In this document: positions 1-64,000 of the stretch, piece by piece
Layout of the letters: every line of letters starts with the position of its first letter
How positions within the stretch are numbered: position 1 is the stretch's first letter
DNA from: Chitinophaga sp. 180180018-3
Lineage (GTDB): Bacteria > Bacteroidota > Bacteroidia > Chitinophagales > Chitinophagaceae
Assembly: GCF_037893185.1 (NCBI RefSeq)
Contig: NZ_CP140772.1
Coordinates: forward strand, 6,634,001-6,698,000
DNA: 64,000 nucleotides
Direction of reading: 5' to 3'
Translations under genes and position numbers: made by a program
Notes under the pieces: generated by a model
The model's input: the letters and a program-made list of their open reading frames with translations, nothing else
Told to the model about the DNA's origin: nothing
Databases searched by the model: none

Positions 1-1
1 C

Positions 2-94
2 CCCAGCACCTCGCAGGGAGCATTTCTGAATGGACAGATGCCGGAACATATGAAGAAGGAACTGGAGAAGATAGGAGTAGATTCCTGGAATTAA
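2..94 (+). CDS. C-terminal end of an unidentified protein (5' truncated by window edge)
   Basis: Only the last 30 codons are inside the window, in frame 2, ending at TAA (92-94). The tail reads ...MPEHMKKELEKIGVDSWN. It is amphipathic and Lys/Glu-rich, as expected for a C-terminal helix, but is too short to assign. The stop codon lies at the outer edge of the long hairpin at 91-199. The next gene converges on the same hairpin from the other side, so the two probably share it as a bidirectional terminator. That this frame is coding is an inference from its composition and from the clean stop at the repeat boundary. Confidence 0.5.
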   Translation, partial: PSTSQGAFLNGQMPEHMKKELEKIGVDSWN

Positions 95-199
95 GAATTT
101 GGAATATAGAATTAAGAAACAGAGCGAAGACCTTAGTGCATGCTGTTCATGTGCTAAGGTCTTCGCTCTGTTTCTTAATTCTATATTCCAAATTCTTAA
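91..199. repeat. Long inverted repeat LIR1, 46-bp perfect arms
   Basis: Left arm 91-136 and right arm 154-199 are perfect reverse complements over 46 bases, with a 17-base loop. The outer part is AT-rich (TTAAGAATT, GAATTAAGAAA) and the inner part is AGCGAAGACC. It separates two convergent genes and contains the stop codons of both (92-94 on plus, 196-198 on minus). It should work as a bidirectional terminator. The stem is far longer than termination needs, and related sequences recur at six other places in the window. Confidence 0.92.
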
Positions 200-960
200 T
201 TCTTCACTCCCGGTCGATACAATGCCAGCGCATTTTCCCGGCAAATTCTCGCCACGATACTTTCAGGAAAGTTTTCCTGTATCAATTGAAGATCTGCAGC
301 TACAAATGGCCGTGGAGCACGGGTAGAGGGAAGATCGGTACCAAACAGCAGCGCATGTGGATTAATGGCGGTGATCTGGCGCATGGCGGTGAGCACGTCA
401 AAATCGCAGCGACTGAATCCTGTTGCTTTAACTCTTGCGCCTTTTTCTACCAGTGGCAGGAGGTATTTATATCCGGCTTTTGACAGGCCCAGGTGATCAA
501 TGACCACGGCCGGCAGTTTGTGCAGGGTGGTCGACAATCCAGGCAGCTGGCGGGAATCCACATATAATTCCACATGCCATTTTGCGAGCTCGTATACTCT
601 CAGTGCGAGGCGTTCCAGGTGTTCAATACTTTCTGAGCCTCCGCGTTGTATGTTAAACCTTACGGCACGTACCCCGGCATTATGTAAAGCAATAATCTCT
701 TCATCAGGGGTAGTGGCAGGAATTTGTGTAACCCCAACATAATCAGGCCCTAATTGTTTGAGCGCTGCCAACAGATACTCCTGATCAAATACCTGAAATG
801 AACCTGACACCACAGCTCCGCCGTGAATATTCAATGGTTTTACCAGTTGCAGGTATTCATCTACAGAAAAGTCATCAGGCAGGAAGCCCTGGTTAGGCTG
901 CAGGGGAAACCGATGGTCAATAATATGCAGGTGTGCGTCAAATACGGGCTTATCAAACAT
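196..960 (-). CDS. Amidohydrolase-related metal-dependent hydrolase (TIM barrel)
   Basis: This 254-residue protein starts DKPVFDAHLHIIDH, giving the HxH metal motif at residues 10 and 12. It later has a conserved His in VVIDHLGLSK and the C-terminal GTDLPS Asp motif. That order fits the amidohydrolase-2 family (PF04909), which includes pyrone-dicarboxylate lactonases and related cytosolic hydrolases or decarboxylases. The substrate cannot be read from the sequence. I chose the ATG at 960 because homologous proteins begin right before the HxH strand; an upstream ATG at 987 would add nine uncharacteristic residues. The last two residues and the stop codon come from LIR1. It is the distal gene after ppc-gnd-zwf-pgl, separated from pgl by another hairpin, so co-transcription is uncertain. 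Confidence 0.8.
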   Translation of the reverse strand: MFDKPVFDAHLHIIDHRFPLQPNQGFLPDDFSVDEYLQLVKPLNIHGGAVVSGSFQVFDQEYLLAALKQLGPDYVGVTQIPATTPDEEIIALHNAGVRAVRFNIQRGGSESIEHLERLALRVYELAKWHVELYVDSRQLPGLSTTLHKLPAVVIDHLGLSKAGYKYLLPLVEKGARVKATGFSRCDFDVLTAMRQITAINPHALLFGTDLPSTRAPRPFVAADLQLIQENFPESIVARICRENALALYRPGVKN

Positions 961-1044
961 AATCTCATCGTTGTTGTTACAGTACACAAGCTACTGAAAA
1001 AAAGAGAAAGGAAGAAAGCTTTTAGCCTTTAGCTACCAGCTTTT

Positions 1045-1105
1045 AGCAAAATGCAGCAAAGATTAACAATATCTGCTTAACTGTTAATCTTTGCTGCATT
1101 TTGCT
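1045..1105. repeat. Inverted repeat LIR2, 23-bp perfect core
   Basis: Arms 1045-1067 and 1083-1105 are perfect complements (AGCAAAATGCAGC... against its complement) with a 15-base loop. Weaker complementarity extends outward on both sides through TTAGC/GCTAA-rich sequence to about 1012 and 1130. It lies between the pgl stop (1128) and the amidohydrolase start. Its sequence differs from the GAATTA/GCGAAGA type of the other long repeats, so it may be a second subfamily. Likely role: terminator or attenuator after pgl. Confidence 0.85.
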
Positions 1106-1127
1106 GAAAGCTAATGGCTATTTCTTT

Positions 1128-1853
1128 CTATATTTCCATTGCCCCGGCTGCTGCTTCATCTACAAACCAGTGCAGTTCACCATCTTCGGGCCGGATGAGC
1201 TGGGAGGGGAATTTCTCGGCATTGAAGGTACCTTCAATTACATTCTTCAATGTCAGCGCTTTATTAGCGCCGGTAGTAAGGAATAACACACAGGCCGCGC
1301 TGTTTACTACAGGGGCTGTTAATGTGATGCGGTACATATCCTGTGCCTGCAGGAAAAACGCCTTTACCCAGGCTTTCTTTTCATGCACAACTTCTGTTCC
1401 GGGGAACAGGGAGAGGGTATGTCCATCGTCGCCCATTCCGAGCAGTACCAGGTCAAAGGTAAGGTCATCTTCTCCGAAATAGGATTTCAGGATTTTTTCG
1501 TATTCAGCCGCAGATTCCGCCGGGCCGATATCCGTACGCATGACATGTATATTATCCGGGTTCACGGGTACTTTATCGAGCAGCGTTTCAAACGCCATAC
1601 GTGCGTTATTACGGTCGTCCTCAAAGGGGACATCTCTTTCATCGCCCCAGAAGAAGTGTATCTTTTCCCAGGGAATTACCTTGCTATACGGGGCTTTTGC
1701 CAGCAACGTATAAAGCTGTTTAGGTGTATTTCCCCCGGAAAGCACGAAAGTAAACCGTTCCTGGTCCTGTAATACTTCCTGTATATAGTTACTTATCCAG
1801 GCAGCAACGTTTTCACTCAGTTGGGTAGGGTCTTTGGCGATGTGTAGTTCCAT
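1128..1853 (-). CDS. pgl: 6-phosphogluconolactonase
   Basis: This cytosolic enzyme hydrolyses 6-phosphogluconolactone to 6-phosphogluconate, the second step of the oxidative pentose phosphate pathway. The 241-residue length matches the DevB/SOL type. Visible family signatures are FVLSGGNTPKQLY near residue 37 (phosphate loop), FFWGDERDVP near 68 and LLGMGDDGHTLSLFPG near 136, which contains the catalytic Asp-Gly-His. It lies directly downstream of zwf on the same strand, matching pathway order. A strong hairpin (LIR3) fills the 126-bp gap between them, so pgl may be expressed at a lower level or from its own promoter. The assignment is secure. Confidence 0.97.
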   Translation of the reverse strand: MELHIAKDPTQLSENVAAWISNYIQEVLQDQERFTFVLSGGNTPKQLYTLLAKAPYSKVIPWEKIHFFWGDERDVPFEDDRNNARMAFETLLDKVPVNPDNIHVMRTDIGPAESAAEYEKILKSYFGEDDLTFDLVLLGMGDDGHTLSLFPGTEVVHEKKAWVKAFFLQAQDMYRITLTAPVVNSAACVLFLTTGANKALTLKNVIEGTFNAEKFPSQLIRPEDGELHWFVDEAAAGAMEI

Positions 1854-1870
1854 AAGTTGAGAATTAAAAA

Positions 1871-1972
1871 ATTACGAATGATGAATTACGAAATAGCGCG
1901 AAGATTTTAGCGGGTAGTAAGTCTATTTTCCGCTGAGATCTTCGCGCTATTTCGTAATTCATCATTCGTAAT
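1871..1972. repeat. Long inverted repeat LIR3, 35-bp perfect arms
   Basis: Arms 1871-1905 and 1938-1972 are perfect complements made of ATTACGAATGATGAATTACG-type outer sequence and an inner AGCGCGAAGAT core. A short inner extension (AGCGG/CCGCT) follows. It lies between zwf (stop at 1980-1982, touching the arm) and pgl, which point the same way. It therefore sits inside what would otherwise be an operon and may attenuate pgl. Confidence 0.92.
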
Positions 1973-1979
1973 CCGTAAT

Positions 1980-3485
1980 TTATTTAGACGGTAAATTAAT
2001 CCAGGTATGACCATCCCGGGCAACGAGTGCGTCCGCATCATCGGGGCCCCAGGAATCCGGCGCATAGCTCGGAAAATCCTGTGGCTGACGGCTTTCCCAG
2101 GTTTCCAGAACAGGCATGATTACTTTCCAGGCGGCATCTACCTGATCTCCGCGCATGAAGAGGGTAGCATCGCCTTCCATTACATCGAGCAGTAATGTTT
2201 CGTATGCTTCGGGAGCATGTTCGCCATTGGCTGCATCGTAGTTAAAAGTCATGTCTACCGGGTCAAGGGTCATTGTCTGGCCGGGGCGCTTTGCCTGGAA
2301 GCGGATACGGATATCCATTTCAGGCTGGATGCTGATGGTAAGCCTGTTAGGACGCCATGTTTGGGCAGCTTCCAGCGGGAACGCATAAGGTGGCGCCTCC
2401 TTGAAGGTAATGATGATATTGGTGGCTTTCTGATGCAGGTATTTCCCGGTACGTACATAGATCGGTACACCCTGCCAGCGCCAGTTATCAATAAAGAATT
2501 TTACGGCAGCATACGTTTCCACATTGGATTTGGGATCCACTCCTTTTTCCTCACGGTAACCTACCACCTTATTGCCCTTCATCCAACCGGAAGAATACTG
2601 TCCGCGTACGGCGTGTTCATGTACTTTATCCGGTGTGATACGGCGGATGGCGTTGAGTACATCCACCTTTTTATTGCGTATTTCATTTGCATCGAAAGAA
2701 ACCGGGGCTTCCATTGCCAGTATACACATGATTTGCAGGATATGGTTCTGCACCATATCACGCAAGGCGCCCGCGCGCTCGTAGTAACCGCCACGGCCTT
2801 CCAGTCCTACGCTCTCAGCGGCAGTGATCTGGATATTGTCGATGTAATTGCGGTTCCATACCGGCTCAAACAGTGCGTTGGCAAAGCGGAATGCAAGGAT
2901 ATTCTGAATCGTTTCCTTACCGAGGTAATGGTCGATACGGAAAATCTGCTCTTCTGTAAAGCGTTTCCCCAGCAGTTCATTCAGTTCGTGTGCACTCTTC
3001 AAATCGTGGCCGAAAGGTTTCTCGATCACGATGCGTGTATTGTGTGTATCCGCACAAAGATTCAGTTCGCCGAGGCGGGTGGCTATATCCGGCACCAGTT
3101 GCGGCGCAACAGCCAGGTAAAAGATCACACTTGGGTGTACGTTCCACTCTGCTTCTTTCTGCGCCACAAAATCGGTTATTTTGCTGTAGGAAGCGGGGTC
3201 TTCCGCATCCATCTGCAGATAAGCAACATGATCACTGAAATCTTTCCAATGTCCGTTCTGTTCTCCTTTACGACGGGAAAATTTGCTGATTCCTTCCAAC
3301 AGATGTTTGTGATAGTCTTCGTTGGAATAAGGACTACGGCCCAGACCAGCAATGGCAAATTGCTCAGGCATCCAGTCGTCCAGGAACAGGTTATATAGAG
3401 CGGGTGTTAATTTCCGGTAATTCAAATCGCCACTGCCTCCGAAAATAAAGAGGATGGAAGCAGGTGGGCGTTTATGGATCTGCAT
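1980..3485 (-). CDS. zwf: Glucose-6-phosphate 1-dehydrogenase
   Basis: Oxidises glucose 6-phosphate to 6-phosphogluconolactone with reduction of NADP, feeding the oxidative pentose phosphate pathway in the cytosol. The 501-residue length is normal. The N-terminal dinucleotide loop is [19 protein letters not shown] (residues 15-33), a slight variant of the usual GASGDLAxRKL with Asn-Tyr. The active-site signature RIDHYLGKE near residues 183-191 holds the catalytic His and the substrate Lys. It begins 24 bp after the gnd stop, so gnd and zwf are almost certainly co-transcribed. Its stop codon touches the outer edge of LIR3. Confidence 0.98.
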
Positions 3486-3509
3486 ATATTTAATTAATGT
3501 TGAACATTT

Positions 3510-4925
3510 TTAATGTTGCCATTCGGTATGGAAAGTTCCCGGAATGTCCGTACGCTGATATGTATGAGCACCGAAATAATCGCGTTGTGCCTGGATCAGG
3601 TTGGTTGGCATGCGGCCGGTACGGAAAGCATCGAAATAAGACAGCGTCGACATAAATCCGCCAACAGCGATACCAGCGGCAGCAGCCTGTGCTACTACAC
3701 TGCGGATATTGTTTTCAACGGATTGTACCAGGTAGGCAATATTTTCATCCAGGAGGATATTGCCGAGGTCAGCGTTTTTCTGATATGCCTGCATGAACAC
3801 TTCCAGCAGGGTGGAACGGATGATGCAACCACCTCTCCATACCTTCACTACTTCCGGCAACGGAATTTCCATTTTCAGGTCGTTCGATGCTTCATGCAGC
3901 ATGGCGAGGCCTTGTGCATAGCAAATGATAGTAGCGAAATACAGCGCGTCGTGAATCTGTTTAATCCACATATCGGCCGGTGTATGAATGTTATCTGCGG
4001 GGCCTTTGTACAATTTTTCAGCGAGCAGGCGCTGCTCTTTGTAGCCGGAAAGGGTACGCATCGCAACAGCCGTGTCGATCACCGGAACTGCTACAGGGAG
4101 TTCCATCGCATCCTGTGAAGTCCATTTACCAGTGCCTTTTGAACCGGCTTTGTCGGAGATCATATCCACGAGGCGATGGTCTGATTTATCGTCTTTCTGT
4201 AAAAAAATATCGGCGGTAATCTCCACAAGGAACGACTGTAAAGCGCCCTGGTTCCAGTTTTTGAAAACTTCGTGCAGCTGATCGTTGTTCAATCCGGCAC
4301 CTTTCTGCAACAAAGCATAGCTTTCACTGATCAGTTGCATAATAGCATATTCAATACCGTTATGCACCATTTTCACGTAATGGCCGGCCCCTTCTTTACC
4401 CAGGTAAGCCACACATGGCGTGTCTTTTACTTTAGCAGCAATAGCTTCCAGCATAGGCCTTACTTTTGCATAAGCCTCCTGGTCGCCACCCGGCATGATA
4501 CTCGGTCCTGTACGGGCTCCCTGTTCACCACCGGATACGCCGATACCCATAAAGTGTATCCCTTTTTCACGGAGGTATTGTACCCTGCGCAATGTATCGG
4601 TATAGTGAGAGTTACCACCATCTATCACCACATCGCCCTGTTCCAGCAGTGGCAGTAATGATGCAATCACATCATCTACCGGTTGACCGGCAGGCACCAA
4701 CATCATCACTTTACGCGGGCGTTCCAGCAACTGTACCATAGCGGCCAGTTCTCCAACACCTTTAACAGTAGTACCCGGGGTAGCGGCGGCTTCCAATGCG
4801 CTGTTTTTTGTTGCATCTTTATCGAAGCCGATAACAGAAAAGCCATGATCTGCCATATTCAGTAACAGGTTTCTACCCATTACACCGAGGCCAATCATTC
4901 CAAAGTCATATAAGCTGTTTGCCAT
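3510..4925 (-). CDS. gnd: 6-phosphogluconate dehydrogenase, decarboxylating
   Basis: Converts 6-phosphogluconate to ribulose 5-phosphate, CO2 and NADPH. The 471-residue protein is the long dimeric type. Visible motifs are the Rossmann loop GMIGLGVMGRNLLLNMADHG near residues 9-28, VIDGGNSHYTDT, GIGVSGGEQGARTGPSIMPGG, and HYVKMVHNGIEYAIMQ with the catalytic Lys and the conserved HNGIEY. The C-terminal all-helical dimerisation domain is complete through RTDIPGTFHTEW. It is followed closely by zwf. It is preceded by ppc, with the hairpin LIR4 in the 153-bp gap. Confidence 0.98.
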   Translation of the reverse strand: MANSLYDFGMIGLGVMGRNLLLNMADHGFSVIGFDKDATKNSALEAAATPGTTVKGVGELAAMVQLLERPRKVMMLVPAGQPVDDVIASLLPLLEQGDVVIDGGNSHYTDTLRRVQYLREKGIHFMGIGVSGGEQGARTGPSIMPGGDQEAYAKVRPMLEAIAAKVKDTPCVAYLGKEGAGHYVKMVHNGIEYAIMQLISESYALLQKGAGLNNDQLHEVFKNWNQGALQSFLVEITADIFLQKDDKSDHRLVDMISDKAGSKGTGKWTSQDAMELPVAVPVIDTAVAMRTLSGYKEQRLLAEKLYKGPADNIHTPADMWIKQIHDALYFATIICYAQGLAMLHEASNDLKMEIPLPEVVKVWRGGCIIRSTLLEVFMQAYQKNADLGNILLDENIAYLVQSVENNIRSVVAQAAAAGIAVGGFMSTLSYFDAFRTGRMPTNLIQAQRDYFGAHTYQRTDIPGTFHTEWQH

Positions 4926-4996
4926 ATAAAGAGAAGTTACTTCTTAAGGAGGTGTAAATGTAGTGAATTAAGAATTACGAATGAACTATTAAGAAG

Positions 4997-5047
4997 GAAA
5001 GCGAAGAACCCGCGAGCGTAGTGTGATTCGCCAGGTTCTTCGCTTTC
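4997..5047. repeat. Inverted repeat LIR4, 14-bp perfect core with degenerate outer arms
   Basis: GAAAGCGAAGAACC (4997-5010) pairs with its exact complement at 5034-5047. Outside this core both flanks carry the AATTAAGAATTACGAAT-type module of the other repeats (about 4964-4990 and 5048-5070), but pairing there is imperfect. It looks like an older or diverged member of the same family. It lies between ppc and gnd, both leftward, and could terminate ppc transcription. Confidence 0.82.
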
Positions 5048-5078
5048 ATTATTAATTCTTCATTAAGAATACCCGATG

Positions 5079-7658
5079 CTATGCTGAGTTTCTACCGGCA
5101 TTGATAATACCGAACGAGCAGCGCATAATGAGCTTCTCATAAGTTTCGCGGCTGCTGCCATTTCCAGAAGTAGTGTCCTGATTCCGGATCATGGTGAGTG
5201 CGTATTGTTGGGTAGTCAGCAGTGGCAGTACAATCCTTTCTCTCATCTGGATGGAAAGCTGATCGATAGGGCTGCCTGCCATCAGATCCCGTTCGTTGTT
5301 CAGACGCAGCAGGTATTTCTTTGTAAGTTCAAATTCGTTGTAGATCATACGCCATACTTCCCCGTACTGCGGATGTTCGGCGAGGTAGGCGGTTAGCGGG
5401 AAATAGCTTTTTTTCATCGCCATTTCACAGTTATCCAACAGGGTTCGGAAGAAGAGGGAATGCTGGTGTAATACCTGTACTTCAGCCCATTTACCCTGTT
5501 TATCCAACTGTTCCAGGGCGCTTCCTACGCCGTAATAGCCCGGCACATTCTGTTTCAGCTGGCTCCATGCGCCCACATAAGGTACGGCTCTGAGATCATT
5601 CAGATTCAGCTTGGCGGAAGCGTTACGCTTACTCGGTCGGCTGCCAATATTAGCTTCAGCGTAATATCGGAGCGGACTGGCATGATCCAGATAGGCCAGG
5701 AAATACGGGTGCATCTTCAATTTATTGTAGGCCGTATATCCTTCATCAGCGAGCGATTGCAGCAGGTTTTCCTCCGACTCGGTGAGTGTTACCTCGCGTG
5801 AGGAGAAGAGGTCGTTGCTGATACCGGCGTGTATCAGCTGCTCCATGTTAAACTGGGCAGCATCTACTGTACCGAAGTTGGAGCTGACTGTTTGCCCCTG
5901 TATCGTTTGCTGTATTTCCTTGTTGGCGATATTTCTGCCCATAGATGCGTAGAACTGGTGGGTTTTTCCGCCTCCACGTGCCGGAGGACCTCCCCTGCCG
6001 TCGAAGAACAGGACGCTGATACCATATTCCTTGGAAATTGCCGTCAGTTCTTCTTTCGCTTTATAGATACTCCAGTTAGCCATGAGGTAACCGCCGTCTT
6101 TTGTACCATCGGAGAAACCAAGCATAATGGTTTGTTTGCACTGACGGCGACGGAGGTGAGCGCGATATTCCTCGTTCTCATACAAGAGCTTCATTACCTG
6201 CCCTGCATGCCGCAGGTCTTCAATGGTTTCGAACAGTGGCACAATGTCTACTGTCATCGCGTCCTTCTTCCAGCCGCTGAGGAGGAACATGCCGTATACC
6301 TCCATTACGTTGAGTACGCTGGTGCTGTGGCTGATGATATAACGGTTGCAGCCTTCTTCCCCGTTGGCAGCCTGTATTTCCCTGATCGCTGCAATAGTTT
6401 GCAATGTATCCTGGTGTAAAGGGTTCTCCAGCCTCGCGGGATCGATCTCCGTTTTTATGTTCAGCAGTGCCTGTATTTTTTCCTCCTCACTCAGCGATGT
6501 ATAATCCGGCGGAAGCGCGTTGGTACGCGCGGCCACAGCTTCCAGCACCGCCTCGTGAACGGAGCTGTCCTGCCGTATATCAAGTGAAGCGAAAAAGAGG
6601 CCGAAGATCTCCACCTTGCTGATCAGGTTATCAACCAGATGTACGAACAAGCCATTAATATCATTAACGATCGTTTTTCGTATATCCGATAACGTATCCA
6701 ATATTTCCTGGCGGCTGATATCTGCTTTATGCCCGGGCAGGAAAAGGTTGCGGGAAAGCTTTGACTCCAGCGCAGCCACTACATTGTCGACCCCTTTGAA
6801 TGTAAGGCGACGGCGCAGGTTACGCACTTCACGGAAATAGCATTTCATAATCGATTCGCGCAGAGCGGCAGCTACTTCTATGGTAGTGGGCGCATTCACG
6901 AAGGGGTTGCCATCGCGGTCGCCTCCAGGCCAGAAGCCCATACGGATCAGGGAATTATCGCTGCTGATGGCGCCCGGGAACTGCGCCCTGATAGACGACA
7001 TAATACGTCCGGCCGATTGATAGAATATATTTTCCAGGAACCACACCAGGCTGATCGCCTCATCGTAGGGAGTGGGTTTCTCTTTTTTAAAGAAAGGTGT
7101 TTTCCCCAGCTGTTGAAGATACATGTTTACCTGGCTGGTATTTTCATCGATCAGGGCTTTAGACAGATCGTTGATGATACCAAGCACTTCGCTGGGATAG
7201 AACTGGGTGGGATGGGCTGTAAGCACCAGCCGAACGGAAAAATCTTTCAGCTTCTCTTTCAGTTGCTCCTGGGCCTGTTCCTGAATGATTTCCGACTGGA
7301 GATGGCGCAATGTGCCTGCTCCCTGAAGATCGCGGATATGACGGAAGGCGGCATCTTCCAACGCGTCGAACAGCACAACCTGGCGTTCAGCGTATTGGAC
7401 GAACCGGAATAATAAATCTGTCTTCTGTTTCTCATCCGTGTAGGTAGTATACTGGGAGAAAAAGGATTCCATGATCTCATGGGGACTGCTGCCTTTCGCA
7501 TACCCTTCCTCACAGTGGAGCAGGAACAGCGACAGGAAAACCCCTGTCTTCTCCACCCGGTGAAAAGGCAGTGACGTAAAAAGACTATTATACAGCTGAA
7601 ACTTTGTTCCAACAAGGTTTTTAAACTGTTGCAGCGAGTTATTTACCGGCGCTTCCAT
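5079..7658 (-). CDS. ppc: Phosphoenolpyruvate carboxylase
   Basis: Carboxylates phosphoenolpyruvate to oxaloacetate, an anaplerotic reaction of the cytosol. The 859-residue length is typical of the bacterial enzyme. The catalytic His lies in VLTAHPTQFYPSEV (near residue 153). The glycine-rich loop FFDGRGGPPARGGGKTHQF and the metal/substrate segment MLGFSDGTKDGGYLMANW are intact. The signature GSRPSKRNASAKLNLNDLRAVPYVGAWSQ-type region is also present. The C-terminus departs from the classical QNTG ending: it runs through TMIRNQDTTSGNGSSRETYEKLIMRCSFGIINAGRNSA, with the expected terminal NAGRNSA close to N(A)GxRNTG. It is the first gene of the leftward metabolic block. No close promoter match was seen upstream. 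Confidence 0.96.
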   Translation of the reverse strand: MEAPVNNSLQQFKNLVGTKFQLYNSLFTSLPFHRVEKTGVFLSLFLLHCEEGYAKGSSPHEIMESFFSQYTTYTDEKQKTDLLFRFVQYAERQVVLFDALEDAAFRHIRDLQGAGTLRHLQSEIIQEQAQEQLKEKLKDFSVRLVLTAHPTQFYPSEVLGIINDLSKALIDENTSQVNMYLQQLGKTPFFKKEKPTPYDEAISLVWFLENIFYQSAGRIMSSIRAQFPGAISSDNSLIRMGFWPGGDRDGNPFVNAPTTIEVAAALRESIMKCYFREVRNLRRRLTFKGVDNVVAALESKLSRNLFLPGHKADISRQEILDTLSDIRKTIVNDINGLFVHLVDNLISKVEIFGLFFASLDIRQDSSVHEAVLEAVAARTNALPPDYTSLSEEEKIQALLNIKTEIDPARLENPLHQDTLQTIAAIREIQAANGEEGCNRYIISHSTSVLNVMEVYGMFLLSGWKKDAMTVDIVPLFETIEDLRHAGQVMKLLYENEEYRAHLRRRQCKQTIMLGFSDGTKDGGYLMANWSIYKAKEELTAISKEYGISVLFFDGRGGPPARGGGKTHQFYASMGRNIANKEIQQTIQGQTVSSNFGTVDAAQFNMEQLIHAGISNDLFSSREVTLTESEENLLQSLADEGYTAYNKLKMHPYFLAYLDHASPLRYYAEANIGSRPSKRNASAKLNLNDLRAVPYVGAWSQLKQNVPGYYGVGSALEQLDKQGKWAEVQVLHQHSLFFRTLLDNCEMAMKKSYFPLTAYLAEHPQYGEVWRMIYNEFELTKKYLLRLNNERDLMAGSPIDQLSIQMRERIVLPLLTTQQYALTMIRNQDTTSGNGSSRETYEKLIMRCSFGIINAGRNSA

Positions 7659-8117
7659 ACTAATTATCCGTTTATAGTGCTAAAGAAGAGAACTAAGCGG
7701 CCGTTAAATTAACAATTATTGTATTAATTTCTTAGTTTTTTGATTTTTATTCTATGGAAATAGACAATATTTGAATAATATCTAATAAAAAGTACTGATA
7801 TAAAAGATAATCCCGGCCGCAGGGGCTGACCGGGATTGATATCAGGATTAGAATGCGCAATTAAATGAGGGTTTAAAATGGATGAAGGCCGGGCAAATAA
7901 TAGTACAGGTATAGGGATAAATGGCCGGTTCAGCCGGAGGCATTCACAGCGCTATGATGCAGCGCCCGGAGAAATTCCATAAACCGGCCCCGGAAAAAAC
8001 CGGGAACCGGTTCAGGTCCCCTATAGATCATTGCTGTTCACCAGGCACAATAAGCCCCCAGCCGGTATTTCCGAAAAAAAAGGGTAACCATTAAAACCTG
8101 ATGATTAAAGGAAATAT
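7659..8117. other. Intergenic region between ppc and the TonB gene, two hairpins
   Basis: No convincing protein gene is present in this 459-bp gap. AATCCCGG (7809-7816) pairs with CCGGGATT (7830-7837), and a larger bulged hairpin runs from 7982 to 8012 (AACCGG...CCGGTT around an A-rich loop). Either could terminate leftward transcription from the TonB gene. The AT-rich 120 bp next to the ppc start presumably contains the ppc promoter, but no exact TAnnTTTG box was seen there. Confidence 0.6.
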
Positions 8118-8951
8118 TTACTGCTGCAGACGGAAATTGACAGGGAGATTGAAATAGACGGGAACAAAACGGCCACCTTGTTTACCAGGCCTCCATTTAG
8201 GCATTTTCCTCACGACCCGCATGGCCTCTTCCTCAAGCCCACCGCCTTTATGGGCGCCTAAAATTTTTGCATCGGTGATAGAGCCATCGGTATTCACTAC
8301 AAATTGAATAGTGACAATACCTTCAATACCATTATCCTGGGCCATAGCGGGGTACCGGATGTTATTTCCGAGATATTTTGCCAGGGCATCCATTCCGCCG
8401 GGAAATTCCGGCATGATTTCAACAATTGTGAACGGTTCCTCTCTCTTTGGAGGCTTTTCCACGGTAATCACACCGGTACCTCCTCCATCACCGGCAAGTA
8501 ATTCCACATCAGCACCACCTTCTACCCCATCAGATTTAGCTACTCCTATGTTTACTGATTTCAGCTCCTTTTGGCTCTTCATTTCTTCCTCGACCTTTAC
8601 TTCCTTGTCGGTAATAGTGGGAGTTACGAATATTTCTGTACGTGCCGCGGGTGGAGGAGTTGCATGTACCGGAGGCGGTGGGATTACCGGGTCGGGGTCA
8701 GGTAATTTTACCTCGTCCAGCTGGATAATTTTCCTGGCGATTTCCGGAGGCCGTACATGGTCGGCCGCTCTCAATGTGTTGTTCAGGGCATAGCCGCCGA
8801 TGAGTACCAGCATAATGGAACCTGTTCCCATGATGGCATTGCGAACCCGTTTGTTATAACGGCTGCGTAATTCGTAGGCCCCATAATCTTTATTCCGTCC
8901 TTCGAAGAGGATGTCGAGGAAAGCACTCCCCGGGATATTAGTTGAGTCCAT
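8118..8951 (-). CDS. Energy transducer TonB
   Basis: This protein links the proton-motive ExbBD complex of the inner membrane to outer-membrane receptors such as the SusC proteins of this window. It has 277 residues. The N-terminus FLDILFEGRNKDYGAYELR is the typical Bacteroidota TonB cytoplasmic segment, followed by one membrane helix (about 39-58). A proline-rich periplasmic linker follows (DPDPVIPPPPVHATPPPAA, about 84-103). The C-terminal TonB domain (about 185-277) contains PEFPGGMDALAKYLGNNIRYP, a conserved region, and ends VYFNLPVNFRLQQ. No exbB or exbD gene is adjacent, so it is a stand-alone copy. Confidence 0.93.
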   Translation of the reverse strand: MDSTNIPGSAFLDILFEGRNKDYGAYELRSRYNKRVRNAIMGTGSIMLVLIGGYALNNTLRAADHVRPPEIARKIIQLDEVKLPDPDPVIPPPPVHATPPPAARTEIFVTPTITDKEVKVEEEMKSQKELKSVNIGVAKSDGVEGGADVELLAGDGGGTGVITVEKPPKREEPFTIVEIMPEFPGGMDALAKYLGNNIRYPAMAQDNGIEGIVTIQFVVNTDGSITDAKILGAHKGGGLEEEAMRVVRKMPKWRPGKQGGRFVPVYFNLPVNFRLQQ

Positions 8952-9030
8952 AGCGATTTGTTTTGCTAATTAGATGAGTGGAAAAAATTTTTCCATAAGG
9001 TTTCCGAAAATTTTTCCGGCCGGAAAAAAG

Positions 9031-9055
9031 AAGTCCCGACTGGACGTCGGGACTT
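9031..9055 (-). terminator. Intrinsic terminator acting on leftward transcription
   Basis: AAGTCCCGAC (9031-9040) pairs perfectly with GTCGGGACTT (9046-9055) around a 5-base loop. Read on the minus strand, the stem is followed by a run of six T (complement of AAAAAA at 9024-9029). It lies upstream of the TonB gene start, so it would stop a transcript arriving from the apparently gene-free region 9060-9800. Confidence 0.8.
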
Positions 9056-9809
9056 GCTGGCACTGGGGACCTTACCTGGAAGCAGGTGGTTCCTTCATAT
9101 TAAATTAGGCTTTCCGAAAAAAGTATAGGCGTATACGTTATACAGTATGCCTTATTGACCGCATCCGGAAAATGATTTAAAATGGTTGGTTGGGAGGCAG
9201 TCGGTGTTGAATTATTTACTTCAGTTTTCAGGAGCAATTGCCGACAAAACCCACCAGAATTGTTTTAAGCAACGGCCCCCTGAACTGAAGTTTAGCGATG
9301 TAGTACCAGCGTTGATTGCTGGCTATGATGAATCAGTTTTTGTTGTTATGCCGGGAGGATGCGGGGAGATGCCATACTGAAAAATTTACCACCAATAAAT
9401 TCGCAGCGCACCTCTCCCGCAAGCCTGACCAGGCATTCTATTTACAGCTTACAGAACGCAAGATCTTCTATTCAGCAACAGCCGGGCATTGCCGGAATAT
9501 AACGGGAACAGGTGAAGTTAAACACTGCAGGCAGTGTGTAGGAATGTAGACCACTAATCAGTGTGTGCCTTTTCATAGTGCAATTGTTTTTACACATTTT
9601 ATAATGATGGCCGCAACACCTTGCTGGTGGATCAAAGGATGCCGGAAGCGTATGCCTGATGCTTCCCCGGGTAGCAGACTTTATTAGTCCACTGAATTGG
9701 TAGACAAATATACATGGAGTTTTATTATTTCCAAATTATTTTTGAGTTTTTTCTACCTGTTTTTCTGCTTTTCGTTTACGGCATTGCGAGCCTCAATGCT
9801 TTATTGGCT

Positions 9810-9817
9810 TATTTTTG
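9810..9817 (+). promoter_or_regulatory. Putative -7 promoter box TATTTTTG for the YitT gene
   Basis: TATTTTTG matches the Bacteroidota -7 consensus TAnnTTTG exactly and ends 4 bp before the ATG at 9822. This would give a nearly leaderless transcript, a known situation in this phylum. A TTG at 9784-9786 could be part of the -33 element, though the spacing (23 bp) is long. Confidence 0.5.
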
Positions 9818-9821
9818 CAGC

Positions 9822-10652
9822 ATGAAAGAACATGTGAAAAACATTCTGCTGATTATTGCGGGGGCACTGGTTTTTGCAGCTGGTATCAACTTCCTCGCTA
9901 TTCCTAATAAATTGTCTGAGGGCGGTGTTATTGGTATTACCATCGTCACTTATTATTACCTGGGCTGGTCGCCCGGTATTACCAATTTCATTATCAACGC
10001 TTTTCTGATTGTCATTGGCTACAGGCTGTTAGACAAACGGAGTATGATATACACGATCTTCGGCATTCTTTTTTGCTCACTGTTCCTTTATCTTACAGAG
10101 GGAAAGCTGGCGCCGGTTACCACCAATCCTTTGCTGGCAGCTATTTTCGCCGGATTGCTGGTAGGTATAGGCATTGGGCTTGTTTTTCTTTCCGGTGGTA
10201 CTACCGGAGGTTCTGCTATTGTAGCCCGTTTGTTCAACAAGTACTTCGGCTGGTCGTTAGGTAATGCGATGCTTATTTTTGATATTGTTGTGATCCTGGC
10301 TTCTGCCTACATCATAGGCGTAGAGAAAACCCTGTATACTTTTATAGCCGTATACATTGGCGCCAGAACGGTAGATTATATTGTAGATGGTATTAACACC
10401 AAACGTGCCATTACCATTATTTCGGGGCAAACGGATGCCATCGCGGCGAGGATTACCGGCGAGCTGAAACGCGGCGCCACTGTGTTACATGGGCATGGCG
10501 CCTATACACAATCGCCCAAAGAGGTTTTATATGTGGTGATCGGAAAACAGGAACTGATGCGGCTGAAAGCCCTGGTACAGGAAACAGATCCGGAGGCATT
10601 TGTGGTAATACATGAAGTGCATGAAGTACTTGGCCGTGGATTTTCGAAATAG
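9822..10652 (+). CDS. YitT family membrane protein (DUF161/DUF2179)
   Basis: This 276-residue integral membrane protein belongs to a family of unknown molecular function. Five or six hydrophobic helices occupy about residues 5-175, with conserved glycine-rich stretches GGVIGITIVTYYYLGWSPG and FLSGGTTGGSAIVARLFNKYFG. The C-terminal soluble DUF2179 domain (about 185-270) includes RGATVLHGHGAYT and a ferredoxin-like pattern. I chose the ATG at 9822 because the family starts right before the first helix. The in-frame ATG at 9714 adds 36 residues and lies upstream of a promoter-like box. It stands alone on the plus strand and converges with the glycoside hydrolase gene at a hairpin. Confidence 0.88.
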   Translation: MKEHVKNILLIIAGALVFAAGINFLAIPNKLSEGGVIGITIVTYYYLGWSPGITNFIINAFLIVIGYRLLDKRSMIYTIFGILFCSLFLYLTEGKLAPVTTNPLLAAIFAGLLVGIGIGLVFLSGGTTGGSAIVARLFNKYFGWSLGNAMLIFDIVVILASAYIIGVEKTLYTFIAVYIGARTVDYIVDGINTKRAITIISGQTDAIAARITGELKRGATVLHGHGAYTQSPKEVLYVVIGKQELMRLKALVQETDPEAFVVIHEVHEVLGRGFSK

Positions 10653-10657
10653 TCTGC

Positions 10658-10696
10658 ATACGGCTTCCGTATACCCGCGTATACGGAAGCCTGTAT
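10658..10696. terminator. Bidirectional terminator hairpin
   Basis: ATACGGCTTCCGTATAC (10658-10674) pairs with GTATACGGAAGCC(T)GTAT (10679-10696) with one bulged base. It lies exactly between the stop of the YitT gene and the stop of the convergent glycoside hydrolase gene (10697), so it can serve both. Confidence 0.85.
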
Positions 10697-11755
10697 CTAT
10701 CTCCCTGTCAGCCCCTGTATCACTTTTATTTCTTCCGCACTGTATGGTCTTCCATCGGTATAAAATATATCATGATACCAGGGATTGGGCATTACGCCTG
10801 CCGGCAGCGGTGTTCCCTGCGCGTAGATCGTGTTTGTTTTGCCGGCTACCAGTCCCCAGCTATAAGCGCCTGTCATTTCTTTTTTCAGCATAGGCATAAT
10901 ATTATCGAAACGGCTGCCAAGGGTACGGGCCATATATTCTGTACAGATCAAAGGCCTCCCCCAGGCCTGCAGGCGCCGGAGCTCCCGCCGGTGAAGATCC
11001 GTTGACTGGTAGTTGTGATAGGTAATCACATCGGAATGAGAGAGCATAAAGCTATTCAGTTCTTCCTGATTTTCATCCCAGACACCGGCTGTTAGCGGCT
11101 GCATAGGTTTTTCTTCCCGGGCCCAGCGGAATACCTTCTTCAGCAGCGGCAGACTTTTATTGCCATCGCCGAAGCTACCGGGCTCATTATAAAGATCCCA
11201 CATGATGACGCGGGGATCATGTCTGAAGCTTCTGACAATATCTTTTACATACTGCCGGAGTGTATCTTCCAGATGACGCTGCAATAGCAAAGCAGTTCCC
11301 GGATCCTGCACCCAGCGTGAGTTGTGTACACCCGGAATTGGCGCCGGCTGGGGCCCTGAACTGTATTCGTTATTCCAGCAGTCGTCGAAGAATACGAAAA
11401 CCGTCGACATCCGGTGCCGGGCTGCGATGTCGAGATAAGTGCTGATACGTTGCTTAAAACCCTGCGGATCTGTTACCCAGGGCACATGATGGAGATAGAC
11501 CCTCATAGAATTCATTCCGATATTTTCCGCATATCCCAGTTCCCGGTCAATCGTAGCGGTATCGAAAGTAGCAGGCTGCCACATTTCCAGCTGATTAACC
11601 GCCGTGCTTGGAATGAAATTGCAGCCCCGCAGCCATCCGAGAGAGGCGTACCAGCTGCGGGCCTTTTGTACCGGCCAGTTTCCGGGCTCATCGATCCGGC
11701 GGCAACACAACAGAAAAAAAATAATAAGGCATAGTGGAAAGAGCAAGTTGCGCAT
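10697..11755 (-). CDS. Lipoprotein glycoside hydrolase of clan GH-A (cellulase/mannanase-like)
   Basis: This 352-residue secreted lipoprotein has an N-terminal hydrophobic stretch ending in LLCC, with acylation probable on Cys17 or Cys18. It is followed by a TIM-barrel glycosidase. The acid/base Glu is in IMWDLYNEPGS (Glu191) and the nucleophile Glu in LICTEYMAR (Glu273). Both sit at strand ends, as in clan GH-A retaining enzymes such as GH5. Conserved aromatic residues near NSMRVYLHHVPW and FVFFDDCWNNE line the active-site cleft. The substrate is not resolved; related proteins act on beta-glucans, mannans or xylan-like chains. It is not inside a SusCD operon but is 1.4 kb from one. Confidence 0.85.
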   Translation of the reverse strand: MRNLLFPLCLIIFFLLCCRRIDEPGNWPVQKARSWYASLGWLRGCNFIPSTAVNQLEMWQPATFDTATIDRELGYAENIGMNSMRVYLHHVPWVTDPQGFKQRISTYLDIAARHRMSTVFVFFDDCWNNEYSSGPQPAPIPGVHNSRWVQDPGTALLLQRHLEDTLRQYVKDIVRSFRHDPRVIMWDLYNEPGSFGDGNKSLPLLKKVFRWAREEKPMQPLTAGVWDENQEELNSFMLSHSDVITYHNYQSTDLHRRELRRLQAWGRPLICTEYMARTLGSRFDNIMPMLKKEMTGAYSWGLVAGKTNTIYAQGTPLPAGVMPNPWYHDIFYTDGRPYSAEEIKVIQGLTGR

Positions 11756-11924
11756 AGTGGTATATTTTAAGGGAGATAACTATGTTTTAATATAAGCAAT
11801 TTTGCGCTCCTTTTAGTATTTGCCACCAGCTGATATTTGGTTTTTGAAAATTAGATGTATATATTGTAAAAACTCTAACGATTTTTCATTCCTTACCATC
11901 TTATCAACCAATAATTAAAGAGAA

Positions 11925-13046
11925 ATGACTCAAAGCTCTCAACGCTTCTTACCGCTGGACGTGTTCCGCGGGATGACCGTTTGTTTCATGATCATTGTGA
12001 ATACAGGCGGAACGGGAGGTACCTACTGGCCATTGGATCATGCTGCCTGGCATGGCTGGACCCCAACAGACCTGGTATTTCCCTCCTTTCTCTTTGCTGT
12101 GGGCAACGCTATGAGCTTCAGCATGAGAAAATATGAGCAGCTCGGTAACTCCGCTGTACTTGGAAAGATCTTTAAGCGGACACTGATCATTTTTCTGCTG
12201 GGTTACCTGATGTACTGGTTCCCGTTTGTTCATCATACGGATGCCGGGCTTGAGTTTAACCCATTTAGTCATACCCGTATACTGGGCGTATTGCAACGTA
12301 TTGCACTCTGCTATTGTATTGCATCCCTGCTGATCCACTACTGCTCTAAAAAAGCTGTATGGGCCATCAGTATCCTCTTCTTACTGGGATATTGGGCGAT
12401 CATGTGGTTCTGTGGTGTACCGGGTGATCAATATGGCATTAACGGAAATGCAGGTATACTCCTGGATAAAGTGGTGTTGGGCGACAACCATATGTACCAT
12501 GGCGAAGGTATTGCCTTTGATCCGGAAGGCTTACTCAGCACTATTCCTGCAGTTGTAAATGTAGTGGCAGGTTACTATACCGGTTTGTTTGTACAGCGGC
12601 ATGGCCGCACTGCACCGGGTATCCTGCGCATGATACTGGCTGGCATTGTATTATTGGGTCTGGCATATGCGTGGAATACAGTATTCCCTATCAATAAAAA
12701 ATTATGGACCAGCTCTTATGTGCTGCTCACAGTAGGTATAGATCTCCTGTTGCTGTCGCTGCTGATATTTGTCATTGACATTGCCAACATCAACAAAGGC
12801 ACTGGCTTCTTTACTGTATTCGGTAAGAATCCCCTGTTCCTTTATCTTCTTTCAGAAATACTGGCCATCCTGCTTTATTTCTTCCAGGTAGGCAATGTTT
12901 CCCTCTATCAATGGATCAATGATAAAATTTTTCAGCCGATCTCTCCCGGCCCCTTCGGTTCATTGCTTTTCTCACTGACCTTTATGCTTCTCTGCTGGCT
13001 GGTAGGACTGGCGCTGGATCGGAGGAAGATTTATGTACGGGTGTAG
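11925..13046 (+). CDS. NagX/HGSNAT-like membrane acyltransferase (DUF5009 family)
   Basis: This 373-residue protein has about ten membrane helices. It starts RFLPLDVFRGMTVCFMIIVN, the typical opening of the heparan-alpha-glucosaminide N-acetyltransferase-like family (COG4299), followed by WHGWTPTDLVFPSFLFAVG, whose Asp-Leu-Val-Phe-Pro core is conserved. Bacterial members often sit in sugar catabolic loci and are thought to acetylate amino sugars or similar sugars at the inner membrane, but this is not proven for most. The gene converges with the SusD/SusC operon across the 124-base hairpin LIR5. A few AT-rich motifs precede the ATG, but no clear promoter box was seen. Confidence 0.88.
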   Translation: MTQSSQRFLPLDVFRGMTVCFMIIVNTGGTGGTYWPLDHAAWHGWTPTDLVFPSFLFAVGNAMSFSMRKYEQLGNSAVLGKIFKRTLIIFLLGYLMYWFPFVHHTDAGLEFNPFSHTRILGVLQRIALCYCIASLLIHYCSKKAVWAISILFLLGYWAIMWFCGVPGDQYGINGNAGILLDKVVLGDNHMYHGEGIAFDPEGLLSTIPAVVNVVAGYYTGLFVQRHGRTAPGILRMILAGIVLLGLAYAWNTVFPINKKLWTSSYVLLTVGIDLLLLSLLIFVIDIANINKGTGFFTVFGKNPLFLYLLSEILAILLYFFQVGNVSLYQWINDKIFQPISPGPFGSLLFSLTFMLLCWLVGLALDRRKIYVRV

Positions 13047-13047
13047 G

Positions 13048-13171
13048 AAAAGAATTACGAATTAGGAATTACGAATTACGAAAAAGCGGGGAGATAGTAG
13101 CGAAGTTGACCTTCGCGTTTACTATCTCCCCGCTTTTTCGTAATTCGTAATTCCTAATTCGTAATTCTTTT
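13048..13171. repeat. Long inverted repeat LIR5, 52-bp perfect arms
   Basis: Left arm 13048-13099 and right arm 13120-13171 are perfect reverse complements over all 52 bases. The loop contains a further GCGAAG/CTTCGC stem (13100-13105 and 13111-13116). The outer arms repeat GAATTACGAATTAGGAATTACG-like units; the inner arm is AAGCGGGGAGATAGTA. It lies between two convergent genes, and its last base is the first base of the SusD stop codon complement. It is the longest and most perfect member of the family in this window. Confidence 0.96.
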
Positions 13172-14601
13172 TAATAAACGTCAAACCACACCTTCGTAGT
13201 CAGCAAATCAGCGCCCTGGCGTGCCACGGCGGCTTTGTAGTTTGCTCCATTGAGCGCTTGCTCGCTGGATGGATAGGTAAGGCGCTGTGGCATTTTTCCC
13301 TGCAGCACACCTGTATAGGCAGGAGTAAGCCGGGGATAGTCGAGTCGCCTCCATTCAGCGAATGCTTCGAGCCCTTCACTGAAGAGTGCCAACCATTTCT
13401 GTTCTCCGATGGATTTCTTATAGTTGGTAGCATCGTAAGCAACTGCTGGCTGCGCCAGGTAATCGTCTACTGGCTTACCTGTGATACCGTATTGTTTAAA
13501 AGAGGCACGGATTGCCTGCTGGTACAGGTCTGCCGCGCTGTTGCTGATGAGGTTCCGTTGTGCCGCTTCTGCCAGAATAAACAGTTGTTCTGTATACGTG
13601 AACACCCATGCCGGAGCCTGGCTTACCGTGAAAGCCGCCCCTACATCCGAAGTTCTGTTGAAGCCCAGGCGGGAAGCAGAATCAGCAGAGAGACCATTCG
13701 TTACACCGATATAAGCATTGGTATCTGCCGGCAGCGCTGCGTATATGCTTAACCGTGGGTCGTTGAGTGCCTTCAGCTTATCGACGATTGTTTTGCTGAT
13801 ACGATAATCGTTACGGGTTTCCCTGTTTTTACCGACAGGATTCTGATTGGGAGAGGTGAGATAATTCAGTTTCACTTCCCTGTCGCTCGCAGTCAGGAAT
13901 ATATTTCCTTCCGCAGCGAGATCTGCGAACACCGCCTTTGCCGCAGCCGGATCGCGGTCGGATATGCGTAATGCGATACGTGAGCGCAAGCCATTAGCGA
14001 ACTTCTTCCAGCTATTCATATTACCAGCCAGCAGAGAATCGCCCTGGATAGGGTTGGTACCGGGAGTAATGATGGAGGAGGCTGTTTTCAACTCAGCCAA
14101 CAAGCCTTTGTATACATCTTCCTGTTTATCGTAAACGGGGGTCAGGTACTTTTCGATATTCCCTGCCTGGCTGTAGGGGATATCTCCGTACAGGTCTGTC
14201 AGCACCTGGAATATCCAGGAGCGCATAATGATACCCACTGCTTTATAATTCGGATTCTTCAACGTATCACCCAACTGTATAAGTGTGGTGAAGTCCTCTA
14301 TACCCTGTGCGTAAAAGTTACTCCATACATTCTGGATATTGGTAGATGCCGGGATGTAACGGTCGGGATCCGGGTATTGGATCTTAGCCCAGTACTGCAC
14401 GTAGAGTAATGATGTCTCCATAGTGGCATCACCACCCCAGTAAGTATCTATATTGGTTTTAATACCGTTGGTCAACAGGTAGTCCGGCTGTACCGAGGTA
14501 GGTTCATTTGGATTTTTATTGGTCCGCTCCAGGTCTTTCTGGCAACCAGTCAGCCAGGCGGCAGCAAAGAGGGCGCAAATAGCTATCAGCAACTTTCTCA
14601 T
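13171..14601 (-). CDS. SusD/RagB-like outer-membrane lipoprotein (SusD-like 2 type)
   Basis: This 476-residue surface lipoprotein probably caps the SusC-like transporter encoded just upstream and binds its oligosaccharide or peptide ligand. The signal peptide ends in the lipobox LTGC (Cys20). The N-terminal segment NKNPNEPTSVQPDYLLTNGIKT and the helix repeats (tetratricopeptide-like) match the SusD-like_2 family (PF12771) rather than classical SusD. The C-terminal part ARQGADLLTTKVWFDVY is typical of the family end. It starts 14 bp after the susC stop, so both form an operon. Its stop codon is at the edge of LIR5. Confidence 0.93.
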   Translation of the reverse strand: MRKLLIAICALFAAAWLTGCQKDLERTNKNPNEPTSVQPDYLLTNGIKTNIDTYWGGDATMETSLLYVQYWAKIQYPDPDRYIPASTNIQNVWSNFYAQGIEDFTTLIQLGDTLKNPNYKAVGIIMRSWIFQVLTDLYGDIPYSQAGNIEKYLTPVYDKQEDVYKGLLAELKTASSIITPGTNPIQGDSLLAGNMNSWKKFANGLRSRIALRISDRDPAAAKAVFADLAAEGNIFLTASDREVKLNYLTSPNQNPVGKNRETRNDYRISKTIVDKLKALNDPRLSIYAALPADTNAYIGVTNGLSADSASRLGFNRTSDVGAAFTVSQAPAWVFTYTEQLFILAEAAQRNLISNSAADLYQQAIRASFKQYGITGKPVDDYLAQPAVAYDATNYKKSIGEQKWLALFSEGLEAFAEWRRLDYPRLTPAYTGVLQGKMPQRLTYPSSEQALNGANYKAAVARQGADLLTTKVWFDVY

Positions 14602-14615
14602 ATTCGGTCCGTTAA

Positions 14616-17600
14616 TTAAAATGAAACATTCAGGTTAAAGCCAAAACTGCGGGTAGTTGGTATTTGCAGTGTTTCCAGGCCCTGGCCGTTACCGGTATTG
14701 AACGCAGTTTCCGGATCAACATTGGGCACATGCTTACTCAGGTAAGCCAGGTTTCTGCCCACCAGTGCGATGTTCACACCTGTCAGGTGCCATTTCTTTA
14801 TCAAAGACGCCGGCAGGTTGTAACCCAGTCTTATTTCACGCAGTTTGATAAAAGAGGCATCATATACGGCGCTCTCATTCAGGTTGCTGCTATATACAGT
14901 TTTGTAGTAGTTCTGAGCAGAGAGAATAGCGGTGTTTTTCTTTCCATCTGCCGTATAACCATCAAATATGATCCCATCGTGCTTTACTACTGCATTACCG
15001 GGAGCAGTGGCATTATGGTCTGGGAGCTGCACATTTTTAGCCCCATCGTAGTAGTAAGGCAGGCCGCCGTGTTCTGCATCACGCCCCGGCATCGTTGCCG
15101 CCAGTACGCCTGTTCCCATACCTGTAGAGTTGGTTCCTGACCAGATAGATCCGCCCTGTTTGGTATCTATCAGCACACTCAGGTTGAAGCCTTTGAATGA
15201 AAAGCTGTTATTAATACTTCCTGTCCAGTTGGGAGTAAAGTAACCCAGTATTTTTTTATTAGGATCCACCATAGGTGTTCCGTCGGGGTTTACCAGGATG
15301 CGGTTCTCACTGTCGCGCAGATAAGCAGTGCCGAAAAGCGCGCCGTAGCGTTCTCCTTTACGGGCTACCACCTGGATATTGCCGGAGCTTCCCAGTACAT
15401 AGCTGTTGAGGAAACCATCAGCATCCAGCTCCATGACTTTACTGATATTGCGTGCATAATTCACGTTAACGTCCCAACGAAAACCAGAACGGGTACTGAT
15501 GGGTGTTAATCCGAGTGTTACTTCCACTCCACGGTTGCTAAGCTCGCCTGTGTTCAGCAGTTTCTTCAGATAACCAGTAGTAGGACTTACATCAGCCAGC
15601 AGGATCTGGTTGCGGCTATGCGAATTATAATAAGTCAGATCCAGCCGGATGCGATTATCGATAAACCCGGCTTCCAGTCCAACTTCTGTGGATGTGGTGA
15701 TTTCCGGCTTGAGGTTTTTGTCGAGATATTTATCAGACACTGTCAACATAGGTAATGCACCGAATGGCTGATTGAACGGGTAAGTGTTTACCAACTGGTA
15801 AGGATCTGTGTCTTTACCTACCTGTGCCCATCCACCGCGTATTTTCAGCATAGAGAGCGCTTCGCTGCGCAGGTGCAGGGCTTCCGACAATACGATACTT
15901 GCATTGACAGAAGGATAGAAATAGGAATTACTACCCCTGGGAAGGGTGGAAGACCAGTCGTTACGCGCTGTCAGGTTTACGAAAGCATAATTGCGGAATC
16001 CTACCTGTGCAGCTGCAAATCCGCTATATACTTTCTGGCGGGAAAGCAAACTGGTAGAGATCAGCGGATCTCTGGAGTTAGTAAGTGTATACACATCTTT
16101 TACAGCCAGGCGTGGCGCCTGCTGATAGTTCTGCTCAAACTGGTTGCTACGCAGGTTAGCGCCGGCCAGCACATCTATATCAAAATCAGCATTCAGCTTT
16201 TTCTTTGCATTTAATGTGAACTCTCCGTTGGTTTCGCTTACTGCGTAAGCATCTTCAGTATAAGAACCAAAAGGAGTTCCATTGGTATAGTAGGCAACAT
16301 GGTATTTGCGCCTGTCCTGATAGTAGTCAGTAGCAATACGGAAGCTGGCAGTCAGCCAGTCGAGCACCTGGTAAGACAATCTTGCATTTCCGAGGAAACG
16401 GTTACGCAGCATACCCACGGTGTTCTCGTTCTGGATCCAGTAAGGATTGCTGTAGTAGCTGTGATTCCAGTTGAAATCGGTGCCATCAGGATTTTTATAA
16501 TTCTTCAGCCTGTTCACATCTACCTGGCGGCCGAACCAGATGAATTGCAGGGTAACACTGTTACCACGACGGCCGTCTACACCCGGCAGGTTATCTGCAG
16601 CGCTGCGGATATAATCTGCGTAGGTAGTCAGCGTTAACTTAGGCGTGAGCCGGAAGGTATTGCTGGCAGTGAAAGTATTCCGTGTGATGCCGGTATTGGG
16701 TAGTATGCCCGCCTGTTTGGTATTATTATAAGAGAAGCGATAATCAATTTTATCGGTAGTTCCGCCGGCGGAAAGTCCGTTATTCAGCGTATAGCCGGTC
16801 ACGTAGAAGTCCTTTACGTTATTGGGATGAGCAACAAATGGCACTGCTTCGCCATTTGAGAAGAACTGAGGAATGAGCCGGCCATCCAGTTTCGGGCCCC
16901 AGCTTTCATCCACGCCATCATTCAGGCCGCCGCCTTTCCCATCTTTATAAGAAAACTGGCCACCGGTACCCTGGCCATAACTATTCTGAAAGTCGGGCAG
17001 GATCAATACCTTATCGAATGTAGCGCCGGAGTTGACGGTTATTCCCAGGCCGCCTTTGGTATCTTTACCGGTTTTTGTTTTGATTACAATAACGCCGGCA
17101 GATGCGCGGGAGCCGTATAATGCAGCCGCATTGGGGCCTTTCAGTACACTGATGGAAGCGATATCATCCGGGTTCAGATCGGAAATGGCGTTGGCAAAGT
17201 CGCGCCCGGTACCGATCCCCAGCTGGCTGTTATCCACCGGCACACCATCCAGTACAAACAAGGGCTGGTTATTTCCTGCGATGGAGGTTTCGCCCCTGAT
17301 GATGATACGGGAAGAACCAAGGCCGCCCTGGCTGTTGGTCACCTGTACGCCTGCGATCTTACCGGAAAGGGCGTTCACGAGGTTGGTTTCCTTGGCCTCG
17401 GATATATCTTTGGATTTCAGTTCCTGTACGGCATATCCCAGCGATTTCTTTTCCCGGGAGATACCCAGTGCAGTTACTACTACTTCATCGAGTTTCTTAT
17501 TGCTGTTTTCGAGGGAGATGTTGATAATATGATTATTTCCCACTACTGCAAAGGCAGTTTCGAAGCCCACAGAAGAAATCTGCAGGGTATCGTTCAGCTG

Positions 17601-17798
17601 CGCATTAAGACTGTACTTCCCATCGGCATCTGATTGAGTGCCCTGGTTTTTCCCTTTGACACGTATAACGGCGCCGGGTATACGTTGCGCATCAGCGCGG
17701 GAGGTGATCACCCCATTTACCCTGATTTCCTGGGCGTTTGCCTGTAGCAGGCATAGCAATCCCGTCAGCAGGCACAGGAGCCTTGTTACGTAATTCAT
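14616..17798 (-). CDS. SusC/RagA-type TonB-linked outer-membrane transporter
   Basis: This 1060-residue TonB-dependent transporter imports glycans or peptides, powered through TonB. The signal peptide ends near residue 22 (QANAQ). A carboxypeptidase-regulatory-like domain follows (about 24-105), then a TonB-box-like segment KKLDEVVVTALGISREKKSLG and the plug domain (about 115-235) with the SusC signature PLFVLDGVPVDNSQ. The rest is a 22-stranded barrel ending with the terminal aromatic FGFNLNVSF. It is paired with the SusD-like gene downstream. No sigma/anti-sigma pair or hybrid regulator is adjacent. A promoter-like sequence lies about 105 bp upstream. Confidence 0.96.
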   Translation of the reverse strand: MNYVTRLLCLLTGLLCLLQANAQEIRVNGVITSRADAQRIPGAVIRVKGKNQGTQSDADGKYSLNAQLNDTLQISSVGFETAFAVVGNNHIINISLENSNKKLDEVVVTALGISREKKSLGYAVQELKSKDISEAKETNLVNALSGKIAGVQVTNSQGGLGSSRIIIRGETSIAGNNQPLFVLDGVPVDNSQLGIGTGRDFANAISDLNPDDIASISVLKGPNAAALYGSRASAGVIVIKTKTGKDTKGGLGITVNSGATFDKVLILPDFQNSYGQGTGGQFSYKDGKGGGLNDGVDESWGPKLDGRLIPQFFSNGEAVPFVAHPNNVKDFYVTGYTLNNGLSAGGTTDKIDYRFSYNNTKQAGILPNTGITRNTFTASNTFRLTPKLTLTTYADYIRSAADNLPGVDGRRGNSVTLQFIWFGRQVDVNRLKNYKNPDGTDFNWNHSYYSNPYWIQNENTVGMLRNRFLGNARLSYQVLDWLTASFRIATDYYQDRRKYHVAYYTNGTPFGSYTEDAYAVSETNGEFTLNAKKKLNADFDIDVLAGANLRSNQFEQNYQQAPRLAVKDVYTLTNSRDPLISTSLLSRQKVYSGFAAAQVGFRNYAFVNLTARNDWSSTLPRGSNSYFYPSVNASIVLSEALHLRSEALSMLKIRGGWAQVGKDTDPYQLVNTYPFNQPFGALPMLTVSDKYLDKNLKPEITTSTEVGLEAGFIDNRIRLDLTYYNSHSRNQILLADVSPTTGYLKKLLNTGELSNRGVEVTLGLTPISTRSGFRWDVNVNYARNISKVMELDADGFLNSYVLGSSGNIQVVARKGERYGALFGTAYLRDSENRILVNPDGTPMVDPNKKILGYFTPNWTGSINNSFSFKGFNLSVLIDTKQGGSIWSGTNSTGMGTGVLAATMPGRDAEHGGLPYYYDGAKNVQLPDHNATAPGNAVVKHDGIIFDGYTADGKKNTAILSAQNYYKTVYSSNLNESAVYDASFIKLREIRLGYNLPASLIKKWHLTGVNIALVGRNLAYLSKHVPNVDPETAFNTGNGQGLETLQIPTTRSFGFNLNVSF

Positions 17799-17902
17799 GC
17801 TTCGTACTTGATTTGTTATTGGCTAAGATCCTTGCAGAGAATAGTTATCCGTTCAGATTTTGGCATTTACTAATGCGGTGTAAAGACTTAAAATATCGGG
17901 GG

Positions 17903-17934
17903 CGAAGATAATACAGAAAATTTATTCTACAAAA
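17903..17934 (-). promoter_or_regulatory. Putative promoter of the first SusC/SusD operon
   Basis: On the minus strand TTTTG (complement of 17930-17934) and TATCTTCG (complement of 17903-17910) are separated by 19 bp. This matches the Bacteroidota -33/-7 arrangement with one mismatch in TAnnTTTG. It would give a leader of about 95 bases before the susC ATG at 17798. Confidence 0.5.
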
Positions 17935-17988
17935 CTTATAGACTAAATGGAATTAAAGAAGACAAAAAGCGTAAAGGATGGGTTAAAA

Positions 17989-18096
17989 AAGAATTAGGAA
18001 TTGGTAATGAAGTATGAAGAAAACACCCCGAAGACCATAATCCGCTATGGTTTTCGAGGTGTTTTCTTCATACTTCATTACCAATTCTTAATTCTT
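17989..18096. repeat. Long inverted repeat LIR6, 51-bp arms with three mismatches
   Basis: Left arm 17989-18039 pairs with right arm 18046-18096 around a 6-base loop. Three positions are not Watson-Crick pairs. The arms contain AAGAATTAGGAATTGG, ATGAAGTATGAAGAAAA and an inner CACCCCGAAGACCATA. It follows the small secreted protein gene, whose last residues Lys-Asn and stop codon (18088-18090) are inside the right arm. It precedes the susC promoter, both genes pointing left. It probably ends the upstream transcript. Confidence 0.93.
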
Positions 18097-18477
18097 ATTG
18101 AGTAGTTTCTTCAGTTCTGATTTAATGTCTTCTATGTTTTGCCAGATAACGCGGTCCTGGCAAACGACTCCTTTATACTTAATACTCAATTTGGTTTTAC
18201 GCATCACGACCTGATAATATTCAGGAGCATCTGGAGAATTTTCCCAGGTGATTTTGCCTCCGTCTTCGATACCTCCGGCCAGTTTATCTTCAATAAGGTC
18301 GTTGATTTTTTTCCGCTGATTATCTGCGAAATCGTAGCTGGCCTCTGTTTTAACAAGGCAGGAAGAGTCTTGTACAGGGATGGCGGCAGGATACCCGGCG
18401 CCAGCCTGCATGCGGAGGCCGCAAAGCAGCAATATGCCACCTGCAAGCAGTAGCGGGAATAGGAATGTACGTTTCAT
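18088..18477 (-). CDS. Small secreted protein of unknown function
   Basis: This 129-residue protein has a predicted signal peptide (MKRTFLFPLLLAGGILLLCGL..., cleavage near residue 24-26). The mature domain begins QDSSCLVKTEASYDFADNQRKKIND and ends LKKLLNKN. Two cysteines (SSCLV and VVCQD) could form a disulphide. I do not recognise a family. The mixed charge and lack of further hydrophobic segments suggest a small periplasmic protein. It is a monocistronic leftward gene; its C-terminus Lys-Asn-stop is supplied by LIR6. Confidence 0.7.
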   Translation of the reverse strand: MKRTFLFPLLLAGGILLLCGLRMQAGAGYPAAIPVQDSSCLVKTEASYDFADNQRKKINDLIEDKLAGGIEDGGKITWENSPDAPEYYQVVMRKTKLSIKYKGVVCQDRVIWQNIEDIKSELKKLLNKN

Positions 18478-18660
18478 AACAGGATTTGATTGTCAAGGTT
18501 GGAGAATAGGTATATAATAACAAGTCCAGATAAATGCTTTTGATTCCGATTTTGGCGGGTCGTTAACTCATTATTAAAATAACATATTTATCCCACTTCA
18601 CAAAATAATCTCTGTTACCGGGTAGGGGTAAGAAAGGGGCAGGGTGTCTTCACTAGAGAT

Positions 18661-19500
18661 TTACTGATATTGTTGCTGGAGGTTAAACAGGATCTTCCGG
18701 CCAGCATCGCTAAGTCCGGGCAGGCTGTCGGCCGGCATAAAGTGCCGTTTAAAGGCCTGCATCGCCGCGGTGGAATCTTTGATATCGTAACCAATAATGC
18801 GAAGCGCCAGCAGCGGGCTGAATGAGGTGGGTACTACGGTAGCAGTCGTATCCCTGAACCAGAGCCCAAAGCCTTTTTCGGCCAGTTGTTGCCAGGGGAA
18901 ATAGGCGCTGGGGTCTACTTTCCGGCCGGGAGCAATATCCCCGTGTCCTACAAAGTTGGCAGTGGGGATATTATACCGGTGCCGAAGGGTATCCAGCAGT
19001 ACGAGGAGGCTGTTGATCTGGGCTGGCTGAAAGGGTTCTTTTCCGTTATTGTCCAGTTCAATGCCGATGGAAGAAGAGTTGATATCTGTGAGATTGCCCC
19101 ATTTGGCTACACCACCATGCCATGCCCGAAGATAGTCGTTCAGCATATGGTGGATCTGGCCGTTGCGGCATATTACGTAATGTGCGCTTACCTGTGTTCT
19201 TGTCAGTGTAAACGTATTCAATGTTTGTTCACATGAATTCTGAGCAGTATGATGAATGATCACCAGATTAGGTTTACGCATGTTGAAATTGACGGTACCT
19301 ACCCAGGAAGGGGCTGGCAGGCCATCCGCGCCATTGATCTGGCCGGGCTGGCTACGCAGTTCTTTCGCCCATTTCTTCGCGTCTTGCCGGTACACCTTAT
19401 TGGTGGCGGCGTAGGGGTTACGGGCACAATAAGTAAACACGCTGAGGGCTGCAAGTACGCAGCTGAATCTGATAAATCGGGTCATAGTCATAGTATTCAT
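18661..19500 (-). CDS. N-acetylmuramoyl-L-alanine amidase lipoprotein (amidase_2 fold)
   Basis: This zinc enzyme is expected to cleave the amide bond between N-acetylmuramate and the stem peptide during peptidoglycan turnover. It has 279 residues, with an N-terminal hydrophobic segment and the lipobox-like FTYC (Cys25), so it is probably a membrane-anchored periplasmic lipoprotein. Zinc ligands are visible in LVIIHHTAQN (His83) and VGHGDIAPGRKVDPS (His186, with catalytic Lys194 and Asp196). Glu148 in SIGIELDN is also conserved. The pattern is that of AmpD-like amidase_2 domains. Its start region is close to, but divergent from, the acyltransferase gene on the plus strand. Confidence 0.92.
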   Translation of the reverse strand: MNTMTMTRFIRFSCVLAALSVFTYCARNPYAATNKVYRQDAKKWAKELRSQPGQINGADGLPAPSWVGTVNFNMRKPNLVIIHHTAQNSCEQTLNTFTLTRTQVSAHYVICRNGQIHHMLNDYLRAWHGGVAKWGNLTDINSSSIGIELDNNGKEPFQPAQINSLLVLLDTLRHRYNIPTANFVGHGDIAPGRKVDPSAYFPWQQLAEKGFGLWFRDTTATVVPTSFSPLLALRIIGYDIKDSTAAMQAFKRHFMPADSLPGLSDAGRKILFNLQQQYQ

Positions 19501-19653
19501 GCAGAATTGTTAATGTTTACACAATACTTCCGGATAAAGATACTAAATGAACGAATCTATCGATATCTTCACCAATACTATGAAAAGTGCATTGCGCTGT
19601 ATATATTTACATGTTCAATAATATCTTTTCCGGTATTTAAAAACAATGCCAAT

Positions 19654-20544
19654 TTGTCTGTAATTGCCTACAATCTGTTGTTACCGCTGATTTATGCGAT
19701 ATCACTACTGCCATTCCGTGTACTGTATCTGGTTTCCGATGCAGTATATTTTCTATTGTATTATGTGACCGGCTACCGGAAAAAGGTGGTGTTACAGAAT
19801 CTCCGGAATTCCTTTCCTGAAAAAACGGATGCTGAGATCCACCGTATCTGCAAGGATTTCTACCGTTATCTGTGCGATCTCTTCCTGGAGACCTTCAAAA
19901 CGCTGACAATCAGCAAATCTGCCATGATAAAACATTGCAGCTTCACGCCGGCAACGGTGGAGCTGTTCAGGCAGCTGGCGGCTGATAAACAAAGCGTGGT
20001 GCTGGTGATGGGTCACAAAGGAAACTGGGAATGGGCCGGCAATACGTTCAGCCTTCTTTGTCCACAGCAGCTGTATGTGATCTACCATCCCCTGGCCAAC
20101 AAGCATTTTAACGGGCTGATGTACCGGATGCGTACCCGTTTCGGCACCAAACTCATCGCCATGCAGGATACCTTCCGGGATATGATGCAGCACCGCGACC
20201 AGGTAACGGCTACCGCATTCATTGCCGATCAGGCGCCACAGCCGAAAACAGCCCAATGGCTGACTTTTTTACACCAGGACACTCCGGTTTTCAAGGGCAC
20301 GGAAAAGATTGCGCAAAAATTAAATTACCCGGTAGTATATGTTACTGTACACCGTGAAAAAAGAGGTTATTATACGGTATCTGCCGAATTGCTTACGGCC
20401 ACTCCGGGCAGTGAAAAAGACGGCGATATAACAATATCGCATACACGTAAACTGGAAGCCGACATTATAGCCCAGCCTGCCACCTGGCTGTGGTCGCACA
20501 AAAGATGGAAACATTCCCGTGCTGTAGTTCAGACAGGGAATTAA
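19654..20544 (+). CDS. LpxL/HtrB-like lysophospholipid or lipid A acyltransferase
   Basis: This membrane-associated acyltransferase has about 296 residues and transfers a fatty acyl chain, most likely in lipid A or phospholipid synthesis. It opens with a hydrophobic segment (YNLLLPLIYAISLLPFRVLYLVSDAVYFLLYYV), then GYRKKVVLQNLRNSFPEKT, a family hallmark. The catalytic motif HKGNWEW (HxxxxE) is present. No ATG lies near the expected start. A TTG at 19654 fits the family length well, while an ATG at 19513 would add a 47-residue extension with no family support. The frame stays open further upstream into the divergent amidase gene, which is not meaningful. The desaturase gene follows 37 bp later, and both act on membrane lipids. 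Confidence 0.82.
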   Translation: MSVIAYNLLLPLIYAISLLPFRVLYLVSDAVYFLLYYVTGYRKKVVLQNLRNSFPEKTDAEIHRICKDFYRYLCDLFLETFKTLTISKSAMIKHCSFTPATVELFRQLAADKQSVVLVMGHKGNWEWAGNTFSLLCPQQLYVIYHPLANKHFNGLMYRMRTRFGTKLIAMQDTFRDMMQHRDQVTATAFIADQAPQPKTAQWLTFLHQDTPVFKGTEKIAQKLNYPVVYVTVHREKRGYYTVSAELLTATPGSEKDGDITISHTRKLEADIIAQPATWLWSHKRWKHSRAVVQTGN

Positions 20545-20581
20545 CATTTCAGATACCTAATCGAACCGAATAATTATTACT

Positions 20582-21610
20582 ATGATGGAAGGAAAAGAAC
20601 TGATCCTTGCCACCAAGCCCTTTGCACGCGAACACAGGGCTAAAAGCTGGCTTTACACCTTAACAACACTTGCGCTGTTGCTACTCTCACTGGCATGCAC
20701 CCTCATTTTGCCTTATTTTTGGCTTCAACTGGCGGCCAGCATACTTTCGGGGCTATTGATTGTGCGGATGTTTGTCATCTATCACGATCACCAGCATCAT
20801 GCGATCCTTCATCAATCGTGGTTAGCAGAAGCCATCATGATAACATTCGGTATCTATATACTGGCTCCGTCGAGTATATGGAAGCGTTCACATGATTATC
20901 ATCATAAACATAATTCCAAATTATTCAGTGCCAGCATTGGCTCCTACCCTATCATTACGCGCAGGAAATTTGAGTCTATTACTGCCGGAGAAAGACGGGT
21001 ATATTTATTCAGCCGGCACCCGGCCACCATTGCAGCCGGTTACCTGTCGATGTTCATGATAGGTATGTGCGTGCAATCGTTCCTGAGCAGTCCGCGCAGG
21101 CACCTGGATTCGCTACTGGCCCTGCTGATCCATATCGGTGGCAGTGTTGCCGTGGTTTATTATCTCGGCTGGCAGAGCTGGATGCTGTTCATACTCATTC
21201 CTTTCACGATCGCATGTGGACTGGGAGCTTATCTTTTCTACGCGCAGCATAATTTTCCGGGGGTTACATTCAATGTCAACAAAGACTGGTGTTATGATAA
21301 AGCAGCATTACTATCATCCAGCTACATGATGATGAACCCTGTAATGAAATGGTTCACCGGTAATATTGGTTATCACCACATTCACCATCTTAATGCGCGA
21401 ATCCCTTTTTACCGGCTGCCGGAGGTGATGCAGGGTATACCGGTATTACAACATGCCAAGATTACAACGCTGGGGTTTCGCGACATCTGTGCCTGTTTCC
21501 GGTTGAAGGTATGGGATCCTGAACTGAACAGGATGATCAGCTTAAAAGAAATAAAAAATATTCGTCGCAGTCAATTGGAACATCATCCTGATTCTGTGGC
21601 GGTTGTGTAA
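20582..21610 (+). CDS. Membrane fatty acid desaturase
   Basis: This 342-residue integral membrane di-iron enzyme introduces double bonds into acyl chains. The three histidine boxes are clear: HDHQHH near residue 64, HDYHHKHN near 102, and GNIGYHHIHHLN near 262. Hydrophobic pairs of helices precede and separate them, as in the family. Two ATG codons at 20582 and 20585 are equally possible starts. It follows the acyltransferase by 37 bp on the same strand, suggesting joint control of membrane lipid composition. The next gene converges 1 bp beyond the stop, with no visible terminator. Confidence 0.93.
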   Translation: MMEGKELILATKPFAREHRAKSWLYTLTTLALLLLSLACTLILPYFWLQLAASILSGLLIVRMFVIYHDHQHHAILHQSWLAEAIMITFGIYILAPSSIWKRSHDYHHKHNSKLFSASIGSYPIITRRKFESITAGERRVYLFSRHPATIAAGYLSMFMIGMCVQSFLSSPRRHLDSLLALLIHIGGSVAVVYYLGWQSWMLFILIPFTIACGLGAYLFYAQHNFPGVTFNVNKDWCYDKAALLSSSYMMMNPVMKWFTGNIGYHHIHHLNARIPFYRLPEVMQGIPVLQHAKITTLGFRDICACFRLKVWDPELNRMISLKEIKNIRRSQLEHHPDSVAVV

Positions 21611-21611
21611 A

Positions 21612-22298
21612 TCAGTGTCCGGCCTGCTGTGTTAACCCGCTGATAATGCTGCGTCGGGTTTCGAGCAGGGGTTTAGTCAGTTCCCTGGCCTTTTGCAGCA
21701 CAGGTAAACTGGCGGTACGGGGAGAGCCTTCCCTGAATGGAGGAGCCGGATTATACTCCAGCTGCAGCTGTACGACTTTCGCCATTTCCTCTCCGCCAAC
21801 GATCGCCGTCAATGTGAGGCCGAAGTCGATGCCCGCAGTCACGCCTCCGCCGGTGATCCGGTTTCTGTCTTTCACCACTCTGTCATCAATAGTATCTACC
21901 CCAAACATCCGGAGTAATTCCAGGGAGCGCCAGTGAGTCGTTGCTTTATAGCCATCGAGTAATCCTGCTGCAGCGAGCACCAGTGCGCCGGCGCAAACAG
22001 ACGTAATGTACTGTGCTCTGGCAGCCTGATTACGGAGAAATTGCAGTATAGCCTGATCTGTGAGCAGATGGTTGATTCCTTTGCCGCCTGGAACGAAGAT
22101 TACATCCAGCTGTGGGCAGTCATCGATACTGAGTTGAGGTTGCAGCTGCAGGCCCCCTTCTGCAGAGATCGGGCTGATAGTGGCCCCAACAGTAAGTACA
22201 TCAAAACAGGGCGCTTTCACAAACACCTCATAGGGACCGGTAAAATCGAGGATAGTCAGCTCAGGAAAGAGTAACATACCTACTTTTAATTTCCGCAT
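21612..22298 (-). CDS. DJ-1/PfpI-family protein (GlxA-like class I glutamine amidotransferase fold)
   Basis: This protein has 228 residues from the ATG at 22298, where the typical opening MRKLKVGMLLFPELTILDFTGPYEVF begins. The nucleophile-elbow Cys102 is in ITSVCAGALVLAAAGLLDG, followed by TTHW (His122), as in isonitrile hydratase and related DJ-1 superfamily enzymes. No C-terminal helix-turn-helix domain is present, so it is not a full GlxA-type regulator. The substrate is unknown; a small-molecule hydratase or stress-related role is possible. It is convergent with the desaturase and lies downstream of the aldo/keto reductase gene with a 68-bp gap, perhaps in one transcript. Confidence 0.86.
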   Translation of the reverse strand: MRKLKVGMLLFPELTILDFTGPYEVFVKAPCFDVLTVGATISPISAEGGLQLQPQLSIDDCPQLDVIFVPGGKGINHLLTDQAILQFLRNQAARAQYITSVCAGALVLAAAGLLDGYKATTHWRSLELLRMFGVDTIDDRVVKDRNRITGGGVTAGIDFGLTLTAIVGGEEMAKVVQLQLEYNPAPPFREGSPRTASLPVLQKARELTKPLLETRRSIISGLTQQAGH

Positions 22299-22366
22299 AG
22301 ACGATATTTTAATGCCGCACAATGGTAAGATGCCGACCTGAAAACAGGGCGCAGGAATAATTGGTT

Positions 22367-23266
22367 TTACACCCGATGCTGTTCGTAATGATGCGGCGGC
22401 GCAGCAGCCTGCAGCTGTTGTATTTCTGCAGTTGTTAGTACCGGTGCTGTTACCGCTTTCAATGCCTCCGCCAGTTGCGCTGGCGTACGTATGCCTACGA
22501 TAGCGCTGCTGACAGCAGGTTGTTGTAAAACAAAGCGCAGAGCGGAACCGGAGGCATCCCTGGCAGCAGTGCTGACTGATTGCACCGCTGCAGCTGCGGC
22601 TGCCACCTGTTTTTCCGAATGATCCAGGTAAGGCGCCGCGGGTTTGCTGATCAGCAATCCTTTTGCTACGCTTCCTCTTGCCAGCACGCCGATATTATTC
22701 TCCTGAAGTAAGGGGAAACAATATTCCTCGGGGCGGCGGTCGAGCAGGCTGTATTGCATCATTACGCTGACGATATGCGAGCGTTGCACATATTCCCGGA
22801 TTACATTAGGCCGGATAGAAGATATACCATAGTAGCGGATCTTCCCTTGTTGTTTCAATAATTCAAAAGCAGCGATGGTATCATCGATCGGATCTTCGAG
22901 GGTACCACCATGCAACTGATACAGATCGATATAATCCGTTTTCAGTCGTTTCAGGCTTGCCTCTACCGCCGACAGGATGTATTCCTTCCGTGGGTTCCAA
23001 TCCCAGCCACTGCCATCTTCTCTCCATTGGTTACCGGCTTTGGTGGCAATGATCACCCCGGTTCTTCTTTGCTGCAGGGCTTTCCCCACCAATATTTCAT
23101 TCTGGCCATGATCGTACAGGTCGGCAGTATCGAAGAAGTTAATACCCTGATCGGCCGCCTGCTGAAGCAGGTGGATATTCGTTGTTTCGCTGCCGCTGAG
23201 CGACATACAGCCGAAGCCAATTTCGCTGACAGAGAGGGAGGATCTTCCGAGAAGGCGGTATTGCAT
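22367..23266 (-). CDS. Aldo/keto reductase
   Basis: This 299-residue NADPH-dependent oxidoreductase has the (beta/alpha)8 fold. The N-terminus MQYRLLGRSSLSVSEIGFGCMSL is typical. The catalytic tetrad is visible: Asp47 (FFDTADLY), Tyr51, Lys76 (IATKAG) and His119 (LYQLHGG). The coenzyme segment SSAIVGIRTPAQLAEAL is in place near the C-terminus. The physiological substrate cannot be inferred. A strong -7 promoter match lies 24 bp before the start. The gene borders the 1.5-kb region with the hairpin array, which lies on its 5' side. Confidence 0.93.
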   Translation of the reverse strand: MQYRLLGRSSLSVSEIGFGCMSLSGSETTNIHLLQQAADQGINFFDTADLYDHGQNEILVGKALQQRRTGVIIATKAGNQWREDGSGWDWNPRKEYILSAVEASLKRLKTDYIDLYQLHGGTLEDPIDDTIAAFELLKQQGKIRYYGISSIRPNVIREYVQRSHIVSVMMQYSLLDRRPEEYCFPLLQENNIGVLARGSVAKGLLISKPAAPYLDHSEKQVAAAAAAVQSVSTAARDASGSALRFVLQQPAVSSAIVGIRTPAQLAEALKAVTAPVLTTAEIQQLQAAAPPHHYEQHRV

Positions 23267-23289
23267 GATAATCGGGTTTACTTACGTTT

Positions 23290-23297
23290 CAAAGATA
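23290..23297 (-). promoter_or_regulatory. Putative -7 box TATCTTTG for the aldo/keto reductase gene
   Basis: The minus strand reads TATCTTTG, an exact match to TAnnTTTG, 23 bp before the ATG at 23266. A -33 element is not clear. Transcription would start near 23283 and run leftward, away from the hairpin array. Confidence 0.5.
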
Positions 23298-23363
23298 TTG
23301 ATGTATGGCAATGATCACGAAGTTATATCCAAATTTTCATTTTCTGTTGCCTTGTGAAAGAGC

Positions 23364-24016
23364 GGGCCGCCTGGATAAACAGCCCTTTTCATCAATTTAC
23401 GTCCACCCTAAAAGTATTTTAGCTTTTTGATCGCGATTGAGACTGTGGGTATTTTTGTCAATAATTGGGGCCGTCTGGATAAACAGCCCCCTTTTTTAGT
23501 ATGTCCGATCCATCGTGAAATTTCATTTGCACAGCTGAGCGGGAGCGGATGAAAATCAGGACCATCTGGAAAGATGGTCCCTTCCTTTCCCAAAATCAAA
23601 TTGTACCTATGAAAAACTATCATATAGAGAAGACTGTAGTTAGCAGTCTGAATTTTCTGTTATGGACTGTTTAAAAAAACAGCCCCTTGTTTCCGAATCA
23701 ATCGCAGCATAAATCAGTTTGTACTTATTTACACTACAGGTTCAACATATGGCGTTTCAACATTTATCTGGACAATATACCTTTCCGGGGTATATTGGAA
23801 TTTTCTGTATAAGGACCGTCTGGAAAGACAGTCCGGGGAGTTAAAGCTTCCATTGTGTATGTTACATTCCAATAATTCTTTCATAAAAAAGTTTTGATGG
23901 ATTAAAAGGGGGGACTACCAGGAAAAGCGGTCCCGTTTTGCTAAGCGTTGCAAAGACTTCAACTAATTATTCCTCTCAATTTCCAGGAAAAACCGGACCG
24001 CCTGAACAGACAGTCC
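23364..24016. repeat. Tandem family of seven related short hairpins, about 100 bases apart
   Basis: Seven segments of 22-25 bases share a pattern: 23364-23385, 23467-23491, 23559-23581, 23664-23686, 23813-23834, 23911-23934 and 23995-24016. The typical unit is GGA-CCGT-CTG, a six-base A-rich loop (GAAAGA or GATAAA), then CAG-TCC. The outer GGA/TCC or GGG/CCC and inner CTG/CAG arms pair, leaving a 4-base bulge. In the third unit the whole stem pairs perfectly around GGAA. Unit-to-unit spacing is 84-149 bases, mostly 92-105. Five of the seven (units 1-3, 6 and 7) are followed within a few bases by a pyrimidine- or T-rich stretch on the plus strand. No protein family is recognisable in between. 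I infer a tandem array of small RNA genes or very short peptide genes; the class is not known to me. Confidence 0.75.
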
Positions 24017-24312
24017 TTTCTTGTATGTACTATCACCCCATTTGTGAATAGCATTTTGTATTGGGCAATTTTTTCGGGAACAAACAACGGCATGTGATTA
24101 TATTCCTGCGTGCAGCAGCAAGCACCTTTCCTGCTTCCGACGAATACCTGGCCAGCTGATCACTCAAACGGCTACACGTAATTACTATCTGCCGAAAATT
24201 GACTGTTAGTTCAGTGTAAATAAGAAAAGATTGTGATGGTAATGCCCCAGATAGGTGCATGTCTGAAAATGTCGGTTAAACAAAAAAGATTGCATACGGT
24301 TACTTTTTCAAA

Positions 24313-24365
24313 ATAAAACATTGGGTTTACGGATATCTCTATAAAACATTGGATTTACGGATATC
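24313..24365. repeat. 25-base direct repeat, two copies
   Basis: ATAAAACATTGG(G/A)TTTACG followed by GATATC occurs at 24313-24337 and again at 24341-24365, with one difference and a 28-base period. It lies 420 bp upstream of the DUF6515 gene, beyond the hairpin array. It could be a regulator-binding pair or a simple tandem duplication. Confidence 0.85.
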
Positions 24366-24787
24366 CCGCTGTATAAATTGGTTGGCTAACCTTACCAGGT
24401 ATAAATCGACGGTTAATAAAAAAATAGGCTACTATAATGCTCAGACAGACTAAAAAAGATTTTGGTAGTATTGTCTAACGATTAATGATCGTTATAATGC
24501 AAAGGTAATACGCAGGATATCAAAAAAACACGGGATTTCCGGCAATTGTATCAATGAACAGGGATGAACAATCCAAATTTTCATGAATGAAGTAAACCGG
24601 AGTATTAGTCACCGGGTAACCTGCCGGCAGATTTGCGGCTGTCATCCACACTGCCAGCTCACCCGATACAGCGACTGAAACCGGCTGCATTTTTGCGTAT
24701 AATCTGTTTTCAGTTAAACTCCGCTCTTCATTTACTGTCTAATAATTGACTGAAAAATAGCGGTATTGAAGAGAAGATTACCACTTA

Positions 24788-25660
24788 ATGTTAAGAAAAA
24801 TGAAAAACAGATTTTATATACTGTTTGTGCTGATAGGCCTCCTGGGCACAGTTACAGTTGACAGTGCATACGCTCAGCGGGTGCACGCCGGAGGTGGAGG
24901 AGGCCATTACAGTGGTGGTGGTGGCGGCCGCGTCAGCAGTGGTAGTTCTCACTTTGGAGGCAGTGGCCGCGTATATGCAGCCCCCCGCATGTCTTCTCCC
25001 AGAGTAGTGGCCCCGGTAAACAGAGGTTATTACTATCATGGTTACCCTAGCGGACGCGTTTACTACGGACGTCCCTGGTACAGATACAGACATTACTACC
25101 ACCCATACTACTACCCTCCACTGGGATTTTATGTTTCTACCCTTCCTTTCGGTTATTTCTCATTGGGTGCAGCCTTTGGTCCAATGTACTATTATGGCGG
25201 TACCTACTATGAATCTACCGGCGACGACAGGGGTTACAAAGTAGTAGAAGCACCCATTGGAGCTGCCATACCGGATCTGCCGGAGGGAGCACAGGAAGTA
25301 CAGGTGAACGGTAATACTTATTACGAGCTCAATGGTACTTATTACCAGGAAAGCATGACCGATAACGGCAGACGTTATGTTGTGGTTGGGAAAAATGGCA
25401 AAATAGGTGACCAAACCGTGACAATTCCGGATAATCAGGGAAATCCTTCCAATAATCCCAACGCTGGTAATAATCCTGGAACAAATGTTCCGGAATCTGA
25501 CAACCTCCTTTCCAAACTGCCGGATAATTGCCGCACCGTGAACATCAACGGACAGCAATATTACTTATCTCCGGATGGAATGTATTATCAGTCTGTGCTG
25601 AACAGCGATAATACGGTTGCCGGGTACAAGGTAGTTGGTAAAATGAACGCTGATAATTAA
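24788..25660 (+). CDS. Secreted Gly/Tyr-rich protein of the DUF6515 type
   Basis: This 290-residue exported protein has a signal peptide ending near DSAYAQ (about residue 29). A glycine/serine-rich region follows (about 33-60), then a tyrosine- and arginine-rich stretch (YYYHGYPSGRVYYGRPWYRYRHYYHPYYYPP, about 80-113) and two similar domains. Each domain starts with LP and contains VQVNGNTYYELNGTYYQ (about 167-200) or VNINGQQYYLSPDGMYYQ (about 243-270). This organisation matches DUF6515 proteins of Bacteroidota, whose function is unknown; a cell-surface or biofilm role is conceivable. The start could also be the ATG at 24800. It ends before a bidirectional terminator. Confidence 0.8.
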   Translation: MLRKMKNRFYILFVLIGLLGTVTVDSAYAQRVHAGGGGGHYSGGGGGRVSSGSSHFGGSGRVYAAPRMSSPRVVAPVNRGYYYHGYPSGRVYYGRPWYRYRHYYHPYYYPPLGFYVSTLPFGYFSLGAAFGPMYYYGGTYYESTGDDRGYKVVEAPIGAAIPDLPEGAQEVQVNGNTYYELNGTYYQESMTDNGRRYVVVGKNGKIGDQTVTIPDNQGNPSNNPNAGNNPGTNVPESDNLLSKLPDNCRTVNINGQQYYLSPDGMYYQSVLNSDNTVAGYKVVGKMNADN

Positions 25661-25695
25661 GTCTCCTTAGTAGTATTCAGTTAGCGCATACGCAA

Positions 25696-25731
25696 AAAAA
25701 CGGTCTGCTTCCTTAAAAGCAGACCGTTTTT
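25696..25731. terminator. Bidirectional intrinsic terminator
   Basis: AAAAACGGTCTGCTT (25696-25710) pairs with AAGCAGACCGTTTTT (25717-25731) around a 6-base loop, with A-tract on one side and T-tract on the other. It lies between the convergent DUF6515 and TPM-domain genes and can end both transcripts. Confidence 0.95.
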
Positions 25732-25748
25732 GATTTCAGGCATCTCTG

Positions 25749-27407
25749 TTACCAGCTGCTGCTGGCGCCGCCGCCACCCGAAGAACCACCTCCCCAGTCA
25801 GAAGAGGAGGAAGAGGAGTCAGATGAAAACGACGAGCTCGAAGAAGAACTTCCGGAAGAAGAGCTGGAGATCTTCGGAATGGTAAACATATAATCGTGCT
25901 TGTATTTACAGGCGGCACATTCATATTCCTTCACGCCCCATCCTTCAGACGATGTGGTGGCTCTTTGTTTTGTAATGGCTTTATAGCATTTATAAGTAAT
26001 GTGATTACAGGATGGGCACTCGGCCATAGAAGTGCGAACATTGGCGTAATCGAGCACAGTGTGTGTATGACAGGAGTTACACTGCCATACATCATAATCC
26101 ACTGAATGCAGCTGTTCTTCTATTACCTGTGCCTTATCGAGATAACGGTTATCTGTTGCTTCATCGAGTTTTTCCATGGTTGCCGAACAGTTCGGGCACT
26201 GATAGGGATCGTTCCGGAGATGTTCCAGCCGGTTTTTCAATGCGGCCAGCCATAACCAGAGATAAGGTAAAGGGAAGATATAGCGGGCAGGCGCGATATC
26301 CCGCTGCACGATCGCCAGTTTCCCCCATTTCCCGTGGCGATCGCTGTTCTTCAGCATTATGGCTGCGCGGGCCGCAATAATGAGGATGGCAATGTGAATG
26401 AACAATACCCAAACCAGGTAGTATATCAATGATACCATCAGAATACCAACATCCATATGCCGTTGTATTGCCAGGAAACCGATAACAGCCCAGGCGCCCA
26501 GGTTGAGCAGGATCATGCCTGTAATACCGGGGTGCAGGAATTCGTTCGGCAGATCGTTTATGGTAGCAGGCGATTCATCTTTGCTCTTCTTTTTGAGTTT
26601 TTTACCGAAGAAAATATTCATCATGACTGCTGTAATAAACAGCCATACCAGGATTGTCCAGAAAGAAATATTGCCGCTGAAGCTATTGGAAGCATTATTG
26701 CTGAATTGCTGAGGTGCCGAAGCAGTAGTGGCACTTTCGGGGATGGCGGCTTCCTCTTCCCGGGCGGAATCTGCCATTTCCGTGATGGCTGCGGCAGGCG
26801 GGGCCACTGTTACCGGATTGAGTGCTACCAGGGAAGTATCCAATGCAGGCTGGTCGGGCAATTGATCGTAGGCATAGTTGCCATTATTAAACAGGGAAGC
26901 CACAGATTTTATTCCTTCGATAAAACCCGCATCATAGTCGTGTTGTTTGATATGCGGGATCATGTAATCCTGTTGTATGCGAAAGCAGATGACATCCGGC
27001 AGATCTGCCTCCAGGCCATAGCCTGTTTCAAATTCCAGCTTACGGGCATCTTCCACCATCAATATCACGAGGCCGTTATTCTTTGCCTTATCGCCCGGCT
27101 TCCAGTAATTGAACAGCCGGTGCACAAAATCGCGGGTATCATTTTGTCCGATGCTGTGCAGGACTACTACTGCTACCTGGGCCTTGCCGGAACGATCCAG
27201 TTCCGCCAGCTGCTGATTCAGCTGGCTCACGGTTTCGTCGGAGATCAGGTGATCAGGATTGCTGACGTAGCCACCACCGTTTTTCTTGGGGTCGGGCACA
27301 TTCTCCACACCAAACGATTGCTGCCGGGTATCATGACAGGATAACCAAAAAGCAGACAGCAATAAGAGGAACAAACTTCTGTTTAAAACGTGTATAAGAT
27401 GCTTCAT
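25749..27407 (-). CDS. TPM-domain membrane lipoprotein with zinc-ribbon segments and a Ser-rich tail
   Basis: This 552-residue protein has a lipobox-like LSC (Cys24), then a TPM domain (about 30-190). That domain includes SDETVSQLNQQLAELDRSGKAQVAVVVL and RKLEFETGYGLEADLPD, as in the YgcG/Psb32 family. A linker, then three or four membrane helices (about 245-385), follow. The C-terminal part has several CxxC pairs (CPNCSAT, CNSCHT, CPSCNH, CAACKY), suggesting zinc ribbons. It ends in a low-complexity Ser/Gly stretch finishing GGGGASSSW. TPM proteins have been linked to membrane-protein repair and to acid phosphatase activity, but the role here is unknown. The Ser/Gly tail is common in this family. 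Confidence 0.85.
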   Translation of the reverse strand: MKHLIHVLNRSLFLLLLSAFWLSCHDTRQQSFGVENVPDPKKNGGGYVSNPDHLISDETVSQLNQQLAELDRSGKAQVAVVVLHSIGQNDTRDFVHRLFNYWKPGDKAKNNGLVILMVEDARKLEFETGYGLEADLPDVICFRIQQDYMIPHIKQHDYDAGFIEGIKSVASLFNNGNYAYDQLPDQPALDTSLVALNPVTVAPPAAAITEMADSAREEEAAIPESATTASAPQQFSNNASNSFSGNISFWTILVWLFITAVMMNIFFGKKLKKKSKDESPATINDLPNEFLHPGITGMILLNLGAWAVIGFLAIQRHMDVGILMVSLIYYLVWVLFIHIAILIIAARAAIMLKNSDRHGKWGKLAIVQRDIAPARYIFPLPYLWLWLAALKNRLEHLRNDPYQCPNCSATMEKLDEATDNRYLDKAQVIEEQLHSVDYDVWQCNSCHTHTVLDYANVRTSMAECPSCNHITYKCYKAITKQRATTSSEGWGVKEYECAACKYKHDYMFTIPKISSSSSGSSSSSSSFSSDSSSSSSDWGGGSSGGGGASSSW

Positions 27408-27479
27408 TGGCGGAATTCTGTCTCCCGAAGATATACTTATTTAACTTTTTCTTTAACAGGAAAGCGGTATTTTACCCTT

Positions 27480-27995
27480 ATGAAGCCCATACTGGTCATA
27501 GTATTATGCTGTTCTACCACCTGCATTTTTGCGCAGGCCCCGAAAACTGATACCTCCATTAAGCCGCCTATACAACTGAAACCCGTACATATCATAGAAT
27601 ATCACTTCTTCAGGGATTCAGTGGCATTCAGAGAGGAGTATGCCAGGGAGATCACTTTCCGCCGTCACAAATGGTATGAAGTGTACCAGGGGCTCAGCCT
27701 GAATATCCATAACCTTTACCAGGTAATGCAGTTTAAAAATAACCGGAAGAAAGTGGCTTTCAGAAAGATGTTGCTGGCAAAGGAAGAAGAGATGTATGTC
27801 ACCCGGAATTATACTCCATCACTGGTTAACAAAGTGACTAAGCTGGATGGCGACAGCCTGCAGCTCTTCATGCGATATTATCAGCCGGAATATTCTTTCT
27901 TTAAAACGGCATCTGATTACGACATCTATCTTGATATCAGACAACATTACCAGGAGTTTCTCAAAAAGCGGGATAGTTTGCCGGGGCATCCGTAA
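27480..27995 (+). CDS. Secreted protein of unknown function
   Basis: This protein has 171 residues from the ATG at 27480, where a clear signal peptide begins (MKPILVIVLCCSTTCIFAQ, cleavage near residue 19). An upstream in-frame start at 27390 lies within the divergent gene and is unlikely. The mature part is rich in charged and aromatic residues (FRDSVAFREEYAREITFRRHKWYEVYQG) and has no further membrane segment. I do not recognise a family. It is divergent from the TPM gene (73 bp between starts) and is followed by another secreted hypothetical protein on the same strand after 161 bp. Confidence 0.7.
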   Translation: MKPILVIVLCCSTTCIFAQAPKTDTSIKPPIQLKPVHIIEYHFFRDSVAFREEYAREITFRRHKWYEVYQGLSLNIHNLYQVMQFKNNRKKVAFRKMLLAKEEEMYVTRNYTPSLVNKVTKLDGDSLQLFMRYYQPEYSFFKTASDYDIYLDIRQHYQEFLKKRDSLPGHP

Positions 27996-28156
27996 ATGTG
28001 ATTTCTTTGCACTGCGTGCATTTAAAATACTATATTTCCATATCTGTACGTTTTACTGGTTCAGACTCTTATTGGTGGCTCTGATAAAGATTGCCTAAAT
28101 TAGTGATCCTAAACCAGCTAAAGCTGTTAGTTTTTCAGATTTTCAATATAGCACAC

Positions 28157-29251
28157 ATGAAAAGGTTTTTCATACTGGTGGCCTTCTTCGTTCCGGTTTT
28201 ACTATCTGCCCAAACGAAGCTCAGTCAAAATATCATCGACGATTTTTCGAACCGGGTGGCCGCCCATTATCAATTGCCCCACGATTCCATTACCGGCTAT
28301 ATCGCCGAGCAGCTGACCCGCAGTGGTAATGCCGGGCTGGATATAGATTCCACCATTTTTGACCTGAAGAAGGATCCTGTTGCATTTGATGCAGCGCTGA
28401 AATACCTGTACCAATACAGCGATTGTAACCGTCAGCGTTTTATTACAAATCTGCGCAGCATGAACCTGCAAACCAACAGTGTATTCCCGATCGCAACTTA
28501 CACGGCCAATAAGTATAAGAACGATACCAAAGCATTACTGGACGATAAAAAGGACTTCCTGGCTACCTACGCAGGACCGGTGACCGGAAAAAAGCCACCG
28601 GCTACTATTGCAGAAGTAGCTGCAGCCAACAATGCTGCCGCCAATGCACCGGCTACCACAGGCAGCGCTACCGGCAACACTCCGGCGGAAAGTGGCAGCA
28701 CTACCGCTGCGAACCCCGAAGCACCTGCTGCGGATACCCGCAACTGGGAGGTACGCCCGCTGTTCCAGGTTCGTACGCCTGAACAGCTGGTTGAAATGTA
28801 TGGCGCAACCAACGTTACCCAGCACGATGCCATCAACCTCTCCGGCCAGAAAGACGGGGAAGCCTACCTCATCTATCCGGATACCGACAACGAGTTAGAA
28901 GTGCAATTTGACGGCGAAAACGGAAATATCGTAACATTTTCCCACTACCCTTCCAAATGGAAATCGCCTTATGGCATCAAAGCCGGCGATCCATTAGACA
29001 AGCTCAATAAGGTAAATGGCCGTCCTTTTAAGCTGAATGCTTTTGAATGGACCAATGGCGGACAGGTTACCAGCTGGAATGGTGGCGCCCTTGACGGCAA
29101 AAACGTCATCATTGTGCTGAAAGCCAATAATACCGGCGATCCCAAACAATACGACCAGGTAACCGGCGATAAAAGCCTCCGCTCTGACCTGCCTGTCCTG
29201 AAAAAACTGGACATAATTATTGAATCCATCGCATTTAAGGGGGCAAATTAA
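28157..29251 (+). CDS. Secreted protein of unknown function with Ala/Thr-rich linker
   Basis: This 364-residue exported protein has a signal peptide MKRFFILVAFFVPVLLSAQ. An N-terminal domain (about 20-150) is helical and contains one cysteine (SDCNRQ). A low-complexity linker rich in Ala, Thr and Ser follows (about 155-205). The C-terminal domain (about 210-364) includes LYPDTDNELEVQFDGENGN-like and GIKAGDPLDKLNKVNGRPFKLNAFEW segments. This second part resembles Bacteroidota secreted domains of unknown function that begin with VRTPEQLVEMYGATNV. I do not assign a role. The start was chosen at the signal peptide; an upstream frame start at 28091 is less likely. Confidence 0.72.
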   Translation: MKRFFILVAFFVPVLLSAQTKLSQNIIDDFSNRVAAHYQLPHDSITGYIAEQLTRSGNAGLDIDSTIFDLKKDPVAFDAALKYLYQYSDCNRQRFITNLRSMNLQTNSVFPIATYTANKYKNDTKALLDDKKDFLATYAGPVTGKKPPATIAEVAAANNAAANAPATTGSATGNTPAESGSTTAANPEAPAADTRNWEVRPLFQVRTPEQLVEMYGATNVTQHDAINLSGQKDGEAYLIYPDTDNELEVQFDGENGNIVTFSHYPSKWKSPYGIKAGDPLDKLNKVNGRPFKLNAFEWTNGGQVTSWNGGALDGKNVIIVLKANNTGDPKQYDQVTGDKSLRSDLPVLKKLDIIIESIAFKGAN

Positions 29252-29296
29252 CAGCCGGGTATTGTAGTTTTCAATCCTGCTGATTATCTTGTTCTA

Positions 29297-29761
29297 ATGA
29301 AAAAGCTGTTATTAACCGGCGGCCTGTTTTTGCTGGCCTTTATTGGTATTTCCACTAACATGAACGGTCAAACGAAGAAATATCCATCGCTGAACCATAT
29401 GGCCCTATATGTCGTGAATCTGGAGCGAAGCACTGTTTTCTACCGCGATATAGTTGGTCTGGAACCGATGGATGAGCCATTTAAAGATGGCAGGCACAGT
29501 TGGTTTAAGGTAGGTTCGCATAGCCAGGTACATATTATTTCCGGAGCTGCTGCTGCCGTGGCACACGACAAAAACACGCACCTCTGCTTCAGCGTTCCAT
29601 CCATGAGCGAATTCGTACCGGTATTGAAGAAAAATAACATCCCTTTTGAAGACTGGCCAGGCAAAGCCGGCTCCATTAATAAACGGGTAGATGGCGTACA
29701 GCAGATCTATTTCAAGGATCCGGATGGGTATTGGATAGAGATTAATGACGATAAATATTAG
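29297..29761 (+). CDS. Secreted VOC-family (glyoxalase fold) protein
   Basis: This 154-residue protein has a signal peptide (MKKLLLTGGLFLLAFIGISTNMNGQ). A single vicinal-oxygen-chelate unit follows: LNHMALYVVNLERSTVFYRDIVGLEPM (metal-ligand His near residue 34), HSWFKVGSHSQVHI, NTHLCFSVPSM and IYFKDPDGYWIEIND, with the C-terminal Glu ligand. The fold is found in lactoylglutathione lyases, dioxygenases and fosfomycin-resistance proteins. The export signal makes a cytosolic methylglyoxal role unlikely, so the substrate is unknown. It starts 45 bp after the preceding hypothetical gene and may share its transcript. Confidence 0.87.
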   Translation: MKKLLLTGGLFLLAFIGISTNMNGQTKKYPSLNHMALYVVNLERSTVFYRDIVGLEPMDEPFKDGRHSWFKVGSHSQVHIISGAAAAVAHDKNTHLCFSVPSMSEFVPVLKKNNIPFEDWPGKAGSINKRVDGVQQIYFKDPDGYWIEINDDKY

Positions 29762-29797
29762 CGTTAGTCTTTTTGTAGTCGACCGTCTTGCCCCCCT

Positions 29798-30106
29798 ACT
29801 TTCGCTGGCTTCATTGGTTTTTCCAGACCAAAGTTTGATGCTTATTTCACTCCCTGTATAGAAATAGGATGGCGGCTCCGTCAGGAAGCATGGAATTATA
29901 GGTTTGCCACTGAAGGTGCGAAGCGTTGCCTTCAATTTGGCTTCGACGTATTACATTTACCGGAAGTCTATTCTTTTACATCAGCACTCAACAAACGCTC
30001 TGAAAATGTCATGCAAAAGATCGGCATGCAAAAGGAAGGAGAATTTGAACACCCCGGAATTGAGGTGGGGCACAGGTTGAGGAGACATGTACTCTACAAA
30101 TTATGA
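29798..30106 (+). pseudogene. Truncated GNAT (RimJ/RimL-type) N-acetyltransferase
   Basis: Reading plus frame from about 29798 gives TFAGFIGFSRPKFDAYFTPC, then IEIGWRLRQEAWNYRFATEG, then AKRCLQFGFD and LPEVYSFTSALNKRSENVMQ, ending KIGMQKEGEFEHPGIEVGHR and LRRHVLYKL before TGA at 30104-30106. This is the C-terminal two-thirds of a GNAT acetyltransferase. It covers the acetyl-CoA-binding region (normally QxxGxG/A; here RQEAWNYRFATEG) and the final strands. The N-terminal ~60 residues are missing, and an in-frame stop (TAG at 29765-29767) lies upstream with no start codon in reach. I take it as a pseudogene remnant. Confidence 0.82.
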
Positions 30107-30167
30107 AACAGTGATTTTACTGATCACAGCAGCTGGGAGCTATTGATTTTTTCCTTAAATTCATAGT

Positions 30168-30797
30168 ATGTCATTACTGCTGAATGTTCCTGTTTCGGAA
30201 AGAGAATCTGCTGCGTCTAAAGGCGCGTTATGGGATAACATTGCCCAGGCATGGTATTTACCGGAAAACCAGTACGACAGGCTGATGGAAGTAGACAAAT
30301 GGATTCCGGGAAAAAACCCTGCGATTATTTTACCCAGTGAAATTACGGTTGTACATGCGCACCGCGTTTGCTGGAAATGCGGGCATCCCAATCGTGTTAT
30401 TGCGCTGGCGGGGAATTATTTTTTTGAGAAAGATATGAATGAACGCGACGAATCCGTGTGGCTGGCACAGGACTTCTTCACCTTATTTCAGCAGGTGACC
30501 CTTATTTCCGAGAACCTGCAGGATTTTCTGAAAGATAATTATCCTCATTTCAGGCAGGGCAGGTTGCCGGATAAGTCGGGGCAATACTGGCTCAACCATT
30601 GCGAATCCTGTAACGGCATACAGGGCGACTGGTTTTTATTCGAAGAAAACGGGAGTGTGTTCAATCCTGTTAACAAAGATGCAGCCACGCTGCTACTGAT
30701 CAAAAACTATCATCTGAAATACGCGCCGATGATAGATGCGGTATATACCCTGGGCGATCACCTGAGGATTATCAATGAATTTGCAGAGAGAACATAG
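30168..30797 (+). CDS. DUF5710-domain protein with CxxC zinc-binding segment
   Basis: This 209-residue cytosolic protein starts with a DUF5710 domain (LLLNVPVSERESAASKGALWDNIAQAWYLPENQYDRLMEVDKWIPG, residues 2-48). That small domain is often found near DNA-processing or mobile-element proteins and has no known activity. The rest has HRVCWKCGHPNRVIAL (about residue 64-79) and HCESCNGIQGDWFLFEE (about 144-160), two CxxC pairs that could bind one zinc ion. The gene faces the YhdJ-type methyltransferase gene, with only 16 bp between stops. A link to DNA modification is possible but unproven. Confidence 0.8.
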   Translation: MSLLLNVPVSERESAASKGALWDNIAQAWYLPENQYDRLMEVDKWIPGKNPAIILPSEITVVHAHRVCWKCGHPNRVIALAGNYFFEKDMNERDESVWLAQDFFTLFQQVTLISENLQDFLKDNYPHFRQGRLPDKSGQYWLNHCESCNGIQGDWFLFEENGSVFNPVNKDAATLLLIKNYHLKYAPMIDAVYTLGDHLRIINEFAERT

Positions 30798-30813
30798 CGG
30801 TATGCCAGGGGGT

Positions 30814-31641
30814 TCATACTGCCCTGCGCCGGAATGAACGGCTGGCGCGCTGTAACTTCTCTCCATTGTATTCTTCTGCCAGCTGCAATCTTCTTAATCC
30901 TATCTTCACATATTCTTCCTGGCGTTCGATACCGATACAATTGCGCCCCAGTTCTTTAGCGACTGCGCAGGTGGTGAATGTACCGGAAAAAGGATCCAGG
31001 ACCCAATCGCCGGGGCGGGAACTAGCCCTGATAATGCGTTCCAGCAATGCCTCCGGTTTCTGGCTGGGATGATTTTCATATTCGTTCATACGATAACGTA
31101 CCCGCGCAAAGTCCCATACATTACCGGGAACTTTCTCGGCATTGTATACGGCGGGCGCTGTTTTCCGGTAATCGATCAGCTTGCGCCGGGCTCCTGTTTT
31201 GGCTTCCACTAAAATATCAGCTGCATTGAAGGTGTAGTTGGTCTTATCTTTTACACCATACAGAATGGGTTCATACATAGAACCGAAGTATTTCCTGGCC
31301 TGTACACCGGAGCTGTCGTAGCTCCATACAATGCGCGAAAGAATATGTATTTTATTTCTCAGGTAGATATCAAAATAGGGCATGAACTGTGTGGCGGTCA
31401 TCACATAGAAACTACCACCCGGCGAGAGTTTCTGCAGGCAAAGATCTAACCACTGGTAGCACCATTGCAGGTATTCATCTTCCGATTCCCATTTCTCAAT
31501 ATCTCCGCTAAAATTTTTACCAATATTGTAAGGAGGATCAGCAAAGATCAAATCAACACTACCATCCGGAATCAGGGTTTGCAATGCCTGCAGGGCATCA
31601 CCGTGGATAATCTTATGGTTGTTTGTGCCGAGTAAGTTCAT
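30814..31641 (-). CDS. yhdJ: YhdJ-like site-specific DNA adenine-N6 methyltransferase
   Basis: This 275-residue beta-class methyltransferase resembles E. coli YhdJ over nearly its whole length, in segments such as IIHGDALQALQTL, DLIFADPPYNIGKNF, RIVWSYDSSGVQARK and GNVWDFARVRYRMNEYENHP, and QKPEALLERII. Catalytic motif IV DPPY is at residues 35-38, and the AdoMet motif DPFSGTFTTC is at 216-225. E. coli YhdJ methylates the second A of ATGCAT; the same target is plausible here but must be tested. No restriction gene is adjacent, so it is an orphan enzyme. Its start is 16 bp from the left arm of LIR7. Confidence 0.94.
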   Translation of the reverse strand: MNLLGTNNHKIIHGDALQALQTLIPDGSVDLIFADPPYNIGKNFSGDIEKWESEDEYLQWCYQWLDLCLQKLSPGGSFYVMTATQFMPYFDIYLRNKIHILSRIVWSYDSSGVQARKYFGSMYEPILYGVKDKTNYTFNAADILVEAKTGARRKLIDYRKTAPAVYNAEKVPGNVWDFARVRYRMNEYENHPSQKPEALLERIIRASSRPGDWVLDPFSGTFTTCAVAKELGRNCIGIERQEEYVKIGLRRLQLAEEYNGEKLQRASRSFRRRAV

Positions 31642-31656
31642 CAGATGCTAATTTAA

Positions 31657-31773
31657 AGAATTAGGGATTAGGAATGAAGAATGAAGAAACAGCGCGAAGA
31701 CCTTTCGGAAAATAATTTATTTGCTGAGGTCTTCGCGCGGTTTCTTCATTCTTCATTCCTAATTCCTAATTCT
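31657..31773. repeat. Long inverted repeat LIR7, 47-bp arms with two mismatches
   Basis: Arms 31657-31703 and 31727-31773 are complementary except at two positions. They consist of AGAATTAGGGATTAGG-type outer sequence, ATGAAGAATGAAGAAA, and the inner AGCGCGAAGACCT core seen in LIR1 and LIR3. The right arm contains the last codons (Ile-Arg-Asn) and stop of the DUF3817 gene. It separates that gene from yhdJ on the same strand, so it likely terminates the upstream transcript. Confidence 0.94.
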
Positions 31774-32067
31774 CCTCAAAATATGCTTATCAATGTAAAA
31801 ACTCCCAAATGGTATTACGCAGGCCAGCAGTACCTTCCAGGTGGTGGTACTGAATTTCCACCTGTAGGCGACGCCAGCACTTAGCGTGTTGAAGATGAAG
31901 AGCAGGAAAAGTGCGCCGTGAATGGGCCCCATCAGGCGCACCATGTGAGGGTTTCCGGAAAAGTATTTGAGGGGCACCGCTATGAAAAGCAGTACCAGCA
32001 ATGAGATTCCTTCGAGGATACCGATCAGGCGGAGGCGACCGATCTGCGTTTTAAATAATTGCAGCAT
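31759..32067 (-). CDS. DUF3817 family small membrane protein
   Basis: This 102-residue protein has three hydrophobic helices (about 12-32, 43-62 and 75-95). Conserved family segments are LRLIGILEGISLLVLLFIAVPLKY, the PIHGALFLLFIF core, and WKVLLACVIPFGSFYIDKHIL. DUF3817 proteins are short membrane proteins of unknown function in many bacteria. Its C-terminal Arg-Ile-Arg-Asn and the TAG stop lie within LIR7. It follows another small membrane protein by 17 bp, and both are probably controlled by the adjacent TetR regulator. Confidence 0.9.
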   Translation of the reverse strand: MLQLFKTQIGRLRLIGILEGISLLVLLFIAVPLKYFSGNPHMVRLMGPIHGALFLLFIFNTLSAGVAYRWKFSTTTWKVLLACVIPFGSFYIDKHILRRIRN

Positions 32068-32084
32068 GGTGATGTATTTTAAGT

Positions 32085-32549
32085 TTAGTAAATGCGGATA
32101 TAAGGCCGATGTGCAAAGGGAGAAAACGGCCAGGGAATGGCCAGCAGGATCATCAGTAGTGCAGCCGCAAACCAGTAAAGCATTATGCGGTATTTCTGCC
32201 GGTCGATGGCGGCGCGTTTACCGGCAGCAGACCCAATAGTGATCATGATCACCGCCAGCAACATCAGGGCAATATGCAGGTATTTGAAGAAAGATATTTC
32301 CCTCACCACCGCCGGATTATCAATAGCAGCCGGCGATAGTTTTACTATCGGGCTTTGGAAGTAAAGAATCATTCCGATGGTAAGTTGCAGATGCGCTAAG
32401 GTGGCCGTCCAATGACGGATACGATTAGCCGCCCCCGTGAACGGGCGCATACGGAAATATCCTCTCGCAGCGGTATAAATGGCATAGAACAGGCTTAGCA
32501 ACACCAGCCAGCGGGTGGCCGAGTGCAGCCATAAAAGTACGGCATACAT
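32085..32549 (-). CDS. Small membrane protein, probably TetR-regulated
   Basis: This 154-residue protein has four hydrophobic segments. It starts MYAVLLWLHSATRWLVLLSLFYAIY, with several conserved-looking His residues (HSATR, HWTATLAHLQL, YLHIALM) at membrane positions that could ligate haem or metal. I do not assign a named family. It is the first gene of a two-gene leftward unit with the DUF3817 gene. Its start is 5 bp from the palindrome ATACTAATTAGTAT, which matches the operator upstream of the TetR gene. Confidence 0.75.
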   Translation of the reverse strand: MYAVLLWLHSATRWLVLLSLFYAIYTAARGYFRMRPFTGAANRIRHWTATLAHLQLTIGMILYFQSPIVKLSPAAIDNPAVVREISFFKYLHIALMLLAVIMITIGSAAGKRAAIDRQKYRIMLYWFAAALLMILLAIPWPFSPFAHRPYIRIY

Positions 32550-32554
32550 AAAAA

Positions 32555-32568
32555 ATACTAATTAGTAT
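32555..32568. promoter_or_regulatory. Probable TetR operator, copy 1
   Basis: ATACTAATTAGTAT is a perfect 14-bp palindrome between the TetR gene stop and the start of the small membrane protein gene. The near-identical palindrome ATACTAAGTAGTAT occurs just upstream of the TetR gene itself. The shared half-site ATACTA...TAGTAT and the two locations make it a strong candidate for the TetR protein's binding site. Confidence 0.78.
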
Positions 32569-32586
32569 GTTTTTGAATAAAAAAAT

Positions 32587-33177
32587 TTACTTCAGCTTTT
32601 GCAGGTAAGTTTCGAATTCCTGCAGATAGGTTTTATAACAGCTTTTACCAAATACTTTCCCCATGTTGCGGATCCCTCCGTAGCCGGAGGTGATGAACAA
32701 TGCCGCCTGTTGCGGGGAGATATGTTTCCCCACACGCCCCTTCCGCTGTCCTTTTTCCAGCACGGCCTGAATATGCTCCTGCCATTGCAGCACCAGCTGC
32801 AGGAGCGCCTTTCTGAAATCTTCATTCACGGGCGACATCTCATCAATCAGGTTAATAGCCGGACATCCGTGTTCCACCTGGAAAAACGGATCTTTCAACA
32901 GCAGGTGTTTCATCATCTGATAAATGGCATCCAGGGGATCACCCGCTTCCAGCAATGGCCTGATCAAAGCGGCATACATGCCGGGATACACGACTTCTTT
33001 GATCATTGCCAACCCCATTTCATCTTTGGATTTGAAATGATAATAAAAAGCACCTTTCGTCACTTGTGTAGTGGCAATTATATCATCGATGCTGGTGGCC
33101 TGATAACCTTTTTTATAAATCAGCTCGAACGATCGCTGTAATATCATCAGCCGGGTAGAGGCTGCCTTGTTCGACAT
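32587..33177 (-). CDS. TetR/AcrR family transcriptional regulator
   Basis: This 196-residue repressor has the N-terminal DNA-binding domain TRLMILQRSFELIYKKGYQATSIDDIIATTQVTKGAFYYHFKSKDEMGLAMI (residues 8-59). It includes the canonical TTQVTKGAFYYHFKSK recognition helix region. The C-terminal ligand domain is divergent and of the TetR_C type. Its gene is flanked on both sides by copies of one palindrome: 3 bp upstream of its own start, and 5 bp upstream of the next gene. It therefore probably represses itself and the two small membrane proteins. The inducing ligand is unknown. Confidence 0.93.
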   Translation of the reverse strand: MSNKAASTRLMILQRSFELIYKKGYQATSIDDIIATTQVTKGAFYYHFKSKDEMGLAMIKEVVYPGMYAALIRPLLEAGDPLDAIYQMMKHLLLKDPFFQVEHGCPAINLIDEMSPVNEDFRKALLQLVLQWQEHIQAVLEKGQRKGRVGKHISPQQAALFITSGYGGIRNMGKVFGKSCYKTYLQEFETYLQKLK

Positions 33178-33180
33178 AAA

Positions 33181-33194
33181 ATACTAAGTAGTAT
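33181..33194. promoter_or_regulatory. Probable TetR operator, copy 2 (autoregulatory)
   Basis: ATACTAAGTAGTAT lies 3 bp before the TetR start codon and matches the palindrome at 32555-32568 at 13 of 14 positions. It lies just downstream of the putative -7 box at 33201-33208, where a bound repressor would block initiation or escape. Confidence 0.78.
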
Positions 33195-33200
33195 GTTTTG

Positions 33201-33208
33201 CAAACATA
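33201..33208 (-). promoter_or_regulatory. Putative -7 box TATGTTTG of the TetR gene
   Basis: The minus strand reads TATGTTTG, an exact TAnnTTTG match, 23 bp before the TetR ATG. The predicted transcription start would fall within or next to the operator palindrome. Confidence 0.55.
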
Positions 33209-33263
33209 GGTAAAATAGTCATTATCAAAAATTGTTTTTGTGGATAACGGGAGAAGAGAAATG

Positions 33264-34625
33264 CTATCGTAGTGCTCCCAATGTGAAGAAATCGAAACTT
33301 CCGCCTGTGCCGGCGGTTTTCCCATATCCGCGGATCACGTTCCTGATCCGTGCGGCGGTAGTGGTATCTGCATAGTCCATCATTTCCACCAGTATGAACC
33401 GGCGTTTGCCCTGATCCTGCTTATTCAGGTTAAGCACCGCATGGGCAGTGGATCCGGAGCCGGCAAAGCAGTCGAGGATGATGGCATCTTCATCAGGTGG
33501 TACAACATAACTGATCAGTTTTTGTAATAATACGGTGGGTTTCTTTCCGCTTCTGAAATCCACTCCGCCTTCATGCCTGATGTTGCCAAAATCTTCTGCA
33601 TAGTTTTCAAAGTTGGGAACTGGTACCGTTTTTTCCTTTGCTGTAGTACCGGTTATATCGTTCGGCACTCCCTGGTAATACATCCCTTTTGTAGCGCCGG
33701 CGCGCTTAGGCCCTGTAAAATACCGGAAAGGATATTGATCGTTGCCCAGGCCCCAAACCTTATACAAAGTGCCCAGGCCATCGTGGTGCTGTCTGCCACT
33801 CAGGTAGTCCCGGAAAAAACGGCCGGAAGAATTACCGTCCAGTATCTTTCCCGTAGCCCATATGGGTTTCAGATGATCTGCAGAAGGAGTTTCCTGAATA
33901 ATTTCGTAATCATTTTTCCGGAAGATATCTACTTCCTTATCGCCCAGCCTGATCCGGTCGGGCCTGCCTTTTTCGATTATCCGTGTGTTGAATTTCGACA
34001 GGTCGTAATACTGTCTTTCTCTGAGCAGCCTCGTAGAAGGTTGTTTCTTGTATACATACACTACTTCCATCAGCTTTTGTACGTCCCTGTCTTCCACCAG
34101 GGTTTTGCCGGCAAAGCGCACCTGCAGGTACAATGGCGCAATGAGGTTAGAAGCACCAAATATCTCATCACAAACCAGTTTCAGGTTAGCCTGTTCATGA
34201 TCATCTATCGATATAAAAATAACGCCATCATCGGCCAGCAGCTGATGCAACAGTTTAAGCCGGGGATACATCATGCAGAGCCATTTATCGTGCCGGCTCA
34301 GATCCGTTCCTTCCTTCCCCACTATCTGATGCAGCCATTGGCTGATCAGGGGATGATTGACATTATCGTTATACACCCAACTTTCGTTGCCGCTATTGTA
34401 AGGAGGATCTATATAAATGCACCTGATCCGGCCTTCGTATTCCGGCAGCAGGCTTTTCAGCGCTTCGAGGTTATCGCCGTATATAATTTTGTTACCACTG
34501 TGTACAGGCGTATCCGTCTGCCCTTCTTCCGCAGAGAAACCGTACCTGTGCTCGAGTGTACGGCAGGGCACTTCCAGGTGATGGTCGACAACCTTGTCTT
34601 TTCCTGTCCAGTTTAGTGTAGGCAT
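33264..34625 (-). CDS. Type III Mod-like DNA methyltransferase, short form without Res partner
   Basis: This 453-residue protein has the beta-class order of a type III modification subunit. Motif IV is CIYIDPPYNSGNE (DPPY at residues 73-76). A long central region with the target-recognition part follows, then the AdoMet motif ILDCFAGSGSTAHAV (about 384-396). It ends GSFDFFTLGALR, whereas typical Mod proteins continue for 100 residues or more after the FxFxxLG strand, so the C-terminus may be truncated. No res helicase-nuclease gene is adjacent: downstream is the TetR gene and upstream an exported hydrolase. It may be an orphan methyltransferase or the relic of a type III system. Confidence 0.88.
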   Translation of the reverse strand: MPTLNWTGKDKVVDHHLEVPCRTLEHRYGFSAEEGQTDTPVHSGNKIIYGDNLEALKSLLPEYEGRIRCIYIDPPYNSGNESWVYNDNVNHPLISQWLHQIVGKEGTDLSRHDKWLCMMYPRLKLLHQLLADDGVIFISIDDHEQANLKLVCDEIFGASNLIAPLYLQVRFAGKTLVEDRDVQKLMEVVYVYKKQPSTRLLRERQYYDLSKFNTRIIEKGRPDRIRLGDKEVDIFRKNDYEIIQETPSADHLKPIWATGKILDGNSSGRFFRDYLSGRQHHDGLGTLYKVWGLGNDQYPFRYFTGPKRAGATKGMYYQGVPNDITGTTAKEKTVPVPNFENYAEDFGNIRHEGGVDFRSGKKPTVLLQKLISYVVPPDEDAIILDCFAGSGSTAHAVLNLNKQDQGKRRFILVEMMDYADTTTAARIRNVIRGYGKTAGTGGSFDFFTLGALR

Positions 34626-34721
34626 ATTTGCTCTTTTTTGCCTGACTCTTGTCCATGGAATTAAGATGAGTACAAAGACTCACGACAAGTATACACAAAA
34701 AAAGACAAGTTGCGCCACCTA

Positions 34722-36161
34722 TTATTCCACCATCACATCCTTCGTAGCAGATACGAGTTTTTTGCAGGGATTATTGATAAACATATCCAGGAAATTAGCA
34801 CCATGGCCGCCCAGCGAGGGCACATGGCCCTGGTTGTGAATCAGCAGTAGCTGGCTGTTGGGCAGGTACCGTTTAATCAGCCGGTTGTAAAAAGGGCGAC
34901 ACCAGGGATCTGCATCACCGGTGAAAATCAATGCCGGCACATTCGAATACACCGGTTCTTTTTCCCCGGCAGGCTCCCTTTTTACATTCCAGCAATCGCA
35001 TTTCGTGGTATCGGGGTCGTTGAATGTAAAATCCGCGAGCCAGGGTACCAGTTCGTTCTGTTTCCGGATCAGCTGTTTGCTGGCAAAGGCAATCTGCTCA
35101 GAGCAATAGACCGAATACCTCATGCCCAGCGCGATGCGTTGATTACCGGCAAAGGCTGCATCCACCACTTCTTTCACATAAGGGGCATGCTGGCCGTTGA
35201 TGATCTGGTACATCACAAACGGCACCGTTTTCAGGGATCTGCCGTTCATCCTGTCCAGCAGCGCATCCATTAATTCGTTTTTACCATACCGGATGGTGAA
35301 GGTATCCTGACTGTTATTCTCCGAATAGCGGAAGGAGAACATTTTGCCGGTAATGGATGTAAAGTACTGGTGGAACTTTTCACGAAGCCCTGTGTATATA
35401 GGGTTACTCGTGGAATCAGTCTCGCAGTTATCGAACACCTGGTTGAATGCCTCATTCATATTGAGCAGGGCATGCTCTTCATAGTTGACGTATCCCGGAA
35501 GTGGTGAGTTCAACAGCAGCAGCGACACGGCTTCCGGGTGGTGGCGGGCTACGGAAAGCATCAACCCGCCACTGTACGACATGCCTATCAGCATCAGCGA
35601 ATCGAGGTGTAGTGCTTTGCGCAGATCGTTGATATCTGCTGCGCTTTCGAGTGTGGTATAGGACGACAAATCAATTCCCTGTGCGGCCAGCCGTTTCCGG
35701 CAACGCTTTATTGCTTCCAGTTCCAGACTATCTTTCGGGAGGTTTTCCCGGTAAGCTTTTCGTACAGCCGTGGTTGTTTCCGGGCAATCCAGGCAGGGAA
35801 TGGCTCCTTTTACGCCACGCTGGCTGAATATAATGAAGCCTCCGTATCGCAGCAGCTCCGAGCCGGCGCCGATGCTGTCGAAGTTGGCGATAGTGCTGTA
35901 GCCCGGGCCGCCGGTAGTCATGAGCGCGATATGTTTCACGGAATCTGCTTCTGCCTTCCTGACGAAAACAAATGGTATCCTGACAACGGGACCGGCCGGC
36001 CGCCGGCGGTTTTCAGGCACTACCAGGTAACCGCTTTTTGTAATCAGCTCCGGAGCCGTTCTTACCGGAGATGGCATTGGTTCGATCCTGGGCTGATAGC
36101 CCTGTGCCCTTGCAACAAGCACAGCGAATAATGCACCCAGGTATATCAAAACAATTCTCAT
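34722..36161 (-). CDS. Secreted alpha/beta hydrolase (TAP-like C-terminus, possible peptidase)
   Basis: This 479-residue exported hydrolase has a signal peptide ending near VARAQ (residue 20). The oxyanion region TTGGPGYS (residues 82-89) and the nucleophile Ser195 in LIGMSYSGGLML are visible. The acid is in FTGDADPWC and the catalytic His in NQGHVPSLGG near residue 450. This pattern and length match the proline iminopeptidase-like/TAP group of secreted serine hydrolases. A reduced cysteine pair (CLDC) and a KCDCWN segment could form disulphides. The substrate is unknown. It follows the AraC gene with a 59-bp gap on the same strand. Confidence 0.85.
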   Translation of the reverse strand: MRIVLIYLGALFAVLVARAQGYQPRIEPMPSPVRTAPELITKSGYLVVPENRRRPAGPVVRIPFVFVRKAEADSVKHIALMTTGGPGYSTIANFDSIGAGSELLRYGGFIIFSQRGVKGAIPCLDCPETTTAVRKAYRENLPKDSLELEAIKRCRKRLAAQGIDLSSYTTLESAADINDLRKALHLDSLMLIGMSYSGGLMLSVARHHPEAVSLLLLNSPLPGYVNYEEHALLNMNEAFNQVFDNCETDSTSNPIYTGLREKFHQYFTSITGKMFSFRYSENNSQDTFTIRYGKNELMDALLDRMNGRSLKTVPFVMYQIINGQHAPYVKEVVDAAFAGNQRIALGMRYSVYCSEQIAFASKQLIRKQNELVPWLADFTFNDPDTTKCDCWNVKREPAGEKEPVYSNVPALIFTGDADPWCRPFYNRLIKRYLPNSQLLLIHNQGHVPSLGGHGANFLDMFINNPCKKLVSATKDVMVE

Positions 36162-36220
36162 ACTGATTTTATTGCAAAGTAAACTCCGGCCGGGGTTTTC
36201 CGAAAGTAAAAATCGGACAA

Positions 36221-37036
36221 TCAGCGGTGGAGATAACTGGAGAAATGCTGCCCCGTGAAGTTCAGCACATCTTTATAAAAATGACTTCTGTCGTAATAAC
36301 CATAGTCATGCGGAGAAAAACTGGCGGCATTTTTCGTATAGCCAGTTAATGCAGTACGGGCGCGGGTAATACCCAGATACTTCTTAGGGCTGGTTCCTAT
36401 AATTTTCGTGAAATACCTGTACAGGCTTTTATCTGTCAGATACAGTTGCCTGGCCAGTTCTCCGTTACCAGCCTCCATACCGGAACCGGCAAAAGCATCG
36501 ATGGTACGATGGATACATTGCAGATAGTAGTTATCTTTTTTCTGCTGCACTTCCAGCTTTTCGTGAAACAGGCTCTCGAATAGATTTATCCGGTCGGCCA
36601 TGCTGGCGGCATTCCTTAATTTCCTGACCATACCGGCGGGAATGATATCCTGTAGCGGAACTACATTGCTGCCAATACGGGTTTGGCTGATACCGAAAAT
36701 AGTTTCAAAACCACCCGGATGGAATTTTACCGTGAAAATATTGTCGCTGGGCAGATTTTTTCGCTCCACGATTTCATTTCTCAGCAGCAGGATATCAGTT
36801 TGCTCGTCTATATGTAATTGTTTCCGCCCGTTCGCCAGCAGGTAGGGCGTTCCGAGGTTGATCCAGATGGTAGGAGTATAGCTCGGAAAAAGCTTCACCG
36901 TAAAGGTTTCGCTTTGAATAAGCCGGTGGGTTTCATCGAGAGAGGTTTCTGAGAAAAATTCAACATACGGGTGCAGGGCGCCTGCCGGCGTCTGAAATTT
37001 GTATAGCTGCCTGATATTGTCAAAAATTTCGATCAT
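36221..37036 (-). CDS. AraC family transcriptional regulator
   Basis: This 271-residue regulator has a DUF6597-type N-terminal sensor region (about 1-150, with the segment TPTIWINLGTPYLLANGRKQLHID). The C-terminal AraC DNA-binding domain (about 175-270) contains LARQLYLTDKSLYRYFTKIIGTSPKKYL as the first helix-turn-helix and HDYGYYDRSHFYKDVLNFTGQHFSSYL as the second. It is the upstream gene of the adjacent secreted hydrolase and may regulate it. Confidence 0.92.
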   Translation of the reverse strand: MIEIFDNIRQLYKFQTPAGALHPYVEFFSETSLDETHRLIQSETFTVKLFPSYTPTIWINLGTPYLLANGRKQLHIDEQTDILLLRNEIVERKNLPSDNIFTVKFHPGGFETIFGISQTRIGSNVVPLQDIIPAGMVRKLRNAASMADRINLFESLFHEKLEVQQKKDNYYLQCIHRTIDAFAGSGMEAGNGELARQLYLTDKSLYRYFTKIIGTSPKKYLGITRARTALTGYTKNAASFSPHDYGYYDRSHFYKDVLNFTGQHFSSYLHR

Positions 37037-37142
37037 GGTCGTTCAGATTCCCGGACAGGAAGATATAAAATTATTGGCAGTGAGCCCTGGGTTGGTGTAT
37101 AGGTGGGATTTGGTGAAGAGGAACGGAAAAAATACCTTGCTG

Positions 37143-37150
37143 TAAATTTG
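37143..37150 (+). promoter_or_regulatory. Putative -7 box TAAATTTG for the DUF4262 gene
   Basis: TAAATTTG matches TAnnTTTG exactly and lies 8 bp before the ATG at 37159, giving a very short leader. No convincing -33 element at the usual distance was seen. Confidence 0.45.
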
Positions 37151-37158
37151 TTTCTTAT

Positions 37159-37893
37159 ATGGCCCAGGACGATTGCCGGCACGAATCTGCCTCTCACGCG
37201 GAGATTCAGCAGAAAATTGATCAGTATGGCTGTTTTATTACCGTTGTGCCTCCCGATGGCCACCTGCCAGGTTTCGCATATACAACGGGATTATACCAGC
37301 AATTCAGACATCCTGAAATTATCTGCTATGGCTTCTCCCCTGGTACAGCCGGCTCTGTGCTAAACGATGCCTGCGGTCTCATAAAAAATGGGCAGGTATT
37401 GACGCCAGGCCGCCATTACGATGAGTTCCTGAAAAACTACCCGGTACAGTTTATACCTGTAGAACACGTTTTTTACCGGGATCATTTCGGAGTAACGATG
37501 GATTTCTATGGCAATGATGCGTTTCCGGTTCTTCAGATGGTGTGGCCCGACAGACAATCGTTCTTTCCCTGGGACACTGAGTTTGATGCGAGCGTGAAAT
37601 TTGAACAACCACTACTGGACAGGAATACTGATTTCAGGTTTTTTGAAGAAAGAAATGTGGCCGTATTCACAACATCGGAAGTATTAGAAGGAGCACCCAT
37701 CTTATATGTTTATCATGATGAAGAAGGAGACTGGCAATTTCACAGTGAAGCAGAGCCCAATATGGATCACGCCAAAGTAGTGAGCCTGGATTCTATGGTT
37801 AAAAAAGATCCCACCCTCAACGAGCTTTATGATCTGACGTACGGGCATAGCGCCTGGCGAGCAACGCCCGATTCTCCATGGGAACGGGATTGA
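37159..37893 (+). CDS. DUF4262 domain protein
   Basis: This 244-residue cytosolic protein has an N-terminal DUF4262 domain (about 15-150), with the conserved pattern VVPPDGHLPGFAYTTGLYQQFRHPEIICYGF and VFYRDHFGVTMDFYGNDAFPVLQMVWPD. The C-terminal ~80 residues (ILYVYHDEEGDWQFHSEAEPN) form a second small domain resembling proteins that pair with DUF4262. The biochemical function is unknown. It is divergently placed relative to the AraC gene and precedes another AraC-type gene on the same strand. Confidence 0.85.
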   Translation: MAQDDCRHESASHAEIQQKIDQYGCFITVVPPDGHLPGFAYTTGLYQQFRHPEIICYGFSPGTAGSVLNDACGLIKNGQVLTPGRHYDEFLKNYPVQFIPVEHVFYRDHFGVTMDFYGNDAFPVLQMVWPDRQSFFPWDTEFDASVKFEQPLLDRNTDFRFFEERNVAVFTTSEVLEGAPILYVYHDEEGDWQFHSEAEPNMDHAKVVSLDSMVKKDPTLNELYDLTYGHSAWRATPDSPWERD

Positions 37894-37972
37894 TGATCAG
37901 CAACAGAGAAATTCCGTATATTTCCTATGTCATCTACCCTACAAGATAAATTCATAGCAAGTTGCGGAAAGC

Positions 37973-39040
37973 ATGAACATCGGCCAGCAAATATTATTTC
38001 TCATCAGTGCCCTGGGCGGCCTTAACGGCATTTTACTCAGCCTGTATCTTTTTTTCAGGAAAAAGAGTCGGTCGGTCCCAATGTTCTTCCTGGCAGTGTC
38101 GCTATTAGCGATCAGTATCCGGGTCACCAAATCTGTCATTTATTACTTCAATCCTCATCTGCCTAAGATTTACCTGCAGATAGGATTATCGGCCTGCTTT
38201 TTTATTGGCCCCGGTCTGTATTATTTTTTCAGATCCGTGCAACAGCAACGTACCAACATCCCCTCCTCCTGGAAATGGACGTTGGGTGCGCTACTGGTAA
38301 TCGTGCTCCTGCCGGGGCTGATCATTCCCTATCAGCAATATCCTGAAACCTGGCGACGTATAGGAGTATACCTTATTTATTTTGAATGGATGGCCTGCCT
38401 TATTGCGGCGGGTGTTGTTTTAAGAAACATTTTAAGCGCTGCGCAGCCCGGGATGTCGAAGGTTACCGGAAGATTCCTGCTATTGATATATGCCGGTAAT
38501 TGCCTCGTATTTGCAGCCTATATGCTGGCATTATTCAGCCATGTCAGGTGGAATTATATTGCCGGAGGGGTGTGCTTTTCACTGGTATTGTATCTGACCA
38601 TCTTCTTTGTACTATACGGCGCCAGGGTAGAACATATACTGCAGGGTGAAGAACCCGCGAGGCCGGAGAAGCGGAAACTGGCTGATAACGATGCGCAGGC
38701 CTGGTTATCGAAACTGGAAAAGGTGATAGCCGCCGAACAATTATACAAAGATCCCAATCTGAAACTGAACGACCTCGCAGCAAAAATAAACATCACCGGA
38801 CATCAGTTGTCGCAGTTACTGAACGAATACCTGGGCAAAAGCTTCTCTACATTCGTCAATGAATACCGGATAAACGAAGCATGCAAACTAATCACTACCC
38901 ATCATCATCTTACCTTCGAAGCTATCGGATACGAGGTAGGCTATAACTCCAAGTCAACCTTTTATGCTGCTTTCCGGAAGATAAAAGACATGACACCTGC
39001 GCTTTTCAAAGAAAACATCCCAAAAACCAGCACTATATAA
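37973..39040 (+). CDS. Membrane-anchored AraC-type transcriptional regulator (7 helices)
   Basis: This 355-residue protein has about seven hydrophobic helices in residues 1-218 (ILFLISALGGLNGILLSLYLF... to LYLTIFFVLYGARV). The C-terminal AraC DNA-binding domain (about 250-350) has LKLNDLAAKINITGHQLSQLLNEYLGKSFSTFVNEYRI and LTFEAIGYEVGYNSKSTFYAAFRKIKDMTP. This fusion is common in Bacteroidota and is thought to sense signals at the inner membrane. The TonB receptor gene 121 bp downstream is a likely target, but that is inferred from position only. Confidence 0.93.
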   Translation: MNIGQQILFLISALGGLNGILLSLYLFFRKKSRSVPMFFLAVSLLAISIRVTKSVIYYFNPHLPKIYLQIGLSACFFIGPGLYYFFRSVQQQRTNIPSSWKWTLGALLVIVLLPGLIIPYQQYPETWRRIGVYLIYFEWMACLIAAGVVLRNILSAAQPGMSKVTGRFLLLIYAGNCLVFAAYMLALFSHVRWNYIAGGVCFSLVLYLTIFFVLYGARVEHILQGEEPARPEKRKLADNDAQAWLSKLEKVIAAEQLYKDPNLKLNDLAAKINITGHQLSQLLNEYLGKSFSTFVNEYRINEACKLITTHHHLTFEAIGYEVGYNSKSTFYAAFRKIKDMTPALFKENIPKTSTI

Positions 39041-39129
39041 CAACCTGTTTACCAAGTCTTCATAGTCCTGATTTATAATTCCGTACTACTGATTTCATAA
39101 AACCAGACCTGCCGGGTTCGCCTGGTGGT

Positions 39130-39137
39130 TAGGTTTG
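39130..39137 (+). promoter_or_regulatory. Putative -7 box TAGGTTTG for the outer-membrane receptor gene
   Basis: TAGGTTTG matches TAnnTTTG exactly. It overlaps an in-frame TTG (39135), which argues that the real start codon is the ATG at 39162 or 39165, 24-27 bp further on. Confidence 0.55.
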
Positions 39138-39161
39138 CCCGGAAAACATGCAGTAATACGG

Positions 39162-41549
39162 ATGATGATAAGATTAATATTATTGACTGGCCTGCTGGTA
39201 TCGACGGGCCCCCAAATCAGCAGTGCCCAGATATCTGTACGGGGAAAGGTGGTGGATAGTGTTTATGGCCAGGGGATCGGCTATGCTACAGTAAGTCTGC
39301 TAACGCGTAACGACTCCGCCATGGTTCGCGGGCAGCTTACTGATACAGTCGGTACTTTCCTGCTGACGGGTATTTCTCCGGGCAGATATATCCTCCAGAT
39401 CAGCTCCGTTGGATATAGGAAGCGGTACCTGCCTGTCTTCCTACAAACAACAACAGATGCAGGCATTATCAGACTTACGGCCAATACCAGCCAGCTTACC
39501 GGTATTCAGGTCAGTGGCAGCCGGCCGGCTTTCCGGAGGGAAGATGATAAACTTGTGCTGAACATTTCGGGCAACAAACTATTTGCAACAGCCGCAAATG
39601 GCTACGATATCCTGAAAAAAATACCCGGCCTGCAGGTAAACGGCGATGGCACCCTCCTGCTCAACGGCCGCACTACACCTGTGATTTTCGTAAATGGGAA
39701 GCAATTACAGATGAGCCCTGAAGAACAGCAACAATTCCTTTCCAGCCTTTCTCCCGATATGTTAAGCTCCATTGAAGTGATTAATACACCTTCTTCCCGC
39801 TATGATGGTGAGTTCAAAGCCATCCTGGATATCAGGCTGAAACAGGATCCCCGCATGGGCTGGAAAGGAGCTATCAGCACTAACCTGCAGCAAAACGCCT
39901 ATACGTTGTCCGACAACAATCTGATGATCACCTACCGGGCGGGAAAAATGGTATATACGGCACGGATGGGCTACACCGGGGGCGACAGGATACGCCGGTA
40001 TCATGCGTTACAGCATCTTGCCAATACAGACATACTCACTACCAATACCCGGACGCTGACAGGCAACAATAACCTCATTTTCCAGGCCGGGGCCGATTAC
40101 AACATTGCTCCGGATCAGCGCATTTCCCTGCTACTGCGGGGCGCCCGCCTCGACCGGAACATACGCTCATTCAATACCCTCGATGCAACGGATGCCACCG
40201 TACAAAAAGCAATGATGAATACGTATACGGATAATCGATCCAATCCACTGCAACATAGCTATGCCGCCAACCTGGATTATTCCGGCAAATGGAAAAAAAC
40301 ACAACTGGATCTGCTAACTTCTTATGTGAATATCAGCAACCGCCAGGATGAAGACATTCAGACACATAATGCCCCGGATCAGCAGCTATTGACCTACTGG
40401 CTGACCAATCTGAACAACGATATCACGATTCGCACCGCGCAGGCGGATGTTAGTATCAACGCGGGAAAAGCAACGCTTTTGATGGGAGGCAGATTTGCTT
40501 TTACCACCACTTCCAACAAACTGCGTTATGATACGCTCGATACCCCGCAACACTTTGTAACCGACAGCAGCCGCACCAATAACTTTCTTTATAATGAATA
40601 TACCGGAGCAGCCTACATCTCTTACAGTAGCAGTTTTAAAAAGCTGAATTATAACCTGAGTCTGCGAACGGAATATACTCATACCAATGCCAATTCATTT
40701 ACCAAAAATGCCGTAACAGAAAGAAACTATCTGAAGTGGTTGCCAGGCATTAGTGTTACCTATGCTTTCAATAAAAATCAGCAGCTGAATGTAGCCTACA
40801 GCCGGCGGCTGACCAGGCCTACCTTTACCCAGCTCAACCCGTTCCGGTTTTATAACAGTCCGCTTAACTACTACGTAGGTAATCCTGATCTGAAAGCTGC
40901 AACTACCGACATGCTGGCCGTTTCCTATACCTATAAAAATCTGATGGTAACTGTAAATGCAGGAAGGGAATGGGACGCCATGGTAAGGTACCCGGAATAC
41001 GATAGCATCACCAATGTGCTGGAATACCTGGGAAAGAACATTCCATTTAACGATTTCGCTGGCGTACAAGTCAGTTTTCCTTTGACTGTTACCAAATGGT
41101 GGCGTATGAATCACCAGGTGAATGGTTACTATAAAAAAGAGCAGATGCCTTATCACCAGGCTACTTACAGGATACCGGTAACGGAGTACGACTTCAGCGG
41201 CAGCCAGGTGTTTACGTTACCGGCAAAGTATACTTTCGAAATATATTATGCCTATCATTCCAGGGGCGGGAATAGTCTTTATAAATCCATGTCGCTGGGC
41301 AATGTAGACCTGAGCCTGCAGAAACAATGGATGAACGGGAAATTGAATACACGTATCAATTACTACGATATTTTCGATACCTACCGTGTTCTGTATATTT
41401 TCCGGGAGAAGCAAATCATCAATAACCAGCTCTCTCATTGGTTTGGCAACAGGAAGTTTGCGCTGACTGTAGCGTATAATTTCGGAAGATCTACTCACAA
41501 GGCCATGCAGGAAAAGAAGAATGAAGAAGAAAACAGGGTTGGTTTATAA
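39162..41549 (+). CDS. TonB-dependent-receptor-like outer-membrane beta-barrel protein
   Basis: This 795-residue outer-membrane protein starts at the ATG at 39162. The signal peptide ends near ISSAQ. A carboxypeptidase-regulatory-like beta-sandwich follows (about 22-105: VRGKVVDSVYGQGIGYATVSLLT), then a plug-like region (GNKLFATAANGYDILKKIPGLQVNGDGTLLLNGRTTPVIFVNG). The barrel belongs to the OMP_b-brl_3 group, with the typical RLTRPTFTQLNPFRFYNSPLNYYVGNP segment. It lacks the SusC signature and no SusD follows, so it is not a Sus transporter. Family members are often linked to peptides or signalling; the ligand is unknown. It ends before a GC-rich terminator. Confidence 0.9.
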   Translation: MMIRLILLTGLLVSTGPQISSAQISVRGKVVDSVYGQGIGYATVSLLTRNDSAMVRGQLTDTVGTFLLTGISPGRYILQISSVGYRKRYLPVFLQTTTDAGIIRLTANTSQLTGIQVSGSRPAFRREDDKLVLNISGNKLFATAANGYDILKKIPGLQVNGDGTLLLNGRTTPVIFVNGKQLQMSPEEQQQFLSSLSPDMLSSIEVINTPSSRYDGEFKAILDIRLKQDPRMGWKGAISTNLQQNAYTLSDNNLMITYRAGKMVYTARMGYTGGDRIRRYHALQHLANTDILTTNTRTLTGNNNLIFQAGADYNIAPDQRISLLLRGARLDRNIRSFNTLDATDATVQKAMMNTYTDNRSNPLQHSYAANLDYSGKWKKTQLDLLTSYVNISNRQDEDIQTHNAPDQQLLTYWLTNLNNDITIRTAQADVSINAGKATLLMGGRFAFTTTSNKLRYDTLDTPQHFVTDSSRTNNFLYNEYTGAAYISYSSSFKKLNYNLSLRTEYTHTNANSFTKNAVTERNYLKWLPGISVTYAFNKNQQLNVAYSRRLTRPTFTQLNPFRFYNSPLNYYVGNPDLKAATTDMLAVSYTYKNLMVTVNAGREWDAMVRYPEYDSITNVLEYLGKNIPFNDFAGVQVSFPLTVTKWWRMNHQVNGYYKKEQMPYHQATYRIPVTEYDFSGSQVFTLPAKYTFEIYYAYHSRGGNSLYKSMSLGNVDLSLQKQWMNGKLNTRINYYDIFDTYRVLYIFREKQIINNQLSHWFGNRKFALTVAYNFGRSTHKAMQEKKNEEENRVGL

Positions 41550-41550
41550 A

Positions 41551-41569
41551 CCGGCCCTTAGCGGGCCGG
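41551..41569. terminator. Bidirectional terminator-like hairpin
   Basis: CCGGCCC (41551-41557) pairs with GGGCCGG (41563-41569) around TTAGC. It lies between the convergent outer-membrane receptor and SDR genes. A flanking T-run is weak, so the call rests on the stem and position. Confidence 0.75.
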
Positions 41570-41587
41570 CTATGTATTCCACTTGTA

Positions 41588-42343
41588 TTATCTTGTAGTA
41601 TAACCACCGTTGGCGAAGATGGTTTGCCCGGTGATCCACCATCCGTCGGTTACGAGAAATAGTACTAATGGTACGATGTCTTCTATTTTGGTTAGGCCAC
41701 CTAATGCAGAAGCAGATTTGTGATAGGCCACTGAGTCGGGTGTTTCAGCCGGGTAGAAGAACGGCGTATCCATTGGGCCGGGAGCCACTGCGGTAACCGA
41801 AATACCTCTTCCGCCGTATTCTTTTGCCGCAGAACGGGTGAAGTGTTCTACCGGAGCTTTAGCACCGGCATAAGTGGAATAGAGGCCCGTAAACGCAGCC
41901 AGCAGGGAAGTTACGATCGTACAGATTTTGCCGTCATCGTTCATTTGCCGGCCCGCTTCCTGCAGGAAGAAATAAGCGGCTTTTGAATTGATGTCGAACA
42001 TGCTGTCGTATTCCGCTTCTGTAGTATCGCCAAATGGCTTCTTCAGCACTTTACCTACTGTGTTGATGGCAATATCGACACCACCATATTTACTTTTTGC
42101 GTCAGCAAAAAGCTTTACCACATTCTGTACTTTGGTAAGATCTCCCTGGGTGATGTAGGCTTCTCCGCCGGCAGCTTTGATATCTGCTAATGTTTGCTCA
42201 GCATCTGCTTTGGTAGCGTCTGAATTGTAGTGAATAACTACTTTGGCGCCGCCCGCTGCTAATGCGCGACTGATAAGGCCTCCCAAATTTTTACCGCCTC
42301 CTGCCACCACGGCAACTTTTCCTTTTAAATCATTCCTGGACAT
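41588..42343 (-). CDS. Short-chain dehydrogenase/reductase (classical SDR)
   Basis: This protein has 251 residues from the ATG at 42343 (MSRNDLKGKVAVVAGGGKNLGG). The coenzyme loop AGGGKNLGG is a variant of TGxxxGxG. The catalytic residues are Ser146 (VTSLLAAF), Tyr158 and Lys162 (YAGAK). The NAG-like motif is altered to INTVG. The C-terminal ITGQTIFANGGYTTR is typical. The substrate is unknown. An upstream start at 42382 would add 13 residues without family support. The short AraC-type gene 42443-42814 on the same strand is the nearest regulator. Confidence 0.92.
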   Translation of the reverse strand: MSRNDLKGKVAVVAGGGKNLGGLISRALAAGGAKVVIHYNSDATKADAEQTLADIKAAGGEAYITQGDLTKVQNVVKLFADAKSKYGGVDIAINTVGKVLKKPFGDTTEAEYDSMFDINSKAAYFFLQEAGRQMNDDGKICTIVTSLLAAFTGLYSTYAGAKAPVEHFTRSAAKEYGGRGISVTAVAPGPMDTPFFYPAETPDSVAYHKSASALGGLTKIEDIVPLVLFLVTDGWWITGQTIFANGGYTTR

Positions 42344-42442
42344 AACAAAAATGGTTTTCAAATTGGTGAATAATGATGTCACAAATTTGCAGTGTTACGT
42401 CAAAGAAAGTGTGGTGAACTTTTCGGAACTTTTCCGGGTTGG

Positions 42443-42814
42443 CTATTTTTTTATTCTTTCCCTGTACTGGCCGGGGGTTTCTTTTAATTTTCTTTTAAAG
42501 AATTTGGAAAAGTTGGAGGGGTCATACGTTAATATCCTTGCAATTTCTGCGATCGGCAACTCTGTTTCTGCCAACATTTTCTTTGCTTCTATCAAAATTT
42601 TTTCATCATAAAAATAACAGGGAGCGTACCCTTTAGTGAGTTTGATGGTATCGCTTAAATGTTGGGGAGAGATATACATAGCGCGGGCAATCTCTGACAG
42701 TTCAAGCATTTTCACGACTCTTCCTTCTACTATATCATGCAGATGTTTATTCAAGATTTCAAAGTAAGCGTCTGTTATTTCATCGTTCCTTGAGTATTTA
42801 ACCGATTTGCTCAT
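42443..42814 (-). CDS. Short AraC-type DNA-binding protein
   Basis: This 123-residue protein consists almost only of the AraC DNA-binding domain. The first helix-turn-helix is LSEIARAMYISPQHLSDTIKLTKGYAPCYFYDEK and the second ELPIAEIARILTYDPSNFSKFFKRKLKETPGQYR. It lacks the N-terminal ligand-binding domain of full-length members. It lies upstream of, and co-directional with, the SDR gene across a 99-bp gap and probably regulates it. The upstream sequence contains TATTTTG, close to a -7 box. Confidence 0.9.
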   Translation of the reverse strand: MSKSVKYSRNDEITDAYFEILNKHLHDIVEGRVVKMLELSEIARAMYISPQHLSDTIKLTKGYAPCYFYDEKILIEAKKMLAETELPIAEIARILTYDPSNFSKFFKRKLKETPGQYRERIKK

Positions 42815-42929
42815 ATGTATGTTAATAGATAGATTAACAAAATAGTTGGTTTTTTGCTGCGGGAAAATACGGATAACGGAAGTTAAATAAAAGTATCAAG
42901 ATAAAAAAATTGAGATAAGGATTCCTTAT

Positions 42930-43454
42930 TTATATAAGTACTTTCAATTCTTTATAATCATTGATGCAGGTTATATTTGGGAGATGAGCCAGATTTCTAT
43001 TTGCAATACAGACAAATCGGATATCAAGCTCCCGGGTGGCTATATAATCCCATCTCCCATCACCAACATAGACAATGGAGTCTGGGAAGAGATGCTGTTG
43101 ATAGTATTCATCCATCCTGTCAATGGTATTACGAATAATGTTTGCACGAGAAATGGCATCCTGGGCAAAAGATGCAGCAATACTTCCGCTGATATCAATA
43201 CCAGCGCAATTGAGTTTAAAAAGCGCTGATTCGCGCCATCGACCAGTCGCCAGCCCTACGCCCCACTCATTGATTGTTCGCAGTTCCTTAAATATCCGGC
43301 CAGCTTTTGGCATTTCATAAAACCCGGCAGGATGCCGGCGACAGGCGTTGTTCAGCAAATCACAGAAGTGGGCAATAAACTCATCCCGTTCCTGCGTTGT
43401 AACAGGCGTCAGTGCCTGAAAAGTTTGGGGAAGCTTCTCAATACAACTTAATGA
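42930..43454 (-). pseudogene. N-terminally truncated HAD-family hydrolase
   Basis: The minus-strand frame is open from about 43454 to 42930. It encodes the cap and C-terminal core of a HAD phosphatase: LATGRWRESAL (motif II Thr), SRANIIRN at the motif III position, and IVYVGDGRWDYIATRELDIRF (motif IV acidic residues). The N-terminal DxDGT nucleophile strand is absent. The frame reaches a stop (TAA at 43455-43457) with no ATG upstream of the cap region; the first usable codon is TTG at 43358. The upstream neighbour on the plus strand (metallophosphoesterase) starts only 30 bp away. Without motif I, the product could not catalyse phosphoryl transfer. Confidence 0.75.
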
Positions 43455-43483
43455 TTATCTTAATAGAAAATAATTATTAATAC

Positions 43484-44200
43484 ATGATTTTAATAGGAGA
43501 TCTTCATGGCGGATATCCGGAGATACTGTCACGGATCCGGAAATTTAAGATGGCATCTACAGCGCTCATTCAGGTTGGAGATTGGGGATTAGGATTTCAG
43601 CCTGTAGACGACGATCTGAGAGTACTCCGGCAAACAGATGATTTTTTAGGCAGTCAACACAACATGCTGTATATCATACGCGGTAACCACGATAATAAGT
43701 GGTTCTGGGATAACCGCGATGATTTCCATCTTCAAAACATACGACTGGTAAAGGATTACGAGTACCTGACAATAGAAGACAGTAAAATACTGTTTGCGGG
43801 TGGCGGCATTTCCATCGACAGGATCAACCGTACACAGGGAAAAGATTATTGGCCTGATGAGGAAATCGTCTGGGATGCCGCCGCGTTGAAAGGCGCCTGT
43901 GAGGCAGGCATAGATATTATGGTATCGCACATTGCTCCGCGGGAGGCATGGCCTTATACCTACGATCCGTTGGTGCAACATTTCGCCAGCAGAGAATTGG
44001 CGGCAGGAAGGAATCTGACAGCAGCACTGGAAGATGAACGGAAAGTGATGAGTGAAATATTCCGCGATATAAAGGAAGCTGGCTGCCATACCTGGTATTA
44101 TGGCCACTATCATGCTTCCCAGGTGGAAGAAAAAGAAGGGATCACCTTCCGTTGCCTGGGTATTGGCGAGATGTATGACGCTGGTAACGTGAAAATATAA
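43484..44200 (+). CDS. Calcineurin-like metallophosphoesterase
   Basis: This 238-residue cytosolic two-metal phosphoesterase shows all five family motifs: GDLHGG (5-10), VGDWG (near 31-35), GNHDN (near 67-71), VSHIAP (near 150) and YGHYH (near 207-211). The start MILIGDLHGG places motif I at the very N-terminus, as usual. The substrate cannot be inferred; relatives include protein phosphatases, nucleotidases and Ap4A hydrolases. It is divergent from the truncated HAD gene. Confidence 0.93.
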   Translation: MILIGDLHGGYPEILSRIRKFKMASTALIQVGDWGLGFQPVDDDLRVLRQTDDFLGSQHNMLYIIRGNHDNKWFWDNRDDFHLQNIRLVKDYEYLTIEDSKILFAGGGISIDRINRTQGKDYWPDEEIVWDAAALKGACEAGIDIMVSHIAPREAWPYTYDPLVQHFASRELAAGRNLTAALEDERKVMSEIFRDIKEAGCHTWYYGHYHASQVEEKEGITFRCLGIGEMYDAGNVKI

Positions 44201-44324
44201 AAGGGGGGATTTTATCACTATGCCAGATTTCGATAAAATAACTGTAATTTTCATATGAATTAGACCCGAAACCATATCATTATTACACCCAAGCTCCTTT
44301 TCATTTGAATAAAGAAATAAACAT

Positions 44325-45056
44325 ATGAAAAAGCTTCGTTCAGTTATTTTATTACTGTCTGGATTTTTCTTTTTTTTATCAGCAAAGGGGCAGGATGCGG
44401 CCTCCATTATGCTGAATCAGCAAATGAACAACCAGGCAGGACTAATAAATATCCAGCAAATGCAACGTTCCTTCGATGCACAAAACGAAGCCGGCAAACG
44501 GGCTGCTACATCCGGAAACAGCCGCCTGCCGGAAACCAATGCATGGAAGGTAGATCATGCCCCTCTCATCTCCCGTAAACTCCGTACACAGTACATCGCT
44601 AACATTGCTACATCCAATGGGCAGGAAGTAGCAGGAAAAACAGATAAATTTTTCGGAGATATTCAGACCACATTCGGAAAAATGACCGCTCCTTTCGGCC
44701 TGCATCAAAATAATTATGTAGATGTGGTAACGGCTTACCTGGTAGTCATGTGGATGTCGGTAAACAGGCAAACACAGGTACCATCTATAGCAAATGTACA
44801 GGCAGTGCGCAGGCAGTGCCAGCATAGCCTGAGTTCCGGTAAAGTTAGCAGACCAACTGCACAACAACTACAGCTGGCGGCTGAAACCTTCATGTACCAG
44901 GCTTGTTCGGCAGTGGCCATGAGAGAGCAGGCTGTTCGCGATGCTAACCCAAAACTGCTTGACAAACTAGCTACTCAGGCATCCGCCATACTTTCGAAAG
45001 AGCATATTTATCTGAATAATGTAGCGCTCACCAACAATGGATTTACCAAAAAATAA
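44325..45056 (+). CDS. Secreted protein, DUF6683-like
   Basis: This 243-residue exported protein has a signal peptide MKKLRSVILLLSGFFFFLSAKG. The mature part is mostly alpha-helical with a conserved-looking core (NNYVDVVTAYLVVMWMSVNRQ, about 125-146). Two cysteines (RRQCQH and YQACSA) could pair. The sequence is consistent with DUF6683-type proteins, whose function is unknown, but this attribution is by general resemblance only. It ends before a strong terminator. Confidence 0.65.
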   Translation: MKKLRSVILLLSGFFFFLSAKGQDAASIMLNQQMNNQAGLINIQQMQRSFDAQNEAGKRAATSGNSRLPETNAWKVDHAPLISRKLRTQYIANIATSNGQEVAGKTDKFFGDIQTTFGKMTAPFGLHQNNYVDVVTAYLVVMWMSVNRQTQVPSIANVQAVRRQCQHSLSSGKVSRPTAQQLQLAAETFMYQACSAVAMREQAVRDANPKLLDKLATQASAILSKEHIYLNNVALTNNGFTKK

Positions 45057-45057
45057 A

Positions 45058-45099
45058 ATCACAAGGCCACTGAAAGCATGCTTTCAGTGGCCTTGTGAT
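45058..45099. terminator. Strong bidirectional terminator
   Basis: ATCACAAGGCCACTGAAAG (45058-45076) pairs perfectly with CTTTCAGTGGCCTTGTGAT (45081-45099); the GCATGC centre continues the palindrome. It lies between the convergent secreted-protein and DinB genes. Confidence 0.95.
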
Positions 45100-45107
45100 C
45101 AGGGCTT

Positions 45108-45515
45108 TCAATAGCCATACTCCGGAGGAGTGATGCCACAGCAACGCAGATACACCGTTGCCTGTCCTCTGTGATGCGTGATATGATCGATAGTAGCGTG
45201 AAATCCGTTCACTGCTTTTTCATCCAGCGTAATTTCTCCGATACTTTCCTGAAGCATATCAAAATTATCCGACAGATATTTCCGGGTGGCCGATGCGCTT
45301 TTCGTTACTGCCGGCGGATCCCAAGGGGTAGCTGTTTGCTGGACGTAATTCTCTTTCCACCATATTATACCATAGCCAATATGATGCATCAGCTCATTGA
45401 AGCTCCAACTTTCGGGCGCCGGTTTGAAATGATATTTATCGGCAGGCATAGCCCCGGCCACATTCAGTGTATAATTCCGGGCATTCTCGAGGGTAGCTAA
45501 TAATTGCTTTTTCAT
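45108..45515 (-). CDS. DinB family protein
   Basis: This protein has 135 residues from the ATG at 45515 (MKKQLLATLENARNYTLN). It is a four-helix bundle with probable metal-ligand histidines in ELMHHIGYG (about 41-49) and ATIDHITHHRGQATVYLRCCG (about 108-128). DinB proteins are often thiol transferases or damage-inducible proteins of unknown activity. The last residues TPPEYGY are conserved in members of this group. It lies downstream of an AraC gene but with its own start region. Confidence 0.9.
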   Translation of the reverse strand: MKKQLLATLENARNYTLNVAGAMPADKYHFKPAPESWSFNELMHHIGYGIIWWKENYVQQTATPWDPPAVTKSASATRKYLSDNFDMLQESIGEITLDEKAVNGFHATIDHITHHRGQATVYLRCCGITPPEYGY

Positions 45516-45582
45516 AATGTTCAATTTGATAAAGCAAAACTAGGATGCCACGCAACGGAAGATTTAAGGAAAATTGCTTTTT

Positions 45583-46422
45583 TTAACGTCTTACCTGCGA
45601 CGGAGATTTTCCATATTGTTTCTTGTAGGCAGCAGAGAAATGTTCCAGGCTGTTGAAGCCTGTATCAAAAGCAATACCGGTAACCGGCTGACTGGTATGC
45701 CGCAGCTGCAGATCGGCCTGTTTCAGTCGTACCTGAACAAGGTAGCCATAAGGCCCAAAGCCGGTAATTTGTTTAAATAGACGATTGAAATGGAAGGGGC
45801 TCATATACCCATGATCAGCCAGTTGTTGCAGGGAGATGTCATCAGACAGGTGATCACTGATGAAATCTTTTACAGCACTGATCACAGGAAGATAATTTTT
45901 CTTTTGCTTCATGCTGAGCAATGGCAGCGGTTTGCGTTCTGCACCTCCCGATACCACCAGCACAAACAATTCCATCATCAGCTGTTCCGCCCATAGACGT
46001 GGAAAGCGGGATTGCTGCAACAGTGCGAAGATCCTGTGATGCAGGAACTCCATATCAGGCGTTGCTTTTATGAGGATAGACTGTAAGTCGGGGTTCTTCA
46101 GAAACCAGTTGATACCAGCTGCCTGTTCTTCCAGCTGAGCAATGCTTTCAGCGGGGAAAGAAAAAATAGTGCACTGATCAGGCATGTCATGTACATGCGC
46201 CACCTGGTGTTCATATCCTGGTTTGCAGACAAGGAAAAGACCGTTGTAAGCATCCAGGTCGTTACGAAAAACTTTAAACACAAAATTTCCGCTGCGGATA
46301 TAAGCAATAGAAAAGGTTTCCTGATACTCTTTACCAGACAATTTGCATTGCTGACACTGGCAGAGGAAATTATGTACCGTGCAAATGGAGGAGTTATATA
46401 GTTGTTGAATGATCGCTTCCAT
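45583..46422 (-). CDS. AraC family transcriptional regulator
   Basis: This 279-residue regulator has a cupin-like N-terminal domain (about 15-150) containing two cysteines (CQCQQCKLSG), typical of AraC proteins that bind small molecules. The C-terminal DNA-binding domain (about 180-279) has DDISLQQLADHGYMSPFHFNRLFKQITGFGPYGYLVQVRL and QPVTGIAFDTGFNSLEHFSAAYKKQYGKSPSQVRR. It precedes the DinB gene on the same strand (67-bp gap) and may control it. Confidence 0.92.
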   Translation of the reverse strand: MEAIIQQLYNSSICTVHNFLCQCQQCKLSGKEYQETFSIAYIRSGNFVFKVFRNDLDAYNGLFLVCKPGYEHQVAHVHDMPDQCTIFSFPAESIAQLEEQAAGINWFLKNPDLQSILIKATPDMEFLHHRIFALLQQSRFPRLWAEQLMMELFVLVVSGGAERKPLPLLSMKQKKNYLPVISAVKDFISDHLSDDISLQQLADHGYMSPFHFNRLFKQITGFGPYGYLVQVRLKQADLQLRHTSQPVTGIAFDTGFNSLEHFSAAYKKQYGKSPSQVRR

Positions 46423-46651
46423 TTTACCGGTTTTTATGTTGACATTCAGGGAGGTGTTGTTTAATAAAACGGGCTTCAGACTGGCTTTCAGGCGAAGCAG
46501 GCTGCGCCTGTTGCGGGAGCCGGACTGGCGTTACAAATATAGAGAAAATAGATACACTATGGAGGCGACAGAAGGTATTGACACTGGATTAGGTATTCTA
46601 TACCGTTAACCGTGATCCGGGAAAACTTAACGATTTGTCAGTCGTTTTTTA

Positions 46652-47341
46652 CTACCAGTTTTCAAACTGAGTTCCCTTTAACCAATAATCATGAAAGAAC
46701 AGCATATTATTGATCTCTTTTTTCCTGAGCAGGAACTCTTTGGAACCTACCTGGCCATTGGTTCTATCTTCCGTTAGTTGCTTTAACTCCAGTTTCTTTA
46801 TTTGCCGTTTTTTTACATGCTCATAGTGCTCTTTTGTTTTTTCTTTCTCCTCCAAATATGCTTTATCTGACAGATAAGGATTATCCTGAAGTTGTACTTT
46901 ATTGAGGGAACATCCGTTTCTTTCTTTATAAGGAATAGTCTGGCCAAACTGGAACGATGGCGTTTGGCGTATGTACTGTTCAAAGCCTTCACAGGTAAAG
47001 GCCATCTCTCCACGCTGAGTAACAATGATCCAGATTATTTTATCTTCCATTATTTGTTTTTCGATGTAGTCAATTTCAAAAACATCTTCCATTAGCACAT
47101 CAAAATCAAATGAAGCAATCACTGCTTTTTTAAACACCAAAGTAGCCGGCGCCACCCAAAATGTAAAAGGTAATCCTTCCACGTCTGGCTGATTCCATTT
47201 GAATATATAATCGATATCAAATTCCAGATCTTCTCCCAAGGCCATTTTATAGATCTGGGAATCGTGCCAGCCCATTAGTTCAAAGTCCATATCTGTCCAG
47301 AGGCTTTTTTCTAATTCATAGGGCATATCTTCTCCATTCAT
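46652..47341 (-). CDS. Protein of unknown function, acidic, cytosolic
   Basis: This 229-residue protein has no signal peptide or membrane segment. The N-terminal part (SLWTDMDFELMGWHDSQIYKMAL and YIFKWNQPDVEGLPFTFWVAPATLVFKKAV) resembles a family of bacterial proteins that open with a short Trp/His motif followed by a beta-rich domain. I do not know a name for it. The C-terminal 70 residues are highly charged and helical (EKTKEHYEHVKKRQIKKLELKQL). Immunity proteins can look like this, but no partner toxin is adjacent; the RhuM-Doc gene is 214 bp upstream on the same strand. Confidence 0.65.
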   Translation of the reverse strand: MNGEDMPYELEKSLWTDMDFELMGWHDSQIYKMALGEDLEFDIDYIFKWNQPDVEGLPFTFWVAPATLVFKKAVIASFDFDVLMEDVFEIDYIEKQIMEDKIIWIIVTQRGEMAFTCEGFEQYIRQTPSFQFGQTIPYKERNGCSLNKVQLQDNPYLSDKAYLEEKEKTKEHYEHVKKRQIKKLELKQLTEDRTNGQVGSKEFLLRKKEINNMLFFHDYWLKGTQFENW

Positions 47342-47555
47342 AATAATTGCTCTTTAAGCAAAAGGCATGATAATTTTAATCAGCTGTTATTCACTACCAA
47401 TTATTTACACTTTTCTTTATGAATTTAGCTGTTTATAGTTCGATACCAAAATAAAAAAATCCTATCCTGGAAACGAATTAACATCCAAAGGCATATCTAT
47501 AAGTGCCCTCATGCCCACTTTAATGAGGTAGATGCAGCAGCTCAATAAGATAGGT

Positions 47556-48533
47556 TCAGTTCTTCAGATTAATCAAATTCACCACCACCTTCACCATCAC
47601 TTCCTTCTCATCCGGCTTAGACTCTGCAATCATCAGCGTCAAAGCCACTAACGCATTATCAGCAATCTTTTTTGAGCCATTCGAATGATATAGAATATTA
47701 TTCCTATCCAGAAACCAAACAAACAAAAACGCCGCAATACGTTTATTCCCATCAGAAAAGGAATGGTTCTTCGTAACAAAATATAGTAAGTTAGCTGCTT
47801 TCTCCTCTACACTGGGATATAGGAATTGTCCACCGAACGTTTGATATATAGCCGCCAGTGACCCTTGAAAAGATTCATCTTTTTCATTTCCAAACAAACT
47901 GCTTCCACCGAATTTGTCGCGGAGCCCTTTGATTGCGTCCATTGCGGAATGATAGGTAACCTCAAACAGATTCTCAGGAGTGGTCGATTCTATTTGAAGC
48001 ACCTGGTGATCATATTGATCCAGCACATCTAAGGCGTAGGTATAATCAGTGATCACTTTCAGCAAACCTGTTGCTTCGTCTGTATTCAAAGCCTGGCTCT
48101 CCATCACGTTTCCCAGGAGCTTTACGGTTTGTTTCAACTCATCTAATTTTCGTGCCTGTTCCCGCAAACGTCTCTGATCGATAGTATATCCTTTGATCAG
48201 ATAATCTTTCAATACTTTATTTGCCCAGATGCGAAATTGAGTTCCCCGTGGAGATTTAACCCGATAGCCCACAGAAATCACCACATCCAGGTTATAGAAA
48301 TTAACCGGCTTCTTAGCAAATTCGGAAATTCCGAATTTCTTCATAGTTAGCTCCTGATCAATTTCTTTTTCTTTATATATATTATTAATATGTTCATTAA
48401 TAGTGGACTTTGCCTTTTGGAACAGAAGGCCCATCTGATCTTGAGTAAGCCAAACAGTGTCATTTTCCAACTTAACATCAATTCGTAAATCACCTTCTGA
48501 ATGCTCGTATATGAGTATTTGATCGTCTTGCAT
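47556..48533 (-). CDS. RhuM-type N-terminal domain fused to a Doc/Fic domain
   Basis: This protein has 325 residues from the ATG at 48533. Residues 1-110 are a RhuM/ORF6N-like domain (VKLENDTVWLTQDQMGLLFQKAKSTINEHINNIYKE...MKKFGISEFAKKPVNFYNLDVVISVGYRV). Residues about 185-310 are a Doc-type Fic domain with the active-site motif HSFSDGNKRIAAFLF (His257 to Arg265), matching HxFxDxNKR. Doc-type enzymes modify a translation factor or other target by phosphorylation or nucleotide transfer. The RhuM domain may act as a DNA-binding or inhibitory part. No classical Phd antitoxin gene is adjacent. The residue spacing shows an intact active site, so toxicity or a regulatory role is possible. Confidence 0.9.
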   Translation of the reverse strand: MQDDQILIYEHSEGDLRIDVKLENDTVWLTQDQMGLLFQKAKSTINEHINNIYKEKEIDQELTMKKFGISEFAKKPVNFYNLDVVISVGYRVKSPRGTQFRIWANKVLKDYLIKGYTIDQRRLREQARKLDELKQTVKLLGNVMESQALNTDEATGLLKVITDYTYALDVLDQYDHQVLQIESTTPENLFEVTYHSAMDAIKGLRDKFGGSSLFGNEKDESFQGSLAAIYQTFGGQFLYPSVEEKAANLLYFVTKNHSFSDGNKRIAAFLFVWFLDRNNILYHSNGSKKIADNALVALTLMIAESKPDEKEVMVKVVVNLINLKN

Positions 48534-48839
48534 ATGGTTAAAAATTTGATGCAAAATTCATGGAATACAAATCCCGACCTGTTAATCCTTTGCTTATAAA
48601 AAACGATTAACACTATTACCCAATGAAGCGTCTCAATACAGCCAACATTTTTTCCCGAAAATGTAATTTTAGGCAGTACCTTCCTTCTCCTAAAATCTTA
48701 AAGCGTCAAACAAAGAGATATACACTTTTTGGGGAATATGATTATAAAATTTCCCGGGAGGTGATGGAAATTGTTGTAATATTCCCGCCGGAATTTTACC
48801 AGCATAACTTATTAGCCAAAATTATCTTTACAAACATCT

Positions 48840-50189
48840 ATGGATGAAATAAGGGACAGACGACATATAAAGGAAATTATCAGCGAATATGCTACCCGCT
48901 TTGTTGCCTGGGGCCCGCCGGAAACCTGGGATTTGGATCAATTCAAGACATTGGAAAACATGATCCTCGAATCTACAGATATAACGGTTAATGCAAATAC
49001 GCTTAAGCGATTCTTTCAACAGCGCACGGGCAATCCTCAGCTGGCTACCAGGGATGCGCTGTGCCGTTTTTTAGGATATGCAGGGTATACTGATTTCGTC
49101 ATCAAAAAAACCCGGGTAGAGGACGCTGTTAATAGTTCAGTTGAGTCAGAGGAAGAAGAAGAAGAAGCAGAAGACAAACAAAATGTTCCTATCATCTCAT
49201 CAGCGCCTGCCAGGGCTCAAAAATCAAACCGCATATATATCTATCTGCTGGCAGCTCTTTTACTGATTGTAAGCTCCTACCTTTTGTATATATTGAAGTT
49301 GAAAGATTTATACACAAATTATCTGTTGTCCAAAATAGAATTTGTTGTTTCAAAATCCAAAGGCGCCAATCCCCTGACAGTAACGTTTTCGTATAACATC
49401 CCATCTCCCCTGCTAAAGGATATCAAATTGGTATATGAAGAAGCCAATGGCGATACTGCAGAGAAACGACTCACCAGAGATGTTGGAAAGGTAAACGCTA
49501 CCTATATCTATGAAGGAGACGGATATTGTCACCTGCAATATAATGGCCATACTATCAAAACCATCACCCTGGAAAACCGTAAGCCGGGCTGGTCTGTTTA
49601 TACACGCAACGAGCGGAAGGGCATTTTCAGGACGTTACCTATCAGTCAGGCCTACAATAAGGAAGGATACGCAAGTCTGCCGCTGGATAGTGTGGTAGCA
49701 GAAGCACGTCCAGGGCATTTATTTGTAAGTTATGTTTACTATAAAGAAAAACTCACGGATGGCGATAACTTCCTGTTGGAAGCCAGAGTTCGTAACTCCG
49801 CCAAAGACTTTGCCATTCCACGTTCCGACGTGATGATGTACATTCTGTCCGATACCGGAATGCATGGTTTTTCTTTAAATGAGGCAGGTTATGCATATAT
49901 AAAATTCATCAGTGGTGAAAAGAGTATCAAGGGAGACGAATATAATCTGAGCAAATTCAACTTCGACGCTTCTGCATGGCATGTTATGGCTATCAGGGTG
50001 GAGAATAAAAAATCAACCTTTTATCTGGATGGTCAGAAGATCTATCATATAGATTATTCTCAGGCCATAGGCACAGCCAATGAATTGATTTTAAGATTCA
50101 AAGGCTGTGGTGCGGTGGATTATGTAAAGCTTAAGAAGCTCGACGGGCAGACAGTTTATGAACAGGATTTCGATAAAAAAATCGAATAA
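48840..50189 (+). CDS. Predicted transmembrane regulator with N-terminal DNA-binding-like domain
   Basis: This 449-residue protein has no signal peptide. Residues about 1-88 form a small helical domain (NANTLKRFFQQRTGNPQLAT and ALCRFLGYAGYTDF). It is similar in style to the TLKR...LARFLGY...DF domain seen at the N-terminus of other Bacteroidota membrane proteins and plausibly DNA-binding. An acidic linker (EEEEEEAEDK) leads to one membrane helix (about 132-152). The extracytoplasmic part has a PKD-like segment (PLTVTFSYNIPSP..., about 170-245). A concanavalin/laminin-G-like C-terminal domain follows (WHVMAIRVENKKSTFYLDGQ...). It is divergent in function from, and convergent in layout with, the adjacent polysaccharide locus (5 bp between stops). 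Role as its sensor-regulator is an inference. Confidence 0.65.
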   Translation: MDEIRDRRHIKEIISEYATRFVAWGPPETWDLDQFKTLENMILESTDITVNANTLKRFFQQRTGNPQLATRDALCRFLGYAGYTDFVIKKTRVEDAVNSSVESEEEEEEAEDKQNVPIISSAPARAQKSNRIYIYLLAALLLIVSSYLLYILKLKDLYTNYLLSKIEFVVSKSKGANPLTVTFSYNIPSPLLKDIKLVYEEANGDTAEKRLTRDVGKVNATYIYEGDGYCHLQYNGHTIKTITLENRKPGWSVYTRNERKGIFRTLPISQAYNKEGYASLPLDSVVAEARPGHLFVSYVYYKEKLTDGDNFLLEARVRNSAKDFAIPRSDVMMYILSDTGMHGFSLNEAGYAYIKFISGEKSIKGDEYNLSKFNFDASAWHVMAIRVENKKSTFYLDGQKIYHIDYSQAIGTANELILRFKGCGAVDYVKLKKLDGQTVYEQDFDKKIE

Positions 50190-50193
50190 CATA

Positions 50194-52020
50194 TCATTTT
50201 TTCCTGTACTGATCCAACATTTTCTGTACTTCAATACCTGCGAAGATGACGGCAAAAGATCCATGTGTGTCGTTGTCATAAAATGGTCTTGTCATGTAAT
50301 AGTTCACATCTTCGGAGCACATCGTACCAACACATATCTTATGCACAGTGCCATCGTCTTCTATTTCAGCGGCGATCGCTCTCCATCCTTTTTCTACAAT
50401 GGGAGTAAATTTTTTCCTATCTAACCACCCTAGTCTCACACCTCTTGCCATCGCCATGGTGAATATGGCGGTACCGGAAACTTCTACGGGAGAATCATCG
50501 CGGTTGATGACGTTATGCCAATAACCATCCCAGCTTTGATAACGGATTAATGAGTTAGCAAAATCCTGGTAGAGGTGCAGAATTGCTTTATATTTTGGAT
50601 GATCGGGCGGCAATGCCATCAATACTTCTGTCATTGCCCAGATGCCCCAACCGTTAGCGCGCGACCAATAAGGTAATTTCACCTGTGGCCGGCGGGAATA
50701 GTTGGCATGCATGAAAAGCCGTGCATCCTTATCCCATACATGTTTGGTAAAATCCAGTATCTGACTGGCAGCATCATCAAAAAACAGTTTCCGTTGTTCC
50801 GGGTCGCTGGTATAAAGCCCTGCCTGCATTAGAAAAGGAATACCCATAAACATATCATCTACCCATACGGTATATTCTTCCGGCGTAGTACGGGTATAGT
50901 TGGTGTAGCCCGGGCTTCTTATCTGTCCTGACCGGGCATAGTCCATCATTTTATCAATATATGTTTTATAGATGGATTTATTCCTGAAATCCTTCTCTTT
51001 ACGCAGCCGATAGATCAGGGGCATAGAAGGGGCTAATGTAAAATCCAGCAACCTGGAATTGATGACCATTGCATTAGCTGAATTATAGGCTCTAAGGTTA
51101 TTTACCTGGTAGTCTACGAAAGGCATCCCGTTCATCTGGAAATCACAGAAATTCACCGCCCATTGATTGTATTGCTTTTCGCCAGTCAGTTCACTCAGCT
51201 GCTCCATCGCCCATGCCACTCCCCCATTATGATAATTCCATTGATAGGTAGTTCCCCACGCCCGGGCGCCTATCACATCTCCCAATACCTCCGGCTTAGG
51301 AACCGTCCAGGTTACCGGCGCCAAAAGCCCCGCATACATAGCACCAAACCGGAACTCTTTCTCCGGCATTTGTATGGTACCTATCCCCGGCGTAAAAGGC
51401 CCGCAGATAAGCCAGTTACTCAAAGCAGCCACACTACTGTCTACATACTTTACTCCTTTTAACCCAATTTCAGGATACTCCCGCGTTACATTCGATACAG
51501 CATCATGCTCACTGGGCGGCTGCAGGAATACACACCATTCTTTTCCGCTGGTGGCCGACTTTATCAGCAAATCATTGTTCCCTTTTCTCAATTGCACGCG
51601 AAAGGAATCTGTCATCGCCATACTCCTTTCATCTCTTGCTATAGCAATATCCCTGTTACTATTTTTTTCATAAACCAGCTTTCCATTGCACCAAATCCTG
51701 CAGGCATCATTATGTGCTATTTCAATAGTAAAACCTGTATCTCTCAATACGGTTAATTGTGTATAGGCATAGGCCACGGCTTCTTTTCCTTTACCCAATG
51801 TTTTCCCAAAATCAACAAAGCTCAAACCACTGAAACGTTGATGACGCGCCGGAAACACCAGCTGATAGGCAAATGGCGTTTCACGTATCAGTTTATCTCC
51901 TATCTTTTTTATCTTATCAACGGGATGCAGGACTTCTACAGCCGACTGCGCCATGCCACTGCTCACCACCAAAAGAACAAACAATAGCGTACTTGTATAT
52001 TTCTTCATCATGATTTTCAT
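50194..52020 (-). CDS. GH105 unsaturated glucuronyl/rhamnogalacturonyl hydrolase
   Basis: This 608-residue exported enzyme has a signal peptide KKYTSTLLFVLLVVSSGMAQ. An N-terminal beta-rich domain of about 190 residues precedes the (alpha/alpha)6 barrel of the GH88/GH105 clan (about 240-600). Key segments are EEYTVWVDDMFMGIPFLMQAG (the conserved WVDD), PYWSRANGWGIWAMTEVL and YYMTRPFYDNDTHGSFAVIFAG. Such enzymes remove the unsaturated uronic acid left by polysaccharide lyases from oligosaccharide ends, typically rhamnogalacturonan-I fragments. It is the last gene of the SusC-SusD-GH27-GH105 operon, 1 bp after the GH27 gene. Confidence 0.9.
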   Translation of the reverse strand: MKIMMKKYTSTLLFVLLVVSSGMAQSAVEVLHPVDKIKKIGDKLIRETPFAYQLVFPARHQRFSGLSFVDFGKTLGKGKEAVAYAYTQLTVLRDTGFTIEIAHNDACRIWCNGKLVYEKNSNRDIAIARDERSMAMTDSFRVQLRKGNNDLLIKSATSGKEWCVFLQPPSEHDAVSNVTREYPEIGLKGVKYVDSSVAALSNWLICGPFTPGIGTIQMPEKEFRFGAMYAGLLAPVTWTVPKPEVLGDVIGARAWGTTYQWNYHNGGVAWAMEQLSELTGEKQYNQWAVNFCDFQMNGMPFVDYQVNNLRAYNSANAMVINSRLLDFTLAPSMPLIYRLRKEKDFRNKSIYKTYIDKMMDYARSGQIRSPGYTNYTRTTPEEYTVWVDDMFMGIPFLMQAGLYTSDPEQRKLFFDDAASQILDFTKHVWDKDARLFMHANYSRRPQVKLPYWSRANGWGIWAMTEVLMALPPDHPKYKAILHLYQDFANSLIRYQSWDGYWHNVINRDDSPVEVSGTAIFTMAMARGVRLGWLDRKKFTPIVEKGWRAIAAEIEDDGTVHKICVGTMCSEDVNYYMTRPFYDNDTHGSFAVIFAGIEVQKMLDQYRKK

Positions 52021-52021
52021 T

Positions 52022-53977
52022 TTAGCCGGCTGGTTTCATTTTTAAAAACAACACGCCGTGAGAGGGCACCTGGGATGAATAGCTATTGTTAGCTACCCCT
52101 TCCTCCCTTTGCAGCCATAGATTCCGTATTTTCTGCGGGCCCTTTATAGCCAGCTGATTCCATTGAACAGTCAACTCCTGCCTGTTATCCGACAGATTAA
52201 ACAACCCTACAGCGATAGCACCATCGCTTAATTGCTTAGCCCAGATTTCAATTTTCTTATCCCTGTCAGCAACAATCCTTTTCCCCTGTATACCAGCAGG
52301 ATCCTGATCTACAGCAATCACTTCATTATTCGTTAGCAGGCGTAATGTGAAGGAGTCTACCTGCTTTAAATCGCATCCGATCAATAACGGCGCTGCCAAT
52401 ATGCTCCAGAGTGTAACATGGGTATACTGTTCGTCAGGCGACAGGTTGGTAGCATGAATATCCTTTCCCCAGCCTACTTTTCCCACCACCAGCATATCAG
52501 GATCGTTCCAGCTTCCGGGCCTGGCATATGGTTGCCATTTATCCTGCAGGAATCCGATCGTGGTCATACTGCACCACGAGTCATGAATATCGCCGGTGGT
52601 ACGCCTGGCATTGGTCAAACGGCTCCAGTCTTCCGCCAGCTCAAATGGAGCCGCATTGGAGATGCTGTACACAATATCCCTTCCTGACTGACGCAGCAGG
52701 TACGTGAGCTCTGCCGTGTGTGCAATATCATTGGTCACCCAATCATATTTCACGTAATCAAAACCCCATTCCGCCCATTGCTCCACATCATTTTTCACAA
52801 AAGAGAAGACACCATACCTGCGGGATGGATTCATCACTTTTCCATCGCGGGTATCAGCTCCTCCGCCAATAAAACCGGCATAGGTTTGTACCCAGGGCGA
52901 CGAGTAAATACCAATCCTGATTCCCTTGCTGTGCACATAATCTACCAATGCCTTCATATCAGGGAAGTTGGCATTTGGCATAATGGCATTGAACTTTCCC
53001 CCTCGCTGCCCCTGCCACCCATCGTCAATATTAATATAGGCATATCCGTAATTGATCAATCCAAGATCCACCATGGCATCCGCCATCTCTCTTATCTTCC
53101 TGTCATTAATGTCGGCACCAAACACATTCCAGCTGTTCCATCCCATCGGTGGCGTAAGTGCGACTTTCTCACCAATGGTTATCACCAGTTCTTTCGTATC
53201 AGTTCCATAGCTGTTTTGCGCGGTAACCACCACCTTATATGTTCCGTTCTTCCCGGGTTGTCCTGTGATAATGCCGGTTTTGCTGTCTATGGCTAGTCCT
53301 TCAGGCAAGCCGATGGCCTTTATGGTAACAGGCCGTTCGCCGGATACCGGAACGGTGAACAGGAAAGGATTTCCAGCACGGGCGCCATAAACGTACGGTG
53401 CATTGATGACAGGATTTTTTGACGGAGCGGGTGTTGTTATATAGGCTTTCTCTCTTACCCGCTTTATTGAAACCGGATCAGTGCCTGCTACATCAAAACA
53501 GGCTTCTACCCAATCGGCGCGGTCTCCCACGGTGCCGTCGCCGGTGTGATCTACAGATAAAATCAGTGACCGGATGCCCTTTGTGGATACAGCCACCTGT
53601 TTGGCCTTTTCTTTTGCATGCATGATACCGCTCCTCCAGAGGATACGGCCATCTCCTATAACAATAAATTCGGCGCTGGCCTGTTTGGCTTCATATTCCG
53701 GCGGGGAGTCGTCGAGGCCTGCACGGGCTTTGAATGAAATGGTTTTTCCGTCGAGTGCAATCCTGAATACACTTTCAGCATGTGTGCCCACCCCTCTGTC
53801 GAATCGCTCCCCTGCAATCAACAGGGGAGTTCTCCACATCGACTGGTTAGCCATAGCTTTCCCTGCCGACTGATCTACATTAGATAAATCCAGCTGATCC
53901 AGCCATACCACATGAGTGGCAGGTTTATAACCCGAAAAGAGGGTAGCCAGCAGGATGGCCACTATCATCGTACGCAT
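52022..53977 (-). CDS. GH27 alpha-galactosidase with NPCBM and Ig-like domains
   Basis: This 651-residue exported glycosidase starts with a weak signal peptide (MRTMIVAILLATLFSGY). An NPCBM carbohydrate-binding domain spans about 22-165, with the AGERFDRGVGTHAESVF segment. A putative Ig-like (He_PIG) module spans about 190-268. The GH27 catalytic barrel is at about 272-545: PPMGWNSWNVF, YAYINIDDGWQG, the nucleophile Asp412 in FDYVKYDWV and the acid/base Asp463 in TGDIHDSW. A C-terminal beta-sandwich completes the protein. It hydrolyses terminal alpha-linked galactose. It lies between the SusD and GH105 genes with 1-bp gaps on each side, so the three are translated from one message. Confidence 0.94.
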   Translation of the reverse strand: MRTMIVAILLATLFSGYKPATHVVWLDQLDLSNVDQSAGKAMANQSMWRTPLLIAGERFDRGVGTHAESVFRIALDGKTISFKARAGLDDSPPEYEAKQASAEFIVIGDGRILWRSGIMHAKEKAKQVAVSTKGIRSLILSVDHTGDGTVGDRADWVEACFDVAGTDPVSIKRVREKAYITTPAPSKNPVINAPYVYGARAGNPFLFTVPVSGERPVTIKAIGLPEGLAIDSKTGIITGQPGKNGTYKVVVTAQNSYGTDTKELVITIGEKVALTPPMGWNSWNVFGADINDRKIREMADAMVDLGLINYGYAYINIDDGWQGQRGGKFNAIMPNANFPDMKALVDYVHSKGIRIGIYSSPWVQTYAGFIGGGADTRDGKVMNPSRRYGVFSFVKNDVEQWAEWGFDYVKYDWVTNDIAHTAELTYLLRQSGRDIVYSISNAAPFELAEDWSRLTNARRTTGDIHDSWCSMTTIGFLQDKWQPYARPGSWNDPDMLVVGKVGWGKDIHATNLSPDEQYTHVTLWSILAAPLLIGCDLKQVDSFTLRLLTNNEVIAVDQDPAGIQGKRIVADRDKKIEIWAKQLSDGAIAVGLFNLSDNRQELTVQWNQLAIKGPQKIRNLWLQREEGVANNSYSSQVPSHGVLFLKMKPAG

Positions 53978-53978
53978 A

Positions 53979-55862
53979 CTAATAGCCTTTATTCTGAACG
54001 CAATTGATATTCCTGTCTAATTCTGTCTGATAAATCGGAAGCGCATACTGGTTGTCTGTATTCCAGGTGATAGCACCGGCCCTGCTTTTCTCATATACTT
54101 TGGCTTCGTTAGCTCCCAGGGCCCATCTTCTTACATTGAACCACCATTTTGCTTCCCCGAATGTTTCGGCCCACATTTCATAATACAGGGCATTTAAAGC
54201 CAGCTGGTCCTGGAAAGCAGCGTCGGTACCATTGGGATGGAGTGCCGCTTTGGTGATCTTTGAACTGGAAGCAATAATTGTATAATCTACATTGGATTGA
54301 CCCGGAAAATCCCAGGCCCTGCGGTGTACCCTGTTAAGGTAATCTAACGCCTGAGGATCATTATTATTGCCGCTCAATTTCCAATAACATTCTGCCAGGT
54401 TCAGGTAAACTTCAGGCAAACGGGTAAAATAAAAATCTGCGCCATGCATTCGAGGATTCTGACTTGCCTGCACATCATACAAATTGAATTTCCGGAGGCT
54501 CCATCCATGTTTGATAACACCTGCACTCTGCGGTGTGTTCAGTTGATATTCTGTTTCGGTGCCTGCACCATAGGGCAAGACAGCCACTTTCGCGGTATTG
54601 TTCATAACAGAATCTACCCAGGGCTGATAAGCACACACCCATAAACGTGGATCAGGATCTACGGCATAGCGCTTCAGCGTTTTCATATGCATACATGAAT
54701 CAACATAGGAAGCTTCCACAGTACGGCCAGGAGTACCCAGGTTTTTCATCACAGGATAATAATTCTGCGGAAATCCAAAACGACCAAGATTCCGGTCGTG
54801 CATAAACATATTGCCGTAACCCGGAGTTGCTCCGCCAGGCGCACCATTGTCGTAAAACGGCGTAAAAATCAGGCTCACTGCGGAAGCTGTCGATGGTCCT
54901 GCCATTGCATTATCGCCGGATCTGACGATCGTAATCTGATGCAACGCTTCTGTATTGTTATTTTCTGTGTAAGCATATTGAGGATTACCATTCCACATAT
55001 TGTAATAATCCGGAAAACTCATTAACGATTTTCCCGCATGCTGCACAATATCCAGGAATATATCGCGGGCTTCGGCCCAACGTTCTTCGTACATCAGGGC
55101 TCGCCCCAGTAAGGCTTCAGCAGCATAATAATCAATACGGCCTTTATCGGCACCTGCCCAGGTTTTCTTAGTACCTGAAGGATCTGTTAAAAGTGCTGTC
55201 GAGTTTTTCAGATCAGCGATGATATAATCCCAGCATTGCTTTACAGTGCTACGCCGGCGCATTTCATCCAGCCGGTCGCCAATCCTGATGTCTGAGGTGA
55301 ACAGAATAACGCCGGGGTTTTGATTGTCCCCATTTCCTTTCACCACTACCTCCTGTGCATATAAGTTCATCAGGAAGAAGTAATGCCATGCGCGCAGATA
55401 ATATGCTTCTCCCAGTTTGTATCTTAATGCCAGCGTATCGGCGGCCGACAAACTACTGCCCTTCCTTTGCCTGAAGTTGGGAACAATCTGGTCGATAAAT
55501 GTTCTGGCCTGTTGTACACCTCTGTACAATCCGCGCCACTGAGCGCCGGCATAACCATTTGCTGCATTTATATGAAGCGTCTGTAATTCGTTCCAGTCGC
55601 TGGTTCCCAGCCAGGCCACATCTCCCGTATGATCTATATTATAAAAGAACCTTCCCAGGTTGGTAAAGCCAAACAGCTCAACGCTGTGGACATTGGCGTA
55701 GGGAGAATTAAGAAAGTAATCTACCTGGGCCATCGTCTCCGGAAAGATATCAGGATTTAATACGTTGTTTGGCTTGGATTCATCTACAAAATTCTTCTTA
55801 CATCCCAGCAGCGATATACTTAAACCAAGGATGAAGGAAAGCTTTATTATGTTGAGTTTCAT
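53979..55862 (-). CDS. SusD/RagB family surface glycan-binding lipoprotein
   Basis: This 627-residue lipoprotein has the lipobox LLGC (Cys21). The N-terminal KNFVDESKPNNVLNPDIFPETMAQVDYFLNSPYA and the tetratricopeptide-like helices (GEAYYLRAWHYFFLMNLYAQEVVV, a conserved SusD segment) are typical. The C-terminal half has FTRLPEVYLNLAECYWKLSGNNND and ends NRNINCVQNKGY, usual for RagB/SusD. It should cover the SusC barrel encoded upstream. It is longer than the SusD-like protein at 13.2-14.6 kb and belongs to the classical family. Confidence 0.95.
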   Translation of the reverse strand: MKLNIIKLSFILGLSISLLGCKKNFVDESKPNNVLNPDIFPETMAQVDYFLNSPYANVHSVELFGFTNLGRFFYNIDHTGDVAWLGTSDWNELQTLHINAANGYAGAQWRGLYRGVQQARTFIDQIVPNFRQRKGSSLSAADTLALRYKLGEAYYLRAWHYFFLMNLYAQEVVVKGNGDNQNPGVILFTSDIRIGDRLDEMRRRSTVKQCWDYIIADLKNSTALLTDPSGTKKTWAGADKGRIDYYAAEALLGRALMYEERWAEARDIFLDIVQHAGKSLMSFPDYYNMWNGNPQYAYTENNNTEALHQITIVRSGDNAMAGPSTASAVSLIFTPFYDNGAPGGATPGYGNMFMHDRNLGRFGFPQNYYPVMKNLGTPGRTVEASYVDSCMHMKTLKRYAVDPDPRLWVCAYQPWVDSVMNNTAKVAVLPYGAGTETEYQLNTPQSAGVIKHGWSLRKFNLYDVQASQNPRMHGADFYFTRLPEVYLNLAECYWKLSGNNNDPQALDYLNRVHRRAWDFPGQSNVDYTIIASSSKITKAALHPNGTDAAFQDQLALNALYYEMWAETFGEAKWWFNVRRWALGANEAKVYEKSRAGAITWNTDNQYALPIYQTELDRNINCVQNKGY

Positions 55863-55892
55863 TAATCGTAATTTTTTGCTTAAAAGAATGGA

Positions 55893-58800
55893 TTAGAATC
55901 CGAATTCAATGCCGAATGAATGAATCCTGGTTTTAGGATATACTTCTGCTGAAATAATCCCCTGTGCAAGTGCACCTGAATTGGCGCCGGCAAAACCAAC
56001 TTCAGGATCTACATTCTTTACTTTCGTTATCAAAAATAAATTCTGACCACTGTAATAAACCCTGAGCTGCCTTATTTTCAGGCGGTTTAACATCTTTTCA
56101 GGCAGGTTGTAACCAATCTGTAAATTCTGCAGTCGCAGGAAGGATCCTTTCTGTATGTGATAGTCGGAGATTCGCTTATAGTTTCCATTGGGATCATACT
56201 GAAACGCATTATTACTCAGGTATCCCCATCTGGGTTGCCCGGTAAGGCCATTACCATACATGAAGGAACTGTTGAATACCTTTGATGTTGTGTTGAAGTC
56301 GTTATAAATACTATTATAGTATCCACTCATACCATTGTAAACATCGTTGCCATACACACCATTGAAGAAGCACGCCAGGTCAAAATTCCGGTAAGTAAGA
56401 CCGATATTAAATCCGTAGGTCATTTTCGGCAACGGATTACCAATGATAGTTCTGTCTTTATCATTGATCACCCCATCTCCATTCAGATCTTCATACCAAA
56501 TATCACCGGGCCCTGATCCGGCTACATTCCAATAGGCATTACCACCTGCCTGTGCTTTGGCATTCAGTTCATCCATTGTTTTCTGGTCCGGTATCAGGCC
56601 TTTTGTTTTAAATCCATAGAACTGGGAAATGGGTGAATTCAGCTGTGTACGGGTAACGATACCAGACCAGTATTCCCCTGCGGAACCGGCGTCTATAGGC
56701 AAACTTTCTCCGCCGAATGACAATATTTTATTGCGATTGAAGGCAACATTAAATCCAACATTTACACCGAGCTTTCCAAAATTTTCCTGGTAGCTGGCGG
56801 TGAATTCCAGTCCTTTGTTTCTCATTTTTCCCAGATTCATATCCAGCACATAGGAGTCTGAAGAAGAGTGCCCGTTGCTCATGCCGGTGCTGGGGGGCAG
56901 GCTGCGCTGATACAGCATGTCTTTGGTATCCCGGATGTAATAATCCACCGTCAGGTTCAATTTATTATTAAGCAGGCCAACGTCTACGCCCACATTGGAG
57001 GTGGTAACGGTTTCCCAGTGAATGTTGGGATTGGCTACACGCCCTACTCCCCAACCGCTCACAGCGCCGGTTCCGGGTAACTCATTGAATTGGGTTTTGT
57101 CGTAGTTGGCGAGTGATGGAATATAAACATAACTGCCTACGCCGTCGTTACCCAAACTTCCATATGAAACTCTCAGTTTAAGATCTGATAAGGCTTTGAA
57201 CCTGTTCTTCAGAAATCCTTCTTCGGTCAGTCTCCAGCCCGCTGCTGCAGAGGGGAAATTTCCTTTCCGGTAATTTGGTCCAAAACGGTCGCTTATATCC
57301 TGGCGAAGGTTGGCTTCCAGAAAATATTTATTCTTATAGGCATAGTTAATCTTTCCAAAATAGCTGAGCATACGTGAAATGCCATAATCCATCTCAGACG
57401 AGCGTCCGCTGGTATTGCCGGGTACATTGCTCAACGCGGAGGATTCAGCAAAGCCCACCGGAAAGGCATCAGAAATAACCGGTACAGAATAGGCAGAATT
57501 AACGGCATAGATCGATCCGGCTAATGTATCTGAAGATGATTTTCTTCCTTCCATCCCAGCCAGCAATTTAAACTCATGGTCACCGATCTTTTTGTCGTAC
57601 GATGCAACGATGTTCCCTACATAAGCCATTATTAAGCTGCTTTGCTTCCGTAGATTATCCTGCGGCTGATTAGATTGGCCTGATACATACCACTTCGCCT
57701 CAAATTGACGGGCCATGGTGGTTACGAAGTCACCTCCGCCGGTAGCGCGTACATGCAGACCCGTGATCGGTTCAACATCTATGTACATATTACCCTCCGC
57801 TTCCAGTGAATTGTATCTTCTGTTGGTGGTATTCACATAGGCGGCCCAGTTACCTCCGTTGTAATTACCGGCTGATGGCAGTCCTCCCCAGGAGCCATCG
57901 TCATTCTTTGGCCGCATCATCGGAGAAGATCGGAAAGGCAACGCATAGGCATTTGCCTGGTTACCGGTTATCACCGGCGGGTTATCGGCATATGAATACA
58001 GGTTCAGCCTTTCGCCCACCTTTATTTTCTTACCCAGGTCGTAATCGCTGTTGACCCGTAAGCTGTATCGCTCCGACCAGGAATTAATCACAATACCATC
58101 CGCACGCCTGTAGCCGGCAGAGATATAATAGTTCTGCTTAGGGCCGCCGCCGCTGAGTGAAACGTTATAGTTCTGTTCCTTTCCGGTACGATACAAATAA
58201 TCGACCCAGTTGGTATTTACTGATTCATCCCAATTGGTAGCTGATGGAACAATGGCTGCCCAGGCTTTTTTATAATCTTTTGTTCCTAATAATTTAGGGA
58301 GATAGGTACCTTGACTGAACCCCTGATTCAACGAAATATCCACATTCATTCTTTCTTTCCGGGAACCTTTCCTGGTGGTAACAAGAATCACCCCACCTGC
58401 AGCACGGGCTCCATAGATAGCGGCAGAGGAGGCATCGCGGAGCACCTGAATATTTTCAATATCCCGCGGATTCAAATTAAAACCGGTATTACCAATGGCG
58501 GGTACGCCATCAACAACATACAGTGGCGACATACCGCGGATATTTCCCACTCCCCGGATTACAATAGCTCCGGTTGACCGCGGATCACCACTGGCGTTGG
58601 TTACCTGCACACCGGCTGCGCGCCCCTGTAGCATGTTACCAATACCGGTAACCGCCATTTTAGAGATGTCCTTTGTGTTGATGGATGACACCGCACCTAA
58701 GAGGTTGGCCTTTTTCTGCGCGCTATACCCGATCACCACTACATCCTGCAGCTGCTTTGATGAGGAGGTTAATACTATCCTGAGCGCAGCACTGCCCTTC

Positions 58801-59069
58801 CCAACGGCAACATTATAATCTGTAAATCCTACGCTGCGGATGGTCAGGCTGGATGGAGACCTGGTTAGTTTAATGGAAAACTGTCCACTGGCGTCGGTGG
58901 CTACTCCGTTTGTGGTGCCATCTTCAATTACCGTGGCGCCAGGAACTGGTTCGCTTTGCTCGGAAACAACCATTCCTTTTACGACAATGGTTTGTGCCCC
59001 GGACTCCTGCGCCCTGGCAAAAAGTGCCAACAGGAGCAATACAATACTAAAGAATGAGTGCAGTTTCAT
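55893..59069 (-). CDS. SusC/RagA-type TonB-linked outer-membrane transporter
   Basis: This transporter has 1058 residues from the ATG at 59069, where a clean signal peptide begins (MKLHSFFSIVLLLLALFARAQ). In-frame ATGs at 59135 and 59162 would add 22 or 31 residues; 59135 also falls downstream of the predicted transcription start and cannot be excluded. A carboxypeptidase-regulatory-like domain (about 30-110) and TonB-box-like segment (QLQDVVVIGYSAQKKANLLG) are followed by the plug with the SusC signature (MSPLYVVDGVPAIGNTG). The barrel ends with terminal TRIHSFGIEFGF. It heads the operon with SusD, GH27 and GH105, so the likely cargo is a galactose-containing, uronic-acid-terminated oligosaccharide. 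Confidence 0.96.
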   Translation of the reverse strand: MKLHSFFSIVLLLLALFARAQESGAQTIVVKGMVVSEQSEPVPGATVIEDGTTNGVATDASGQFSIKLTRSPSSLTIRSVGFTDYNVAVGKGSAALRIVLTSSSKQLQDVVVIGYSAQKKANLLGAVSSINTKDISKMAVTGIGNMLQGRAAGVQVTNASGDPRSTGAIVIRGVGNIRGMSPLYVVDGVPAIGNTGFNLNPRDIENIQVLRDASSAAIYGARAAGGVILVTTRKGSRKERMNVDISLNQGFSQGTYLPKLLGTKDYKKAWAAIVPSATNWDESVNTNWVDYLYRTGKEQNYNVSLSGGGPKQNYYISAGYRRADGIVINSWSERYSLRVNSDYDLGKKIKVGERLNLYSYADNPPVITGNQANAYALPFRSSPMMRPKNDDGSWGGLPSAGNYNGGNWAAYVNTTNRRYNSLEAEGNMYIDVEPITGLHVRATGGGDFVTTMARQFEAKWYVSGQSNQPQDNLRKQSSLIMAYVGNIVASYDKKIGDHEFKLLAGMEGRKSSSDTLAGSIYAVNSAYSVPVISDAFPVGFAESSALSNVPGNTSGRSSEMDYGISRMLSYFGKINYAYKNKYFLEANLRQDISDRFGPNYRKGNFPSAAAGWRLTEEGFLKNRFKALSDLKLRVSYGSLGNDGVGSYVYIPSLANYDKTQFNELPGTGAVSGWGVGRVANPNIHWETVTTSNVGVDVGLLNNKLNLTVDYYIRDTKDMLYQRSLPPSTGMSNGHSSSDSYVLDMNLGKMRNKGLEFTASYQENFGKLGVNVGFNVAFNRNKILSFGGESLPIDAGSAGEYWSGIVTRTQLNSPISQFYGFKTKGLIPDQKTMDELNAKAQAGGNAYWNVAGSGPGDIWYEDLNGDGVINDKDRTIIGNPLPKMTYGFNIGLTYRNFDLACFFNGVYGNDVYNGMSGYYNSIYNDFNTTSKVFNSSFMYGNGLTGQPRWGYLSNNAFQYDPNGNYKRISDYHIQKGSFLRLQNLQIGYNLPEKMLNRLKIRQLRVYYSGQNLFLITKVKNVDPEVGFAGANSGALAQGIISAEVYPKTRIHSFGIEFGF

Positions 59070-59176
59070 TTGTGGAAAAGTAATTCCATAAGTGAGTGAC
59101 AGCCGTTTTAAACAGCTCACATTTATGTTTTTCATATACGTAGAAATTGAAACGAACGACACTGAATCGTCGCGGC

Positions 59177-59210
59177 CAAAAATATCACCACGTCATATGC
59201 TAATGCAAAA
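59177..59210 (-). promoter_or_regulatory. Promoter of the polysaccharide utilisation operon
   Basis: On the minus strand TTTTG (complement of 59206-59210) and TATTTTTG (complement of 59177-59184) are separated by 21 bp. This is an exact fit to the Bacteroidota TTTG-N(19-21)-TAnnTTTG promoter. Transcription would start near 59170 and read into the susC gene. Confidence 0.75.
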
Positions 59211-59239
59211 CAAACTGCTCAAAAAACAGGAACAAACTG

Positions 59240-59259
59240 CGATCAAAACACGATCAAAA
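59240..59259. promoter_or_regulatory. Direct repeat CGATCAAAA x2, likely regulator-binding site
   Basis: CGATCAAAA occurs at 59240-59248 and at 59251-59259, an 11-base period equal to one turn of DNA. The pair sits 30-50 bp upstream of the -33 element of the SusC operon promoter, the usual place for an activator. No other copy was noticed nearby. Confidence 0.6.
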
Positions 59260-59565
59260 TTACAACACATTATAATTCAATAAATTATAAATAAACAATA
59301 CATCAGAGGAAGCAACTACTGATGGCCGGAAATTACCTGGTTGAGGGCGTCTGTGAGGATAGATTTTCTGCCGGGTGGTGTCTTTACAAAAAGAAAAAAA
59401 GAGGAGAATAGTTGTTATTTCACGAAGCAGCCAGGATTAATTAATGATATGTTCATTTTAAGATTGCACCCACTACCGTATTTTAATTCCTGTTAGCATG
59501 TATTAAATTCACGACGCAATTCCGGGATAGATTCTCAGACAACATCTAAATAACTACTAAAATAT

Positions 59566-62160
59566 ATGAAGACGGGACAGCATTTTTTTCTAAAGAATAT
59601 TTTGGGCTGCCTTTTATTGGTTGCCCAAAGTATGCAGGCACAGATAATATCAAATAGTCCGGAACCCCGAAAAGACATCAGGAAACCTGTAGATACCACC
59701 TGGAAGCAGTTGCTGGCAGGAGACAAACTGTTACCAAATGGTCAGTTACTGAATCCGGCAGGACAAAGCCTCAATTTAACAAAGGGCGCCAGGGTGTTGA
59801 ACCTGGAATTTGCGCATCAACAGCATCTACTTATTGCAAAAACCAACAGGCGGTTGTCTTTTATTAATGCAAAAGATTTTCAATCACTTGGCGACTTCGA
59901 TTATCTTGATAAGGAATCAGGGTCTATGAATGGCCTGGCAGTAGATGACAATGATTCTACTATTTATTTTACCGGGCTGCAAAAGAATTTATATGTAGGC
60001 AATGTTAGCAGCTCAGGAACATTTACGCTGACGAAGAAAATCAATCTGTCGGCTAATAATAAAAATACCAACCCATTGGGTATTGGATTGTGCCAGAATA
60101 ACATTGCCTTTGTGGCCCTGGCTATCACCAACGAAATTGCGGTTGTGGACCTCTCAAAAGGCAAAGTATTAAGCACTATTCCGGTGGGTGTTTGTCCGTA
60201 TGCAGTCACCATCAGTAAAGATAAAAAGCTGGCGTTTGTGAGCAATTTCGGCGGCCCACACGCTCAAAAAGGAGATAGAACGGAAAAATCGGCCGGAACC
60301 GAGGTCGCGGTGGATGAGCGATCAGTGGCATTGCGCGGCTCTGTTACTGTCATTGATGTGATGTCGAGAAAAAAAATCGCAGAGGTGGCTACCCGCATCC
60401 ATCCCGAATCTATGGTTTTATCGCCCGATGGTAAATTACTTTATGTAACTGATGATAGCGGAGATGGTATTAGCGTGATAGATGTAAAGACCTTAAAAAT
60501 CGTACATACCATTAATACCAAGCCGGATCCGTCTCTCCCCTATGGTAGTCTGACAACTGCACTGGCATTCAGCTCCGACGGAAAAACGCTGCTGGCTGCC
60601 AATGCCGGCAACAATTCCATTGCGCTCATTGACCCGGCACACCCCGGGAAAGCCCCTCATGGCTTTATTGCAGCAGGTGGCTTTCCGGGAACGATAGGCA
60701 TTTCCGGGAATAATTTATTCATCGGAAACGTGACCGCTTTGAAAGGAGAAATCCAAAAAGTGGCGCTTCCCCGCAACCAGGCTGAAACAGACAACTATAC
60801 TGCAGAAGCCAGGAAAGGATTTCATTTTATAGAATTGCTGAGAGCACAGGCCGTGGCCGGTTCAGGCGCTAAGCCTAAACCCATCCCTGATCATCTTGGG
60901 GAACCATCTTCTATAAAACATGTAGTATATATTATTAAAGAGAATAAAAAATTTGACCAGGTGCTGGGTGACTTTGGAAAAGGTAACTGTGATCCCAAAC
61001 TGGTGGAATTTGGAAAAGAGACGACACCCAACACGCACGAACTGGCTAAACAATTTGTGCTGCTGGACAATTACTATTGTAATGGCGTTAATTCGAGCGA
61101 TGGCCACCAGTGGGCTATCCAGGGGATTACTACCCCCTACCACGAAAAAGATTTCTGGAACGGACACTGTGCTTATGATTTCGGAACAGATCCGCTGTCG
61201 TACGCAGGCTGTGGTTTCATCTGGAATCACCTGCTGCGTAAGGGCATTTCATTCCGGAATTTCGGAGAAACAGATCTTGCCGAAATAACCAGGGGAAAAA
61301 CCTGGACTGATGTTTATAACTCCTGGAAAAATAAAAATGATTCTGCCCGGTATCAGTGCTCCTACGCCATGAAAAGCGTGGAAAAGTACAGCGATCTCCG
61401 CTTCCCGGGCTGGAACATGAATATTACAGACCAGGTCAGGGCCGATGCCTTTATCACTGCGTTGAAAGAATATGAAGCAGCAGGTAACCTGCCTGAATTT
61501 ATCATCGTTTATCTGCCTAATGACCACACCAGTGGGTATAGTGAGGAAACACCCACTCCCCGCGCTTATGTTACAGACAATGATTGGGCAACAGGCAGGG
61601 TGGTAGAAGCGCTTTCGAAAAGTTCGTTCTGGAAGGACATGGCCATCTTCATCAATGAAGATGATCCTCAAAGCGGTACCGACCATGTGGATGGGCACCG
61701 TTCCATATGCATGGTAGCAGGGCCTTATGTAAAGCGCGATACCATCATCAGTAATTTCTACAATCAATCATCCGTACTGCATACCATTTGCCGGATATTC
61801 GGCGTACAGCCGATGAACCAATTGGTGGCAACAGCTCCGTTAATGACGGCATGTTTTCAGCAGTCGCCTGATTATACCGCCTATAATTGTCTGACGCCAA
61901 CGATTGCCATTAATGAGATGAATCCACGCAAAGACATGATCAAAAGTAAAACCACCGCCAGGCTGGCACCAGCAACACAGAAAATGGATTTCTCCAAACC
62001 GGATCTTATTGATAAAGATGCTTTGTTATTCAGTGAATATGTATGGTCTACCATACATGGCGACAAACCCTTTCCCAAAGAGTATTTCGGCGCGCATCAA
62101 AAGGGCTTGAAAGCCCTGGGCCTGAAAGTAGACGCTGAAGCGGAGGAAGATAACGACTAA
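59566..62160 (+). CDS. Bifunctional beta-propeller (YncE-like) / phosphoesterase-family protein
   Basis: This 864-residue exported protein has a signal peptide KNILGCLLLVAQSMQA. Residues about 60-410 form a seven-bladed YncE/NHL-type propeller, with blades recognisable from repeats such as ISKDKKLAFVSNFGG, LSPDGKLLYVTDDSGDGISVIDV and FSSDGKTLLAANAGNNSIALID. Residues about 445-800 are a phosphoesterase of the PF04185 type: IKHVVYIIKENKKFDQVLGDFGKG, then NCDPKLVEFGKETTPNTHEL, and YYCNGVNSSDGHQWAIQG. IFINEDDPQSGTDHVDGHRS carries the metal-ligand acids and His. The family includes phospholipase C and acid phosphatases; the actual substrate is unknown. The combination is a standard bacterial architecture. 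Confidence 0.9.
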   Translation: MKTGQHFFLKNILGCLLLVAQSMQAQIISNSPEPRKDIRKPVDTTWKQLLAGDKLLPNGQLLNPAGQSLNLTKGARVLNLEFAHQQHLLIAKTNRRLSFINAKDFQSLGDFDYLDKESGSMNGLAVDDNDSTIYFTGLQKNLYVGNVSSSGTFTLTKKINLSANNKNTNPLGIGLCQNNIAFVALAITNEIAVVDLSKGKVLSTIPVGVCPYAVTISKDKKLAFVSNFGGPHAQKGDRTEKSAGTEVAVDERSVALRGSVTVIDVMSRKKIAEVATRIHPESMVLSPDGKLLYVTDDSGDGISVIDVKTLKIVHTINTKPDPSLPYGSLTTALAFSSDGKTLLAANAGNNSIALIDPAHPGKAPHGFIAAGGFPGTIGISGNNLFIGNVTALKGEIQKVALPRNQAETDNYTAEARKGFHFIELLRAQAVAGSGAKPKPIPDHLGEPSSIKHVVYIIKENKKFDQVLGDFGKGNCDPKLVEFGKETTPNTHELAKQFVLLDNYYCNGVNSSDGHQWAIQGITTPYHEKDFWNGHCAYDFGTDPLSYAGCGFIWNHLLRKGISFRNFGETDLAEITRGKTWTDVYNSWKNKNDSARYQCSYAMKSVEKYSDLRFPGWNMNITDQVRADAFITALKEYEAAGNLPEFIIVYLPNDHTSGYSEETPTPRAYVTDNDWATGRVVEALSKSSFWKDMAIFINEDDPQSGTDHVDGHRSICMVAGPYVKRDTIISNFYNQSSVLHTICRIFGVQPMNQLVATAPLMTACFQQSPDYTAYNCLTPTIAINEMNPRKDMIKSKTTARLAPATQKMDFSKPDLIDKDALLFSEYVWSTIHGDKPFPKEYFGAHQKGLKALGLKVDAEAEEDND

Positions 62161-62168
62161 AAAACTAA

Positions 62169-62209
62169 TGGTATCCCGTCCTGAAAATGTTTTTCAGGAC
62201 GGGATACCA
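62169..62209. terminator. Bidirectional terminator
   Basis: TGGTATCCCGTCCTGAAAA (62169-62187) pairs perfectly with TTTTCAGGACGGGATACCA (62191-62209) with a 3-base loop. It lies between the propeller gene and the convergent small membrane protein gene, whose stop codon (62211-62213) is 1 bp beyond. Confidence 0.96.
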
Positions 62210-62210
62210 C

Positions 62211-62627
62211 TTATTTCAGTATGATCATTATATAGGAAAGAATAAAACAAGCCCAGGCCACGCAAAGCATTACCATCACAACGCTGAGCCAGTACTTCCA
62301 CGCTACCCACACATAAAACCCCACTATCAGTATCGTTAACAGGAGTAAAAACTGGCTGGACCTCAAAAAAGTAAAACTGTTCAGCGCCAGATAAAAATTT
62401 GCGATCCCGATAAAAGCAGTGCCACTGCTATGTGTGGCATTGAATCCTATCCATGATTTCCACAGCATTAGTTTTTCTGAGATTTTTAGCGAAACCTCTT
62501 TCATTTCGCTGATCAGTTTTTCATCGCGCGGGAACAATTTATTGGTCCACAGCGTAGCACGGAGGTGAGAAAGCCCCATCAGTCCAATAATGGCCGAACC
62601 TGCCTCCCAGAGATATTGAGCTATCAT
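62211..62627 (-). CDS. Small membrane protein of unknown function
   Basis: This 138-residue protein has four hydrophobic segments: AGSAIIGLMGLSHL, GTAFIGIANFYLAL, FLLLLTILIVGFYVWVAW and MVMLCVAWACFILSYIMII. A charged loop (FPRDEKLISEMKEVSLKISEKL) lies between the first and second. I do not recognise a named family. It starts 3 bp after the stop of the methyltransferase gene, so the two are translationally coupled and likely act together. Confidence 0.75.
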   Translation of the reverse strand: MIAQYLWEAGSAIIGLMGLSHLRATLWTNKLFPRDEKLISEMKEVSLKISEKLMLWKSWIGFNATHSSGTAFIGIANFYLALNSFTFLRSSQFLLLLTILIVGFYVWVAWKYWLSVVMVMLCVAWACFILSYIMIILK

Positions 62628-62630
62628 AAA

Positions 62631-63323
62631 TTATCCTATTTTCTGTCCGTAAATAAACAACACGCTTCCTATCCGGTAACTTCGCACCTGCAATTGTTCA
62701 CTATCAAATAGCGATAGGTTTTGCTGTTCAGACCATACTTCCCCGAATTCACGAATCAGCCGAAACAGCGACATAAAAACACGGCCGATCATTTGCTCAC
62801 CTGTCATGGTATAGCAATAGAACCTTCCTCCTTTTTTTAATACGCGCAGGATTTCATTTACAAAATCCTGCTTGTTATCAAAAAGGTGAATGGTACCGAA
62901 GCTACAAATGGTGTCAAAGTGATTATCGGGGAAAGGTAGTTCAAAGGCATTGCCCTGTAATAAGCGGATGTTAGGAGGTATGGTGTTTCCTCCCTCCAGG
63001 AGCCTGAACCTGGCGATCTTCAGCATTTCAAACGACCTGTCGAAAAGTGTGCAGTGATTACTGGTAGTGCGATACAACATAGCTGTTTGCGCCAGGCCAC
63101 CACAGCCGATATCCAGCACGGTTCCCGGTGAATGCAGGATGGCCTCGGCAGCGAATTTTATCAGTTCATTCCTGCTGCAGTTCCAGATGATCCGGTTGAA
63201 AGCCTCAGTTCCGACAAGGCGTTCGTAGTACTTCGCCTTGTTATCATATCTTGCTCCCCTGATATTTTCCAGAGATGAATAAATGCCCTGGTCTATCTCT
63301 CTAAATTTGTCTGAGTAGCTCAT
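62631..63323 (-). CDS. Class I SAM-dependent methyltransferase
   Basis: This protein has 230 residues from the ATG at 63323 (MSYSDKFREIDQGIYSSLENIRG). An upstream in-frame start at 63344 adds seven residues without support. The AdoMet motif I is GTVLDIGCGGLAQTAMLY (about 64-81), followed by CTLFDRS and, after IRLLQGNAFELPFPDNHFDTICSFGTIHLF (the motif III/IV region), a conserved core. The acceptor is unknown; the fold is that of Methyltransf_11. It is coupled to the small membrane protein gene downstream and preceded by a Crp/Fnr gene on the same strand. Confidence 0.9.
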   Translation of the reverse strand: MSYSDKFREIDQGIYSSLENIRGARYDNKAKYYERLVGTEAFNRIIWNCSRNELIKFAAEAILHSPGTVLDIGCGGLAQTAMLYRTTSNHCTLFDRSFEMLKIARFRLLEGGNTIPPNIRLLQGNAFELPFPDNHFDTICSFGTIHLFDNKQDFVNEILRVLKKGGRFYCYTMTGEQMIGRVFMSLFRLIREFGEVWSEQQNLSLFDSEQLQVRSYRIGSVLFIYGQKIG

Positions 63324-63382
63324 TTTGCATGCTGTTCTCTGCAAAATTAACGGACAAATCTTTTCGGGTAAATGAACCTGGG

Positions 63383-63952
63383 TTAAGAAATGCGTTTCCG
63401 GATCCTGCTCAGCGCCTGGGGAGTAACCCCGATATAAGAAGCCAGATATTTCAAAGGCACCTGCTGTAATAAGTGGGGGGCTTTATTCAGCAGATCAAGG
63501 TAGCGCTCTTCAGCAGATTTCAGGAGGAAAGATAGTTCTCTTTCTGATTTTAGTAAAAGTAGTTGTTCCGTAGCCAGCCGGCCTATTCTTTCCACGATGC
63601 TCAACCGTTGATACATTTCCTGCAGATCATCATAATGCATGCGCCAGATACAAGTTTCAGCAAGGGTTTCTCCATAACACATTGATGGTTTACGCGTATA
63701 AAAAGAGCTGAAGACGCTCATAAACCAGCCTTCAAATGAAAAGCCAATGGTGGTTTCGTTGCCTTCCTTATTTTCTACATAAAAACGTAATAATCCGCTA
63801 TCAACAAAGCTCAGATAGTTTTCTGTTTCTCCGGCTTTCAGATAGAAGGTTTTAGCAGGGTAGATTTTTTGTTCGAAGCGTGAGGAGAAAAGGAGCCAGT
63901 CTTCGTTGGAGATATTGACTTGTTTCTGGAGGAATTGATGCATTTGAAGCAT
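63383..63952 (-). CDS. Crp/Fnr family transcriptional regulator
   Basis: This 189-residue regulator has the length common to the Bacteroidota branch of the family. The N-terminal cyclic-nucleotide-binding-like beta-roll (about 15-110) has KTFYLKAGETENYLSFVDSGLLRFYVENKEGNETTIGF. A dimerisation helix follows, then a C-terminal helix-turn-helix (VPLKYLASYIGVTPQALSRIRKRIS). It lies 59 bp upstream of the methyltransferase gene on the same strand and may regulate it. The start at 63952 is close to the window end, and the promoter is outside clear view. Confidence 0.92.
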   Translation of the reverse strand: MLQMHQFLQKQVNISNEDWLLFSSRFEQKIYPAKTFYLKAGETENYLSFVDSGLLRFYVENKEGNETTIGFSFEGWFMSVFSSFYTRKPSMCYGETLAETCIWRMHYDDLQEMYQRLSIVERIGRLATEQLLLLKSERELSFLLKSAEERYLDLLNKAPHLLQQVPLKYLASYIGVTPQALSRIRKRIS

Positions 63953-64000
63953 GGTTCACCATTTTTATACCTGAGGATGTACGCTGAGAAGTAATTAAAT

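Follow-up and report, generated by a model that had tools for sequence, protein, structure and literature searches.

Covarying hairpins in a tandem array point to a 1.1-kb structured RNA on the minus strand in one clade of Chitinophaga

An array of seven hairpins found in Chitinophaga sp. 180180018-3 very probably marks a gene for a structured RNA on the minus strand. In the window, i.e. the whole 64-kb stretch of DNA analysed, the array lies in a spacer flanked by two genes assigned by Pfam, one for an aldo/keto reductase (22367-23266, minus) and one with DUF6515 (24788-25660, plus). An array between these two genes was found in 29 of 79 Chitinophaga genomes, with synteny kept in all 29 loci. 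Minus appears to be the functional strand, and the array to form part of a single RNA of about 1.1 kb, extending from about 24495 to 23350. The asymmetry between G·U and A·C cells in the stems, an upstream promoter element on the minus strand and a long-range helix are the evidence that points to a single minus-strand RNA with the hairpins as its domains.

All seven hairpins are 22 nt long and lie within 23364-24016, with successive starts 104, 91, 105, 149, 99 and 83 nt apart. Numbered along the minus strand, they are hairpin 1 (23995..24016), hairpin 2 (23912..23933), hairpin 3 (23813..23834), hairpin 4 (23664..23685), hairpin 5 (23559..23580), hairpin 6 (23468..23489) and hairpin 7 (23364..23385). 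The array described in the sequence-only reading was thus real and its coordinates were confirmed. A degenerate consensus allowing up to 3 mismatches recovered five of the seven hairpins and nothing else in the window (shuffled sequences: mean 0.02, largest 1), and in the 8.13-Mb genome all five matches were located inside the array, with 1 match for the reversed-pattern control. A dispersed repeat was rejected, as no copies of the pattern were found elsewhere in the own genome. A covariance model gave one further match there, of 23.7 bits at C1:921073, in a stretch without a hairpin match.

Selection on RNA structure, which had been preferred over random terminators from the window alone, was borne out by covariation exceeding that of shuffled sequences. 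For 97 distinct hairpins, 96.3% of cells were paired versus 88.9% after shuffling, and double changes were observed in 103 cells versus 23. Compensatory changes were looked for and found: 8 of the 9 pairs had changed on both sides versus 3.2 in shuffled sequences, and none of 500 shuffles reached as high. We are aware that this shuffle test is inflated by the relatedness of the sequences; nevertheless, the two-sided changes and the slid controls agree with it, pairing falling to 48-53% after sliding by one column. Pair 5-18 was unpaired in 19 of the 97 hairpins. As judged from these comparisons, the hairpins are under selection at the RNA level. At the tip of the 9-bp stem the loop and its closing U and A follow the pattern U-NUYN-A. 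The best conserved single position is U11, the second loop base (160 of 161 hairpins), followed by the closing U9 and by G19 (159 each), the closing A14 (158) and G1 (157); conservation of the outer stem bases is about equal to that of the loop. The four-base loop was NUYN in 160/161 and NUYC in 114/161 hairpins; among 18 different loops UUCC was the commonest (81/161). The window's seven loops are GUUC, UUCC, UUCC, UUUU, UUCC, AUCC and AUCC. The proposal that the loop is conserved as well as the stem therefore holds for parts of the loop, foremost the U, while the "A-rich loop" that had been described is the complement of a pyrimidine-rich one.

The strand was assigned from the mismatches tolerated in the stems. 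Read on the minus strand, the 161 hairpins of 23 loci gave 1204 Watson-Crick, 190 G·U, 25 A·C and 30 other cells; the plus reading would turn the 190 G·U cells into A·C mismatches, and the minus strand is favoured for this reason. Six further loci, which lack the small open reading frame (sORF) described below, gave 200 Watson-Crick, 47 G·U, 3 A·C and 11 other cells on the minus strand. The RNAalifold consensus fold, computed for 9 of the 18 loci then in hand, reached -128.6 kcal/mol on minus versus -84.1 kcal/mol on plus. Its covariation term alone was unfavourable on minus (+5.3) versus -1.0 on plus, so the fold was used for strand and architecture and not as a test of covariation. Together with the minus-strand promoter element and the long-range helix, the asymmetry does not support the cluster of tandem plus-strand small RNAs first suggested and points to one RNA of about 1.1 kb. 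The "T-rich tails" noticed on the plus strand then correspond to A-rich stretches that precede the hairpins on the minus strand.

Upstream of the array a -7 promoter element, TAnnTTTG, was found in 29/29 loci (TACCTTTG in the window, 24500..24507, minus). It agrees with the consensus TAHHTTTG given for Bacteroidota in PMC6847099. Over the 29 RNA regions (41,365 bases per strand) TAnnTTTG occurred 33 times on the RNA strand versus 10 times on the other, and transcription would be expected to start at about 24495. A 5'-terminal hairpin, UAACGAU-cauua-AUCGUUA (24476..24494, minus), was predicted from the consensus fold of 8 of the 23 sORF-carrying loci; 3 of its 7 pairs showed more than one pair type, and 7 of 56 cells were unpaired. 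In the presumed leader, between the 5' strand of the long-range helix and the sORF, a 25-nt segment, ATAAAACATTGGRTTTACGGATATC, occurs twice, 28 nt apart (24313-24365).

The long-range helix, LR1, pairs the leader with the block preceding hairpin 6, about 930 nt away. Its 5' strand is CUUUUUUAGUCUGUCUGA (24441..24458, minus; inverted repeat I2) and its 3' strand UCGGACAUACUAAAAAAG (23491..23508, minus), with the motif GGACATA present in 16/29 loci. LR1 was examined in the 23 sORF-carrying loci and was recovered in 12, the window included; it was not recovered in L049-L054 and L089-L093. Alignment A3 was left out, as the two LR1 strands were misaligned in it. Among the compared sequences compensation is clear in three loci: in L045 both sides have diverged from those of the other loci yet can still form 14 + 8 bp, and in L047 and L048 both sides have changed as well. 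For the 12 loci the mean pairing energy was -24.5 kcal/mol with the own partner versus -19.7 kcal/mol with swapped partners, and for L045 -30.9 kcal/mol versus -17.1 kcal/mol with the best foreign block. The own partner was the best one for L039, L042, L045, L047 and L048; for the other 7 of 12 at least one foreign block paired better (9 of 11 in L044). Compared with the other hairpin-flanking blocks, the block before hairpin 6 was the best partner in 9/12 loci, with another block better in L038, L044 and L048. Over the whole own RNA no other stretch paired as well in 8/12 loci, and 1-4 stretches did so in L038, L041, L044 and L048. Other predicted long-range helices comprised 4-8 bp in the 8-locus fold. 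A second long-range pairing, 13 bp long in L037, would join the end of the ORF to the hairpin 4 block; it competes with a local hairpin and is not claimed.

Each array hairpin is preceded by a conserved block with a sequence of its own, as seen in the alignment of 9 loci. On the minus strand these are GGGGUGAUAGUACAUACA before hairpin 1 (24017..24045), AGUCUUUGCAACGC before hairpin 2 (23934..23965), AUUGGAAUGUAACAUACACAAUGGAAGCUUU before hairpin 3 (23835..23880) and GGGUGGACGUAAAU before hairpin 7 (23386..23415); UUUUCAUAGGUACAAUUUGAUUUUGGGAAAGGAAG before hairpin 5 (23581..23625) was conserved in this alignment and in alignment A4. The block before hairpin 4 (23686..23720), with the motif CGAUUGAUUC, was conserved in A4, which comprises 15 of 23 extracted units; six of the 29 loci gave none, five of them without a recognisable hairpin-4 block and one with too long a spacing. 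Three motifs were each found in 23/29 loci: CGATTGATTC from the hairpin 4 block as an exact match, TCATARG, and TTGGARTGC from the hairpin 3 block, the window's copy not being among the latter. Between hairpins 4 and 5 there is a further, smaller hairpin with covariation. The candidate terminator is hairpin 7. Within the 14 bases after the last hairpin 24/29 loci had a T-rich stretch, defined as five or more T in any 10 consecutive bases; the window's copy has no T-tract there. In a terminator scan 1 of the 7 units was terminator-like on plus and 2 on minus.

The region had been taken as gene-free, which does not hold: just upstream of the array, in the sense of the RNA, lies a conserved sORF of 29 codons (MQSFLFNRHFQTCTYLGHYHHNLFLFTLN, 24206..24295, minus). 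A profile of the peptide matched 24/79 genus genomes at E <= 0.02, of which 23 matched at 3.6e-10 or better and one, G057, weakly (E 0.0197). Homologous peptides are 29-30 aa long. Counted by codon position, differences were 368/251/923 within a set of 13 sequences and 216/189/413 within a set of 9, and this third-position bias in the compared sequences argues for a coding ORF, which would be translated. No Pfam match was obtained for the two homologues tested. In 294 genomes of the family 138 matched at a loose E <= 1, but G000 and G048, which belong to the genus, were alone in falling below 1e-3; peptide patterns run over an 84,980-species collection gave 15 loci, all Chitinophaga, C. ginsengisegetis DSM 18108 and C. 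arvensicola DSM 3695 among them, and none were found in viral contigs. A 75-aa ORF on the same strand (24033-24260), which overlaps the sORF in a different frame, was discarded in favour of the conserved 29-aa ORF, its counterpart in L038 having 38 codons. When sought in the 29 array loci, the sORF was absent in 6, which keep array and promoter; the peptide is thus not what maintains the RNA.

With the spacer as query, BLASTN matched 18/79 genus genomes, all 18 with the order reductase, spacer, DUF6515. The peptide profile added five loci with the same neighbours. DUF6515 was present in 56/79 genomes, 33 of them without the peptide; 20 of these were examined, and 6 had 3-6 hairpin matches between reductase and DUF6515 and 14 none. 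The other 13 and the 23 genomes without DUF6515 were covered by covariance model R1 alone, the filters of which lose weak matches. Built from sequences of 15 of the 29 array loci, the other 14 not being used, R1 matched 38/79 genus genomes: 29 at the locus and 9 with weak single matches elsewhere. In the four of these nine in which an array was sought, one isolated hairpin each and no array was found. In 396 genomes of the order R1 matched 25, comprising 4 genus genomes at the locus and 21 others at no more than 30 bits; the 7 of the 21 inspected had at most one hairpin each and no array. Arrays in relatives, which had been looked for, are therefore present but confined, as far as the genomes were searched, to one clade of the genus. 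Isolated single unit-like hairpins were noted at G210:C13:50418, G024:C5:161249, G009:C1:1307271 and G027:C2:332701; they are perhaps ordinary terminators. In a quick tree of 40 reductase sequences (29 array carriers and 11 non-carriers as outgroup) the carriers formed one side of a branch (SH-aLRT 97), consistent with one change of the array and two of the sORF, e.g. one gain and one loss in G078; long branches, including L110 (G078) and L111, are of unsure placement in it. In relatives such as L038 an ADP-ribosylglycohydrolase gene (PF03747, tested for the L038 copy; L038:6472-7425) stands between the RNA promoter and DUF6515; in the window 24508-24788 contains no such gene and no remnant of it by tblastn.

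That no named family was recognised in the hairpins agrees with Rfam 15 (4227 families), which gave 0 matches in the window at the gathering threshold. Below threshold, 6 matches were obtained in the region at E 0.68-2.5, RNAIII not among them, and 1 in four relatives at E 0.99. No such Chitinophaga RNA was found in titles or abstract starts among the matches listed from the licence-limited literature. OLE, GOLLD and ROOL are large bacterial RNAs that are long, conserved and structured. The Chitinophaga RNA resembles them in these respects but is dominated by repeats of one hairpin and lacks an Rfam match. It differs from type III toxin-antitoxin systems (ToxIN) in having no adjoining toxin endoRNase gene, its neighbours being the aldo/keto reductase and DUF6515 genes; RF02519, considered in this comparison, scored 20.7 bits versus a required 50, at a place beyond the array and on the opposite strand.

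As for its function, we tentatively favour a multivalent sponge or platform RNA that would titrate one RNA-binding partner. Transcription would proceed from the TAnnTTTG promoter (~24495) through the 5' hairpin, the 29-codon ORF and the seven 9-bp hairpins and would end close to hairpin 7, short of the aldo/keto reductase gene. In the window's clade the leader would fold back on the block before hairpin 6 and close most of the RNA. The repeated hairpin would be the working part, presenting one recognition site many times: as compensated changes accumulate in the stem while U is retained as second base of the pyrimidine-rich loop, the many hairpins are most likely one site shown repeatedly. Through its presumably translated peptide the RNA would be dual-function in most carriers. 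RRM proteins prefer pyrimidine-rich RNA, and with one RRM_1 match in the own genome, at G000:C1:999246-999455, this single protein is our guess for the partner, based on its presence and on that preference. Our confidence in a sponge or platform, already below an even chance, was lowered a little because the loops are similar, not identical, and LR1 was recovered in 12/23 loci. Counting against a plain sponge, unpaired block-specific motifs are conserved too, and a plain sponge needs none.

In principle such an RNA would act like CsrB, with another protein as partner. RsmZ is described as having four stem-loops with GGA loops (PMC4005645). CsrB/RsmZ and the Chitinophaga RNA share several hairpins with a common loop motif in one RNA, here 3-11 with NUYN in 160/161. 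However, the loops are GGA there versus NUYN, commonest UUCC, here; the Chitinophaga RNA is about 1.1 kb long and contains a long-range helix as well as, in most carriers, an ORF; and the partner CsrA (PF02599) was not found in the own Chitinophaga genome by a search that was positive in 3 of 14 control genomes. Hfq was not found in the own genome either. FopS and GibS of Bacteroides are reported to work with the RRM protein RbpB, FopS being separate sRNAs of about 65-70 nt (PMC11697453). Common to these and the present case are the phylum Bacteroidota, paralogous RNA units and an available RRM_1 protein; unlike the scattered FopS genes, the Chitinophaga units lie inside one RNA, at one locus and behind one upstream promoter element, all five pattern matches in the own genome falling within the array. 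A bolder version, which we regard as rather unlikely, is that with neither Hfq nor CsrA found a 1.1-kb RNA with up to 11 hairpins sponges an RRM-type protein as a CsrB-like system of Bacteroidota, its peptide gene having been gained and once lost. If true, the emergence of a dual-function RNA could be traced within one genus, and a small protein gene would be seen arising inside, or being lost from, a structured RNA. To our knowledge, little is known on post-transcriptional regulation in Bacteroidota outside Bacteroides.

S. aureus RNAIII encodes a small peptide and forms long-range pairings. It also has many hairpins and acts by loop pairing (PMC2837412). A trans-acting antisense regulator of this kind, with exposed loops and unit-specific single-stranded blocks pairing with target mRNAs, is an unlikely but serious alternative to the sponge. 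The blocks, unpaired in predicted local folds, are conserved in primary sequence, the loops are pyrimidine-rich in both RNAs, and the combination of peptide, multi-hairpin RNA and long-range pairing resembles RNAIII (in part PMC2837412): a small ORF lies inside a many-hairpin RNA, presumably transcribed, in 23/29 array loci, and pairing of the 5' region with the 3' part was recovered in 12/23, most clearly in L045, L047 and L048. On the other hand, the Chitinophaga hairpins are copies of one unit, the ORF is absent in 6/29 loci, Rfam gave no match, and internal pairing accounts for at least one block, the one preceding hairpin 6. Furthermore, mRNAs of Bacteroidota are described in PMC6847099 as lacking Shine-Dalgarno sequences, so that in these hosts, different from that of RNAIII, a UUCC loop would be without a common target at ribosome sites.

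We consider it improbable that the RNA essentially serves as mRNA for the 29-30-aa peptide and that its 3' region, structured and unusually long, controls stability or translation. The coding bias, the ORF in 23/29 array loci and the parts of it predicted to pair downstream in the 8-locus fold would fit, but array and promoter are kept without the ORF in six genomes, and in the reductase tree ORF-less G078 falls within the ORF carriers, albeit with a long branch. Still less probable is a cis-acting leader, an attenuator or sensor, of the aldo/keto reductase gene: the RNA lies directly upstream of this gene and points towards it in 29/29 loci, but in the window a separate TATCTTTG begins 31 nt ahead of the start of the reductase gene, T-rich sequence follows the last hairpin in 24/29 loci, and an RNA of about 1.1 kb carrying as many as 11 similar hairpins hardly resembles a usual leader. 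Tandem plus-strand small RNAs or terminators, suggested by T-rich bases after some units and by the one unit terminator-like on plus, were rejected as highly improbable, since on that strand the stems would have to tolerate 190 A·C cells against 25 G·U and the consensus fold is weaker.

Partner and function should be directly searchable, as the RNA family offers strong covariation, a fixed genomic place, a variable hairpin number and, within one genus, a natural comparison with and without the peptide. The hairpin number per locus ranged from 3 to 11 (29 loci). In L046 (G003), with eleven hairpins, the hairpin-4 unit and a small satellite hairpin have apparently been duplicated several times.
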